From Alphaproteobacteria bacterium (GTDB lineage Bacteria; Pseudomonadota; Alphaproteobacteria; Reyranellales; Reyranellaceae), in the NCBI GenBank assembly GCA_019235415.1, contig JAFAKN010000335.1:1-37217 (forward strand): DNA of 37,217 nt, given 5' to 3'. A program made the position numbers and the translations under genes. Numbering within the stretch: position 1 is the first letter of the stretch; every line of letters starts with the position of its first letter. The notes beneath the pieces were generated by a model that was not told the origin of the DNA, did no database searches, and saw nothing but the letters and a program-made list of their open reading frames with translations. Positions 1-37,217 of the stretch are shown here, in pieces.

Positions 1-827
1 CGGAGATCGGCGGCGTCGATCTCAGACGGCTGAGCGATGCCGAGTTCCAGGCGATCGAGCGCGCCTGGACGGAACATTCGATGATCCTGCTGCGCGGCCA
101 AAGTCTCGGCGACGATGACCTCCTGGCGTTCAGCCGGCGCTTCGGCGAGCTCGATCCGCCGCCCAACCAGGAGCGCGGCCGCATCAGCCCGCCGGGCTAT
201 CCGGACGTCTACGTCGTCTCCAACGTGCTCGACACCAAGGGCGAGCCGATCGGTGCACTCGGCGCCGGCGAAGCCGTATGGCACACCGATATGAGCTATC
301 TCGACCTGCCGCCCGACGCGTCGATGCTCTACGCGCTGGAGATCCCGCCGTCCGGCGGCAACACCTGGTTCTGCGGCATGCAGGCCGCCTGCGATGCGCT
401 GCCGGTCGACTTGCGCCATAAGATCGAAGGCCGCCGCATCAAGCACGACGGCACCTACAATTCGGGTGGTTATCTGCGCAAGGGCGTAACGCCGACCGAC
501 GACCCGATGGCCGCGCCCGGCGCCTGGCATCCGGCGATCCTGCGCCATCCAGCCAACGGCCGCGCCACGCTCTATCTCGGCCGGCGGCGCAATTCCTCCG
601 TCGAAGGCTATTCCCGGGAAGAGTCCGACCGGGTGCTCGAGGCGCTCTGGGCGCACGCCACGCAGCCGCAATTCGTCTACGAGCACGTCTGGCGGCTGGG
701 CGATCTCGTGATGTGGGACAACCGTTCGACCATGCATCGCCGCGACCCGTTCGACACCGCGGCGCGCCGCATCATGCATCGCACCCAGATCAAAGGCAGC
801 CACAAGCCCGCGGCGTTTGCGGCATGA
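1..827 (+). CDS. TauD/TfdA-family Fe(II)/2-oxoglutarate dioxygenase (5' end outside window)
   Basis: The frame is open from base 3, upstream of the first ATG (81), and reads EIGGVDLRRLSDAEFQAIE, the usual N-terminal region of TauD/TfdA enzymes, so the true start lies before the window. The iron ligands are visible: HTD in VWHTDMSYLD (bases 282-311) and the distal His in DNRSTMHRRDPFD, followed by the 2-oxoglutarate-binding Arg in RIMHRTQIKG near the C-terminus. Members couple 2-oxoglutarate decarboxylation to hydroxylation of small substrates (taurine, alkyl sulfates, 2,4-D and others) in the cytoplasm. The actual substrate cannot be read from sequence. It is co-directional with the FAD oxidase and LysE exporter downstream but separated from them by a palindromic repeat cluster that may terminate transcription. 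The family call is firm. Confidence 0.9.
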   Translation, partial: EIGGVDLRRLSDAEFQAIERAWTEHSMILLRGQSLGDDDLLAFSRRFGELDPPPNQERGRISPPGYPDVYVVSNVLDTKGEPIGALGAGEAVWHTDMSYLDLPPDASMLYALEIPPSGGNTWFCGMQAACDALPVDLRHKIEGRRIKHDGTYNSGGYLRKGVTPTDDPMAAPGAWHPAILRHPANGRATLYLGRRRNSSVEGYSREESDRVLEALWAHATQPQFVYEHVWRLGDLVMWDNRSTMHRRDPFDTAARRIMHRTQIKGSHKPAAFAA

Positions 828-840
828 CGCCTTGCGACTT

Positions 841-931
841 CCTCTCCCCCGCTAGGGCGAGAGGCGAGAGAGGGGGCTCCGAAAGCTCCTGCAACCCCCT
901 CTCCCAACCTCTCCCCCGATCGGGGGAGAGG
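841..931. repeat. Palindromic repeat cluster (REP/BIME-like), possible terminator
   Basis: There are three inverted structures in 91 bases. Positions 841-864 are a near-perfect 24-base palindrome beginning CCTCTCCCCCG. Arms GAGAGGGGG (868-876) and CCCCCTCTC (895-903) form a hairpin. Positions 908-931 are a perfect 24-base palindrome, again beginning CCTCTCCCCCG. The two palindromes are direct copies of one unit flanking the hairpin, as in paired REP elements. Lying just past the dioxygenase stop, it could end or process that transcript. No T-run follows, so it is not a classic intrinsic terminator. Confidence 0.75.
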
Positions 932-959
932 AAATGAGGCGAGGAGCGGTGGAGACGAC

Positions 960-2549
960 ATGCGGCGGCAGAAGAAGTTTTATGCCTGGGGCTATGCCGA
1001 CGAGGACCTGTCGGCTGACGAGATCAAGGCGTGGGAAGCCGAGATCGCCCAGCGCTTCGGGCTGAACGGCTTCGACGTCACGCCGCCGCCCAAGCCGGAC
1101 GAGATCGCACTGCGCGCGCCGCGCGTCGCGGTGCCCGAGTCGCTGCAGGCGATCGTGCGCACCGACCAACTGACGCGGCTGGAGCACAGCTACGGCAAGG
1201 CAGGCTTCGACACCACGCGCATGTTCATGCGCTCGGTGCCCAACCCGCCTGACGCGGTGGCCTTCCCCGAGACCGAGCAGGATGTCGTGCGCCTGCTCGA
1301 CTGGTGCGCCGAGATCGGCGCCACGGCGATCCCCTACGGCGGCGGCTCGTCCGTGGTGAAGGGCATCGAGCCGCCGGCGACGGCCGACAAGGTGGTGACG
1401 ATCTCCACCCGGCACATGGACAAGGTGCTGGAGGTCGATCCGATCAGCGAGGCGGCGCGCATCCAGGGCGGCATCTACGGTCCGGCCATCGAGGACCAGC
1501 TGCGCGACAGCCCCTTCACCATGCGTCACTACATGCAGGCCTACCGCTGCTCGACCTTGGGCGGCTGGATCGCCACGCGCTCGGGCGGCCACTACGCCAC
1601 GCTCTACACCCATATCGACGATTTCGTGGAGAGCACGCGCATGGTGACGCCGGCGGGCGTCATGGAGAGCCGGCGGCTGCCCGGCTCCGGTGCGGGGCCG
1701 AGCCCCGACCGGCTGGTGCTCGGCTCCGAGGGCATCCTGGGCATCGTCACCGAGGCATGGGTGCGCCTGCGCAAGAAGCCGACCTACCGCGCCTCGGCCT
1801 CGGTCCGCTTCAAGAGCTTTTACGATGGCGCCGACGCCGTCCGCGCCATCACCCAGGCCAATCTCTACCCAGCGAACTGCCGCCTGCTCGAGGCCCGCGA
1901 AGCCTTGCCCGGCGTGCCCTGGAGCAGCACCGAGGCCGTGCTGGTGCTGGCATTCGAGACGGCCGACCATCCGGTCGGTGCGTGGATGGCGCGGGCGTTG
2001 GAGATCTGCGCCGACCACGGCGGCATGGCCGATCCCAACGCCGACGACGACAACGCGCATCGCTCGGGCGCGGCCGGCGCCTGGCGCAATCGATTCATCC
2101 GCGCGCCGCACTATGGCGAGCACGCCGTGGCGCGTGGCATCCTGTCCTCGACCTTCGAGACCGCGATGACCTGGGAGCGCTTCCGCGACTTCCACCAGAA
2201 GATCACGAGGGTCACCCGGGACACCATCGAGCGCGTCACCGGGCGCGAGGGCACCGTCACCTGCCGCTTCACCCACGTCTATCCCGACGGCCCCTGCCTC
2301 TACTTCACCTTCGCCGGCGTTTTAGACAAGCGCATCGCGCTCGAGCAGTTCATGGAGGTGCTGTCGACCTGCACGGCGGCTGCCGTCGAGCAGGGCGGCA
2401 CGACCACGCACCATCATGCCGTCGGCCGTTTCCATCGGCCGTTCTACGACAAGCAGCGGCCCGAGCTCTTCGCCCGCGCCCTGCGCGGCGCCAAGCGCGA
2501 GCTCGACCCCAAGGGCATGATGAACCCCGGCGTGCTGATCGATCCCTGA
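960..2549 (+). CDS. FAD-binding oxidase of the alkyl-DHAP synthase (AGPS)-like family
   Basis: This 529-residue flavoprotein has a PCMH/VAO-type FAD domain. Visible marks are an N-terminal YAWGYAD segment as in AGPS, the FAD-phosphate loop YGGGSSV (residues 126-132), STLGGWIATRSGGH, and LGSEGILGIVTEAW. Near the C-terminus are CLYFTF, matching the AGPS active-site tyrosine region, and a His triplet (484-486) followed by a DPKGMMNPGVL ending, typical of the VAO C-terminal domain. Eukaryotic AGPS makes ether lipids. Bacterial relatives are often unassigned 2-hydroxyacid or ether-type oxidoreductases, so the reaction is not inferred. The ATG at 960 is preceded by GAGGAG (941-946). The LysE-type exporter begins 6 bases after the stop, so the two are probably one operon. 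Confidence 0.85.
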   Translation: MRRQKKFYAWGYADEDLSADEIKAWEAEIAQRFGLNGFDVTPPPKPDEIALRAPRVAVPESLQAIVRTDQLTRLEHSYGKAGFDTTRMFMRSVPNPPDAVAFPETEQDVVRLLDWCAEIGATAIPYGGGSSVVKGIEPPATADKVVTISTRHMDKVLEVDPISEAARIQGGIYGPAIEDQLRDSPFTMRHYMQAYRCSTLGGWIATRSGGHYATLYTHIDDFVESTRMVTPAGVMESRRLPGSGAGPSPDRLVLGSEGILGIVTEAWVRLRKKPTYRASASVRFKSFYDGADAVRAITQANLYPANCRLLEAREALPGVPWSSTEAVLVLAFETADHPVGAWMARALEICADHGGMADPNADDDNAHRSGAAGAWRNRFIRAPHYGEHAVARGILSSTFETAMTWERFRDFHQKITRVTRDTIERVTGREGTVTCRFTHVYPDGPCLYFTFAGVLDKRIALEQFMEVLSTCTAAAVEQGGTTTHHHAVGRFHRPFYDKQRPELFARALRGAKRELDPKGMMNPGVLIDP

Positions 2550-2555
2550 GGCGCC

Positions 2556-3203
2556 ATGGAATTTGTCTCTGGCTCGCTCGTCGCCTTTTTCGGCATCTCC
2601 ATCCTGGTGATCGTGACACCGGGGCCGGATACCGCCGTCGCCATCCGCAATACGTTGCTGGGCGGCAAAAGCGCCGGGCTGGCCACGGCGCTGGGCGTTT
2701 CGACCGGCCAAGCGATCTGGGCGTTCGCCGCGTCGGTCGGCGTGGTGGCGCTGCTGGTGGCGTCCGAGCCGCTCTTCCTCGCGATCAAATATGCCGGCGC
2801 CGTCTATCTGCTGTGGCTCGGCTTCCAATCGCTGCGCGCCGCCTTCCGGCCGGCGCCACAGGCGGACGTCGCCGCCGGGCGAAGCTCGGCGACGCCGACG
2901 CTGCGACCGCGCAAGGCTTTCACGCAGGGCCTGCTGAGCGACCTCGGCAATCCGAAGATGGCCGCCTTCTTCACCAGCCTGTTGCCGCAATTCGCCCCAG
3001 CCGACGGCGCCAGCGTTGCCGGACTGGCCGCGCTGGGCTTGTCGTTCAGCCTCATGACGCTGCTGTGGCTCGCGGGCTATGCCCTGGCCATCGCACGGAT
3101 CGGCGACCTGCTGCGCCGGCCGGCCGTCCGGCGCACCCTTGACGGCATCGCCGGTGCGGCTCTGATCGCGCTTGGGATCAGGCTCGCGGCCGAGCAGCGC
3201 TAA
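2556..3203 (+). CDS. LysE/RhtB-family amino-acid exporter
   Basis: This 215-residue membrane protein has about six hydrophobic helices. The N-terminal segment reads VIVTPGPDTAVAIRNTLLGGKSAGLATALG, the LysE/RhtB signature with its PGPD motif, and a mid-protein LLSDLGNPKMAAFF segment matches the family's conserved NPK motif. Members export amino acids or related small metabolites across the inner membrane by proton exchange. The length is normal for the family. It follows the FAD oxidase by 6 bases, so it may export a product or substrate of that pathway (inference). Downstream is a separate, probably FNR/FixK-controlled unit. Confidence 0.88.
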   Translation: MEFVSGSLVAFFGISILVIVTPGPDTAVAIRNTLLGGKSAGLATALGVSTGQAIWAFAASVGVVALLVASEPLFLAIKYAGAVYLLWLGFQSLRAAFRPAPQADVAAGRSSATPTLRPRKAFTQGLLSDLGNPKMAAFFTSLLPQFAPADGASVAGLAALGLSFSLMTLLWLAGYALAIARIGDLLRRPAVRRTLDGIAGAALIALGIRLAAEQR

Positions 3204-3213
3204 AGCGGCGCCC

Positions 3214-3255
3214 TTGATCTGGATCAAGCGGCGGTGGCCATCGCGCGATTAGACT
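3214..3255 (+). promoter_or_regulatory. FNR/FixK-type box with correctly spaced -10 (class II anaerobic promoter)
   Basis: TTGATCTGGATCAA at 3214-3227 is a perfect match to the FNR/FixK/Anr consensus TTGAT-N4-ATCAA. Its centre is 3220.5. A -10-like TAGACT lies at 3250-3255, which predicts a start point near 3262, placing the box at -41.5, the textbook class II position. Downstream are the PPOX-fold gene (GTG 3318) and the hemerythrin-like gene. Sequence and spacing are seen; oxygen control is inferred. Confidence 0.72.
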
Positions 3256-3317
3256 GAAGGCAACGTCCATCGGGTGACTGTCGTCGCGACGGGCGCCGGG
3301 AGTGGGACGCGTACGAC

Positions 3318-3689
3318 GTGAACGGCCGGACCAAAGACCTCGTCCTTCGGGTGCTCGACAGCCATCGCATCATGGCGATCGCCACCAACCGACCGGACGG
3401 CTGGCCGCAGGTGACGACGGTCGGCTACATCAGCGACGGCTTCATGCTCTACTGCTTCGTCGCCGCCAATTCGCAGAAGCGAGCCAACATCCTGCTCGAT
3501 GCCCGCGTCTCGGCCGCGGCGCACCCGTCGTCCGACCTGGTGTCGCTGCTGCGCCTCGAACCCGAGATCTTCTCGCTGCTCGACTATTCGAAGGGCTTCG
3601 GCCACAGCGAGCTCATCACCTTTTCCGACCGCGATCTCGACCTGCACCTGGCCGACCAGCTGCACCGTTGGGACGGCCAAGCGCATTAA
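3318..3689 (+). CDS. PPOX-class (pyridoxamine 5'-phosphate oxidase-fold) protein, internally shortened
   Basis: This is a 123-residue protein with a GTG start. The N-terminal half, HRIMAIATNRPDGWPQVTTV followed by GYISDGF and NSQKRANILLDARVS, is the flavin-binding split-barrel core of PPOX-fold proteins. The C-terminal half (SLLRLEPEIFSLLDYSKGFG, then HSELITFS) matches the end of the same subfamily. Relatives I know are about 150-170 residues and carry roughly 40-50 more residues between DARVS and the LLRLEPE segment. Here AAAHPSSDLV replaces them, which suggests an in-frame internal deletion and possibly a compromised barrel. It is the first gene behind the FNR/FixK box. The hemerythrin-like gene starts 49 bases after its stop. 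Flavin or heme-related redox function is family knowledge only. Confidence 0.75.
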   Translation: MNGRTKDLVLRVLDSHRIMAIATNRPDGWPQVTTVGYISDGFMLYCFVAANSQKRANILLDARVSAAAHPSSDLVSLLRLEPEIFSLLDYSKGFGHSELITFSDRDLDLHLADQLHRWDGQAH

Positions 3690-3690
3690 A

Positions 3691-3729
3691 CAGGAGCACG
3701 GGCCAGGAGTACCGGCCAGGAGCACGGGG
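3691..3729 (+). repeat. Three tandem 13-bp units, each carrying an AGGAG
   Basis: Units CAGGAGCACGGGC (3691-3703), CAGGAGTACCGGC (3704-3716) and CAGGAGCACGGGG (3717-3729) abut one another immediately after the PPOX stop. Each holds an AGGAG core, but only the last, as GGGGAGG at 3726-3732, is well spaced (6 bases) from the GTG at 3739. This looks like duplication of a ribosome-binding region. Confidence 0.7.
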
Positions 3730-3738
3730 AGGCAGTTC

Positions 3739-4278
3739 GTGTCGTACCAGATCAACGCGATGAGGGACCAGCAGAAGGCCATGGTGTGGACGGTGGTCGC
3801 TCTGCGCAACGCCATCCGCCGCGCGTCCCGTGCGGACACGACGCCGGATTTTCGGACGATCCAGCGGCTCATGAACTATATCGAGCGCGTGACCGAGCAG
3901 CAGCAGCAGGTCAACGAGGAGCGGCATCTGTTCCGGCTGCTGGAGAAACGCATCCCCGCGATGACCCGCACCATGTCGCGGCTGCGACGCGACCATGTCG
4001 CCATGAAGGGTTATCGCATGCGGCTCACGGAGACAGTGAACTACTGGCGGCAGGGAGATCCCAAGTCGGCACGGCATGCGCCTGTCGTGGCGCACGACTA
4101 TCTCGATTTCTGCGAGCGCCATGTGCGCGCCGAGCGCGATCTCCTGCCGGCGCTGCGCAAGGTCCTTTCCGATGACGAATGGAGCGGCATTGATCGCGTC
4201 TTCGCCTCGGTCGACGATCCGATGGCCCGCGGGCGCAGCCGCCGCGAGCGCGAAGCGGCGCTGGAGACATTCGACTGA
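3739..4278 (+). CDS. Hemerythrin-like (HHE) domain protein with a depleted iron-ligand set
   Basis: This 179-residue, mostly helical protein resembles bacterial HHE hemerythrins. The recognisable pattern is RLMNYIERV, EERHLFRLLEKR, LRRDH, then FCERHVRAERDLLPALRKVL and DDEWSGIDRVFASVDDP. By eye, ligands kept are Glu60, His86, His128 and Glu132. The helix-1 His is replaced by Gln12 and the His-His pair of helix 2 by Gln-Gln (about 56-57), so a normal di-iron site is doubtful. The GTG at 3739 has GGGGAGG 6 bases upstream; ATG 3760 is an alternative. It is probably co-transcribed with the PPOX-fold gene behind the FNR/FixK box, which fits an oxygen- or NO-related role. It could also be a purely structural four-helix protein. 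Confidence 0.65.
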   Translation: MSYQINAMRDQQKAMVWTVVALRNAIRRASRADTTPDFRTIQRLMNYIERVTEQQQQVNEERHLFRLLEKRIPAMTRTMSRLRRDHVAMKGYRMRLTETVNYWRQGDPKSARHAPVVAHDYLDFCERHVRAERDLLPALRKVLSDDEWSGIDRVFASVDDPMARGRSRREREAALETFD

Positions 4279-4295
4279 CGCGCCGCAAGCCCGCT

Positions 4296-4653
4296 TCAGC
4301 CTCGCGCCGACAGCTTCGGTAGCGACTGCGCCGGGTGCGCCAATGCCTTGCGCTTCGACAGGGTCACCAGCACGAATGCATGGCGCAGCATCAGGAGCCC
4401 GCCGATGTCGAGGCAGATCATCGCGACCAGGATTATGAGTCATCGACTTCGCCGGTGTAGATGACGGTGTTGGGGACCTTGATCGACTCGATGCAGATCA
4501 GACAGAACAGGCCCAAGACCAACTGCAGCACGCCGGCATGGTGGCAGATATGGTCGATAATCAGCTGCCAGGCCTCGTCGGCGACGCCGAGCCGACGTCG
4601 AGAAGGGCGATGGTGAAGCGCGAAAGCGCCGCCCGCCCCAGCCAGCGAAACAT
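4296..4653 (-). pseudogene. Frameshifted small two-helix membrane protein (unrecognised)
   Basis: Three consecutive - strand frames show strong G/C third positions. The first starts at ATG 4653 (MFRWLGRAALSRFTIALLDV). The second reads VADEAWQLIIDHICHHAG then VLQLVLGLFCLICIESIKV, ending at a TAA at 4433-4435. The third reads ILVAMICLDIGGLLMLRHAF and ends at TGA 4296-4298. The 358-base span needs two single-base insertions (near 4590 and 4440) to become a 119-residue protein with two hydrophobic helices. Either the gene is decayed or the sequence has two indel errors. I do not recognise the family. Positions 4654-4813, between it and the amidase, hold no gene I can support. Confidence 0.5.
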
Positions 4654-4813
4654 ATCAGCACCTTGGAAACGTACCCTCTCCCACTTGGTCTGTGCCAGAC
4701 GAGCCCCGGTGCAAGGGCGAGCCCGTAATTCACTCCGGGTGACCCGAGCCATTCCTGCGCTGTCCGGCGAAGCGGTAGCAGCCCGCCGGAGGGTCACACG
4801 AAAGGTTGATCCG

Positions 4814-6232
4814 CTACGCGAGCTCCGGCTCCTTCGTGTGCCAGTCCGTCCCCTCCTGATAGCGATGCGCGACGCGCAGCAGATCGCCCTCGGCCAGAGG
4901 CTGGCCGACCAGCTGGAACGCGGTCGGCAAGCCGTTGGCCGTGAAGCCGCATGGCACGCTGACCGCGGGCAGACCGAGATAGTTGATGACCTTGGTGTTG
5001 CGGGTGAGCGACACGACCATATCGAGGTACGCCTTGCCGGTCCGGCCGCTGGTTTCGGCGATGGTCGGCACGGGGATCGGCAGCACGGGCGTCAGCACCA
5101 TATCGACCTTCGAAAAGACGGCTTGCGCAAAGGCGCGCAGGAATGGGCCGCGCAGCTTCAGCGCCCGGATGTAGCTCGCCGCCGGGATGAAGAAGCCGGC
5201 ATGCAGGCGATGGCCAACCTCGAAGGTGTAGTCGGCCTCGCGCTCGCGCATGGTCGGCAGGTGGTTGGCCGCGCCCTCGGCCTTCATGACCAGCGGATGC
5301 AGCTCGGCAATCTCGTCGAGCAAGTCCGCCGGCATGGCGATCTCCTCGATGCGGAAACCCATTCGACGGAGTTCGCGAGCAGCCTGTTCCAGCGCGCCGG
5401 CCACGTCCGGACCGACACCTGTGTCGAAGTAGCCGCGCGCCAGGCCGATCGTCGGCAGCGGTTGCTCGCTGGACAACCCGGCTTCGTAGTCGGGCACCGG
5501 CAGGTCGAGCGAGCTCGCATCGGCTGGATCGGCACCGGCGATGACGCCGAGCAGGCGGGCGCAATCCCGCGCCGTGCGCGCCAGCGGTCCGACCGCGTCG
5601 AGCGAGTGCGACATCGGCATGGCGCCGTGGCGGCTGACGCGGCCGTTGGTCGGCAATAGTCCGACCACGCCTGAAACGGCGGCCGGGCAGCGGATCGAGC
5701 CGCCGGTGTCGGAGCCGAGCGAGGCGTGCGCCATGCGGCTGCCGACGGCGACGCCCGAGCCGCTCGACGAGCCGCACGGGATGTGCTGCGGGTTCCACGG
5801 ATTGCGGCAGTGCGGGTAGTTCTGGTTGTAGCCGTGCGGCCCCATGGCGAACTCGACCATCACCAGCCGGCCGAGCTCGATGGCGCCGGCACCGTCGAGC
5901 CGCTGCAGGGCAGTGGCCGTCGCCGATGGCGCCCAATGCTCGCGCAGCCGCGAGCCGCAGGCAGAGACGCGTCCTGTGCGGTAGTACATGTCCTTGTGCG
6001 CCAGCGGCACGCCATGCAATGGCCCCAGCGGCGCGCCCTCGCGCTGTTTGCGGTCGGCGGCATCGGCCGCTTCGCGCGCCCCGTCCCAATCGACCTCGAC
6101 GAAGCAGTTGAGCGTGCCGTTCAGCCGTGCGATGCGGTCGAGGCAAGCCTCGACGACGTCGCGCGAGGTGGTGCGGCCGGCGGCGATAGCCCCGGCGGTC
6201 TCGGTCAGGGAGGCGCGCGAGTAGTCAGTCAT
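4814..6232 (-). CDS. Amidase-signature enzyme (AtzE/GatA-like)
   Basis: This 472-residue protein has the amidase-signature catalytic triad: Lys80 in HGVPLAHKD, the cis-Ser in CGSSSGSG (about residue 156), and the nucleophile Ser179 in GSDTGGSIRCP. The enzyme hydrolyses an amide or carbamoyl bond through an acyl-enzyme in the cytoplasm. Length and the GPLHGVPLAHKDMYYRTG segment resemble the AtzE/GatA branch. The ATG at 6232 overlaps the stop of a 67-codon gene by 8 bases, suggesting translational coupling with that AtzG/GatC-like partner. The substrate is unknown; AtzE itself acts on 1-carboxybiuret, but no other cyanurate genes are present. The family call is strong. Confidence 0.9.
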   Translation of the reverse strand: MTDYSRASLTETAGAIAAGRTTSRDVVEACLDRIARLNGTLNCFVEVDWDGAREAADAADRKQREGAPLGPLHGVPLAHKDMYYRTGRVSACGSRLREHWAPSATATALQRLDGAGAIELGRLVMVEFAMGPHGYNQNYPHCRNPWNPQHIPCGSSSGSGVAVGSRMAHASLGSDTGGSIRCPAAVSGVVGLLPTNGRVSRHGAMPMSHSLDAVGPLARTARDCARLLGVIAGADPADASSLDLPVPDYEAGLSSEQPLPTIGLARGYFDTGVGPDVAGALEQAARELRRMGFRIEEIAMPADLLDEIAELHPLVMKAEGAANHLPTMREREADYTFEVGHRLHAGFFIPAASYIRALKLRGPFLRAFAQAVFSKVDMVLTPVLPIPVPTIAETSGRTGKAYLDMVVSLTRNTKVINYLGLPAVSVPCGFTANGLPTAFQLVGQPLAEGDLLRVAHRYQEGTDWHTKEPELA

Positions 6233-6428
6233 GGCCGCGCCCCGCGACCGACAGCAGAGCGGCGCGGAAGTCCGACGGATCGACGTCGAAGTCGACCTTG
6301 GCGTTCACTATCTCGATGGCGCGGCTGAGCTGCTCCAGCTCGATCGGCAGCTGGTCGATGCGCGCCGGGCTCAGCTGCAGCCGCGCGTAGGCTTCGTTCA
6401 TGGCGTGCACCAGCTCGCTCTTGATCAT
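6225..6428 (-). CDS. Small AtzG/GatC-like amidase partner (DUF4089-type)
   Basis: This 67-residue protein has the pattern MNEAYARLQLSPARIDQLP, then a second helix IELEQLSRAIEIV, then DPSDFRAAL. That helix-helix-proline-tail layout is like AtzG and GatC, small subunits that wrap amidase-signature enzymes. The ribosome-binding region GAGGGAGGG lies 6 bases upstream of ATG 6428 (+ strand 6435-6443). The stop overlaps the amidase start by 8 bases. Position, size and layout support a partner-subunit role. The similarity is by eye and weak, so the name is an inference. It is divergent from the MFS gene across a 98-base gap that should hold both promoters. Confidence 0.65.
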   Translation of the reverse strand: MIKSELVHAMNEAYARLQLSPARIDQLPIELEQLSRAIEIVNAKVDFDVDPSDFRAALLSVAGRGHD

Positions 6429-6526
6429 TGGCAGCCCTCCCTCGTGTCTCGCTTGCAGAGCGATTGTCGTGCCAAGGCGGGCATCGGCGCCAGCAATCTG
6501 CTATCCCGAAGCCAAGGGGGCGGGAC

Positions 6527-8014
6527 ATGGTCGATTCCAAAGCGGGCCGCTGGCTCATCCTGCTGGTGGTGTCCAGCGCGCTGTTCCTGATCGTGATCGA
6601 CATGACGGTGCTGCACACCGCGCTGCCCACCCTGACGCGTGACCTGCGGGCGTCGGCTTCCCAGAAGCTCTGGATCATCAACGCCTATGCGCTGGTGGTC
6701 GCAGGCCTGCTGCCGGGCCTCGGGTCGCTCGGCGACCGCGTCGGTCACCAGCGCACGTTCTCCCTCGGTCTCGTGGTGTTCGGGCTGGCCTCGCTGCTCG
6801 CGGCCTACTCGCCTTCGGCGCCGGTGCTGATCGGGGGTCGGACGCTGCTGGCAGTCGGCGCGGCCATGATGATGCCGGCAACGCTTGCCATCGTGCGCGT
6901 CACCTTCACCGACGAGCGCGAGCGCGCGCTGGCCATCGGGGTGTGGGGCGCGGTGGCGTCGGGCGGCGCCGCGATCGGCCCCCTGATCGGCGGCGCCCTG
7001 CTGGAGTACTTCTGGTGGGGCTCGGTATTCCTGGTCAACGTGCCGGTCGTCGTCGTGGCGGTGGGCGCATCCGTCCTGCTCATCCCACGGCGGCCGGGCA
7101 ATCCCAAGATCGGCTGGGACTTGGTTGGATCGCTGCTGATGCTGGTGGGAATCGTCGCGTTTGCATTCGCCATCAAGGAGCTGGCGACGGGTCGGGCGTC
7201 GCCCTGGATGGCGGTGCTGGCCGCTCTTGTGGCTGCTGTTGCTCTCGCCCTGTTCGTGCGCCGACAGACGCGCCGGCCGGCGCCCATGATCGACTTCGCG
7301 CTGTTCCGCAACCCGGCCTTCACCGTGAGTGTCGTGGTGGCGCTGGTTGCGTCGTTCAGCGTGCTCGGCATGGAGCTGGTGCTGAGCCAACGCCTGCAGC
7401 TGGTGCTGGGCTTCTCGCCGCTCCATGCCGCGCTGTTCGTGTTGCCGGGCTCGCTGCTCGCCTTCGTCGGCGGCCCGCTCGGCGGCTGGCTTGCGCCACG
7501 GCTCGGGACCGGCCGCGTCATGGCGGGCGCGCTGCTGCTGGGTGGGCTCAGCATGGCGGGATTGCTCGCGACGGCCCATGCCGGCCCGGCGGCGCAGATC
7601 GCCTGCCTGGCGGCGTTCGGCCTCGGGCTCGGCGCCTGCATGGCGGTCGCCTCGCATGCCATCATGAGCCGCGCGCCCGTCGAGCGCGCCGGCATGGCCG
7701 CCTCGGTCGAGGAGGTGGCGTTCGAGCTGGGCGGCGCCATCGGCATCACGGTGCTGGGCAGCCTGCTTGCCGGCGTCTATTCGGCGATGCTGGTGCTGCC
7801 GAAGGGCGAACCGCTACCGTCTTCGGTGTACGAGGGCATCGACCAGGCGCTAGGCGTCGCCGAAGGCCTCGGCGCCGACGCAGCGCGCGTGCTGACGAAC
7901 GCCGTCCATGAGGCGTTCGACGTCGCGTATTTGGCGGCGCTCGCCCTCAACGCCCTGCTGCTGCTGGCCGTCGCCGTCGCGGCGTGGCGCACGGCGAAGG
8001 CGCCCGCCAGCTGA
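6527..8014 (+). CDS. MFS drug exporter, DHA2 (EmrB/QacA/SmvA-like) family
   Basis: This 495-residue, 14-helix-type transporter opens with FLIVIDMTVLHTALPTLTRDL, the DHA2 motif in helix 1. LPGLGSLGDRVGHQRTFSLG is the MFS motif A loop between helices 2 and 3. GAAIGPLIGGALLEYFWW matches motif C, the antiporter motif. The family pumps cationic or hydrophobic drugs out of the cytoplasm using the proton gradient. I chose ATG 6527 because the hydrophobic helix begins a few residues later and a GGGGGCGGGA purine stretch sits just upstream; an in-frame ATG at 6428 would add a non-membrane leader overlapping the divergent gene. The substrate cannot be stated. Confidence 0.9.
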   Translation: MVDSKAGRWLILLVVSSALFLIVIDMTVLHTALPTLTRDLRASASQKLWIINAYALVVAGLLPGLGSLGDRVGHQRTFSLGLVVFGLASLLAAYSPSAPVLIGGRTLLAVGAAMMMPATLAIVRVTFTDERERALAIGVWGAVASGGAAIGPLIGGALLEYFWWGSVFLVNVPVVVVAVGASVLLIPRRPGNPKIGWDLVGSLLMLVGIVAFAFAIKELATGRASPWMAVLAALVAAVALALFVRRQTRRPAPMIDFALFRNPAFTVSVVVALVASFSVLGMELVLSQRLQLVLGFSPLHAALFVLPGSLLAFVGGPLGGWLAPRLGTGRVMAGALLLGGLSMAGLLATAHAGPAAQIACLAAFGLGLGACMAVASHAIMSRAPVERAGMAASVEEVAFELGGAIGITVLGSLLAGVYSAMLVLPKGEPLPSSVYEGIDQALGVAEGLGADAARVLTNAVHEAFDVAYLAALALNALLLLAVAVAAWRTAKAPAS

Positions 8015-8088
8015 TGCGCGCTCACTGCTGGCGCCGGTCGGCCGCAAGTGAGAAAGTGTTCGTCTCGACAATGAGCCGGGAGATCGAC

Positions 8089-8475
8089 ATGCCGGTGGTG
8101 AGGAACGACGAAGCGCGGGAAATCCCCTGGCGGCCGGGCTATCGCAACTACATCCTGGCCGGCGAGGCACAGGGTGTGTCGGTGAGCTCGAGCATGGCCG
8201 TGTTGGAGCAGGGCGCCGGCGCGCCGCTCCACTTCCACGAAGAAGTGGATGAGGTGATCGTCGTGCTGGAGGGCACGCTCGACGTGCGCATCGGCGACGA
8301 GCGGGTCGTGGTCGGCAAGGACCAGACGATCTCCGTGCCGGCGCGCACGCCACACGCCTTCACCGTGGTCAGTCCCGAGGGAGCGCGCTTCATCGCCTTC
8401 CTGCCCAAGCAGGGCGCGCACATGGCGACCCGCTATCTCGAAGGCGCGCCGCCGGCCGGCGCCAATCTGAAATAG
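8089..8475 (+). CDS. Cupin-domain protein
   Basis: This 128-residue single-domain cupin has motif 1, GAPLHFHEEVDEVIVVLEG, with the two His and the Glu of the metal site. A second motif, ISVPARTPHAFTVV, carries the last His. Such small cupins bind a divalent metal and act as isomerases, dioxygenases or sugar/ligand binders, and the reaction cannot be chosen here. ATG 8089 is preferred because GGGAG (8078-8082) sits 6 bases upstream; ATG 8071 would add six residues. It is co-directional with the MFS gene after a 74-base gap. It ends 18 bases before the convergent pseudogene. Confidence 0.85.
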   Translation: MPVVRNDEAREIPWRPGYRNYILAGEAQGVSVSSSMAVLEQGAGAPLHFHEEVDEVIVVLEGTLDVRIGDERVVVGKDQTISVPARTPHAFTVVSPEGARFIAFLPKQGAHMATRYLEGAPPAGANLK

Positions 8476-8493
8476 AGGTCCAATGAAGGTGGC

Positions 8494-8959
8494 CTAAGGG
8501 AACGTCTTGCGCTCGACGTTGGTAACTTGGTCGAGAGCGAACCTGTAGCGCGCGTTCTGCTTGGGGCTGCGCGCGTTGCAGTTGATCGCGATGATGCGGC
8601 GAGTGTTCCCATCGGCTTGAATGACGCATTCGCCTTGTGCATTCGCGAGGTCGAGCTCGCCCGCCGCTTGCGAGACGATGCGCACCATGTCGACCGTCAC
8701 CGCGAAGGTCGCGCTGCGCGGGCCCGCGTGATCGCCCGAGAAAGAGTAGAGCGTCCCCTCGCGAGAGAAGGAAGGCTACCCGGCCATTGCCGAATTCCAT
8801 GACCGTGCCAAGGGGTTGGCAGGCGACGGTCCGCCCCTCGATCTCGGCACGGCACCGCCCGTCCATGCTGATCGCGGTCCTCATATCGATCTGCGCCAAG
8901 ACTGGACAGCCGGCGACAAAAAGTCCGGCCGTGGCGGCAAGCAGCATCAGTTTCATCAT
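8494..8959 (-). pseudogene. Small secreted lipoprotein gene with a single-base frameshift
   Basis: ATG 8959 opens MMKLMLLAATAGLFVAGC, a lipoprotein-type signal with a VAGC lipobox, followed by MDGRCRAEIEGRTVACQPLG. Around 8764 the frame is lost: removing one base from the CTTCTCTCGC run restores EGTLYSFSGDHAGPRSATF, continuing to TAG 8494 and ending NVERKTFP. The joined product would be about 154 residues with four or more Cys, likely periplasmic. It starts 8 bases after the comM stop, and the GAGG of its ribosome site overlaps that stop, so it was built as a coupled downstream gene. The family is not recognised. The break may be real or a sequencing indel. Confidence 0.6.
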
Positions 8960-8967
8960 GTTCGACC

Positions 8968-10602
8968 TCACGCCGCGACCGCGGCGCGCGTTTCGGGACG
9001 GCGGTAGCTCAAGGCCTCCGCGATGTGCAGCCGGCGCACGCTCGGCGCGCCGTCGAGGTCGGCCAAGGTGCGCGCCACCCTGAGCGTGCGATGCCAGGCG
9101 CGGGCCGACAGCCGCAGCCGCTCGGCGGCGCGCGTCAGCAAGGCCTGCCCCTCGGCATCGGGCTGGGCGATGGCGGCAAGCAGGCTGCCGTCGGTGTCGG
9201 CATTGCAGCGCGGCTTGGACCAGACGCGCGCCCGCTCGGCCAGCAGGCCGGCCGTGTGGTCGGGCTCGACGGCCAAAAGCTTGCCCTTGCGGTCGAGCTC
9301 GGCCAGCCGCTCGCGCTGCACGGCGCGGGCTGCCGCCACGCGCTGGGCGACGTCTGCGGACTTCTCGGCCGGCGGCGGCAGGGCGAGATCGGCGGCGCTG
9401 ACCGGCGGCACGTCGATGCAAAGGTCGATGCGGTCGAGCAGCGGACCGGAGATCCGGCCCTGGTAGTCGAGCCCGCAGCGCGGCGCGCGGCCACACGCCC
9501 GCGTCGGTTCCATCAAATGGCCGCAGCGGCAGGGATTCATGGCGGCCACCAGTTGGAAGCGCGCCGGATAGGTCACGTGGGCGTTGGCGCGGGCCACCGT
9601 CACGCGGCCCGATTCCAGCGGCTGGCGCAGCGCCTCCAGGGCGCCGCGATTGAACTCCGGCAGCTCGTCGAGGAACAAGACGCCATGGTGGGCAAGCGAC
9701 ACCTCGCCCGGACGAGCGCGCAGCCCGCCGCCGACCAGTGCCTGCAAGGTTGCGGAGTGGTGCGGATCGCGGAAGCTGCGGCGGCGGCTGAGCTTGCCCT
9801 CGGCCAGCTCGCCGGCCAGCGAGCGCACCATCGAGGCCTCGAGCGCCTCCTCGGCCTCGAGCGGCGGCAGCAGGCCAGGGAGCCGCGCCGCCAGCATCGA
9901 CTTGCCCGAGCCGGGCGGGCCGATCATCAATAGGTTATGGCCGCCCGCGGCGGCGACCTCGAGCACACGCTTGGCGCTTTCCTGACCCTTGATGTCGGCG
10001 AGATCGGGGTAGCTGCCGAGCGCTTTGTCGATCAGCGCCTGCGGCGGCGCCAAGGTCTGCTGGCCGCGCAGATGGTTTATCAGCGCCAGCAGCGACGGGG
10101 CGGCAATCACCGCCGGCCGGCCGATGTCGCTGCCATCGTCCTTGGCGGCCTCGAAGCCGCCCCAGGCCGCCTCGCCACCGCAGTCGGCCGGGCAGATCAC
10201 GCCGCGGCCGGCGGCCTGGGCGGCGATCGCCGCCGGCAGCACGCCGGGCACGCGGCTCAGCGTCCCGTCGAGCGCCAGCTCGCCCAGCACGACATGGCGT
10301 GCGACGCTGTCGCGCGGGATAACGCCCATGGCGGCGAGCAGGCCGACCGCGATGGGCAGGTCGTAGTGGCTGCCCTCTTTGGCAAGGTCGGCGGGCGAGA
10401 GGTTGACCGTGATGCGCTGCGGCGGCAGCGCCAGCCCGAGCGCCCGGAAGGCGGCGCGGACACGCTCGCGGCTCTCGCCCACCGCCTTGTCGGCCAGCCC
10501 GACCATGACGAAGCCCAGGTTGCCGGGCGCGATCAGGACCTGCACGTCGACCGGCAGCACGTCGATTCCCTGGAACGCCACCGTCCGAATCCTCGCCTGC
10601 AT
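8968..10602 (-). CDS. comM: ComM/YifB-family Mg-chelatase-like AAA+ ATPase
   Basis: This 544-residue protein has an N-terminal Lon-like ChlI domain (MVGLADKAVGESRERVRAAF), a Walker A GPPGSGKS at 228-235, Walker B GVLFLDELPEF at 307-317, a Cys-rich NPCRCGH...CGRAPRC segment typical of the family, and the C-terminal Mg-chelatase subunit ChlI domain. In naturally transformable bacteria ComM is a hexameric helicase that drives branch migration during strand integration; in others the role is less clear. ATG 10602 gives the family's normal N-terminus (MQARIRTVAFQGIDVLPV). The downstream frameshifted lipoprotein starts 8 bases after the stop. The call is very secure. Confidence 0.95.
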   Translation of the reverse strand: MQARIRTVAFQGIDVLPVDVQVLIAPGNLGFVMVGLADKAVGESRERVRAAFRALGLALPPQRITVNLSPADLAKEGSHYDLPIAVGLLAAMGVIPRDSVARHVVLGELALDGTLSRVPGVLPAAIAAQAAGRGVICPADCGGEAAWGGFEAAKDDGSDIGRPAVIAAPSLLALINHLRGQQTLAPPQALIDKALGSYPDLADIKGQESAKRVLEVAAAGGHNLLMIGPPGSGKSMLAARLPGLLPPLEAEEALEASMVRSLAGELAEGKLSRRRSFRDPHHSATLQALVGGGLRARPGEVSLAHHGVLFLDELPEFNRGALEALRQPLESGRVTVARANAHVTYPARFQLVAAMNPCRCGHLMEPTRACGRAPRCGLDYQGRISGPLLDRIDLCIDVPPVSAADLALPPPAEKSADVAQRVAAARAVQRERLAELDRKGKLLAVEPDHTAGLLAERARVWSKPRCNADTDGSLLAAIAQPDAEGQALLTRAAERLRLSARAWHRTLRVARTLADLDGAPSVRRLHIAEALSYRRPETRAAVAA

Positions 10603-10696
10603 GCACTTCGCCTCCGCAGGTAGAGGACGGGTCCGGAGCAGAAAGCGTTACAGGGGCTGTGTCGACGCGAGACACCAAGGCTGCTTGAATGCCGTC

Positions 10697-10924
10697 ATGC
10701 ATCGCCGCCGCCTCCTGCCCACAGCCGCAGGCATCGTCACTGCCGCATCAGGCCGGCCGGCGCTGGCATGGCCTGAGCAGCCGGTCCGCCTGGTTGCGCC
10801 GTTCACGCCCGGCACCGGGCCCGACATCATCGCCCGCTTCGTCGGCGACCGGCTGTCTCAGCGGGTCCCTACGATTCCAACGTGGGGAAGAGCCTTGGAT
10901 CGAGAATGCAACGCCGCGGCCTGA
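10697..10924 (+). pseudogene. N-terminal remnant of a Bug/TctC-type solute receptor
   Basis: ATG 10697 begins a Tat/Sec-like signal (MHRRRLLPTAAGIVTAASG), followed by WPEQPVRLVAPFTPGTGPDI and IARFVGDRLSQR. This is the start of the Bug family of periplasmic receptors for tripartite tricarboxylate transporters (typical wPdkPIrlivPf.pGg..D pattern). The similarity stops after about 57 residues; a short unrelated tail ends at TGA 10922-10924. A complete member has about 320 residues, so more than 80 percent is missing. The remnant overlaps the start of the next binding-protein gene, as if a deletion joined the two receptor genes. Confidence 0.65.
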
Positions 10925-11868
10925 TCCTTGGCGCCGCGGCGACGAGCGTTGCCGCGCAAGCACCGGCCCATCCGCGCATCGTCTATCTCAGTGGACGTTC
11001 GTCCGACAGCGACAGCCACCTGCTGGCCGCTTTCCGCGACGGTCTCAAGGAGACAGGCTTCGTCGACGGCAAGAACGTCGCGCTCGAGCCTCGCTGGGCC
11101 GATGGCCGGTACAACGACGTGCCCGCCATGATGGCCAAGGTCGTGGCCACCGAACCGGATCTGATCGCCGCCGTCGGCGGCAATCCGGTCGGCCTGGCAG
11201 CCAAGCGCGCCACCTCGACCATCCCCGTCGTCTTCATCGCCGGCGCCGACCCGGTGGCGATCGGCCTGGTCGACAACATGAACCGGCCGCAGGGCAATCT
11301 CACCGGCGTCAGCCTGTGGGCGCAGGACCTGGACGCCAAGCGACTGGAGCTGCTGCACGACATGGTGCCTGGCGCGCAACGCGTCGCGCTGCTGGTCAAT
11401 CCCACCAACCCCGGCGCCGGCCAAGAGCTTCCCGTGACCGAGGCTGGAGCGTCCGCCCTCGGCCTGCGGCTCGACATCCACAAAGCTGCCACCAGCTCCG
11501 AGATCGAGGCCGCCTTCCGGGCGATCGCCGGCGACGTCGGCGCCCTCGCCGTCACGGCCGACGCTTTCCTGATCAACCGCCGCGGGCGCATCATTGCCCT
11601 GGCGAAAGACCGCAAGCTGCCGGCCATCTATCCGTCGCGCGAGTTCGCCGCCGACGGCGGCTTGGCGAGTTATGGCGCAAGCTGGTCCGACATGTACAGG
11701 ATCGCCGGCACCTACGCCGGCCGGCTCTTGAAGGGCGCCAAGCCGGTCGAGCTGCCGGTGCAGCGACCCAACATCTACGAGATGGTCCTGAACTTGGCCG
11801 CCGCCCGCGCGCTCGGTCTCGACTTGCCGCCGTTGATTCTGAACCGCGCCAACGAGGTGCTGGAATGA
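10906..11868 (+). CDS. ABC transporter substrate-binding protein, COG2984 (ABC_sub_bind) family
   Basis: This 320-residue periplasmic protein has a signal with paired Arg (MQRRGLILGAAATSVAA), then the family's PRIVYLSG opening, FRDGLKETGFVDGKNVALEP, an ADPVAIGLV segment in the middle, and a C-terminal NLAAARALGLDLPPLIL. The family (PF04392) accompanies uncharacterised ABC importers and has been linked to aromatic amino acids in some species. No permease or ATPase gene of its own lies in the window, so it is an orphan here. ATG 10906 is favoured over the GTG at 10882, which would place charged residues ahead of the signal. Its start is overlapped by the Bug receptor remnant. Confidence 0.85.
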   Translation: MQRRGLILGAAATSVAAQAPAHPRIVYLSGRSSDSDSHLLAAFRDGLKETGFVDGKNVALEPRWADGRYNDVPAMMAKVVATEPDLIAAVGGNPVGLAAKRATSTIPVVFIAGADPVAIGLVDNMNRPQGNLTGVSLWAQDLDAKRLELLHDMVPGAQRVALLVNPTNPGAGQELPVTEAGASALGLRLDIHKAATSSEIEAAFRAIAGDVGALAVTADAFLINRRGRIIALAKDRKLPAIYPSREFAADGGLASYGASWSDMYRIAGTYAGRLLKGAKPVELPVQRPNIYEMVLNLAAARALGLDLPPLILNRANEVLE

Positions 11869-11967
11869 GACGGCAGGCGCTGCTGCAAGACGGCGAGCAT
11901 GACCGCAGGCGAGAGGTCGCCGGTGCAGGCCCATCGGCCAGGCGGGTGCCAGAATGAGGCCGATGGC

Positions 11968-14900
11968 ATGAAGCGCGGCCTGTTCCTGAAGTACGTGGTC
12001 CTGTTCGTCGGCCTGGTGACCGGCGTGCTGGTGATCAATGCCGCGCTCGATCTCTACTTCGTCTACCAGGACAACCGCCGGGCCTCGATCGAGGTTCAGA
12101 AGGAGAAGGCCGAAGCGGCGGCGCAGCGCATCGAATCGTTCGTACGCAACATCGAGAACCAGATCGGCTGGGTGACGCAGGCGCAGTGGTCGGGCCTGCC
12201 GCTGGACCAACGTCGCTTCGACTATGTCCGCCTGCTGCGCCAGGTTCCGGCCATCACCGAGCTGGTGCAGCTCGATCGCCAGGGCCGCGAGCAGCTGCGC
12301 GTGTCGCGGCTCTCGATGGACGTGCTCGGCAGCGGCACCGACCGATCGCAGGAGCCGGCCTTCGTCGAGGCGATGGCCAATCGGGTCTATTTCAGCCCAG
12401 TCTATTTCCGCAAGGAGAGCGAGCCCTACCTGACGATGGCCGTAGCGCACGGCAGCAAGAGCGGCGTCACCATCGCCGAGGTCAATCTCAAGCTGATCTG
12501 GGACGTGGTCTCGCAGATCAAGGTCGGCAACGAGGGCTACGCCTATATCGTCGACCGACAGGGCCGCCTGGTTGGCCATCCCGACATCTCCCTGGTCCTG
12601 CGCGGCACCGACATGAGCCGCTTGGCGCAGGTCGCCACGGCGCTGAAGGGCGAGGCCATCGGCACGCTCGACGCGCGTAACCGCGCCGGCACCTCGGTGC
12701 TCTCGGCCTACGCCACCATTCCGGCATTGAACTGGCTGGTGTTCGTCGAGGTACCCACCGCCGAGGCGCAGCAGCCCGTGATCAATGCCGGCCTGCGCGC
12801 ACTGGCGCTATTGGTGCTGGGTCTGGCCATCGCGGGTCTCGCGGGCGCGCTGCTGGCGCGACGCATGGTCGTGCCGATCCGCACCCTGCAGGCCGGCGCC
12901 GAGCGCATCGGCGGCGGCGACCTCGGTCACCGCCTCGCCATCAAGACCGGCGACGAGCTGGAATCGCTCGCCGCGCAGTTCAATCGTTCGGCCTCGGCGC
13001 TGCAGGATTCGTATGCGACGCTCGAGCAGCGGGTGGTGGACCGCACGCGCGAGCTGTCCGAGGCGCTCGACCAGCAGACCGCAACGGCCGAGGTGCTGCA
13101 GGCCATCAACGCCTCGGGCGGCGACCTGAAACCGGTGTTCGACATCATGGTGAGAAAGGCCAAGGCGCTGTGCGACGCGCCCTACGGCAATCTGATCACC
13201 TTCGACGGCGAGTATCTGACCGCCGTCTCCTCCATGCAGGACGCGCCCGCCGGCATGACCGAATTCTGGAAGATCCCTCATCGGCTCGACCCCAGCATGG
13301 CTCTGGCCCAGGCCCTGCACGACGGCCGCGCCTTGCAATTCCCCGACCTGGCGCAGTCCGAATCGTATCGCCGGCGCATCCCCATCACGGTCGCCTTGGT
13401 CGAGCAGGGCGGCATCCGCACGTTCCTGCAGGTTCCCCTGGTAAGCGAGCGCGGGCCGCTCGGCGTGTTCATCATCTATCGGCAAGAGGTCCGCCCCTTC
13501 ACCGACAAGCAGGTTGCCCTGGTCGAGACCTTCGCGGCCCAGGCCGTGATCGCCATGGAGAATGCCCGGCTGCTCGGCGAGCTGCGCGAGACGCTCGAGC
13601 AGCAGACGGCGACCGCCGAAGTGCTGCGCGTCATCTCGCAGTCGCCCACCGACGTCCAGCCCGTGCTGGACGCCGTCGCGGCCGCGGCGCGGCGCTTCTG
13701 CGGCGGCGAGGACGTGACGATCGTGCTGCGCGAGGGACCCGAGCTCGTCCAGGTCGCCCACGACGGCGAGCTGGCATTGATCGACGCCGGTCGCTTTCCG
13801 CTCGATCGCAGCTCGACCATAGGCCACACCACGATCGAGGCTCGCACAATCCATGTCCCGGACGTCGCCGCGTTGGCGCCTTCCGAATACTCATTGACTC
13901 AGGCCGTCTCGCAAGAAGTCGGCGTGCGGGCAATCCTGGCGGCGCCGATGCTGCGCGAAGGCGGCGCAATCGGCTGCATCCTGCTGCGCAAGCCCGAGCC
14001 GGGCCCGTTCACGCCGCGCCAGGTCGAGCTCCTGCAGACCTTCGCGGCGCAAGCCGTGATCGCCATCGAGAATGTGCGCCTGTTCACCGAGCTCGACGCA
14101 CGCAATCAGGAGCTGCGCGAATCGCTCGAATATCAGACGGCGATCAGCGACGTGCTGAAGGTGATGAGCCGCTCGACGTTCGACCTCGAGCCGGTGCTGC
14201 AGACGGTGCTCGAGACGGCGGTGCGGCTGTGCCACGCGCAGATGGCCAGCATCTTCCAGCTCGAGGGCGGCGCCTACCGCTGGAAGGTCGGCCATGGGCT
14301 CGATCCGCGTTACCAGGCACGCGAAGCGAGCCATCCCATCCTGCCGGGACGTGGCACGCTGGTCGGCCGCGTGGCGGCGAGCGGCCAGGCGGTCCGGGTT
14401 ATGGATGCGCTCAACGATCCCGAGTACGCACCGCTCGACGATGCGCGCCTGCAGAACGTGCGTTCCATGCTGGGCGTGCCGATGACGCGCGACGGCAAGC
14501 CGTTCGGCGTCATCGCGCTCGCCCGCGGCTCCGTCGAAGCGTTCACCGACAAGCAGGTCGAGCTCGTGCAGGTGTTCGCCGACCAGGCCGTGATCGCCAT
14601 CGAGAACGTGCGCTTGATCAACGAAATCCGCGACAAGAGCCGCCAGCTCGAGATCGCGAGTCAGCACAAGTCGCAGTTCCTCGCCAACATGAGCCACGAG
14701 CTGCGCACGCCCTTGAACGCCATCATCGGCTATACCGAGATGATGGCCGACGGCCTGTATGGCGACATGCCGGAGAAAGCGCAGACCGTGCTGGAACGCA
14801 TCCAGGCCAACGGCCGCCATCTGCTCGGCCTGATCAACGACGTGCTCGATCTCTCCAAGATCGAGGCCGGCCAGCTGGTGCTGGCCAAGGAAGCGTACAC

Positions 14901-15369
14901 CGTCATCGAGATGGTCGCGGCCGTGACGGCCGCCACCGAGTCGCTGGCCCGTGCCAAGAACCTGCAACTTACCTCGAACGTCGCACCCGGCCTCCCGGCC
15001 GGCATGGGCGATTCGCGGCGGCTCGCCCAGGTGCTGCTGAACCTCGTGGGCAACGCCATCAAGTTCACCGACCAGGGCGGCGTCGAGATCCGCGCCGGCC
15101 AGCGCGGCGACCACTTCGACATCGCGGTGGTCGACACCGGTCCCGGCATCGCGCCTGCCGACCAGGCCAAGATCTTCGAGGAGTTCCAGCAGGTCGACAA
15201 CACCAGCACCCGCAAGAAGGGCGGCACCGGGCTCGGCCTCTCCATCTCGCGCCGCATCGTCGAGCTGCACGGCGGCCGCATCACGCTCGAATCCGAGGTC
15301 GGCAAGGGCTCGACCTTCCGCATCTCCATCCCGATCAACGCCCAGCCGATCAAGGATGCCGCCGAATGA
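11968..15369 (+). CDS. Membrane-bound dCache-HAMP-triple GAF sensor histidine kinase
   Basis: This is a 1133-residue kinase from ATG 11968 (GAGG 8 bases upstream). In order: membrane helix (about 8-27), periplasmic dCache-type sensor (about 30-265), second helix (about 275-297), HAMP (298-350), and three GAF domains (about 385-535, 555-705, 735-883), each ending in a near-identical QAVIA-EN-RL helix. Then HisKA with the phospho-acceptor His910 in SHELRTP and HATPase_c with N-box LNLVGNAIKFT, DTGPGIA (1056-1062) and GGTGLGL (1085-1091). It should autophosphorylate in response to an extracytoplasmic ligand and small molecules bound by the GAFs. It lacks its own receiver; the next gene supplies one and overlaps it by ATGA. 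Confidence 0.93.
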   Translation: MKRGLFLKYVVLFVGLVTGVLVINAALDLYFVYQDNRRASIEVQKEKAEAAAQRIESFVRNIENQIGWVTQAQWSGLPLDQRRFDYVRLLRQVPAITELVQLDRQGREQLRVSRLSMDVLGSGTDRSQEPAFVEAMANRVYFSPVYFRKESEPYLTMAVAHGSKSGVTIAEVNLKLIWDVVSQIKVGNEGYAYIVDRQGRLVGHPDISLVLRGTDMSRLAQVATALKGEAIGTLDARNRAGTSVLSAYATIPALNWLVFVEVPTAEAQQPVINAGLRALALLVLGLAIAGLAGALLARRMVVPIRTLQAGAERIGGGDLGHRLAIKTGDELESLAAQFNRSASALQDSYATLEQRVVDRTRELSEALDQQTATAEVLQAINASGGDLKPVFDIMVRKAKALCDAPYGNLITFDGEYLTAVSSMQDAPAGMTEFWKIPHRLDPSMALAQALHDGRALQFPDLAQSESYRRRIPITVALVEQGGIRTFLQVPLVSERGPLGVFIIYRQEVRPFTDKQVALVETFAAQAVIAMENARLLGELRETLEQQTATAEVLRVISQSPTDVQPVLDAVAAAARRFCGGEDVTIVLREGPELVQVAHDGELALIDAGRFPLDRSSTIGHTTIEARTIHVPDVAALAPSEYSLTQAVSQEVGVRAILAAPMLREGGAIGCILLRKPEPGPFTPRQVELLQTFAAQAVIAIENVRLFTELDARNQELRESLEYQTAISDVLKVMSRSTFDLEPVLQTVLETAVRLCHAQMASIFQLEGGAYRWKVGHGLDPRYQAREASHPILPGRGTLVGRVAASGQAVRVMDALNDPEYAPLDDARLQNVRSMLGVPMTRDGKPFGVIALARGSVEAFTDKQVELVQVFADQAVIAIENVRLINEIRDKSRQLEIASQHKSQFLANMSHELRTPLNAIIGYTEMMADGLYGDMPEKAQTVLERIQANGRHLLGLINDVLDLSKIEAGQLVLAKEAYTVIEMVAAVTAATESLARAKNLQLTSNVAPGLPAGMGDSRRLAQVLLNLVGNAIKFTDQGGVEIRAGQRGDHFDIAVVDTGPGIAPADQAKIFEEFQQVDNTSTRKKGGTGLGLSISRRIVELHGGRITLESEVGKGSTFRISIPINAQPIKDAAE

Positions 15370-15731
15370 GCAAGAAGATCCTTGTCGTCGAGGACACCGA
15401 AGACAATCGCCAGATCCTGCGCGACCTTTTAGGCATGGCAGGCTACGACATGATCGAAGCGCACGACGGCGCCGAAGGCGTGGCGCGCGCCAGCGAGCAC
15501 AAGCCCGACCTGATCCTGATGGACATCCAGATGCCGGTGATGGACGGCTACGAAGCGACCCGCCGCATCAAGGCCGACCCTGCGCTCAAGGCGATCCCGG
15601 TGATCGCCGTGACGTCCTATGCGCTGTCCGGCGACGAGGAGAAAGCGCGCAACGCCGGCTGCGACGGCTACATCGCCAAGCCCTACAGCCCGCGCCAGAT
15701 GCTGGCCAAGGTCCGGGAGATATTGGGGTGA
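15366..15731 (+). CDS. Single-domain response regulator (DivK/CheY-like receiver)
   Basis: This is a 121-residue receiver domain with no output domain. The acidic pair is Glu9-Asp10 (VVEDTEDN), the phospho-acceptor Asp53 in LMDIQMPVMDG, the switch Thr83 in AVTSY, and Lys105 in IAKPYSP. Its MSKKILVVEDTEDNRQILRD start and AGYDMIEAHDG segment are like DivK-type regulators. ATG 15366 overlaps the kinase stop (ATGA), so the two are translationally coupled and this is the likely phosphotransfer partner of the triple-GAF kinase. A long hairpin repeat follows before the cyclase gene. Confidence 0.92.
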   Translation: MSKKILVVEDTEDNRQILRDLLGMAGYDMIEAHDGAEGVARASEHKPDLILMDIQMPVMDGYEATRRIKADPALKAIPVIAVTSYALSGDEEKARNAGCDGYIAKPYSPRQMLAKVREILG

Positions 15732-15742
15732 GGGGACAACGC

Positions 15743-15811
15743 TGTCATCCCGAGCGCAGCGAGGGACCTTTCGTGTCGTCTCAAAGGTCCCTCGCTGCGC
15801 TCGGGATGACA
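15743..15811. repeat. Dispersed inverted repeat, full copy 1 (29-bp perfect stem)
   Basis: Arms 15743-15771 and 15783-15811 are exact reverse complements of 29 bases around an 11-base loop. The arm begins TGTCATCCCGAGCGCAGCGA. It sits between two co-directional genes of the signalling cassette, so the mRNA should carry a very stable hairpin that could partly terminate or protect the upstream message. Related copies lie at 24124-24195 and 32591-32657, with a half copy at 28230-28243. Confidence 0.9.
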
Positions 15812-15839
15812 GAAATATCCGCGCGGGAGATTTAGGACG

Positions 15840-16952
15840 ATGCGTAGCCCCGCCCGCATCCTGGTGGTCGACGACGTCGCCGACAACGTCGAGATCCTGC
15901 GCATGCGTCTCGGCAGCCTCGGCTACGAGGTGGTGACCGCCGAGGACGGCGAGCAGGCGCTGGCCAAGGTGCGCGCCGACCTGCCGGATCTGATCCTGCT
16001 CGACATCATGATGCCCAAGATCGACGGGCTCGAGGTGGTGAAGCGGCTGAAGGCCGACAGCGCGCTGCCGTTCATCCCGGTGATCCTGGTGACCGCCAAG
16101 GCGAACCCGAAGGATGTCGTGGCCGGGCTCGACGCGGGCGGCGACGACTATCTCACCAAGCCGATCGATCACGGCGCGCTGGTGGCGCGGGTGCGCGCCA
16201 TGCTGCGCATCAAGGCACTGCACGACGAAGTGCAGGCGCTGAACCAGGGCCTCGCGGCCAAGGTCAAGGCACAGGTCGAGGAGCTCGAGCGGATCGGCCG
16301 CTTGCGCCGTTTCCTGGCGCCGCAGCTCGCCCAGGCGATCGTCTCGGCCGGCGACGAGAAGGTGCTGGAGAACCATCGCCGTGAGGTCGTGGCGATGTTC
16401 TGCGACCTGCGCGGCTTCACCGCGTTCGCCGAGACTTCCGAGCCGGAAGACATCATGCAGGTGCTGGCCGAGTACCACGGTGCGGTCGGCCCGTTGATCC
16501 GCCAGCACGAGGGCACGCTCGACCGCTTCACCGGCGACGGCATGATGGTGTTCTTCAACGACCCGCTGCCCTGCCCCGACGCGCCGCAGCGCGCGGCACG
16601 GCTCGCCCTCGCGATGCGCGACGCGGTCGGCAATCTGGTCCCCGCCTGGACGCGGCGCGGCTACCGGCTGGGCTTCGGCGTCGGCATGGCGCAAGGCTAC
16701 GCCACGCTGGGCCGCATCGGGTTCGAGGACCGCTTCGACTACACGGCAATCGGCGCCGTCATCAACCTCGCCGCGCGACTGTGCTCGACGGCGGAGGACG
16801 GCCAGGTGCTGGCCAGCGGCCGCCTGGTCGACGCCATCGAGGAGCTGGCCGAGATCGCGATCTTGGGCGAGCGCGAGCTGCGCGGCATGAGCCGCCCGGT
16901 CACGATCTACAATCTGATCGGGCTCAAGAGCGCCGGAGCGTCAGTCGTATAG
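15840..16952 (+). CDS. Response regulator with class III adenylate/guanylate cyclase output
   Basis: This is a 370-residue protein. The N-terminal receiver has Asp10-Asp11 region VVDD, phospho-acceptor Asp55 in LLDIMMP and Lys107 in LTKPID. A coiled linker (about 125-160) leads to a class III cyclase domain (about 180-360). Metal Asp189 (FCDLRGFT) and Asp233 (FTGDGMMVFF), and the transition-state pair Asn309 and Arg313 (INLAARL), are present, so it should be catalytic. The usual base-contacting Lys is Arg229, and Thr302 sits where class IIIb enzymes have Thr, so ATP preference is uncertain. It probably makes cAMP when phosphorylated. Its 3' end overlaps the convergent ABC gene by 12 bases. 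Confidence 0.92.
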   Translation: MRSPARILVVDDVADNVEILRMRLGSLGYEVVTAEDGEQALAKVRADLPDLILLDIMMPKIDGLEVVKRLKADSALPFIPVILVTAKANPKDVVAGLDAGGDDYLTKPIDHGALVARVRAMLRIKALHDEVQALNQGLAAKVKAQVEELERIGRLRRFLAPQLAQAIVSAGDEKVLENHRREVVAMFCDLRGFTAFAETSEPEDIMQVLAEYHGAVGPLIRQHEGTLDRFTGDGMMVFFNDPLPCPDAPQRAARLALAMRDAVGNLVPAWTRRGYRLGFGVGMAQGYATLGRIGFEDRFDYTAIGAVINLAARLCSTAEDGQVLASGRLVDAIEELAEIAILGERELRGMSRPVTIYNLIGLKSAGASVV

Positions 16953-17915
16953 ATGGCAGGCGACGGCACGGCCGCCGTCGAGCGGGCGCATGGGCGGATC
17001 GACCTGGCGGCAGACATCCATCGCCTTGGGACAGCGCGTGTGAAAGCGGCAGCCCGGTGGGGGCGATAGCGGCGACGGAGGCTCGCCGACCGCGAGGTTG
17101 GTCGCGGGTTTCACCGTTGGATCGGGCAGCGGGATCGCTTCGAGCAGCAGCGCCGTGTACGGGTGCGCCGGCTTGGCGAACAGCTGCTCGGTCGGCGAGA
17201 CCTCGCACAGGCGGCCGAGATACATCACCGCGACGCGGTCGCTGACCGCCTTCACCACCGCGAGGTCGTGGGCGATGAACAGCAGCGTGAGGCCGTAACG
17301 GCGCTTCATGTCCTCGAGGAGATTGAGGATCTGGGCGCGGATCGAGACGTCGAGCGCCGACACCGGCTCGTCGCAGATCACCAGCTCGGGCTCCAGCACC
17401 AGCGCGCGCGCGATGCAGATGCGCTGGCACTGACCGCCGGAGAATTCGTGCGGCAGGCGGCCCCTCACCTGGTCGGGATCGAGGCCGACGGCGCTCAGCA
17501 CGTCGCGCACCCGTCGCTCGCGCTCGGCCTTGTCCTTGACGCCTGAAATGATCAGCGGCTCGGCGACGATGTCGCCGATCGAGCGCCGCGGGTTGAGCGA
17601 GGCGATCGGGTCCTGGAAGATCAGCTGCAGGCGGCGGCGCATCAGGCGCATGGCCTCGCCCTCGAGCTTGGTCAGCTCGGTGCCGTCGAACGTGACCTTG
17701 CCGGCGGTCGGGCGGTTGAGCTGCAGCACAGCGCGGCCCAGCGTGGACTTGCCGCAACCCGATTCGCCTACCAGCCCCAGCGTCTCGCCGCGCCCGACCG
17801 CGAGGCTGACATCCGATACCGCCGACAGCGTCTTGCCGCCGACGGCGTATTCGACGGTGAGGTGCTGAACCGACAATAAGGGCTCATCGGAGCGCGGACC
17901 TCCTGGTCCGCTCAT
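16941..17915 (-). CDS. Peptide ABC transporter ATPase, second subunit (DppF/OppF-like)
   Basis: This is a 324-residue ATPase. Walker A is GESGCGKS (50-57), the signature is FSGGQCQR (with Cys where Arg is usual), Walker B is LVICDEPVSALD, and the switch His is in LLFIAHDLAVV. The C-terminal oligopeptide-transporter extension has GCRFHTRCPKAMDVC, whose Cys residues may bind an iron-sulfur cluster as in some Dpp/Opp ATPases. ATG 17915 overlaps the stop of the upstream ATPase (ATGA) inside the loop of a 23-bp inverted repeat. No good ribosome site precedes it, so coupling is expected. The stop overlaps the convergent cyclase gene. Confidence 0.92.
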   Translation of the reverse strand: MSGPGGPRSDEPLLSVQHLTVEYAVGGKTLSAVSDVSLAVGRGETLGLVGESGCGKSTLGRAVLQLNRPTAGKVTFDGTELTKLEGEAMRLMRRRLQLIFQDPIASLNPRRSIGDIVAEPLIISGVKDKAERERRVRDVLSAVGLDPDQVRGRLPHEFSGGQCQRICIARALVLEPELVICDEPVSALDVSIRAQILNLLEDMKRRYGLTLLFIAHDLAVVKAVSDRVAVMYLGRLCEVSPTEQLFAKPAHPYTALLLEAIPLPDPTVKPATNLAVGEPPSPLSPPPGCRFHTRCPKAMDVCRQVDPPMRPLDGGRAVACHLYD

Positions 17916-17947
17916 GGCGATGATGCGGACCAGGAGGTCCGCGCTCC
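17889..17947. repeat. Perfect 23-bp inverted repeat spanning two ATPase genes' stop/start
   Basis: Arms 17889-17911 and 17925-17947 are exact reverse complements around a 13-base loop (17912-17924). On the - strand the loop carries the ATGA that ends one ATPase gene and starts the next. The left and right arms code for the first residues of one protein (SGPGGPRSD) and the last residues of the other (SGARTSWSASSP). It looks like an inserted mobile palindrome that has become coding sequence, and it may gate translational coupling. Confidence 0.85.
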
Positions 17948-18940
17948 ACTGATGGGGTGCCAGCAGGCGTAGGGGGCGCCGGCGTCGTCTGGGTCCTCCA
18001 ACGCCGGCTTGGCCCGGCCGCAGAGCTCGTCGGCATAGCGGCAGCGCGGCGCGAAGGAGCAGCCGGGCAGCGGCCGCGTCGGGTCGGGCGGCCGGCCGGG
18101 GATCGCCGGCAGCGCGGTGTGCGGCGCGGAGTCGAGCTTGGGGATCGCGGCCAGCAGCGCCTCGGTGTAGGGCATGCGCATGCGCGCGAACAGCGCTGGT
18201 GTCGGCGCGCGCTCGACGATGCGGCCGGCGTACATCACCGCCACCTCGTCGGTGCGGCCGGCGACGACGCCGAGGTCGTGGGTGATCAGGATCATCGCCA
18301 TGTGCCGGCGCTGCTGCTCGCGGGCCAGCAGGTCGAGGATTTGCGCCTGCACCGTGACGTCGAGCGCCGTCGTGGGCTCGTCGGCGACCAGAAGCTTGGG
18401 CTCGCAGGAGAGCGCGATGGCGATTGCGACGCGCTGGCGCATGCCGCCCGACAGCTGGTGCGGATACTGGCGCATGCGTTGCCCGGGCGCGGGAATGCCG
18501 ACGGCGGCTAAAAGCTCGGTGCCGCGCTTGAACGCGGTTGTGGCGTCCATGCCGAGATGGGCCTGCAGGGTCTCGATGATCTGCGTGCCGATGGTCAACA
18601 CCGGATTGAGCGAGGTCATCGGATCCTGGAAGACGACGGCGAGCTCGGGCCCGCGCAGCCGCCGCAGCGATTCGGGATCGAGGGTCGCGAGATCGCGGCC
18701 GCCGAACATCACCCGGCCCTCGAGCCGCGCGCGCTTGGGCAGGAGCTGCAGGATGGCGCGCGACAGCATGGTCTTGCCGCAGCCCGATTCGCCCACGATG
18801 CCCAGCGTGCGGCCGGGCGCCAGCGCGAGATCGACCTTGTCGACGGCACGCAGCCGGCCGCGCGGCGTCGGCAGCTCGACGGCGACGCCCTCGACCGACA
18901 ACAGCGGAGCGCTCACAGCGCCACTCACAACCCCGCTCAC
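17912..18940 (-). CDS. Peptide ABC transporter ATPase, first subunit (DppD/OppD-like)
   Basis: This is a 342-residue ATPase. Walker A is GESGCGKT, the signature is LSGGMRQR, Walker B is LLVADEPTTALD, and the switch His is in ILITHDLGVV. A C-terminal oligopeptide extension has GCSFAPRCRYADELC. GTG 18940 is chosen because it overlaps the permease stop by 4 bases (GTGA) and has AGGAG 4 bases upstream. Two further in-frame GTGs follow at 12-base steps, in a small tandem repeat coding VSGVVSGAVSAP. With the adjoining second ATPase it powers peptide or opine-like uptake. The last codons lie within a palindromic repeat. Confidence 0.92.
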   Translation of the reverse strand: MSGVVSGAVSAPLLSVEGVAVELPTPRGRLRAVDKVDLALAPGRTLGIVGESGCGKTMLSRAILQLLPKRARLEGRVMFGGRDLATLDPESLRRLRGPELAVVFQDPMTSLNPVLTIGTQIIETLQAHLGMDATTAFKRGTELLAAVGIPAPGQRMRQYPHQLSGGMRQRVAIAIALSCEPKLLVADEPTTALDVTVQAQILDLLAREQQRRHMAMILITHDLGVVAGRTDEVAVMYAGRIVERAPTPALFARMRMPYTEALLAAIPKLDSAPHTALPAIPGRPPDPTRPLPGCSFAPRCRYADELCGRAKPALEDPDDAGAPYACWHPISGARTSWSASSP

Positions 18941-19806
18941 AACGCTCCTGGCCGCGGATCGGTGAGCGCGCGCAGGGTGTCGCCGACGATGTTGAAGGAC
19001 AGCACGGAGAGGAACATGAACAGCGCCGGCAGGAAGGCCAGCCACGGGGCGATGTCGAGACTCTCGCGGCCTTCGCCGATCATGCTGCCCCAGCTCGGCG
19101 CCGGCGGCGGCACGCCGAGCCCGAGGAAGCTCAACGCGCCTTCGACCACGATGGTCACGGCGACGCCCAGCAGGAAGAAGGCGACCAGCGGCAGGGCGAC
19201 GTTGGGCAGCAGCTCGCGCACCAGGATGCGGCTGTCGGTGGCGCCGAGCGCGCGGGCGGCGACCACGAACTCGCGCTGGCTGAGCGATAGGGTGACGGCG
19301 CGGGCCACGCGGGTGAAGGCAGGGATGCCGAGGATGCCGATCACCAGCGTGATGTTCAGCACCGTCTGCCCGAGATAGGCCGTCACGGCCAGCGCGAATA
19401 CCAGCGGCGGAAAGGCCAGCAGCACGTCGACGCCGCCAACGATGAACGCCTCGAGCCGGCCGCGGAAGTAGCCTGCGAGCATGCCGAGGCAGGCGCCGAT
19501 GCTCACGCCGATCACCGGCGCCAGCAGACCGACCGTGAGCGAGATGCGCGCGCCATAGATCAGGCGCGAGAGCATGTCGCGTCCGAGCTGGTCGGTGCCC
19601 AGCCAGTGCGCGGCGCTGGGCGGTTCGCGGCGGGCCAGCATGTCGAGGTCGGTGGGACTCTGGATCGGCAGGACGCCGGCCAGGATCGCGGCAAGCCCGA
19701 TCAGCACGATCCAGGCGACGGCCGCGAGGAACAGCCCGCCGAGGCGGTGGCGCTTGCGCACCGGCGAGACGAGCGCGGTATCGCCTTCGATCTCAAGCAC
19801 GGCCAT
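18937..19806 (-). CDS. Peptide ABC transporter permease (DppC/OppC-like)
   Basis: This 289-residue inner-membrane permease has a short cytoplasmic N-terminus, a first helix (LFLAAVAWIVLIGLAAILA), and the OppC-type HWLGTDQLGRDMLSRLIYGA motif. The EAA-loop is RVARAVTLSLSQREFVVAAR followed by ALGATDSRILVRELLPN, which docks the ATPases. It ends FNIVGDTLRALTDPRPGAL, typical for DppC. The start (ATG 19806) overlaps the preceding permease by 14 bases and the stop overlaps the ATPase start by 4. It forms the channel together with the other permease. Confidence 0.93.
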   Translation of the reverse strand: MAVLEIEGDTALVSPVRKRHRLGGLFLAAVAWIVLIGLAAILAGVLPIQSPTDLDMLARREPPSAAHWLGTDQLGRDMLSRLIYGARISLTVGLLAPVIGVSIGACLGMLAGYFRGRLEAFIVGGVDVLLAFPPLVFALAVTAYLGQTVLNITLVIGILGIPAFTRVARAVTLSLSQREFVVAARALGATDSRILVRELLPNVALPLVAFFLLGVAVTIVVEGALSFLGLGVPPPAPSWGSMIGEGRESLDIAPWLAFLPALFMFLSVLSFNIVGDTLRALTDPRPGAL

Positions 19807-20743
19807 GGCGGATCCTCGGATCGAGCACGGCGTAGAGCATGTCGACGATGAAGTTCACCAGCACGAAGCCCGTGGCGACGAACAGCACGACGCCTTGCAG
19901 GATGATGAAATCGCGAGCCTGGATCGCGCCGACCAGCAGGCGGCCGATGCCCGGCAGGGCGAAGATCGATTCGACGATCACCGCGCCGCCGATCAGCCGT
20001 CCGATATTGATGCCGGTCACTGTCACCAGGGTGAGCGACGACGGCTTCAAGGCATGCACCAGCAGGATGCGGGCGGGCCGGAGCCCCTTGGCCCTGGCCA
20101 TGGCGATGTAGTCTTCCTGCAGGGTGGCGATCATGTCCGAGCGCAGCACGCGCATCAGCGCCGGCCATTCGGCGAAGGCAAGCGTCAGCGCCGGCAGCAC
20201 GAAGCTGCGCAGGTTGACCAGCGGATCTTCGCCGAACGGTACCCAGCCGGTCGCCGGCAGCCAGTTGAGCTGCACGGCGAACAGGAAGATCAGCAGGATC
20301 GCCACCAGGAAGGACGGCAGCGAGAGGTTGCCGAAGGCGAGCCCCGTGAGAAAGCGGTCGGTGGCGCTGCCGCTCTTGACGGCGCACAGGATCGCCAAAG
20401 GGATGCCGATTGCGAGCCCGATCAGCTCGGCCAACACCATCAATTCGAGCGACACCGGCAGCCGGTCGAGCACGGCGTTCACCACCGTCTCGCCGGTGCG
20501 GAAGGAGCGCCCGAGATCGCCGTGCAGGACGTCCCACAGCCACAGCCCGTAGCGCTGCCAGATCGGCAGGTCGAGGCCCATCTGGGCGCGCAGCGCCGCG
20601 AGCTTCTCCGGCGTCGCCTGGTCGCCCAGGATCGTGTAGGCGAGATCGCCCGGCAGCAAAGACGCAATCAGGAAGGTGAGCAGCGAGACGGCGAGCAGGA
20701 CCGGCAGCAGATAGGCCAGCCGTTGCCCGACGAACTTGGCCAT
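19793..20743 (-). CDS. Peptide ABC transporter permease (DppB/OppB-like)
   Basis: This is a 316-residue permease. The N-terminus MAKFVGQRLAYLLPVLLAVS and the following DLAYTILGDQATPEKLAALR are diagnostic of the DppB/OppB branch. The EAA-loop is VLRSDMIATLQEDYIAMARA then KGLRPARILLVHALKPS. The C-terminus carries the family's DMLYAVLDPRIRHG. ATG 20743 lies 7 bases after the binding-protein stop, and its own end overlaps the next permease start. The length is normal. Peptides, opines or amino sugars are the usual cargo; no specificity can be read. Confidence 0.93.
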   Translation of the reverse strand: MAKFVGQRLAYLLPVLLAVSLLTFLIASLLPGDLAYTILGDQATPEKLAALRAQMGLDLPIWQRYGLWLWDVLHGDLGRSFRTGETVVNAVLDRLPVSLELMVLAELIGLAIGIPLAILCAVKSGSATDRFLTGLAFGNLSLPSFLVAILLIFLFAVQLNWLPATGWVPFGEDPLVNLRSFVLPALTLAFAEWPALMRVLRSDMIATLQEDYIAMARAKGLRPARILLVHALKPSSLTLVTVTGINIGRLIGGAVIVESIFALPGIGRLLVGAIQARDFIILQGVVLFVATGFVLVNFIVDMLYAVLDPRIRHGRA

Positions 20744-20750
20744 GCCCCGA

Positions 20751-22283
20751 CTATTCTAGCCAGGCGCCCGAGACGTCGATCGCGCCGCCATACATCTTCG
20801 GCACACCTTTCACCTTGGCCTTGGCGACGGCGTAATAGGTGTTCTGGAAAGTCCAGAACCAGATGGCCTGGTGATTGATGATGCGGCTGATGGCGCAATA
20901 GTCCTCGATGCGCGTCGCTTGGTCCGGCGTCACCCGCGCGTGCTCCAGGAGCTTGTCGAGCTCCGGATCGGAATAGTTCGCGAGCGCCACCGGGCTGCCG
21001 GTATGGAAGTTCGCATACATCTGGACGTCGGGATCGGGAAAATCGACGATGCGCCAGCCGATGATGTCGAACTTGCGCTGGAAGGCGCGCGGCGGGAAGG
21101 TCGCCTGGTCGACCTGCTCGATCTCCATGTTGGCACCGATGTTCTTCCAGAACTGCTGCAGCAGCTGCCCGTTGGCGCGGCCGCGCGGCGTGGCGGTGAA
21201 CAGCATCTTGAACGACACCGGCTTGCCGTACTCCTTGATGAGCTCGGCGGCCTTCTTGGGATCCTCCGGCAGACCGCCGTCGTCCTTGCACTTGACCCAC
21301 GAGCCGTCGCCGTAGGGATTGCTGGCGGGACGGGCCAGGCCATTGGTGAGCGCCTGCGACAGCTTCTTGCGATCGATTGCCATCACCAGGGCCTGACGCA
21401 CGCGGATGTCATCGAGCGGCGGCACCTTGGTGTTGATGGCGTTCACCGCCGCGCCCGAGCCGGCATAGGACAGCACCTGCAGGGCCGGATCCTTCTTGGC
21501 CCGCATGATGTTGTCGGCTTCGAACTCGTCGGCCCATACGAGGTCGGTCTCGCCCGACTTCAGGCTGGCGAAGCGCGATTGCGAATCGGGCAGCGGCCGC
21601 AGCACGACTCGATCGAGATAGGGACGGCCCTTGTCCCAGTAGTTGGGATTGCGCTCCAGCACCATGCGGTCGCCGGCGGTCCACGACTTGACGACGAAGG
21701 GCCCGGTGCCGACCGGATTGCGGTTGTAGTCGTCGCCCTTGGCCTGGATCGCCGTGGGGGATTGCATAGAACTGTTCTGGCTCGGTCGCGCCAGCTGAGC
21801 GGGCAAGCTCACCGCTGGATCGGTCATGTGGTACACGACGGTCAGGTCGTCCTTGGCCTCGACGCTGACGATGTTGGCGACATAGAACGCGCAGCGGCAA
21901 TTGTTCTTCGGATCCTTCTGGCGCGCGTAGTTCCAGGCCACGGCCTGGGCGTTGAACGGCGAGCCGTCGCTGAACTTCACGTCGGGCCGCAGCTTGAAGG
22001 TCCAGGTCTTGTAGTCTTCGGAGCTGGACCATGACAGAGCAAGCTTGGGGAAAGGCTTGCCGTCGTCGTCAAGACCGGTGAGCGTCTCGAAGATCAGGGC
22101 GGCCGCGATGTTGGCCGCGGTGTCGAAGACCCCGACTTTCAGCGGATCGAACCCGGGGATGTCGAGCTCGAGGCCGACGGTGAGCGTGCCGCCCTGCTTT
22201 TGTGCCGCGGCCGGTACAACGCTGAGCGCGGTTGCTCCCAGCGTCGCGCACACCAATCCAAACAGACGGAACTTCGACGCCAT
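20751..22283 (-). CDS. Peptide-type ABC transporter substrate-binding protein (SBP_bac_5)
   Basis: This is a 510-residue periplasmic receptor. The Sec signal MASKFRLFGLVCATLGATAL ends at PAAAQ, followed by GGTLTVGLELDIPGFDPLKV, as in DppA/OppA. Family landmarks include FETLTGLDDDGKPFPKLALS, YKTWTFKLRPDVKFSDGSPF and NPVGTGPFVVKSW. GGGAGG lies 8 bases upstream of ATG 22283. It is the first gene of the transporter operon (binding protein, two permeases, two ATPases), so expression is probably set by sequence upstream of it or by read-through from the small gene 56 bases before it. Confidence 0.93.
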   Translation of the reverse strand: MASKFRLFGLVCATLGATALSVVPAAAQKQGGTLTVGLELDIPGFDPLKVGVFDTAANIAAALIFETLTGLDDDGKPFPKLALSWSSSEDYKTWTFKLRPDVKFSDGSPFNAQAVAWNYARQKDPKNNCRCAFYVANIVSVEAKDDLTVVYHMTDPAVSLPAQLARPSQNSSMQSPTAIQAKGDDYNRNPVGTGPFVVKSWTAGDRMVLERNPNYWDKGRPYLDRVVLRPLPDSQSRFASLKSGETDLVWADEFEADNIMRAKKDPALQVLSYAGSGAAVNAINTKVPPLDDIRVRQALVMAIDRKKLSQALTNGLARPASNPYGDGSWVKCKDDGGLPEDPKKAAELIKEYGKPVSFKMLFTATPRGRANGQLLQQFWKNIGANMEIEQVDQATFPPRAFQRKFDIIGWRIVDFPDPDVQMYANFHTGSPVALANYSDPELDKLLEHARVTPDQATRIEDYCAISRIINHQAIWFWTFQNTYYAVAKAKVKGVPKMYGGAIDVSGAWLE

Positions 22284-22338
22284 CGCAAGAGCCTCCCATG
22301 CCGGCGGACTTATGCCGCTTCTTCGAGACCGCACTGTG

Positions 22339-22821
22339 TCAGGGCGCCAGCGCCTCGGCAATGGTGGCAAGATCACCATGCCGCCAGCAGACCTTGCCGC
22401 GCATGCGGGCAGGCGTTGCGGCATCGATATGCCGGCGGCGCTCGGCGACGGAGGCATCGATCGAGCAGTTCACCAGCACGTCGAAGGCGACGGGACACGG
22501 CCCTTCGACCACCAGCGCGCCGGCGCGCAACGCGCCCAGCAGCAGCACCGCCCGCTCCGGCGAATCGCCTGCAGGGACCGGGAAAGTTTTTCCGTGAGGG
22601 CCAAATCCCTGGGCGATCAGCCACGACGCGACGGCGCCGCTCTGCGCCCACGCGATTGCGTTGGTAAGCCGGTCCCAGGAGTGGTCAGTGCGGTCCGGCA
22701 GCAGCGGCGCATACGGTGCTTCTTCCGCGGCCCACGCCAGCTGGTCGACAACGAGCATCTTTGGCACGAGCATCTTTAACACGAGCATCTTTTGCGCCGG
22801 CGCGACAGCCGCCACGATCAC
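22339..22821 (-). CDS. Small protein resembling the N-terminal part of an adenylate-forming enzyme
   Basis: This is a 160-residue frame from GTG 22821, which overlaps the preceding SGNH-gene stop by 4 bases (GTGA). The middle, SWDRLTNAIAWAQSGAVASW then LIAQGFG and DSPERAVLLLGALRAGA, recalls the N-terminal Rossmann-like region of acyl-CoA synthetases. The phosphate-binding TSGSTG loop and the catalytic C-terminal lobe are absent, so it cannot be an active ligase. Its first 25 residues hold three copies of a KMLV unit from 15-base tandem repeats (+ strand about 22750-22795). It may be a remnant kept by coupling. Function is unknown. Confidence 0.5.
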   Translation of the reverse strand: MIVAAVAPAQKMLVLKMLVPKMLVVDQLAWAAEEAPYAPLLPDRTDHSWDRLTNAIAWAQSGAVASWLIAQGFGPHGKTFPVPAGDSPERAVLLLGALRAGALVVEGPCPVAFDVLVNCSIDASVAERRRHIDAATPARMRGKVCWRHGDLATIAEALAP

Positions 22822-24002
22822 TGCGCTATCAGCCGGCGCTTCAGCTCGGCGGCAATCAAACCGTCGGTGTAGGCCGTGGGATGGCCGTCGTGCGGGATCA
22901 GCACTTTGGAGATCGGCATATCCCTGGTCAGCGCGTTGACCGACACCAGCGGTATGCCGAGCGCGCGAACGCGGGAGAGCACGTTCACCAGCATGGGCTG
23001 GGCGAATTCCGAGGTGCCGTAGCCCGGGCCTGATCTCTCGTCCGGCCAGGAGTAGATGGCAATCAGCGGCGCATCGAACTTCTCGCGCGCGTACTGCTGC
23101 AGGCGCGCCAGCATCGCGACGTAGAGCTCGATCTGCTGCTCCTGGCGCTGCTTCATGCCGATGGCGTCGACGAACTCGAACACCTGTCCGAGATAGTACT
23201 GGGCGCCCACGAGGGGATTGAACAGGCGATGCTCGTTGAACGAGCCGGTGTAGCGCAGCTTGCCGTCCTCCAGAACGTAGCGCGGCGTCGAGCCAAGCCA
23301 GGAGCCGTCGCCGGTGACGCGGGCGAGCTGCGCGGGGATGAGCCAGGTGATCACCGCCTTGACCTGCTGGTCCTGGTAGCGATCGAGCAGGCCGGTCTCG
23401 AAGGCGCGGACCAGCTGGTTCATCGAGTTGCCCGGCACGCCGAGATTGACCGCGTGCACCTTGAGGTCGTTGTCCTTGGCGAATTGAGCGGCGACGCTCT
23501 CATCGTCGCTCAGGCCCTGGCCGAAGATGAAGGAATCGCCCATGAACAGGTAAGTCGGTGCGCCGGCCGGTGCCGGCGGCGTGACCCGCGCCGCCTCGGC
23601 ATCAAAATGGTAGACCTGCCGGTAGACGGTTTCGGTGCCGAAAGTCGCGGTGTTGGTGGCCTCGCTGTTGGGGGCCGGCCGGAAGCCCAGGATGGGATCG
23701 GGCGGCGGCCACCAGCGCGGCACCGTGGTCTTGACCAGCCCGACGCCCAGAGGGGCAGGCGTGAGCCAGCCGGCAAAGGCGTCCAGCAGGGCGAGGCTGA
23801 GCGCCAGGGCGGCGGCCAAAAGCGCCGTCGTGCGCCAGCCGTTGCCGCGGAACAGCACGACGCCTGCAAGAGCGAGCAGCGTCGCCAGCACGCAGCTCCA
23901 AGTGGCTGACGGCAAGGCGAGGGCTCCGACGACGACGCCGGTCAAGAGCAACGCTGCGAGCCAGTAATTTCGACCGACGTGGGTCGTTGAGACAGGGGCC
24001 AT
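22818..24002 (-). CDS. Membrane-anchored SGNH/GDSL-type hydrolase-like protein
   Basis: This is a 394-residue protein. The N-terminus has three hydrophobic stretches (about 12-30, 36-51, 58-78), then an extracytoplasmic SGNH-like domain. The nucleophile Ser157 lies in YLFMGDSFIFGQG, block II is NLGVPGNSMNQ, and the C-terminal DGHPTAYTDG provides the Asp and His. Related proteins act as esterases or O-acyltransferases on surface polysaccharide, but the substrate is unknown. ATG 24002 is chosen because a GAGG lies 6-7 bases upstream and the first helix follows soon after. The next gene downstream starts in a GTGA overlap. Confidence 0.8.
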   Translation of the reverse strand: MAPVSTTHVGRNYWLAALLLTGVVVGALALPSATWSCVLATLLALAGVVLFRGNGWRTTALLAAALALSLALLDAFAGWLTPAPLGVGLVKTTVPRWWPPPDPILGFRPAPNSEATNTATFGTETVYRQVYHFDAEAARVTPPAPAGAPTYLFMGDSFIFGQGLSDDESVAAQFAKDNDLKVHAVNLGVPGNSMNQLVRAFETGLLDRYQDQQVKAVITWLIPAQLARVTGDGSWLGSTPRYVLEDGKLRYTGSFNEHRLFNPLVGAQYYLGQVFEFVDAIGMKQRQEQQIELYVAMLARLQQYAREKFDAPLIAIYSWPDERSGPGYGTSEFAQPMLVNVLSRVRALGIPLVSVNALTRDMPISKVLIPHDGHPTAYTDGLIAAELKRRLIAQ

Positions 24003-24123
24003 CGACCTCGAGGGGACCTTGCGCGGGAAGGGTGGGGTGTAAGGGGTTGAAACGGAAACATCAATGTAGGGAGGATGTGGCGCCCAGAAGGCGACCAAGC
24101 GGTCCGGCCGGACCGCAGCCCCT

Positions 24124-24195
24124 GTCATCCCGAGCGAAGCGAGGGACCTTTCTCGTTGCCCCGAAAGGTGCCTCGGCCTGCGGCCTCGGGATGAC
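24124..24195. repeat. Dispersed inverted repeat, full copy 2 (imperfect stem)
   Basis: The left arm starts GTCATCCCGAGCGAAGCGAG and the right arm ends CTCGGGATGAC at 24195, with mismatches in the middle (GCCTCGGCCTGCGGC). It lies in the 306-base gap (24003-24308) between the divergent SGNH and CBS genes. Apart from this repeat and the FNR-like site, I see nothing else in that gap. Confidence 0.8.
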
Positions 24196-24231
24196 TAGGG
24201 TGAAGTAGTCCCGGCGAGACGCATAAAACGT

Positions 24232-24245
24232 TTGTGACAAATCAA
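24232..24245 (+). promoter_or_regulatory. Possible FNR/FixK-type site upstream of the CBS gene
   Basis: TTGTGACAAATCAA matches the TTGAT-N4-ATCAA consensus at 8 of 10 positions, with the right half perfect. It lies 64 bases before the CBS start. A TAATAG at 24262-24267 could be a -10, though the spacing is about 6 bases shorter than ideal. CBS-domain proteins are common FixK-type targets in this class. This is weaker than the site at 3214. Confidence 0.35.
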
Positions 24246-24308
24246 GGCGGCCATACGCTTGTAATAGTACGGGCTTCTTCTCTTGTTGGCAGACGAGGGG
24301 AGAGCGAC

Positions 24309-24983
24309 ATGAAGGCGATGGATGTGATGGTCCACGACGTAGTGACCGTGAAACCGGACGATGAGGTCCACCAGGCGGTGAAGCTCATGGTCGACCATGA
24401 CGTCAGCGCGCTGCCCGTGGTCGACGCAGGCGGCAAGGTCGTGGGCATCATGAGCGAATCCGACATCATGCGCCGCGAGGAGATCGATACCGACAAGCGC
24501 CGGCCGTGGTGGCTGGAAGCGATCACGCCGGCGGCGACGCTGGCGCACGATTTCGCCAAGTCGCACGGCCAGAAGGTCCACGAGGTGATGTCGCCGAAGG
24601 TCGTTTCGGCGACCGAGGAGACGACGCTGCGCGACCTCGCCACGCTGCTCGAGAAGCATCGCATCAAGCGCGTGCCGATCCTGCGCGACGGCAAGCTGGT
24701 CGGCATCGTGAGCCGCACCAACCTCGTGCAGGCGCTGGCCTCGGCGCAATGGCCGCTGAACGGCGCGGCAGACGCCGACCGCGACATTCGACTGAAGCTC
24801 CTCGACCGGTTGAAGAGCGAGAAATGGACCGACTTCGGCTCGCGCAACATCACCGTGCACGACGGTGTCGTGCATCTCTGGGGCCTCGTCGGCTCCGACG
24901 ACGAGCGTAAGGCCCTGCTCGCACTTGCCGAGGAGGTGCCCGGTGTGAAAAGCGTCTGCGACGAGACGTTTGCCGGGTACTAA
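24309..24983 (+). CDS. Two-CBS-domain protein with C-terminal BON domain
   Basis: This is a 224-residue cytoplasmic protein. CBS 1 (about 1-60) has VMVHDVVTVKPDDEVHQAVK and SALPVVDAGGKVVGIMSESD. CBS 2 (about 88-148) has EVMSPKVVSATEETTLRDLA and KRVPILRDGKLVGIVSRTNL. The C-terminal BON domain (about 155-224) has NITVHDGVVHLWGLV and ALAEEVPGVKSV. CBS pairs bind adenine nucleotides and act as energy sensors; BON domains bind membranes or other ligands. ATG 24309 follows GGGGAGAG. A palindromic element just past the stop probably ends transcription from both sides. Confidence 0.9.
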   Translation: MKAMDVMVHDVVTVKPDDEVHQAVKLMVDHDVSALPVVDAGGKVVGIMSESDIMRREEIDTDKRRPWWLEAITPAATLAHDFAKSHGQKVHEVMSPKVVSATEETTLRDLATLLEKHRIKRVPILRDGKLVGIVSRTNLVQALASAQWPLNGAADADRDIRLKLLDRLKSEKWTDFGSRNITVHDGVVHLWGLVGSDDERKALLALAEEVPGVKSVCDETFAGY

Positions 24984-24984
24984 T

Positions 24985-25105
24985 CCGTCGTCTCGACCGG
25001 AGCGAAGCGGAGTGGAGAGACCCTCTCTCCACAACTTGCCGCAAATGGTTGAGAGAAGGTCTCTCCACTGCGCCTCGCTTCGCTCGGCTCCGGTCGATAC
25101 GACGG
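24985..25105. repeat. Long imperfect inverted repeat between convergent genes
   Basis: The left arm begins CCGTCGTCTCGACCGGAGCG at 24985 and the right arm ends GCTCCGGTCGATACGACGG at 25105. Inside, GGAGAGACCCTCTCTCC is answered by GAGAGAAGGTCTCTCC. It fills nearly all of the 129-base gap between the CBS stop and the ABC ATPase stop, so it can act as a two-way terminator. Its outer part shares the GAGCGAAGCG core of the other dispersed repeat. Confidence 0.8.
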
Positions 25106-25112
25106 GTAAGCA

Positions 25113-26399
25113 TCACCCCGGGTCGTCGAGGCTGAAGATGCCGGTTGCCTCGTCGTAGGCGAAGGCCTCGGCGTAGCGGCCCCAGGTGATGACCGCGCGC
25201 AGCGTCTGGTCGGCGAACTGCTCGGACATGTGGTCCTCGAGCTCGTCGCGGAAGCGGCTTGCCGGGGCGCGATGCGTGCCGCGCTCGTCCAGCACCCGCT
25301 TGACGTGGGCGGCGAGCGGAACGTAGGCCAGCAGGTGCTGGGCGAACAAGCGCTTGCGGCCGTCCTGGTCGAGATCGACGAAGCGGCGGCCGGCATCGCT
25401 CAACCGCAGATCGCCCTCGGCAAGCTCGGCAAAGCGCAAGAGCTGCAAGGTCTCGGCAACGGGAAAGAGATCGTCGATCTCCATCTGCAGCGACCCGGCC
25501 AGCGCCGGCAGGTCGGCGTGGCCGCGGTACGGCTCGGCCGCCACCGCCTCGAGCAGGCCGGCCAGCAGGTTGGGCGACAACAGCGGCAGGAGCATTGCGA
25601 TACCGGTACCGGGAAAGCCGACCTGCGGCCGTCCGCCCGGCTTGGCGGTCATCAGCGCATAGATGTCGTCGACCAGCTGGCGGAAGGTCGGGTCGAGCCG
25701 GTTGCGCGGCTGGGGCAGGCTCACCGGAATCTCGGCGACGATGCGTCCGGGGTTGGAAGAGAAGACCAGGATGCGGTCGCTCATCAGCACCGCCTCCTCG
25801 ATGTTGTGCGTGACCAGCAGGATCGACGAGATCGGCATGCGCCCCTCGCCCCACAGATCGAGCAGGTCGGTGCGCAGCGTCTCGGCCGTCAGCACGTCGA
25901 GGGCGGAGAACGGCTCGTCCATCAGCAGCACCTTGGGATGCACCACGAGCGCGCGGGCGAGCCCGACGCGCTGGCGCATGCCACCCGACAGCTCCTTGGG
26001 GTAGGCGCTTTCGTAGCCGTCGAGGCCGATCAGGTCGATCGCGGCGATCGCCCGACGGTGGCGCTCCGCCGCCACCACGCCCTGCGCCTCGAGCCCGATC
26101 TCGACGTTCTCCAGCACCGTGAGCCACGGGAACAAGGCGAAGCTCTGGAACACCATGGCCACCTGCTCGGCCGGACCATCGACCGTGTGGCCTTCGATCG
26201 CGACGTGGCCTTCGCTGGCGGGCAGCAGGCCCGCTATGATGCGCAGCAGCGAGGACTTGCCGCAGCCGGAGCGACCGAGCAGCGAGACGATCTCGTTCTC
26301 GCGCATCCTGAGGCTGACCCCATCCAGCACCAGCAGCGGCTCGCCGCTGCCCTTGGGGTAGCGCTGGCGGACGCCGTCGACTTGCAGCAGCGCGTCCAT
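25113..26399 (-). CDS. NitT/TauT-type ABC ATPase with C-terminal AAA-associated domain
   Basis: This is a 428-residue protein. The first 260 residues are an ABC ATPase: Walker [10 protein letters not shown]-loop [13 protein letters not shown], signature LSGGMRQR, Walker [13 protein letters not shown], and switch His in [10 protein letters not shown]. The remaining 165 residues ([45 protein letters not shown]) match the AAA-associated C-terminal domain found on some nitrate/sulfonate/taurine-type ATPases. ATG 26399 has GGAGG 5 bases upstream and follows the permease stop by 8 bases. Cargo is unknown, and no periplasmic binding protein lies nearby. Confidence 0.9.
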
Positions 26400-26407
26400 G
26401 AGACCTC

Positions 26408-28162
26408 CTAGCTCAGCCGATAGCGTCGTTCGGCCAGCCGGTAGAGCGGCCGCCAGATCAGCCGGTTGCAGCTCACCACCAGCACCGACATCACGCCGAT
26501 GCCCAGCACGACCCGCGCGTAATCGCCGGCCGCAGTGGCGTTGGCGATATAGGAGCCGAGCCCGACCGCTTCCAGCCGGGTGTCGCCCCAGCTCGCGACC
26601 TCGGCCACGATGCTGGCGTTCCACGAGCCGCCCGACGCGGTGAGCGCGCCAGTCACGTAGTAGGGCAGGATGCCGGGCAGGATGACCTTGCGCCACCATT
26701 GCCAGGAGCGCAGGTGGAACAACGACGCCGCCTCGCGCAGATCGGTCGGGAAGGCGCTGGCGCCGGCGATGACGTTGAACAGGATGTACCACTGCGTGCC
26801 CAGCACCATCAGCGGGCTGAGCCAGATGTTCGGGTTGAGACGCCAGTGGACGATTGCGACCACGGCGATTGGAAACAACACGTTGGCCGGGAACGCGGCA
26901 AGGAACTGCGCCACCGGCTGCACGCGCGTCGCGAGCCAGGGACGCAGGCCCACCCACACCCCGATCGGCACCCAGACCAGGCTCGCGAGCGCGATCAACA
27001 CGGCCACGCGCACCAGCGTGATCAGGCCAAGCCCGGCCGCTTGCAGCACGTCACGGGGACCAAGCGTGACGTCGACGAACTCCACGATGCGCCAAAGCGC
27101 CCACGCCACGGCGAGCAGCACGACCGCCAGCCAGGCGATGTCGGCCAGACGGCTCGTGGGTCGCGACGCGCGGCGACGCGCGGCATGGCGGCGGCGCGGC
27201 AGGAACGCCGTCGCCGCGCCTAGAAGGTCGGCGAGCCGCCGCACCAGGCGGGCGCGGCGCCACAGGTCGTAGACCCACGACTTGGGCTGCAGCTGGGCAG
27301 CCGTCTGCTCGAAGCGGAACTTGTCGGCCCAGGCCACGATCGGCCGGAACAAGAGCTGGTCGTAGGCCAGGATCACGGCGGCCATGGTGCCGACCGCCAG
27401 CAGGACCGCCTTGACGTCGCGCGCGTCGATGGCCAGCGCCAGCCACGAGCCGATGCCGGGCAGCTTGACGGTGGTGTTGCCCACCGTGATGGCCTCGGAG
27501 GCGACGACGAAGAACCAGCCGCCGGACATCGACATCATGGTGTTCCAGATCAGGCCCGGGGCGGCGAACGGCGCTTCGAGCCGCCAGAAGCGCAACCAGG
27601 GCGACAGGCCGAAATGGCGTGACGCCTCGTCGAGGTCGGCCGGCACGGTGCGCAGCGACTGGTAGAAGCTGAACGCCATGTTCCAGGCCTGGCTGGTGAA
27701 GATCGCGAAGATCGCCGCGCACTCCGGGCCGAGCTGGCTGTTGGGGAACAGGTTCAGGAAATACACCACCGTGAAGGTGAGGAAGCCCAGCACCGGCACC
27801 GACTGCAGGATGTCGAGGGCCGGGATGATGACGAGCTCGGCGCGCCGGCTCTTGGCCGCCAGGGTAGCGACCACGAAGGTGAACAGGAGCGAGGCCAGGA
27901 TCGCCGCGAACATGCGTAACACGGTGCGCAGGGCGTATTCGGGCAGGTTGGCGGGATCGAGCGTGACCGGCTCGGCAGTGAGCTTCAGGACCGGCCCCGC
28001 CATCTCCCGCGCCCCGTGCGCCAGCATGACGAAGGCGGCCGCGATCAGGATGAACAGCGCGAGATCGTACAGATTGGGGCGCAGTCCCTCGCCACGCCCC
28101 AATCCCAGGAAGGGGCCGAGGAGCGGCGAGAGGTTCAGCCTGTATCGGTCGCGTCGTGCCAT
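26408..28162 (-). CDS. ABC permease with two fused BPD_transp_1 domains (NitT/TauT type)
   Basis: This 584-residue inner-membrane protein has about 12 helices, made of two permease units in tandem. The first (about 75-300) has EAA-loop [20 protein letters not shown]. The second (about 375-570) has [20 protein letters not shown]. Between them is an Arg-rich cytoplasmic linker (about 300-350, [11 protein letters not shown]). Such fused permeases pair with ATPases carrying the AAA-associated tail, exactly as found 8 bases downstream. Import of anions or amines is the family norm. A binding protein should exist elsewhere or the system may work without one. Confidence 0.9.
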
Positions 28163-28229
28163 GTCCTACCTATGCCGCAGGCAGCCATGGCAAGGCTAGA
28201 TGACGAACCCGTGACGAAGGGGTGCGCCC

Positions 28230-28243
28230 TGTCATCCCGAGCG
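28230..28243 (+). repeat. Half copy of the dispersed inverted repeat
   Basis: TGTCATCCCGAGCG matches the outer 14 bases of the repeat found at 15743, 24124 and 32591. The rest of the element is missing, and the matching right arm is not found; TCTCTCGGGA at 28252-28261 may be its eroded trace. It lies between the permease start and the GNAT stop. Confidence 0.7.
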
Positions 28244-28266
28244 TAGGCCCTGTCTCTCGGGACCGG

Positions 28267-28722
28267 TCACCGAAGGCTCTTGCTCATGTGCACGGCAACG
28301 CCGCGTTCGGTCAGTTCCTCGCGATCGATGCGATAGCCCAAGCGGCTGTAGAGCGCGACGTTCACGTCGAACAGCTTGTTGGTGTAGAGGCGCAGCTCGG
28401 CATAGTCGAGCTGGCGCGCCACCTCTTCGGCGTGGGCCATCAGGTATCGACCGACCCCGCGCTTCTGGAAGGCAGGCGCCACTGCCACATTCTCGACCAG
28501 CAGGTGATCGGGCTCGGGGATCATCTCGATCAGGCCGGCGAGCTCGCCCTTGCAGTAGGCGAGGTCGATGCGGTGCGCTTGCACCGCCAGGTCATAGTCC
28601 GCGCCCATGGGCTTGGGCTCGCGGCCGATCACCGGAACCCACTTGGCATAGGCGTGCCGCGTCAGCGCCCGGACGGCGCCGGCATCGGCTGCCACCGCCC
28701 GGCGCATCTCCAGCGCACTCAT
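28267..28722 (-). CDS. GNAT-family N-acetyltransferase
   Basis: This is a 151-residue protein. Acetyl-CoA binding motif A is VENVAVAPAFQKRGVGRYLM (Q-x-x-G-x-G type). A later ELRLYTNKLFDVNVALYSRL and GYRIDREE form the conserved C-terminal part. It transfers acetyl from acetyl-CoA to an amine, and the target is unknown. ATG 28722 lies 6 bases after the argC stop, so the two genes are co-transcribed. That makes an amino-acid or arginine-pathway-linked substrate possible, but this is only context. Confidence 0.88.
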   Translation of the reverse strand: MSALEMRRAVAADAGAVRALTRHAYAKWVPVIGREPKPMGADYDLAVQAHRIDLAYCKGELAGLIEMIPEPDHLLVENVAVAPAFQKRGVGRYLMAHAEEVARQLDYAELRLYTNKLFDVNVALYSRLGYRIDREELTERGVAVHMSKSLR

Positions 28723-28728
28723 CGCGCT

Positions 28729-29691
28729 TCAGGCGACGGCGAGCCCCGTGGTCTCGGCGACCCCGGTCTTGAGGTTGATCACCTGGACCGCTGCACCCGA
28801 GGCGCCCTTGCCGAGGTTGTCGAGCGAGGCCACGGCCAAGATGTTCTCCTCGGCGTCGTTGCCGTAGACGGCGAGCTCCATGGAGTTGGTGTCGATCAGC
28901 CGGTCGGCGCGCAGGAAGCGGTCGCGCTCCAGCCACTGATGGTCGGCCAGCGGCCGCACCGGCACGAAGGTCTCGCCGGCGTAGTAGTCGGCCAGCGCCT
29001 GGTGGACGTCGGCCGCCGTGACCTTCTTGGCGACGATGTCGCGCGTGATCGGCACCATGACCAGCATGCCCTGGGCATAGTGCCCGACCGACGGCACGAA
29101 GAGCGGCGTGTGCTGCAGGTGGGAGTACTTCCGCATCTCCGGCGCGTGCTTGTGGGTGAGCTCGAGCCCATAGACGCCGAACGGCTCGACGTCGGGCGTC
29201 TTCTCGTGGACCTCGATCAGCTCCTTGCCGCCGCCGGTGTAGCCCGACACGCCGAACACGGCGGGCGTCGAATCGGCCCGCACGATGCCGGCATCGACCA
29301 GCGGCCGCAGGATGGCGATGGCGCCGGTCGGATAGCAGCCGGGATTGCTGATGCGCTTGGACTCGAGCAGCGCCTGGCGGTGCGCCTTGCTGAGCTCGGG
29401 GAAGCCGTAGACCCAGCCTTCGGCCACGCGGTGGGCGGTGCTGGCGTCGATCACGCAGGTGCCGGCATCTCCGAGCGCGGCGACCAATTCCTTGGCGGCG
29501 GCATCGGGCAGGCAGAGGACGGCGATGTCGGCGGCCTTGGCGATCGCGACGCGCTTGGCGAGGTCCTTGCGGTCGGCGACCGGCAGCTCGAGCAGCTCGA
29601 TGTCCGGCCGGTCCTTCAGGCGCTCGTGGATCTTCAGCCCGGTCGTGCCGTGCTGGCCGTCGATGAAGATTCGGGTCTTGTTGGTCGTCAT
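28729..29691 (-). CDS. argC: N-acetyl-gamma-glutamyl-phosphate reductase, type 2
   Basis: This is a 320-residue NADPH-dependent enzyme of arginine biosynthesis that reduces N-acetylglutamyl-5-phosphate to the semialdehyde. The nucleotide-binding start is RIFIDGQHGTTGLKIHERL. The catalytic Cys119 lies in SNPGCYPTGAI. Further landmarks are GVSGYTGGGKELIE and the C-terminal DNLGKGASGAAVQVINL. Length and the DGQHGTTGL start mark the shorter type 2 class typical of Alphaproteobacteria. ATG 29691 follows a weak GAGAAG site. The GNAT gene follows at 6 bases. Confidence 0.96.
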   Translation of the reverse strand: MTTNKTRIFIDGQHGTTGLKIHERLKDRPDIELLELPVADRKDLAKRVAIAKAADIAVLCLPDAAAKELVAALGDAGTCVIDASTAHRVAEGWVYGFPELSKAHRQALLESKRISNPGCYPTGAIAILRPLVDAGIVRADSTPAVFGVSGYTGGGKELIEVHEKTPDVEPFGVYGLELTHKHAPEMRKYSHLQHTPLFVPSVGHYAQGMLVMVPITRDIVAKKVTAADVHQALADYYAGETFVPVRPLADHQWLERDRFLRADRLIDTNSMELAVYGNDAEENILAVASLDNLGKGASGAAVQVINLKTGVAETTGLAVA

Positions 29692-30025
29692 GGTCTTCTC
29701 ACTCGCAAGCTTGAGGGCCTCTAGAAACGGGCCGACTGGAGAAGAAGGAGGTTGATGGAAGCCGCCTGATCCTCTCCAGCGGCTTCACGATACGGCGCGC
29801 CTGTTACGCGCGCGCGTCTGGGCGCCGCTCGGAACAGCGGCGGCGTCGCGACCGGAAAGGTGCCAACGGCTTCATGACGGGCGCATATTTCATCGGCGGA
29901 CGGCGATGTCAAGCAAGCGCTGCGAGCACTACCAAAGGCAACTACGCCAGTTTTGCGCCGGGAGCCACTGAAGGGTTTGTCCTGTCGTCAGCCCTGGCGG
30001 CGAATGATGGTTGCCTGCGGCTTCG
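29692..30025. other. Intergenic stretch upstream of argC, no gene seen
   Basis: No convincing gene lies here. It holds a GAAGCCGC/GCGGCTTC hairpin (29758-29765 with 29779-29786) and GC-rich short inverted repeats around 29797-29853. A 63-codon - strand frame (29721-29912) ends in NLLLLQSARF but has no ribosome site I trust. The argC promoter probably lies in this interval. Base composition is somewhat less GC-rich toward 29880-30060. Confidence 0.5.
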
Positions 30026-30436
30026 TTATCGCGCCGGCAGCGGTTCCAGTTTGACTACGAGAGAAGTTTGGTACTTGTGATTTGCCCCGGTTGCACTGTC
30101 GACAACGGCGCCGACAGCCAAGAGGGGGAACAGCAAGAGGCTAGGGCCACCGACGGGGAAATCGGAGGCTACCGGGCTAAAAACCTCGCGGGCGTCTGCG
30201 TATCCGTCCTTTTTGCAAAGGACGAGGATGGTCGTGTTGCTGCGCTCGATTCTGATTGAGCCGGGAGCGACTACCTTACCAATCGCCTTGTCTTGGCGCG
30301 TGAAGACACATTCGGCGCCCTCCGGTATCGACCCGACCTGAATCGATTCGCTGGTTCCCCTGACGACCGTGGCGCAACCCGAAGCGACAGAAGCCAGACA
30401 TGTGATCATCGCAGGTATCAATATACTCCGGTACAT
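30026..30436 (-). CDS. Small lipoprotein, PEGA-like envelope family
   Basis: This is a 136-residue protein. The signal MYRSILIPAMITCLASVASG ends in a lipobox SGC, followed by ATVVRGTSESIQVGSIPEGA. The GCATV-x-RGT opening, a PEGA-like beta segment (EGAECVFTRQDKAIGKVVAP, then CKKDGYADA), and a C-terminal hydrophobic GGPSLLLFPLLAVGAVVDSA with TGANHKY are typical of a widespread, uncharacterised lipoprotein family. It is the last of three - strand envelope genes, 56 bases after the preceding one. Localisation to a membrane is inferred from the lipobox and the late hydrophobic segment. Confidence 0.75.
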   Translation of the reverse strand: MYRSILIPAMITCLASVASGCATVVRGTSESIQVGSIPEGAECVFTRQDKAIGKVVAPGSIRIERSNTTILVLCKKDGYADAREVFSPVASDFPVGGPSLLLFPLLAVGAVVDSATGANHKYQTSLVVKLEPLPAR

Positions 30437-30492
30437 CCTGCTGCCTTTTGGGACGTTGAGGCTTCAGCAACGACGCCGATTGCAGAGAGATA

Positions 30493-31062
30493 CTACATCT
30501 TCACACAGCGGCCCTGGTCCCTGAACGACGCGTTGGGGTTGTCGATGCTCCCACCGGCGACGACCATCGAATTGTCGGCCGGCCAGACGAAGGTGACGGT
30601 CCGCGGCCGGTCGCGTGGATTGACGGCGATGAAGCTGAGCGGCTGCGTGCTGGTGATTGTGGCCGGCGCGTTGTCGTAGCTGGCAACGGTGATCATGCGG
30701 TCCGCCGCCACCTGGATTCTGACCGTATAACTGGATGCCGACTTGCCATCGCGATCGAGGACGCAGACCCATTGGCCGGGCTCCACTGCAACGGCGGCGG
30801 AGGAATAGCTGACGGATATCGGGGTCGCCGGTTGTGGCGGCGCTTCCGGGGTCAGCCCGGTCGCGACCGGAGGCGGCGTGCCGGCGGAAGACGTGGCGCC
30901 CGTCGTGCGGTCCACGACGCTCAAGCTGCCGCGGTACTTGGCGTCCAATGCCGGCAGTTGCGCCTTGGCCGCGCCGCAGAAGCCTGCGACGGACGCAATG
31001 ATGGCGATCGCGAGCAGCGTGCTTGTTAAGTTCCCTGATTGAGACTGGTGTTTGGCGGGCAT
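30493..31062 (-). CDS. Secreted protein with an unrecognised two-cysteine C-terminal domain
   Basis: This is a 189-residue protein. A signal-like helix (LTSTLLAIAIIASVAGFCGAA) ends at AKAQ, then a Pro/Thr-rich linker (about 55-85), then a domain from about 90 to 189 with Cys100 (GQWVCVLD) and Cys186 (DQGRCVKM). The domain aligns by eye with the C-terminus of the next upstream gene: ITV-SYDNA-AT, PLSF-AVNPR, NSM-V-GGS, DNPNASFRDQG. I do not recognise the domain. The start, ATG 31062, lies 17 bases after the upstream stop, so the genes are one transcript. Confidence 0.75.
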   Translation of the reverse strand: MPAKHQSQSGNLTSTLLAIAIIASVAGFCGAAKAQLPALDAKYRGSLSVVDRTTGATSSAGTPPPVATGLTPEAPPQPATPISVSYSSAAVAVEPGQWVCVLDRDGKSASSYTVRIQVAADRMITVASYDNAPATITSTQPLSFIAVNPRDRPRTVTFVWPADNSMVVAGGSIDNPNASFRDQGRCVKM

Positions 31063-31079
31063 CTTCTCCCTGCCCCTCT

Positions 31080-31922
31080 CTATTTCGCAAGCGGCATGCC
31101 GTTGCAGGTCCCCTCGTCGTGAAAGGACGTATTCGGGTCGTTCAGGCTCGGGCCAGTGACGGCAATCGAATTGTTTGAATTCAGCGTGAACGTCGTCAGC
31201 CGGGCGCCTCGCGGATTGACCGCCGAGAAGGTCAGAGGATCGTTCCTGAGCAGGGTCGCCCGCGCGTTTCCATAGGTAAGGACGGTGATGGTTCCGTCCC
31301 TGCTGATCAGGAACTCGACCAGATAGCGGGCCTTGGAAGGGCCGCCGCCATCGATGACCGTGCAGGACCAGCTACCGCCTTCCAGTCCGGCACCTACACC
31401 TGGAGTGCCGACTGCCGATGTGGCGGCCGTCCGCGGGCCAGGCCCTGGGCTGGTTCCACTCGTCACGGCCGTGGCGGACGAGCTGCCAGCGGGGGCGAGA
31501 GTCGGGGGTGGCGCCGTCAAGTCGCTCGAGGCCGAAGACGAGAGCAGATTATGGCGGACCGTACCGGACGTTTCCCGCATCGAATGCCTCGCGACGACGT
31601 TCTGCTCATTGAAGAGGATGACCAGTTCCTTGCTCTGGACGTCGTTGCTCGCCACCAAGATGCCCACGTAAGGGATGAAGTTCTCGGGGTGCGAAGTCAT
31701 GCGCCGCCAGCGATAGACCCAAATCTCGTTCTGTGCGTTGGCAAACGAGACCGACGCCGGAGTGCCGTACTTGGCTTGGACCTCGTTTCGCGTCGTCCTG
31801 CCGTCGATGATGTTTTGATCAACCGCCGCGGCGTCCTGTGTTCGCAGGACGTCGTTTCCAGAGCTGGCACATGCGCCGACCAGCAGAGCCGCCAAAATGG
31901 CGGCGCTTCCCCAAAATCTCAT
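31080..31922 (-). CDS. Lipoprotein with SmpA/BamE-like N-domain and unrecognised two-cysteine C-domain
   Basis: This is a 280-residue protein. Its signal has lipobox VGAC18. Residues about 35-115 (IIDGRTTRNEVQAKYGTPAS, then NEIWVYRW) resemble the SmpA/OmlA (BamE) fold, which in BamE supports outer-membrane protein assembly. A Ser/Pro/Gly/Thr linker (about 125-180) follows, then a C-terminal domain with Cys187 (SWSCTVID) and Cys273 (EGTCNGM). That domain is shared with the next gene. ATG 31922 has GGAG about 9 bases upstream. It is the first gene of the three-gene envelope cluster. Confidence 0.75.
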   Translation of the reverse strand: MRFWGSAAILAALLVGACASSGNDVLRTQDAAAVDQNIIDGRTTRNEVQAKYGTPASVSFANAQNEIWVYRWRRMTSHPENFIPYVGILVASNDVQSKELVILFNEQNVVARHSMRETSGTVRHNLLSSSASSDLTAPPPTLAPAGSSSATAVTSGTSPGPGPRTAATSAVGTPGVGAGLEGGSWSCTVIDGGGPSKARYLVEFLISRDGTITVLTYGNARATLLRNDPLTFSAVNPRGARLTTFTLNSNNSIAVTGPSLNDPNTSFHDEGTCNGMPLAK

Positions 31923-31931
31923 CCCCCATCT

Positions 31932-31971
31932 CCACCATAGCTATAATGCAGCCAGATGCGACCACCATAGC
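31932..31971. repeat. 10-bp direct repeat, exactly 30 bp apart, in a divergent promoter region
   Basis: CCACCATAGC occurs at 31932-31941 and 31962-31971. The copies are 30 bases apart, close to three helical turns, between the divergent lipoprotein (-) and ATC-hydrolase-like (+) genes. An AT-rich TATAAT lies between them at 31942-31947. The arrangement suits a regulator bound to one DNA face, but no factor is known. Confidence 0.45.
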
Positions 31972-32001
31972 GTGTGCTCTGTCGCGTTGTATACCCGTCT
32001 G

Positions 32002-32031
32002 CTGACGCGACTCGCACATCTGGGCTAATAA
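32002..32031 (+). promoter_or_regulatory. Possible sigma-70-type promoter of the ATC-hydrolase-like gene
   Basis: CTGACG (32002-32007) and TAATAA (32026-32031) are separated by 18 bases, ahead of an AAAGGAG ribosome site and ATG 32065. The -35 is a weak match, so this is tentative. Confidence 0.3.
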
Positions 32032-32064
32032 TCCATCTATTCCGCGCAGACAAAGGAGCCGACC

Positions 32065-32547
32065 ATGACCCAGTCCGCCCATCCCGAAGGCCTTTCGATG
32101 CTGGAGAAGCGCAAGATCGAAGCCGAGATCCTGAAGGAGGTGTACGAGACCCTGAAGGAGAGCCACGGCGAGGACGTCGCCAAGAAGACAATCGCCGAAT
32201 CGGTGCGGCGCTCGGCGATCGCCCAGGCCAAGGCGTTCGCAGCCGCGGCGCCGCAGGGCCCGTCGCTGAAGGCGTTCCAGGACGTGATGCCGCTCTGGAC
32301 CAAGGGCGGCGCGCTCGAGATCGAGGTCAAGGAGCAGGGCGAGGCGAGCTTCGCCTTCAACGTCGTGCGCTGCCGCTATGCCGAGACCTACAAGGCGATA
32401 GGCCTGGGCGACATCGGCCATCTCCTGTCATGCAACCGCGATGGCGCCTTCTGCGAAGGCTACGACCCCAAGCTCAAGCTCGAGCGCACGCAGACCATCA
32501 TGCAGGGCGCGACCCATTGCGACTTCCGTTACACCTACGAGAAGTGA
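32065..32547 (+). CDS. L-2-amino-thiazoline-4-carboxylic acid hydrolase-family protein
   Basis: This is a 160-residue protein of the ATC-hydrolase family (PF14196 type). The C-terminal half is diagnostic: NVVRCRYAETYKAIGLGDIG, LLSCNRDGAFCEGYDPKLKL and RTQTIMQGATHCDFRY, with conserved Cys and the CNRD motif. The characterised member hydrolyses a thiazoline ring on the way to L-cysteine, but most relatives have unknown substrates and are often annotated from this motif alone. AAAGGAG lies just before ATG 32065. It stands alone, divergent from the envelope cluster, and ends before a bidirectional hairpin. Confidence 0.85.
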   Translation: MTQSAHPEGLSMLEKRKIEAEILKEVYETLKESHGEDVAKKTIAESVRRSAIAQAKAFAAAAPQGPSLKAFQDVMPLWTKGGALEIEVKEQGEASFAFNVVRCRYAETYKAIGLGDIGHLLSCNRDGAFCEGYDPKLKLERTQTIMQGATHCDFRYTYEK

Positions 32548-32590
32548 GTGGACGGGGACGGCGGCGCATCGTTGGCTAACCGACTTGCCT

Positions 32591-32657
32591 GTCATCCCGA
32601 GCGAAGCGAGGGATTCTTGCTGCGGCCCCAAAGATCCCTCGCTTCGCTCGGGATGAC
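32591..32657. repeat. Dispersed inverted repeat, full copy 3 (24-bp perfect stem), likely two-way terminator
   Basis: Arms 32591-32614 and 32634-32657 are exact reverse complements of 24 bases around a 19-base loop, beginning GTCATCCCGAGCGAAGCGAG. It lies between two convergent gene ends (32547 and 32682), a natural place for termination on both strands. Confidence 0.88.
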
Positions 32658-32681
32658 TCGGGAAGACGGAGCGAACTCACG

Positions 32682-34073
32682 TCAGTTCAAGAACTCCGCG
32701 ACCACGATGTGGTTGTCCTTCACCGGCCAGGTCTGGACGGCGATGGTCTCGTTGTTCAGCACCGCGAGCACGCTCTTCGCTGCGGCATCGAAGGCGAGCT
32801 TGCCGGTCGAGACCGCCGGCACGCCGTCGCCGATGCCGGGCGGCACCTTGCCGTCGAGGCTGAACTTGTCGCGGCCGGCGCCGAAGTAACCGCGCGGCCG
32901 GCTCATTGCGACGACGGCGCCAGCGCCCTCGTCGCCCTTGGCGAAGGTCATGGGCCTGAGATGCACGAGGTCGCTCGAGCGGTGGAACGGCGAGCGGTAG
33001 GTGTGGGTGATCGGTTGCGCTGCCATGTGCAGCACGAACTCGTAACAGGACTCGGCGCGCGCGACGAACGGGCCCCAGGCGCCGTCCCCGCCCGTCGTCT
33101 TGCGATGCTGCGGCTGTTGGCTCTTGCGCTCCCCGGTGCGCGGATCGACTTCCCAGATCTCGACGTCGGCGCCGGCGACCGGGAGGTTGGTGTAGAGCTC
33201 GCCCGCGATGCCGGTGACCTTGCCGTTGAGCGTCGGCAGCGGCTCCTGGACGATGAAGGTGCTGCCCGGCGGCTTGCCGATGATGAACTCGTACATGGCG
33301 GCGAAGGCGAGCTTGTGGAACGCCACCTCGCGATGGTCGAGCCCTTCGAGCACGACGTTCTTGGCGCCACGCAGCTCCGAGGAGTCGTAGCTTACGCCGG
33401 TCGGCTTGCCGGGAGCGCCGATGAAGCGTCCGTCGGGTTGCGAGTACTTGTCGTTGTGGTCGGAGCGGATCGCCATCATCTCGACGCCGGGGACGAGATC
33501 GTCCGGTCCGCCATCGAGGTCCTTCAGGAACGGGAAGGCGCCATTGAACTCGCTGCCGACCAGGAGCGTGTCGGAGATCACGATGCCCTTGTTGGGCGTG
33601 CCGCACAGCACGGCATGGCTCACCGACTGCGCGCCGCCGCCGTTCTTGAGGTAGTTGCGGATCGCATTGCCGCCGCGCGACGAGCCGACCAGCGCGACCT
33701 TGCCGTGGCCACTCGCCTTCAATGCCTGCGTCACGAACGCGGCCAGCGCCTTCAATTGGTCGTCGGTCGACGAGCGGAAGGGCTCGGGCTTGGCATTGTC
33801 GCGCAGCGCGTAGGGATAGGGGAAGTCGATGGCGAACAGGTGCTCGCGCTTGTAGCCGTTGGACTCAAAGCGCCAGAAATTGTTGATCCACAGCGCGCTC
33901 GAATCGCCGTTGCCATGGACGAAGACCACCGGCGGCGGACTGCCGTTGGCCACCGGCGAGGGCGCCGGTCCCTGCTGACCGCGTGCGACCGAAGACCCGA
34001 GCATGCCGGCGAGCAATCCGCCGCCCAGCAGGCGGCGACGGCCAAGTGCCTTTCGTTCATCTCCCCCAGACAT
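32682..34073 (-). CDS. Tat-exported alpha/beta hydrolase with C-terminal beta domain
   Basis: This is a 463-residue protein. A twin-arginine signal, GRRRLLGGGLLAGMLGSSVA, is followed by the hydrolase fold: oxyanion-side FVHGNGDSSALW (51-62), nucleophile Ser132 in GSSRG (130-134), and likely His247 in GLDHREVAFH. An acid such as Asp205 or Asp208 is probable. After about residue 275 a separate beta-rich region (GKVTGIAGELYTNLPVAGAD, VEIWEVDPRTGE) may bind polymer or carbohydrate. It probably cleaves an ester or polyester outside the cytoplasm, with substrate unknown. The AraC gene ends 41 bases upstream, and a 13-bp motif shared with the AraC promoter region precedes the start. Confidence 0.85.
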   Translation of the reverse strand: MSGGDERKALGRRRLLGGGLLAGMLGSSVARGQQGPAPSPVANGSPPPVVFVHGNGDSSALWINNFWRFESNGYKREHLFAIDFPYPYALRDNAKPEPFRSSTDDQLKALAAFVTQALKASGHGKVALVGSSRGGNAIRNYLKNGGGAQSVSHAVLCGTPNKGIVISDTLLVGSEFNGAFPFLKDLDGGPDDLVPGVEMMAIRSDHNDKYSQPDGRFIGAPGKPTGVSYDSSELRGAKNVVLEGLDHREVAFHKLAFAAMYEFIIGKPPGSTFIVQEPLPTLNGKVTGIAGELYTNLPVAGADVEIWEVDPRTGERKSQQPQHRKTTGGDGAWGPFVARAESCYEFVLHMAAQPITHTYRSPFHRSSDLVHLRPMTFAKGDEGAGAVVAMSRPRGYFGAGRDKFSLDGKVPPGIGDGVPAVSTGKLAFDAAAKSVLAVLNNETIAVQTWPVKDNHIVVAEFLN

Positions 34074-34080
34074 TGTCGTC

Positions 34081-34093
34081 CATGTTGGCAAAT
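34081..34093 (-). promoter_or_regulatory. 13-bp motif ATTTGCCAACATG, copy upstream of the hydrolase
   Basis: On the - strand ATTTGCCAACATG ends 7 bases before the hydrolase ATG. The same 13 bases occur at 35212-35224 upstream of the AraC gene. A shared upstream motif next to a regulator and its neighbour suggests a binding site, though its closeness to the start codon is unusual for an activator. Confidence 0.4.
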
Positions 34094-34114
34094 GCCGGGC
34101 GCCGAGGCTACGGG

Positions 34115-35170
34115 CTATAGGACGCGGCGCAAATTGCGGACCCAAGCTTCGTAGCCGTCGTCTGCGATCGCAGTGGCCTTCGCCACAGACGGCTCGATCG
34201 CCGCGGCGGCGCGGCGGCCGCGCACGTCGCTCGGGCTCACGCCGAAGGTGCGCCTGAATATGCGACTGAAGTGCGCCTCGCTGGTGAAGCCGAGGTCGAA
34301 GGCGATGTCGTAGATGCGGCGGTGGCTTTGCCTGAGGTCGGCGATCTCGCTGTAGGCGCGCGCCAGCCGCTTCTCCTGGATGTAGCCCGCGACGCCGCCC
34401 AGCGGCTCGAACAGGCGATAGAGCTGGGAGCGCGACAGGGCGAACTGCGCGCACAGCACCTCGGGCAGCAGGTCGGGCGAGGCGAGGTTGGCTTCGACGT
34501 AGCGCTGGATGCGCTCCAGCGTCGCCGCTTCGATCGCGGTGCGCGCCCGGGCCATGGTCTCCGCCGTGGTGCGGAAGCAGGCGGCAATCATCTCGGTGGT
34601 GGCGTGGGCGACAAACGGCGCGTCGGCCGTCGTGATGGCCGGCGCCCGCCCCATCAGCGAACGCATATAGTCGGCAAGCAGCGCCCCCGCGCCGCTGTCG
34701 CCGCGCAGCACCAGCCCGTGCAGGTCGCCGTCGGGCAGAGCCTGGCGCAGCGTATCTCGCGGCACCATCATGGCGATCGTCCCGGAACGCTCGGCGCGCG
34801 TCAGGTTTGGCTGGCTGAGATCGAGGATCTGCACATCGCCGGGGCGCAGCACGCGGTCGCGATCCTCGGCGGTGCCGACCAACCCGCCCGTCGCGTAGAG
34901 ATGCACCAGGTAGTGATCGACCCCGTCCGATGCCGCCTTCTTGCGGTCGCGCACGAAGCGCACGCCTTCGAAATCGACCTGGCTCACGAACAGGGCGCCG
35001 AGATGATAGGCCCTGACCGAGGCGGCGAAGCCGTGCTTGATCCCGTGGTCCGGCAGCCGTTCGGCATCGAAAACCACGGAAATGCTGTCATGCCACAGCT
35101 CGAACTGCTGGCGCGCCACAACGCTCTCGGTCGTGAACAAGCTGAACGGGATCTTGCGGTCGACGCTCAT
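34115..35170 (-). CDS. AraC-family transcriptional regulator
   Basis: This is a 351-residue protein. The N-terminal 200 residues match the AraC_binding_2 type domain (FELWHDSISVVFDAERL, VHLYATGG, LRPGDVQILDLSQP). The C-terminal DNA-binding domain has two helix-turn-helix motifs: LPEVLCAQFALSRSQLYRLF, and IYDIAFDLGFTSEAHFSRIF ending FRRTFGVSPSDVR. ATG 35170 follows GGAG closely. Divergent ogt starts 81 bases away. It may control itself and the exported hydrolase 41 bases downstream through the shared 13-bp motif (inference). Confidence 0.92.
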   Translation of the reverse strand: MSVDRKIPFSLFTTESVVARQQFELWHDSISVVFDAERLPDHGIKHGFAASVRAYHLGALFVSQVDFEGVRFVRDRKKAASDGVDHYLVHLYATGGLVGTAEDRDRVLRPGDVQILDLSQPNLTRAERSGTIAMMVPRDTLRQALPDGDLHGLVLRGDSGAGALLADYMRSLMGRAPAITTADAPFVAHATTEMIAACFRTTAETMARARTAIEAATLERIQRYVEANLASPDLLPEVLCAQFALSRSQLYRLFEPLGGVAGYIQEKRLARAYSEIADLRQSHRRIYDIAFDLGFTSEAHFSRIFRRTFGVSPSDVRGRRAAAAIEPSVAKATAIADDGYEAWVRNLRRVL

Positions 35171-35211
35171 GCGCTCCGGACCAAGGTGCTGTGGACTGCA
35201 GATTTGAAACG

Positions 35212-35224
35212 CATGTTGGCAAAT
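35212..35224 (-). promoter_or_regulatory. 13-bp motif ATTTGCCAACATG, copy upstream of the AraC gene
   Basis: This is identical to the 34081-34093 copy, in the same orientation, 41 bases before the AraC start and within the AraC-ogt divergent gap. Its ATG opens a 15-codon frame that ends in an ATGA overlap with the AraC start, so a small upstream ORF is an alternative reading. A site here could also affect ogt. Confidence 0.4.
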
Positions 35225-35251
35225 CTCGATACTGCGCGCTACGGTCGGTTG

Positions 35252-35716
35252 ATGGCTCTCCGTTACGTGGATTCGCCCGTTGGACGCTTGGCCTTGCAGG
35301 CAAATGACGCGCTTTTGACCGGCCTGCGCTGGGCAAGCCCGGGCGAGCGCAGCCGCGACCGTGCGCCCAGCGCCGTCCTCGATGAGGCAGCCCGCCAGCT
35401 CGAGCGCTACTTCGCGGGCAAGCTCAAGCGCTTCGACCTGCCGCTGGCGGCGCACGGCACGGATTTCCAGAAGCGGGTATGGGCAATGATGCGCGCCATC
35501 CCGTACGGCGAAACGGCGACCTATGGCGGTATGGCGATGGCGCTGGGATCGGGCCCGCGCGCCGTGGGCATGGCCTGCGGCCGCAATCCCATTCCCATCA
35601 TCGTGCCCTGCCATCGCGTGCTGGGCAGCGGCGGCAAGGAAGGCGGCTTTTCCGGCGGACAGGGCTTGCCGACCAAGCGCCGGCTGCTGGCGCTGGAAGG
35701 CGTGGTGCTGCTCTAA
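35252..35716 (+). CDS. ogt: Methylated-DNA-protein cysteine S-methyltransferase
   Basis: This 154-residue suicide repair protein moves methyl or alkyl groups from O6-alkylguanine to its own Cys120 in the PCHRVLGSGG motif. Also visible are the Arg-finger/helix segment TYGGMAMALGSGPRAVGMAC and the Asn-hinge ACGRNPIP. ATG 35252 gives the family's normal opening (RYVDSPVGRLALQAND); ATG 35213 would add 13 residues with no better ribosome site. A TTGGCA at 35216 and TACGGT at 35240 could form a promoter giving a nearly leaderless message. It is divergent from the AraC gene. Confidence 0.93.
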   Translation: MALRYVDSPVGRLALQANDALLTGLRWASPGERSRDRAPSAVLDEAARQLERYFAGKLKRFDLPLAAHGTDFQKRVWAMMRAIPYGETATYGGMAMALGSGPRAVGMACGRNPIPIIVPCHRVLGSGGKEGGFSGGQGLPTKRRLLALEGVVLL

Positions 35717-35791
35717 CGCCAACCGGAGTCAAGACTGGCCGCATCGCCAAGCTCTGTTGCGCGCATCCATCGGCCCCGCTAGGCAGGCGCC

Positions 35792-37217
35792 GTGCGCGTG
35801 CTGATCACCCGGCCGGAACGCGAGGCCACCGCTCTGGCAGCGGCGCTGGGCGAGCGCGGTCACACGGTCGTCATCGCGCCCTTGTTCCACCTCCAAGTCC
35901 TGCACCCGCCGACCGGCTTCGAGGCCACCCTCGCCGCCTGCCAAGCCGTGCTGCTCACGAGCGCCAACGGCGCGCGGGCGCTGGCCGAGGCGACGCACCA
36001 GCGCGGACGGCGTGTCTTGGCCGTCGGCGACACGACGGCCACCACGGCGGAAGGTCTCGGCTTCTCGGCCGTGACCTCGGCCGCAGGCGACGGCGCGGCG
36101 CTGGCCGAGCTGGTGCGCCAGCGGCTCGACCCCAAGGCCGGACCGCTGCTGCATGTCTGCGGCACAGAGGTCGGTTTCGACCTCGTCGAGACGCTGGGCG
36201 GCAACGGCTTCGAGGTGCACCGGGTCGCGCTGTACGAAGCGCGCCAGGCCGATCGTTTGCCGGCTTCGGCCACAGCCGCACTGCAGGCGCGCGCGCTCGA
36301 TATCGCGACATTCTTCTCGCCGCGAGCCTCGGCGCTGTTCGGCGAGCTGGTGACCGGCGCCAACCTCGGCGACGCCTTGCGCCCGGTGACGGCAGTGGCG
36401 ATCAGCCCGGCCGCCCTGGCGCCTCTTGCCGCCTTGCCCTTCAAGGCGGCGATCGCGGCCGAGCGGCCGACCCGCCAGGCGGTGCTCGACGAAGTCGACC
36501 GACTGGCCACAGAAGGCATACAAGGCAGCGTACAAGCCAGCGGACGAGAGCAGGCCCCCGTGACCGACAATCCCATGAGCGACTCCACGCCCTCTTCATC
36601 GCCCGTTGAAGCGCGCACCGCCGAACCTGCCCAGATCGTGATCCGCCGCGGCTTGGGTTTCTTCGGCGCGCTGCTGGGCGGCGTGGCGGGCGCCCTCGTG
36701 TTCCTGGTGGCGATCGTGGCGACCTTGCCGCTGTGGCCGCATTTCCTGATGAGCCTGTGGCGCGGTGGCGACGCGCCGGCGATCGACGTCGGGCAGATCC
36801 GGGCCGATGCCGGCACCGCGGCGCGCAGCGCAATCGAGGTCGTACGGCACGATCTTGGCCAACGCCTGGAAGAGCTCGACAAGCGGCTGAAAGCGCTGGC
36901 CGACAACGGCGGCAACAAAGCCGCCGTGGCGGACCCGGCTATCGCCGAGCTGCGCGGCAGGATCGCCGCGCTCGAGAATCGGCCCGCACCGCCGGCGTCG
37001 CCAGCCGCGCCTGCGCCGCCAACGGCGTCGCCGGTTGCCCCGCCGTCGCCGAACCCCGAGACGGAAAAGGAAGTCGCCGACCTGCAGCGCCAGATCGAAG
37101 CGTTGCGCGCCACCCTCCAGACGCTCGACCAGACGGTCGCGAGCCAGCGCGAGCAGGCGAAGTCGCTCAGCGACACGCTGAGCGCGCGCGGCACCAGCGA
37201 GCAAAAGGTCCTGCAAG
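35792..37217 (+). CDS. hemD: Uroporphyrinogen-III synthase fused in frame to a Mic60/COG4223-like region (3' end outside window)
   Basis: One frame stays open from GTG 35792 to the window end (475 codons). Residues 1 to about 242 are HemD: VRVLITRPEREATALAAAL, VLLTSANGARALAE, RVLAVGDTTATTAEGLGF, ALYEARQADRLP, ATFFSPRASALFGELV and ERPTRQAVLDEVD. HemD closes hydroxymethylbilane to uroporphyrinogen III in heme and corrinoid synthesis. A polar linker (about 243-285) leads to a membrane helix (about 288-313), then Gln/Arg/Glu-rich coiled-coil segments and an Ala/Pro linker, the layout of alphaproteobacterial Mic60 (mitofilin-like). In relatives these are usually two adjacent genes. In-frame GTG 36560 and ATG 36575 could start a separate Mic60-like product. 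AGGCAGG precedes the GTG. Confidence 0.85.
   Translation, partial: MRVLITRPEREATALAAALGERGHTVVIAPLFHLQVLHPPTGFEATLAACQAVLLTSANGARALAEATHQRGRRVLAVGDTTATTAEGLGFSAVTSAAGDGAALAELVRQRLDPKAGPLLHVCGTEVGFDLVETLGGNGFEVHRVALYEARQADRLPASATAALQARALDIATFFSPRASALFGELVTGANLGDALRPVTAVAISPAALAPLAALPFKAAIAAERPTRQAVLDEVDRLATEGIQGSVQASGREQAPVTDNPMSDSTPSSSPVEARTAEPAQIVIRRGLGFFGALLGGVAGALVFLVAIVATLPLWPHFLMSLWRGGDAPAIDVGQIRADAGTAARSAIEVVRHDLGQRLEELDKRLKALADNGGNKAAVADPAIAELRGRIAALENRPAPPASPAAPAPPTASPVAPPSPNPETEKEVADLQRQIEALRATLQTLDQTVASQREQAKSLSDTLSARGTSEQKVLQ

Follow-up and report, generated by a model that had tools for sequence, protein, structure and literature searches.

Does an open frame that runs off the end of a contig join uroporphyrinogen-III synthase (HemD) and the membrane-organising protein Mic60 in a single polypeptide, and would such a gene yield one product or two? 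The window, meaning the whole stretch of DNA that was analysed, is the entire contig C99 (37,217 bases) of G000, a Reyranella-family genome assembled to 7.63 Mb in 768 contigs. A first-pass annotation made from its letters had placed HemD and a Mic60-like protein in one frame, and had pointed to an in-frame GTG and ATG between them as a possible second start. The features of the locus are the following.

35780..35782, plus strand: in-frame TAG 5′ of hemD, which bounds the earliest start (from the sequence)
35792..37216, plus strand: hemD-mic60 fused open frame, 475 aa, running off the contig end and continuing on contig C559
35831..36484, plus strand: HemD domain, uroporphyrinogen-III synthase PF02602, aa 14-231 (a relative's model matches HemD crystal structures)
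36516..36541, plus strand: small imperfect duplication, GCATACAAGGCAGC / GTACAAGCCAGC (sequence compared with relatives)
36560..36562, plus strand: GTG aligned with the internal ATG conserved in relatives (the old Mic60 start), in a GTGA context, Shine-Dalgarno energy -3.7
36575..36577, plus strand: in-frame ATG five codons further, no Shine-Dalgarno pairing found
36650..36733, plus strand: predicted Mic60 transmembrane helix with Arg-Arg before it (sequence; helix 283-303 in the relative's model)
36800..37216, plus strand: first part of the predicted Mic60 coiled coil, which the contig end truncates (HMM, coiled-coil matches, relative's model)

Results

One frame with two domains

From the GTG at 35792 to the contig end the frame contains zero stops over its 475 codons. 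The one-frame observation is confirmed, and with it the statement that no stop separates the HemD domain from the region of the membrane helix and coiled coil (35792-37216).

The Pfam HEM4 match covers aa 14-231 and profile positions 2-229 of 231 (E 1.2e-34, 119.9 bits against a cut-off of 27.5), and it is the single HEM4 match in the genome. This full-length match above the curated cut-off bears out the HemD assignment. The two-domain fold of HemD was found when the model of the Reyranella massiliensis protein was compared with 4es6 (Z 22.0, rmsd 3.4, 234 residues aligned). Judged by sequence, the HEM4 domain of the window gene is a uroporphyrinogen-III synthase of predicted activity.

The assignment of the second part depends on what lies beyond the contig. 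Mitofilin was absent from the 22 Pfam families listed for the window frame at E up to 1, and when the downstream part was searched alone the best 25 of 50 weak Pfam matches were mostly of coiled-coil types. The window part has no mitofilin match because the signature sits at the far C-terminus. The first-pass annotation had proposed to look for this signature past the contig end, and there it was found, on the overlapping contig C559, as the sole mitofilin (PF09731) match in the genome (C559:404-841, E 1.5e-7, 32.3 bits against a cut-off of 27.4). The start of C559 is a variant of the window tail (window 36862-37217 against C559:1-344), with 92.4% identity in a 356-column alignment and with the window's final 83 bases identical; the two contigs were compared side by side, with no joined assembly. 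The contigs differ within the overlap as two strain variants from one sample might. On C559 the frame runs on through the mitofilin match to a stop, and a hemY-like gene is next; the gene after mic60, both here and in Reyranella, is by its look what we take to be hemY.

A Mic60 HMM built from relatives scored 172 bits against the whole window protein, and the predicted order of one N-terminal membrane helix and then a coiled coil (36650-36733; relative's model) is that of Mic60. Mitofilin on C559, the presence of both domains in relatives and a profile match to 7pv1, described below, uphold the Mic60 assignment. Frame, domains, C559 continuation and relatives all agree on the direct HemD-Mic60 fusion that had been claimed. 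The positive-inside rule, applied to the Arg-Arg before the helix, predicts an N-in orientation with HemD in the cytoplasm.

The R. massiliensis model was built from 40 sequences. HemD has pLDDT values mostly of 93-98, the linker at 244-282 is largely below 50, and the membrane helix at 283-303 is followed by a coiled coil and then by a C-terminal domain in which most values exceed 90, apart from lower ones around 561-590. The internal start discussed below is residue 249 of this protein and falls inside the low-confidence linker. Overall pTM is 0.46, and the model therefore leaves the mutual placement of the parts unfixed. A profile of 40 fusions matched the MIC60-MIC19 chain 7pv1 with its C-terminal part (E 2.4e-8) and HemD 4es6 (E 2.1e-7), and in its middle part it also matched many unrelated coiled coils. 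In a fold search with the whole R. massiliensis model, which hardly probed the Mic60 part, the best rows were HemD structures and no Mic60 was among the matches listed.

Elsewhere in the window, at 30493-31922 on the minus strand, two neighbouring ORFs, one of 189 aa and a lipoprotein-like one of 280 aa, resemble each other in the C-terminal part (GQWVCVLDRDGKS... / GSWSCTVIDGGGPS...), perhaps through a duplication.

The fused frame in the genus, family and order

Among same-genus genomes 35 of 36 matched the window protein, 34 of these 35 without a stop inside the match and the other, G021, with one TAG. At the level of the order HEM4 was present in 70 of 76 genomes, 69 of them within the family. 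The survey of related genomes that the first-pass annotation had recommended returned the same fusion, as an open frame of at least 600 aa, in 63 of the 69 family genomes with HEM4, and also in other lineages. As for the six exceptions, the frames of G000 and G018 run off their contigs, that of G072 starts at a contig edge, G021 contains a TAG, and G075 and G093 gave partial matches. The TAG of G021 (L013 / L057 / L178) is at codon 326, past the junction and by alignment shortly after the membrane helix, and may represent either a broken copy or an assembly error.

Both HEM4 and Mitofilin were found in all 16 chosen family proteins scanned (Pfam, E 0.001). Three genomes consisting of a single contig, G022 (R. 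massiliensis 521), G016 and G082, have HemD once and mitofilin once, in the same frame, the mitofilin match of G082 being below the Pfam cut-off. The fused frame is 658 aa long in R. massiliensis 521, 675 in R. aquatilis and 634 in R. soli; Vineibacter terrae (746), Dongia deserti (714) and Ferruginivarius sediminum (791) have longer frames, in which the match extends across most of the query. Counted from the HemD start, 73 of 80 named loci (80 of 454 matches) are open for 480 aa or more. These named records came from a narrower alignment used as query, and the contig search with the window protein itself returned no relative.

The gene hemC lies apart from hemD in all five Reyranella genomes searched, as well as in G094, and adjoins it in G062 and G098, which belong to sister genera. 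In R. massiliensis (G022) hemD is at C1:4943063 and hemC at C1:5336760, some 394 kb apart, and hemD-mic60 and the hemY-like gene stay together.

Fused and separate genes across Alphaproteobacteria

The HemD-Mic60 fusion is widespread in Alphaproteobacteria and is not special to this contig. Eight unfused outgroups had suggested confinement to the genus, and the class-wide scan overturned that idea. HEM4 was present in 298 of 385 genomes of the class sample, and among the matches listed (150 rows, representing 146 of the 298 genomes) a frame of at least 500 aa occurred in 53 genomes. The loci of 51 of these were fetched; the other two, G067 and G095, were entered as L070 and L056. Mic60 was carried by 43 of the 51 long HemD frames, 40 being recognized by Reyranella-built HMMs and three by Pfam (L083, L084, L107), and the remaining eight comprised six loci with separate genes and two that were assigned to neither state (L080, L126). 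Both Pfam domains were detected in 21 of the 23 proteins of a broad set picked from HMM-positive fusions. The counts are not independent, because the genomes are related and many were assembled from metagenomes.

At 23 loci, including the six just mentioned, the genes are separate and hemD ends in a stop. At 22 of the 23 a long frame, called mic60 by position alone, has its start in the interval from 89 bases upstream to 168 bases downstream of the end of this stop; at L038 no long frame was found after the hemD stop. A HemD tree of 81 rows, poorly resolved and with L080 and L126 coded as fused, gave 16 state changes, of which at least two are forced by strong branches. Outside the alphaproteobacteria PF09731 gave weak matches in 2 of 14 control genomes (E 0.001), one of them over the cut-off. 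A plasmid search with the R. massiliensis protein returned nine records, all matching in the HemD part only and none reaching 80% query coverage.

Some of these proteins, fused or separate, carry an HTH-like domain. In the fusion of F. sediminum (L211) residues 280-332, before the membrane helix, match the HTH-like 'carph-isopro' domain (NF046037, E 1.3e-19). The motif FGGIRPMA/FGGLRPMA is also present in L041, L044, L045, L102, L128 and L135, and HTH-type Pfam matches were found in L126. Lying before the membrane helix, such a DNA-binding-like domain would be cytoplasmic, next to HemD.

A conserved internal start

The start of the second part was studied in 52 distinct Reyranella-type genes (L026, with a frame-shifted body, was excluded); the family count of 63 in 69 is the fairer measure of how common the fusion is, since these 52 were chosen for having both parts in one frame. 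At the old N-terminus of Mic60 (alignment column 276) the codon is ATG in 51 genes and GTG in one, the window's. ATG exceeds 70% of the 52 genes in two columns only, the first codon and column 276. Codons ending in A reach at least 60% in 6 of 638 well-filled columns; three of these, GTA, [C/G/A]AA and GGA, are just upstream of the internal ATG, where they spell an AAGGA Shine-Dalgarno element, and one further such column lies just after it. In their columns GTA is used by 42 and GGA by 44 of the 52 genes, whereas over the whole gene they make up 4.6% of the Val and 6.3% of the Gly codons, respectively; CAA is rare in the gene (13% of the codons for its residue), while GAA is not (35%).

A Shine-Dalgarno energy of -4 or better was obtained for 46 of the 52 internal starts, six being without such an element, compared with 37 of 184 other in-frame ATGs. 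The mean pairing energy of the internal start (-5.4) lay between that of the hemD start (-6.5) and that of the other in-frame ATGs (-2.2). In all 52 genes an A follows the internal start codon (NTGA), although A is the first base of some 15% of the gene's codons. An NTGA overlap is typical of coupled genes. A conserved start codon with a ribosome-binding site is thus found at the N-terminus of the second part.

The linker has eight different lengths among the 52 genes, all in frame, and its alternative frames contain stops in 52 of 52 genes (+1) and in 23 of 52 (+2). The chance figure from the frame, linker and start analysis, 0.0009, takes no account of kinship and was calculated once the pattern was known. 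With the frame kept over these linker lengths and the start signals conserved, selection seems to maintain the internal start as well as the continuous frame.

Outside Reyranella an ATG with an element of -4 or better was found in 30 of 49 fusions (L080 and L126 omitted), in a 40-codon window at the HemD end, compared with 52 of 680 control windows. The other 19 divide into seven with weak ATGs only and 12 with no ATG in the tested window, so that a second product would not be universal; plain fusions and two-start fusions both seem to exist. In a set of 72 ORFs, which includes near-duplicates and the two unconfirmed fusions L080 and L126, an energy of -5 was reached by 37 of 107 linker ATGs and by 61 of 396 others.

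The in-frame GTG and ATG of the first-pass annotation were located at 36560 and 36575. The duplication at 36516-36541 seems to be a displaced counterpart of the relatives' GTA[C/G]AAGGA Shine-Dalgarno element, and it sits too far from the start codon to serve that codon. The suggestion of two products from one frame is favoured by comparison with relatives and at its weakest in the window's own genome, where the GTG has an energy of -3.7, no pairing was found for the next ATG and the element seems displaced.

Discussion

Proposed origin and products of the fused gene

The reading that we consider probable is a HemD-Mic60 fusion accompanied by free Mic60 made from the internal start. We infer its origin, the two products, their topology, the co-localisation and the use of the latter as follows. 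The ancestral hemD and mic60 would have been translationally coupled neighbours with an ATGA stop/start overlap, and a small indel at the hemD end would have deleted the stop and put both frames in register, with the ribosome-binding site and start codon of Mic60 retained. Initiation at the first start would then yield a membrane-anchored fusion, in which a flexible linker leads from a cytoplasmic uroporphyrinogen-III synthase to a single helix in the inner membrane, followed by a coiled coil in the periplasm and, at the C-terminus, the mitofilin domain. Initiation at the internal start would yield free Mic60, which would perform the membrane-organising work. Part of the Mic60 pool would bear the cell's only HemD, and uroporphyrinogen III would likely be formed at Mic60 sites. 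In this manner HemD may be tied to membrane-shaping sites, as the first-pass annotation had supposed.

A step from coupling to fusion by a small indel is suggested by two loci of one genus (f44 g48). In the unfused L115 the hemD stop is the TGA of an ATGA that overlaps the following frame; the fused L104 retains the upstream CAACGGAGCA and the ATG ACC GAG start of L115.

Three other explanations were weighed against the fusion with a second, free product. The joining of two genes by an assembly error, through a lost stop or a frameshift, might be suspected here, since the window closes with its contig and the neighbouring contig is a variant. The relatives rule out such an artefact, which is left with practically no probability: the same frame recurs in the great majority of the family (63 of 69 genomes with HEM4), including R. 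massiliensis 521 with its single contig, and in other lineages too. A plain fusion with a single product, in which the internal ATG and AAGGA element are unused relics of the former mic60 start, would also account for the conserved frame, and would suit both the 12 of 49 fusions elsewhere with no ATG in the tested window and the weak internal start of the window itself. Against it, the element and the ATG are held in A-ending codons in a gene that otherwise avoids them; the single product is disfavoured because unused relics should decay, and we regard it as unlikely.

One may also speculate that a fused precursor is cleaved in the linker into a HemD and a Mic60 that function separately, which would make the fusion incidental. 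The linker is predicted to be disordered, and the 23 examined loci with separate genes are in keeping with such independence. An alignment of 16 sequences showed no conserved linker motif besides the residues around the internal start, however, and the frame is maintained through eight linker lengths, which makes cleavage rather improbable.

A broader proposal, possible but on balance doubtful, is that in Alphaproteobacteria coupled hemD-mic60 pairs were repeatedly converted into one-frame, two-product genes, with an early tetrapyrrole enzyme pinned to Mic60 sites and the internal start setting the ratio of the two forms. This would be the covalent counterpart of the association between MICOS and heme enzymes in mitochondria, and would suggest a link older than the mitochondrion. 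Mic60 is regarded, in the part of PMC8301002 considered, as the oldest part of the crista-shaping machinery of mitochondria. If true, a covalent link between Mic60 and a heme enzyme in free-living alphaproteobacteria would make the age and the purpose of the MICOS-heme association testable in strains like R. massiliensis. The loci further suggest a simple route by which genes coupled in translation through an ATGA overlap could fuse and still keep the second start, and a protein annotated just as uroporphyrinogen-III synthase in Alphaproteobacteria may contain the cell's Mic60.

Relation to known systems

A report of a HemD-Mic60 fusion was not found in the literature searched, which did not include the main Mic60 papers of 2015, 2017 and 2023. 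The available part of PMC7641849, which treats both mitofilin and hemD, makes no mention of a fused HemD and describes an alphaproteobacterial operon of separate hemC, hemD, mitofilin (IMMP) and hemY genes. As far as that part goes, the present locus is alike in that hemD directly precedes mic60 and a hemY-like gene is next, and differs in that the genes there are separate and here form one frame, and in that hemC is not adjacent in five Reyranella genomes.

The C-terminal part of the fusion resembles mitochondrial MIC60 by sequence profile (7pv1, in which MIC60 is fused to MIC19). In the parts of PMC9133952 and PMC12519212 considered, MICOS of yeast and mammals reportedly binds ferrochelatase and supports the synthesis of heme. 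Unlike the present case, the link to a heme enzyme described there is an association and not a fusion, and does not concern uroporphyrinogen-III synthase.

By name, the HemD/HemX fusion NF005411 (PRK06975) is similar, with an N-terminal HemD joined to a membrane protein. HemX was rejected as the partner here, since Pfam gives Mitofilin and not HemX. NF005411 was absent from the scan of the window protein at E up to 1, gave no match in R. massiliensis at E 0.001 and reached its cut-off in none of four fusions, one of which had a 40-residue match of 17.6 bits against a cut-off of 414. HemX occupies the place of mic60 in the hem operon.

The genes of CheA, InfB and ClpB are bacterial genes with an in-frame internal start that gives a long and a short product. 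They are like the present gene in having one frame with two start sites and a short form without the N-terminal domain. Here, in contrast, the putative long form would link an enzyme with a complete second protein, whose own gene, once separate, would have supplied the internal start. By kind, the arrangement appears to be a fusion of an enzyme and a membrane protein with a retained internal start.
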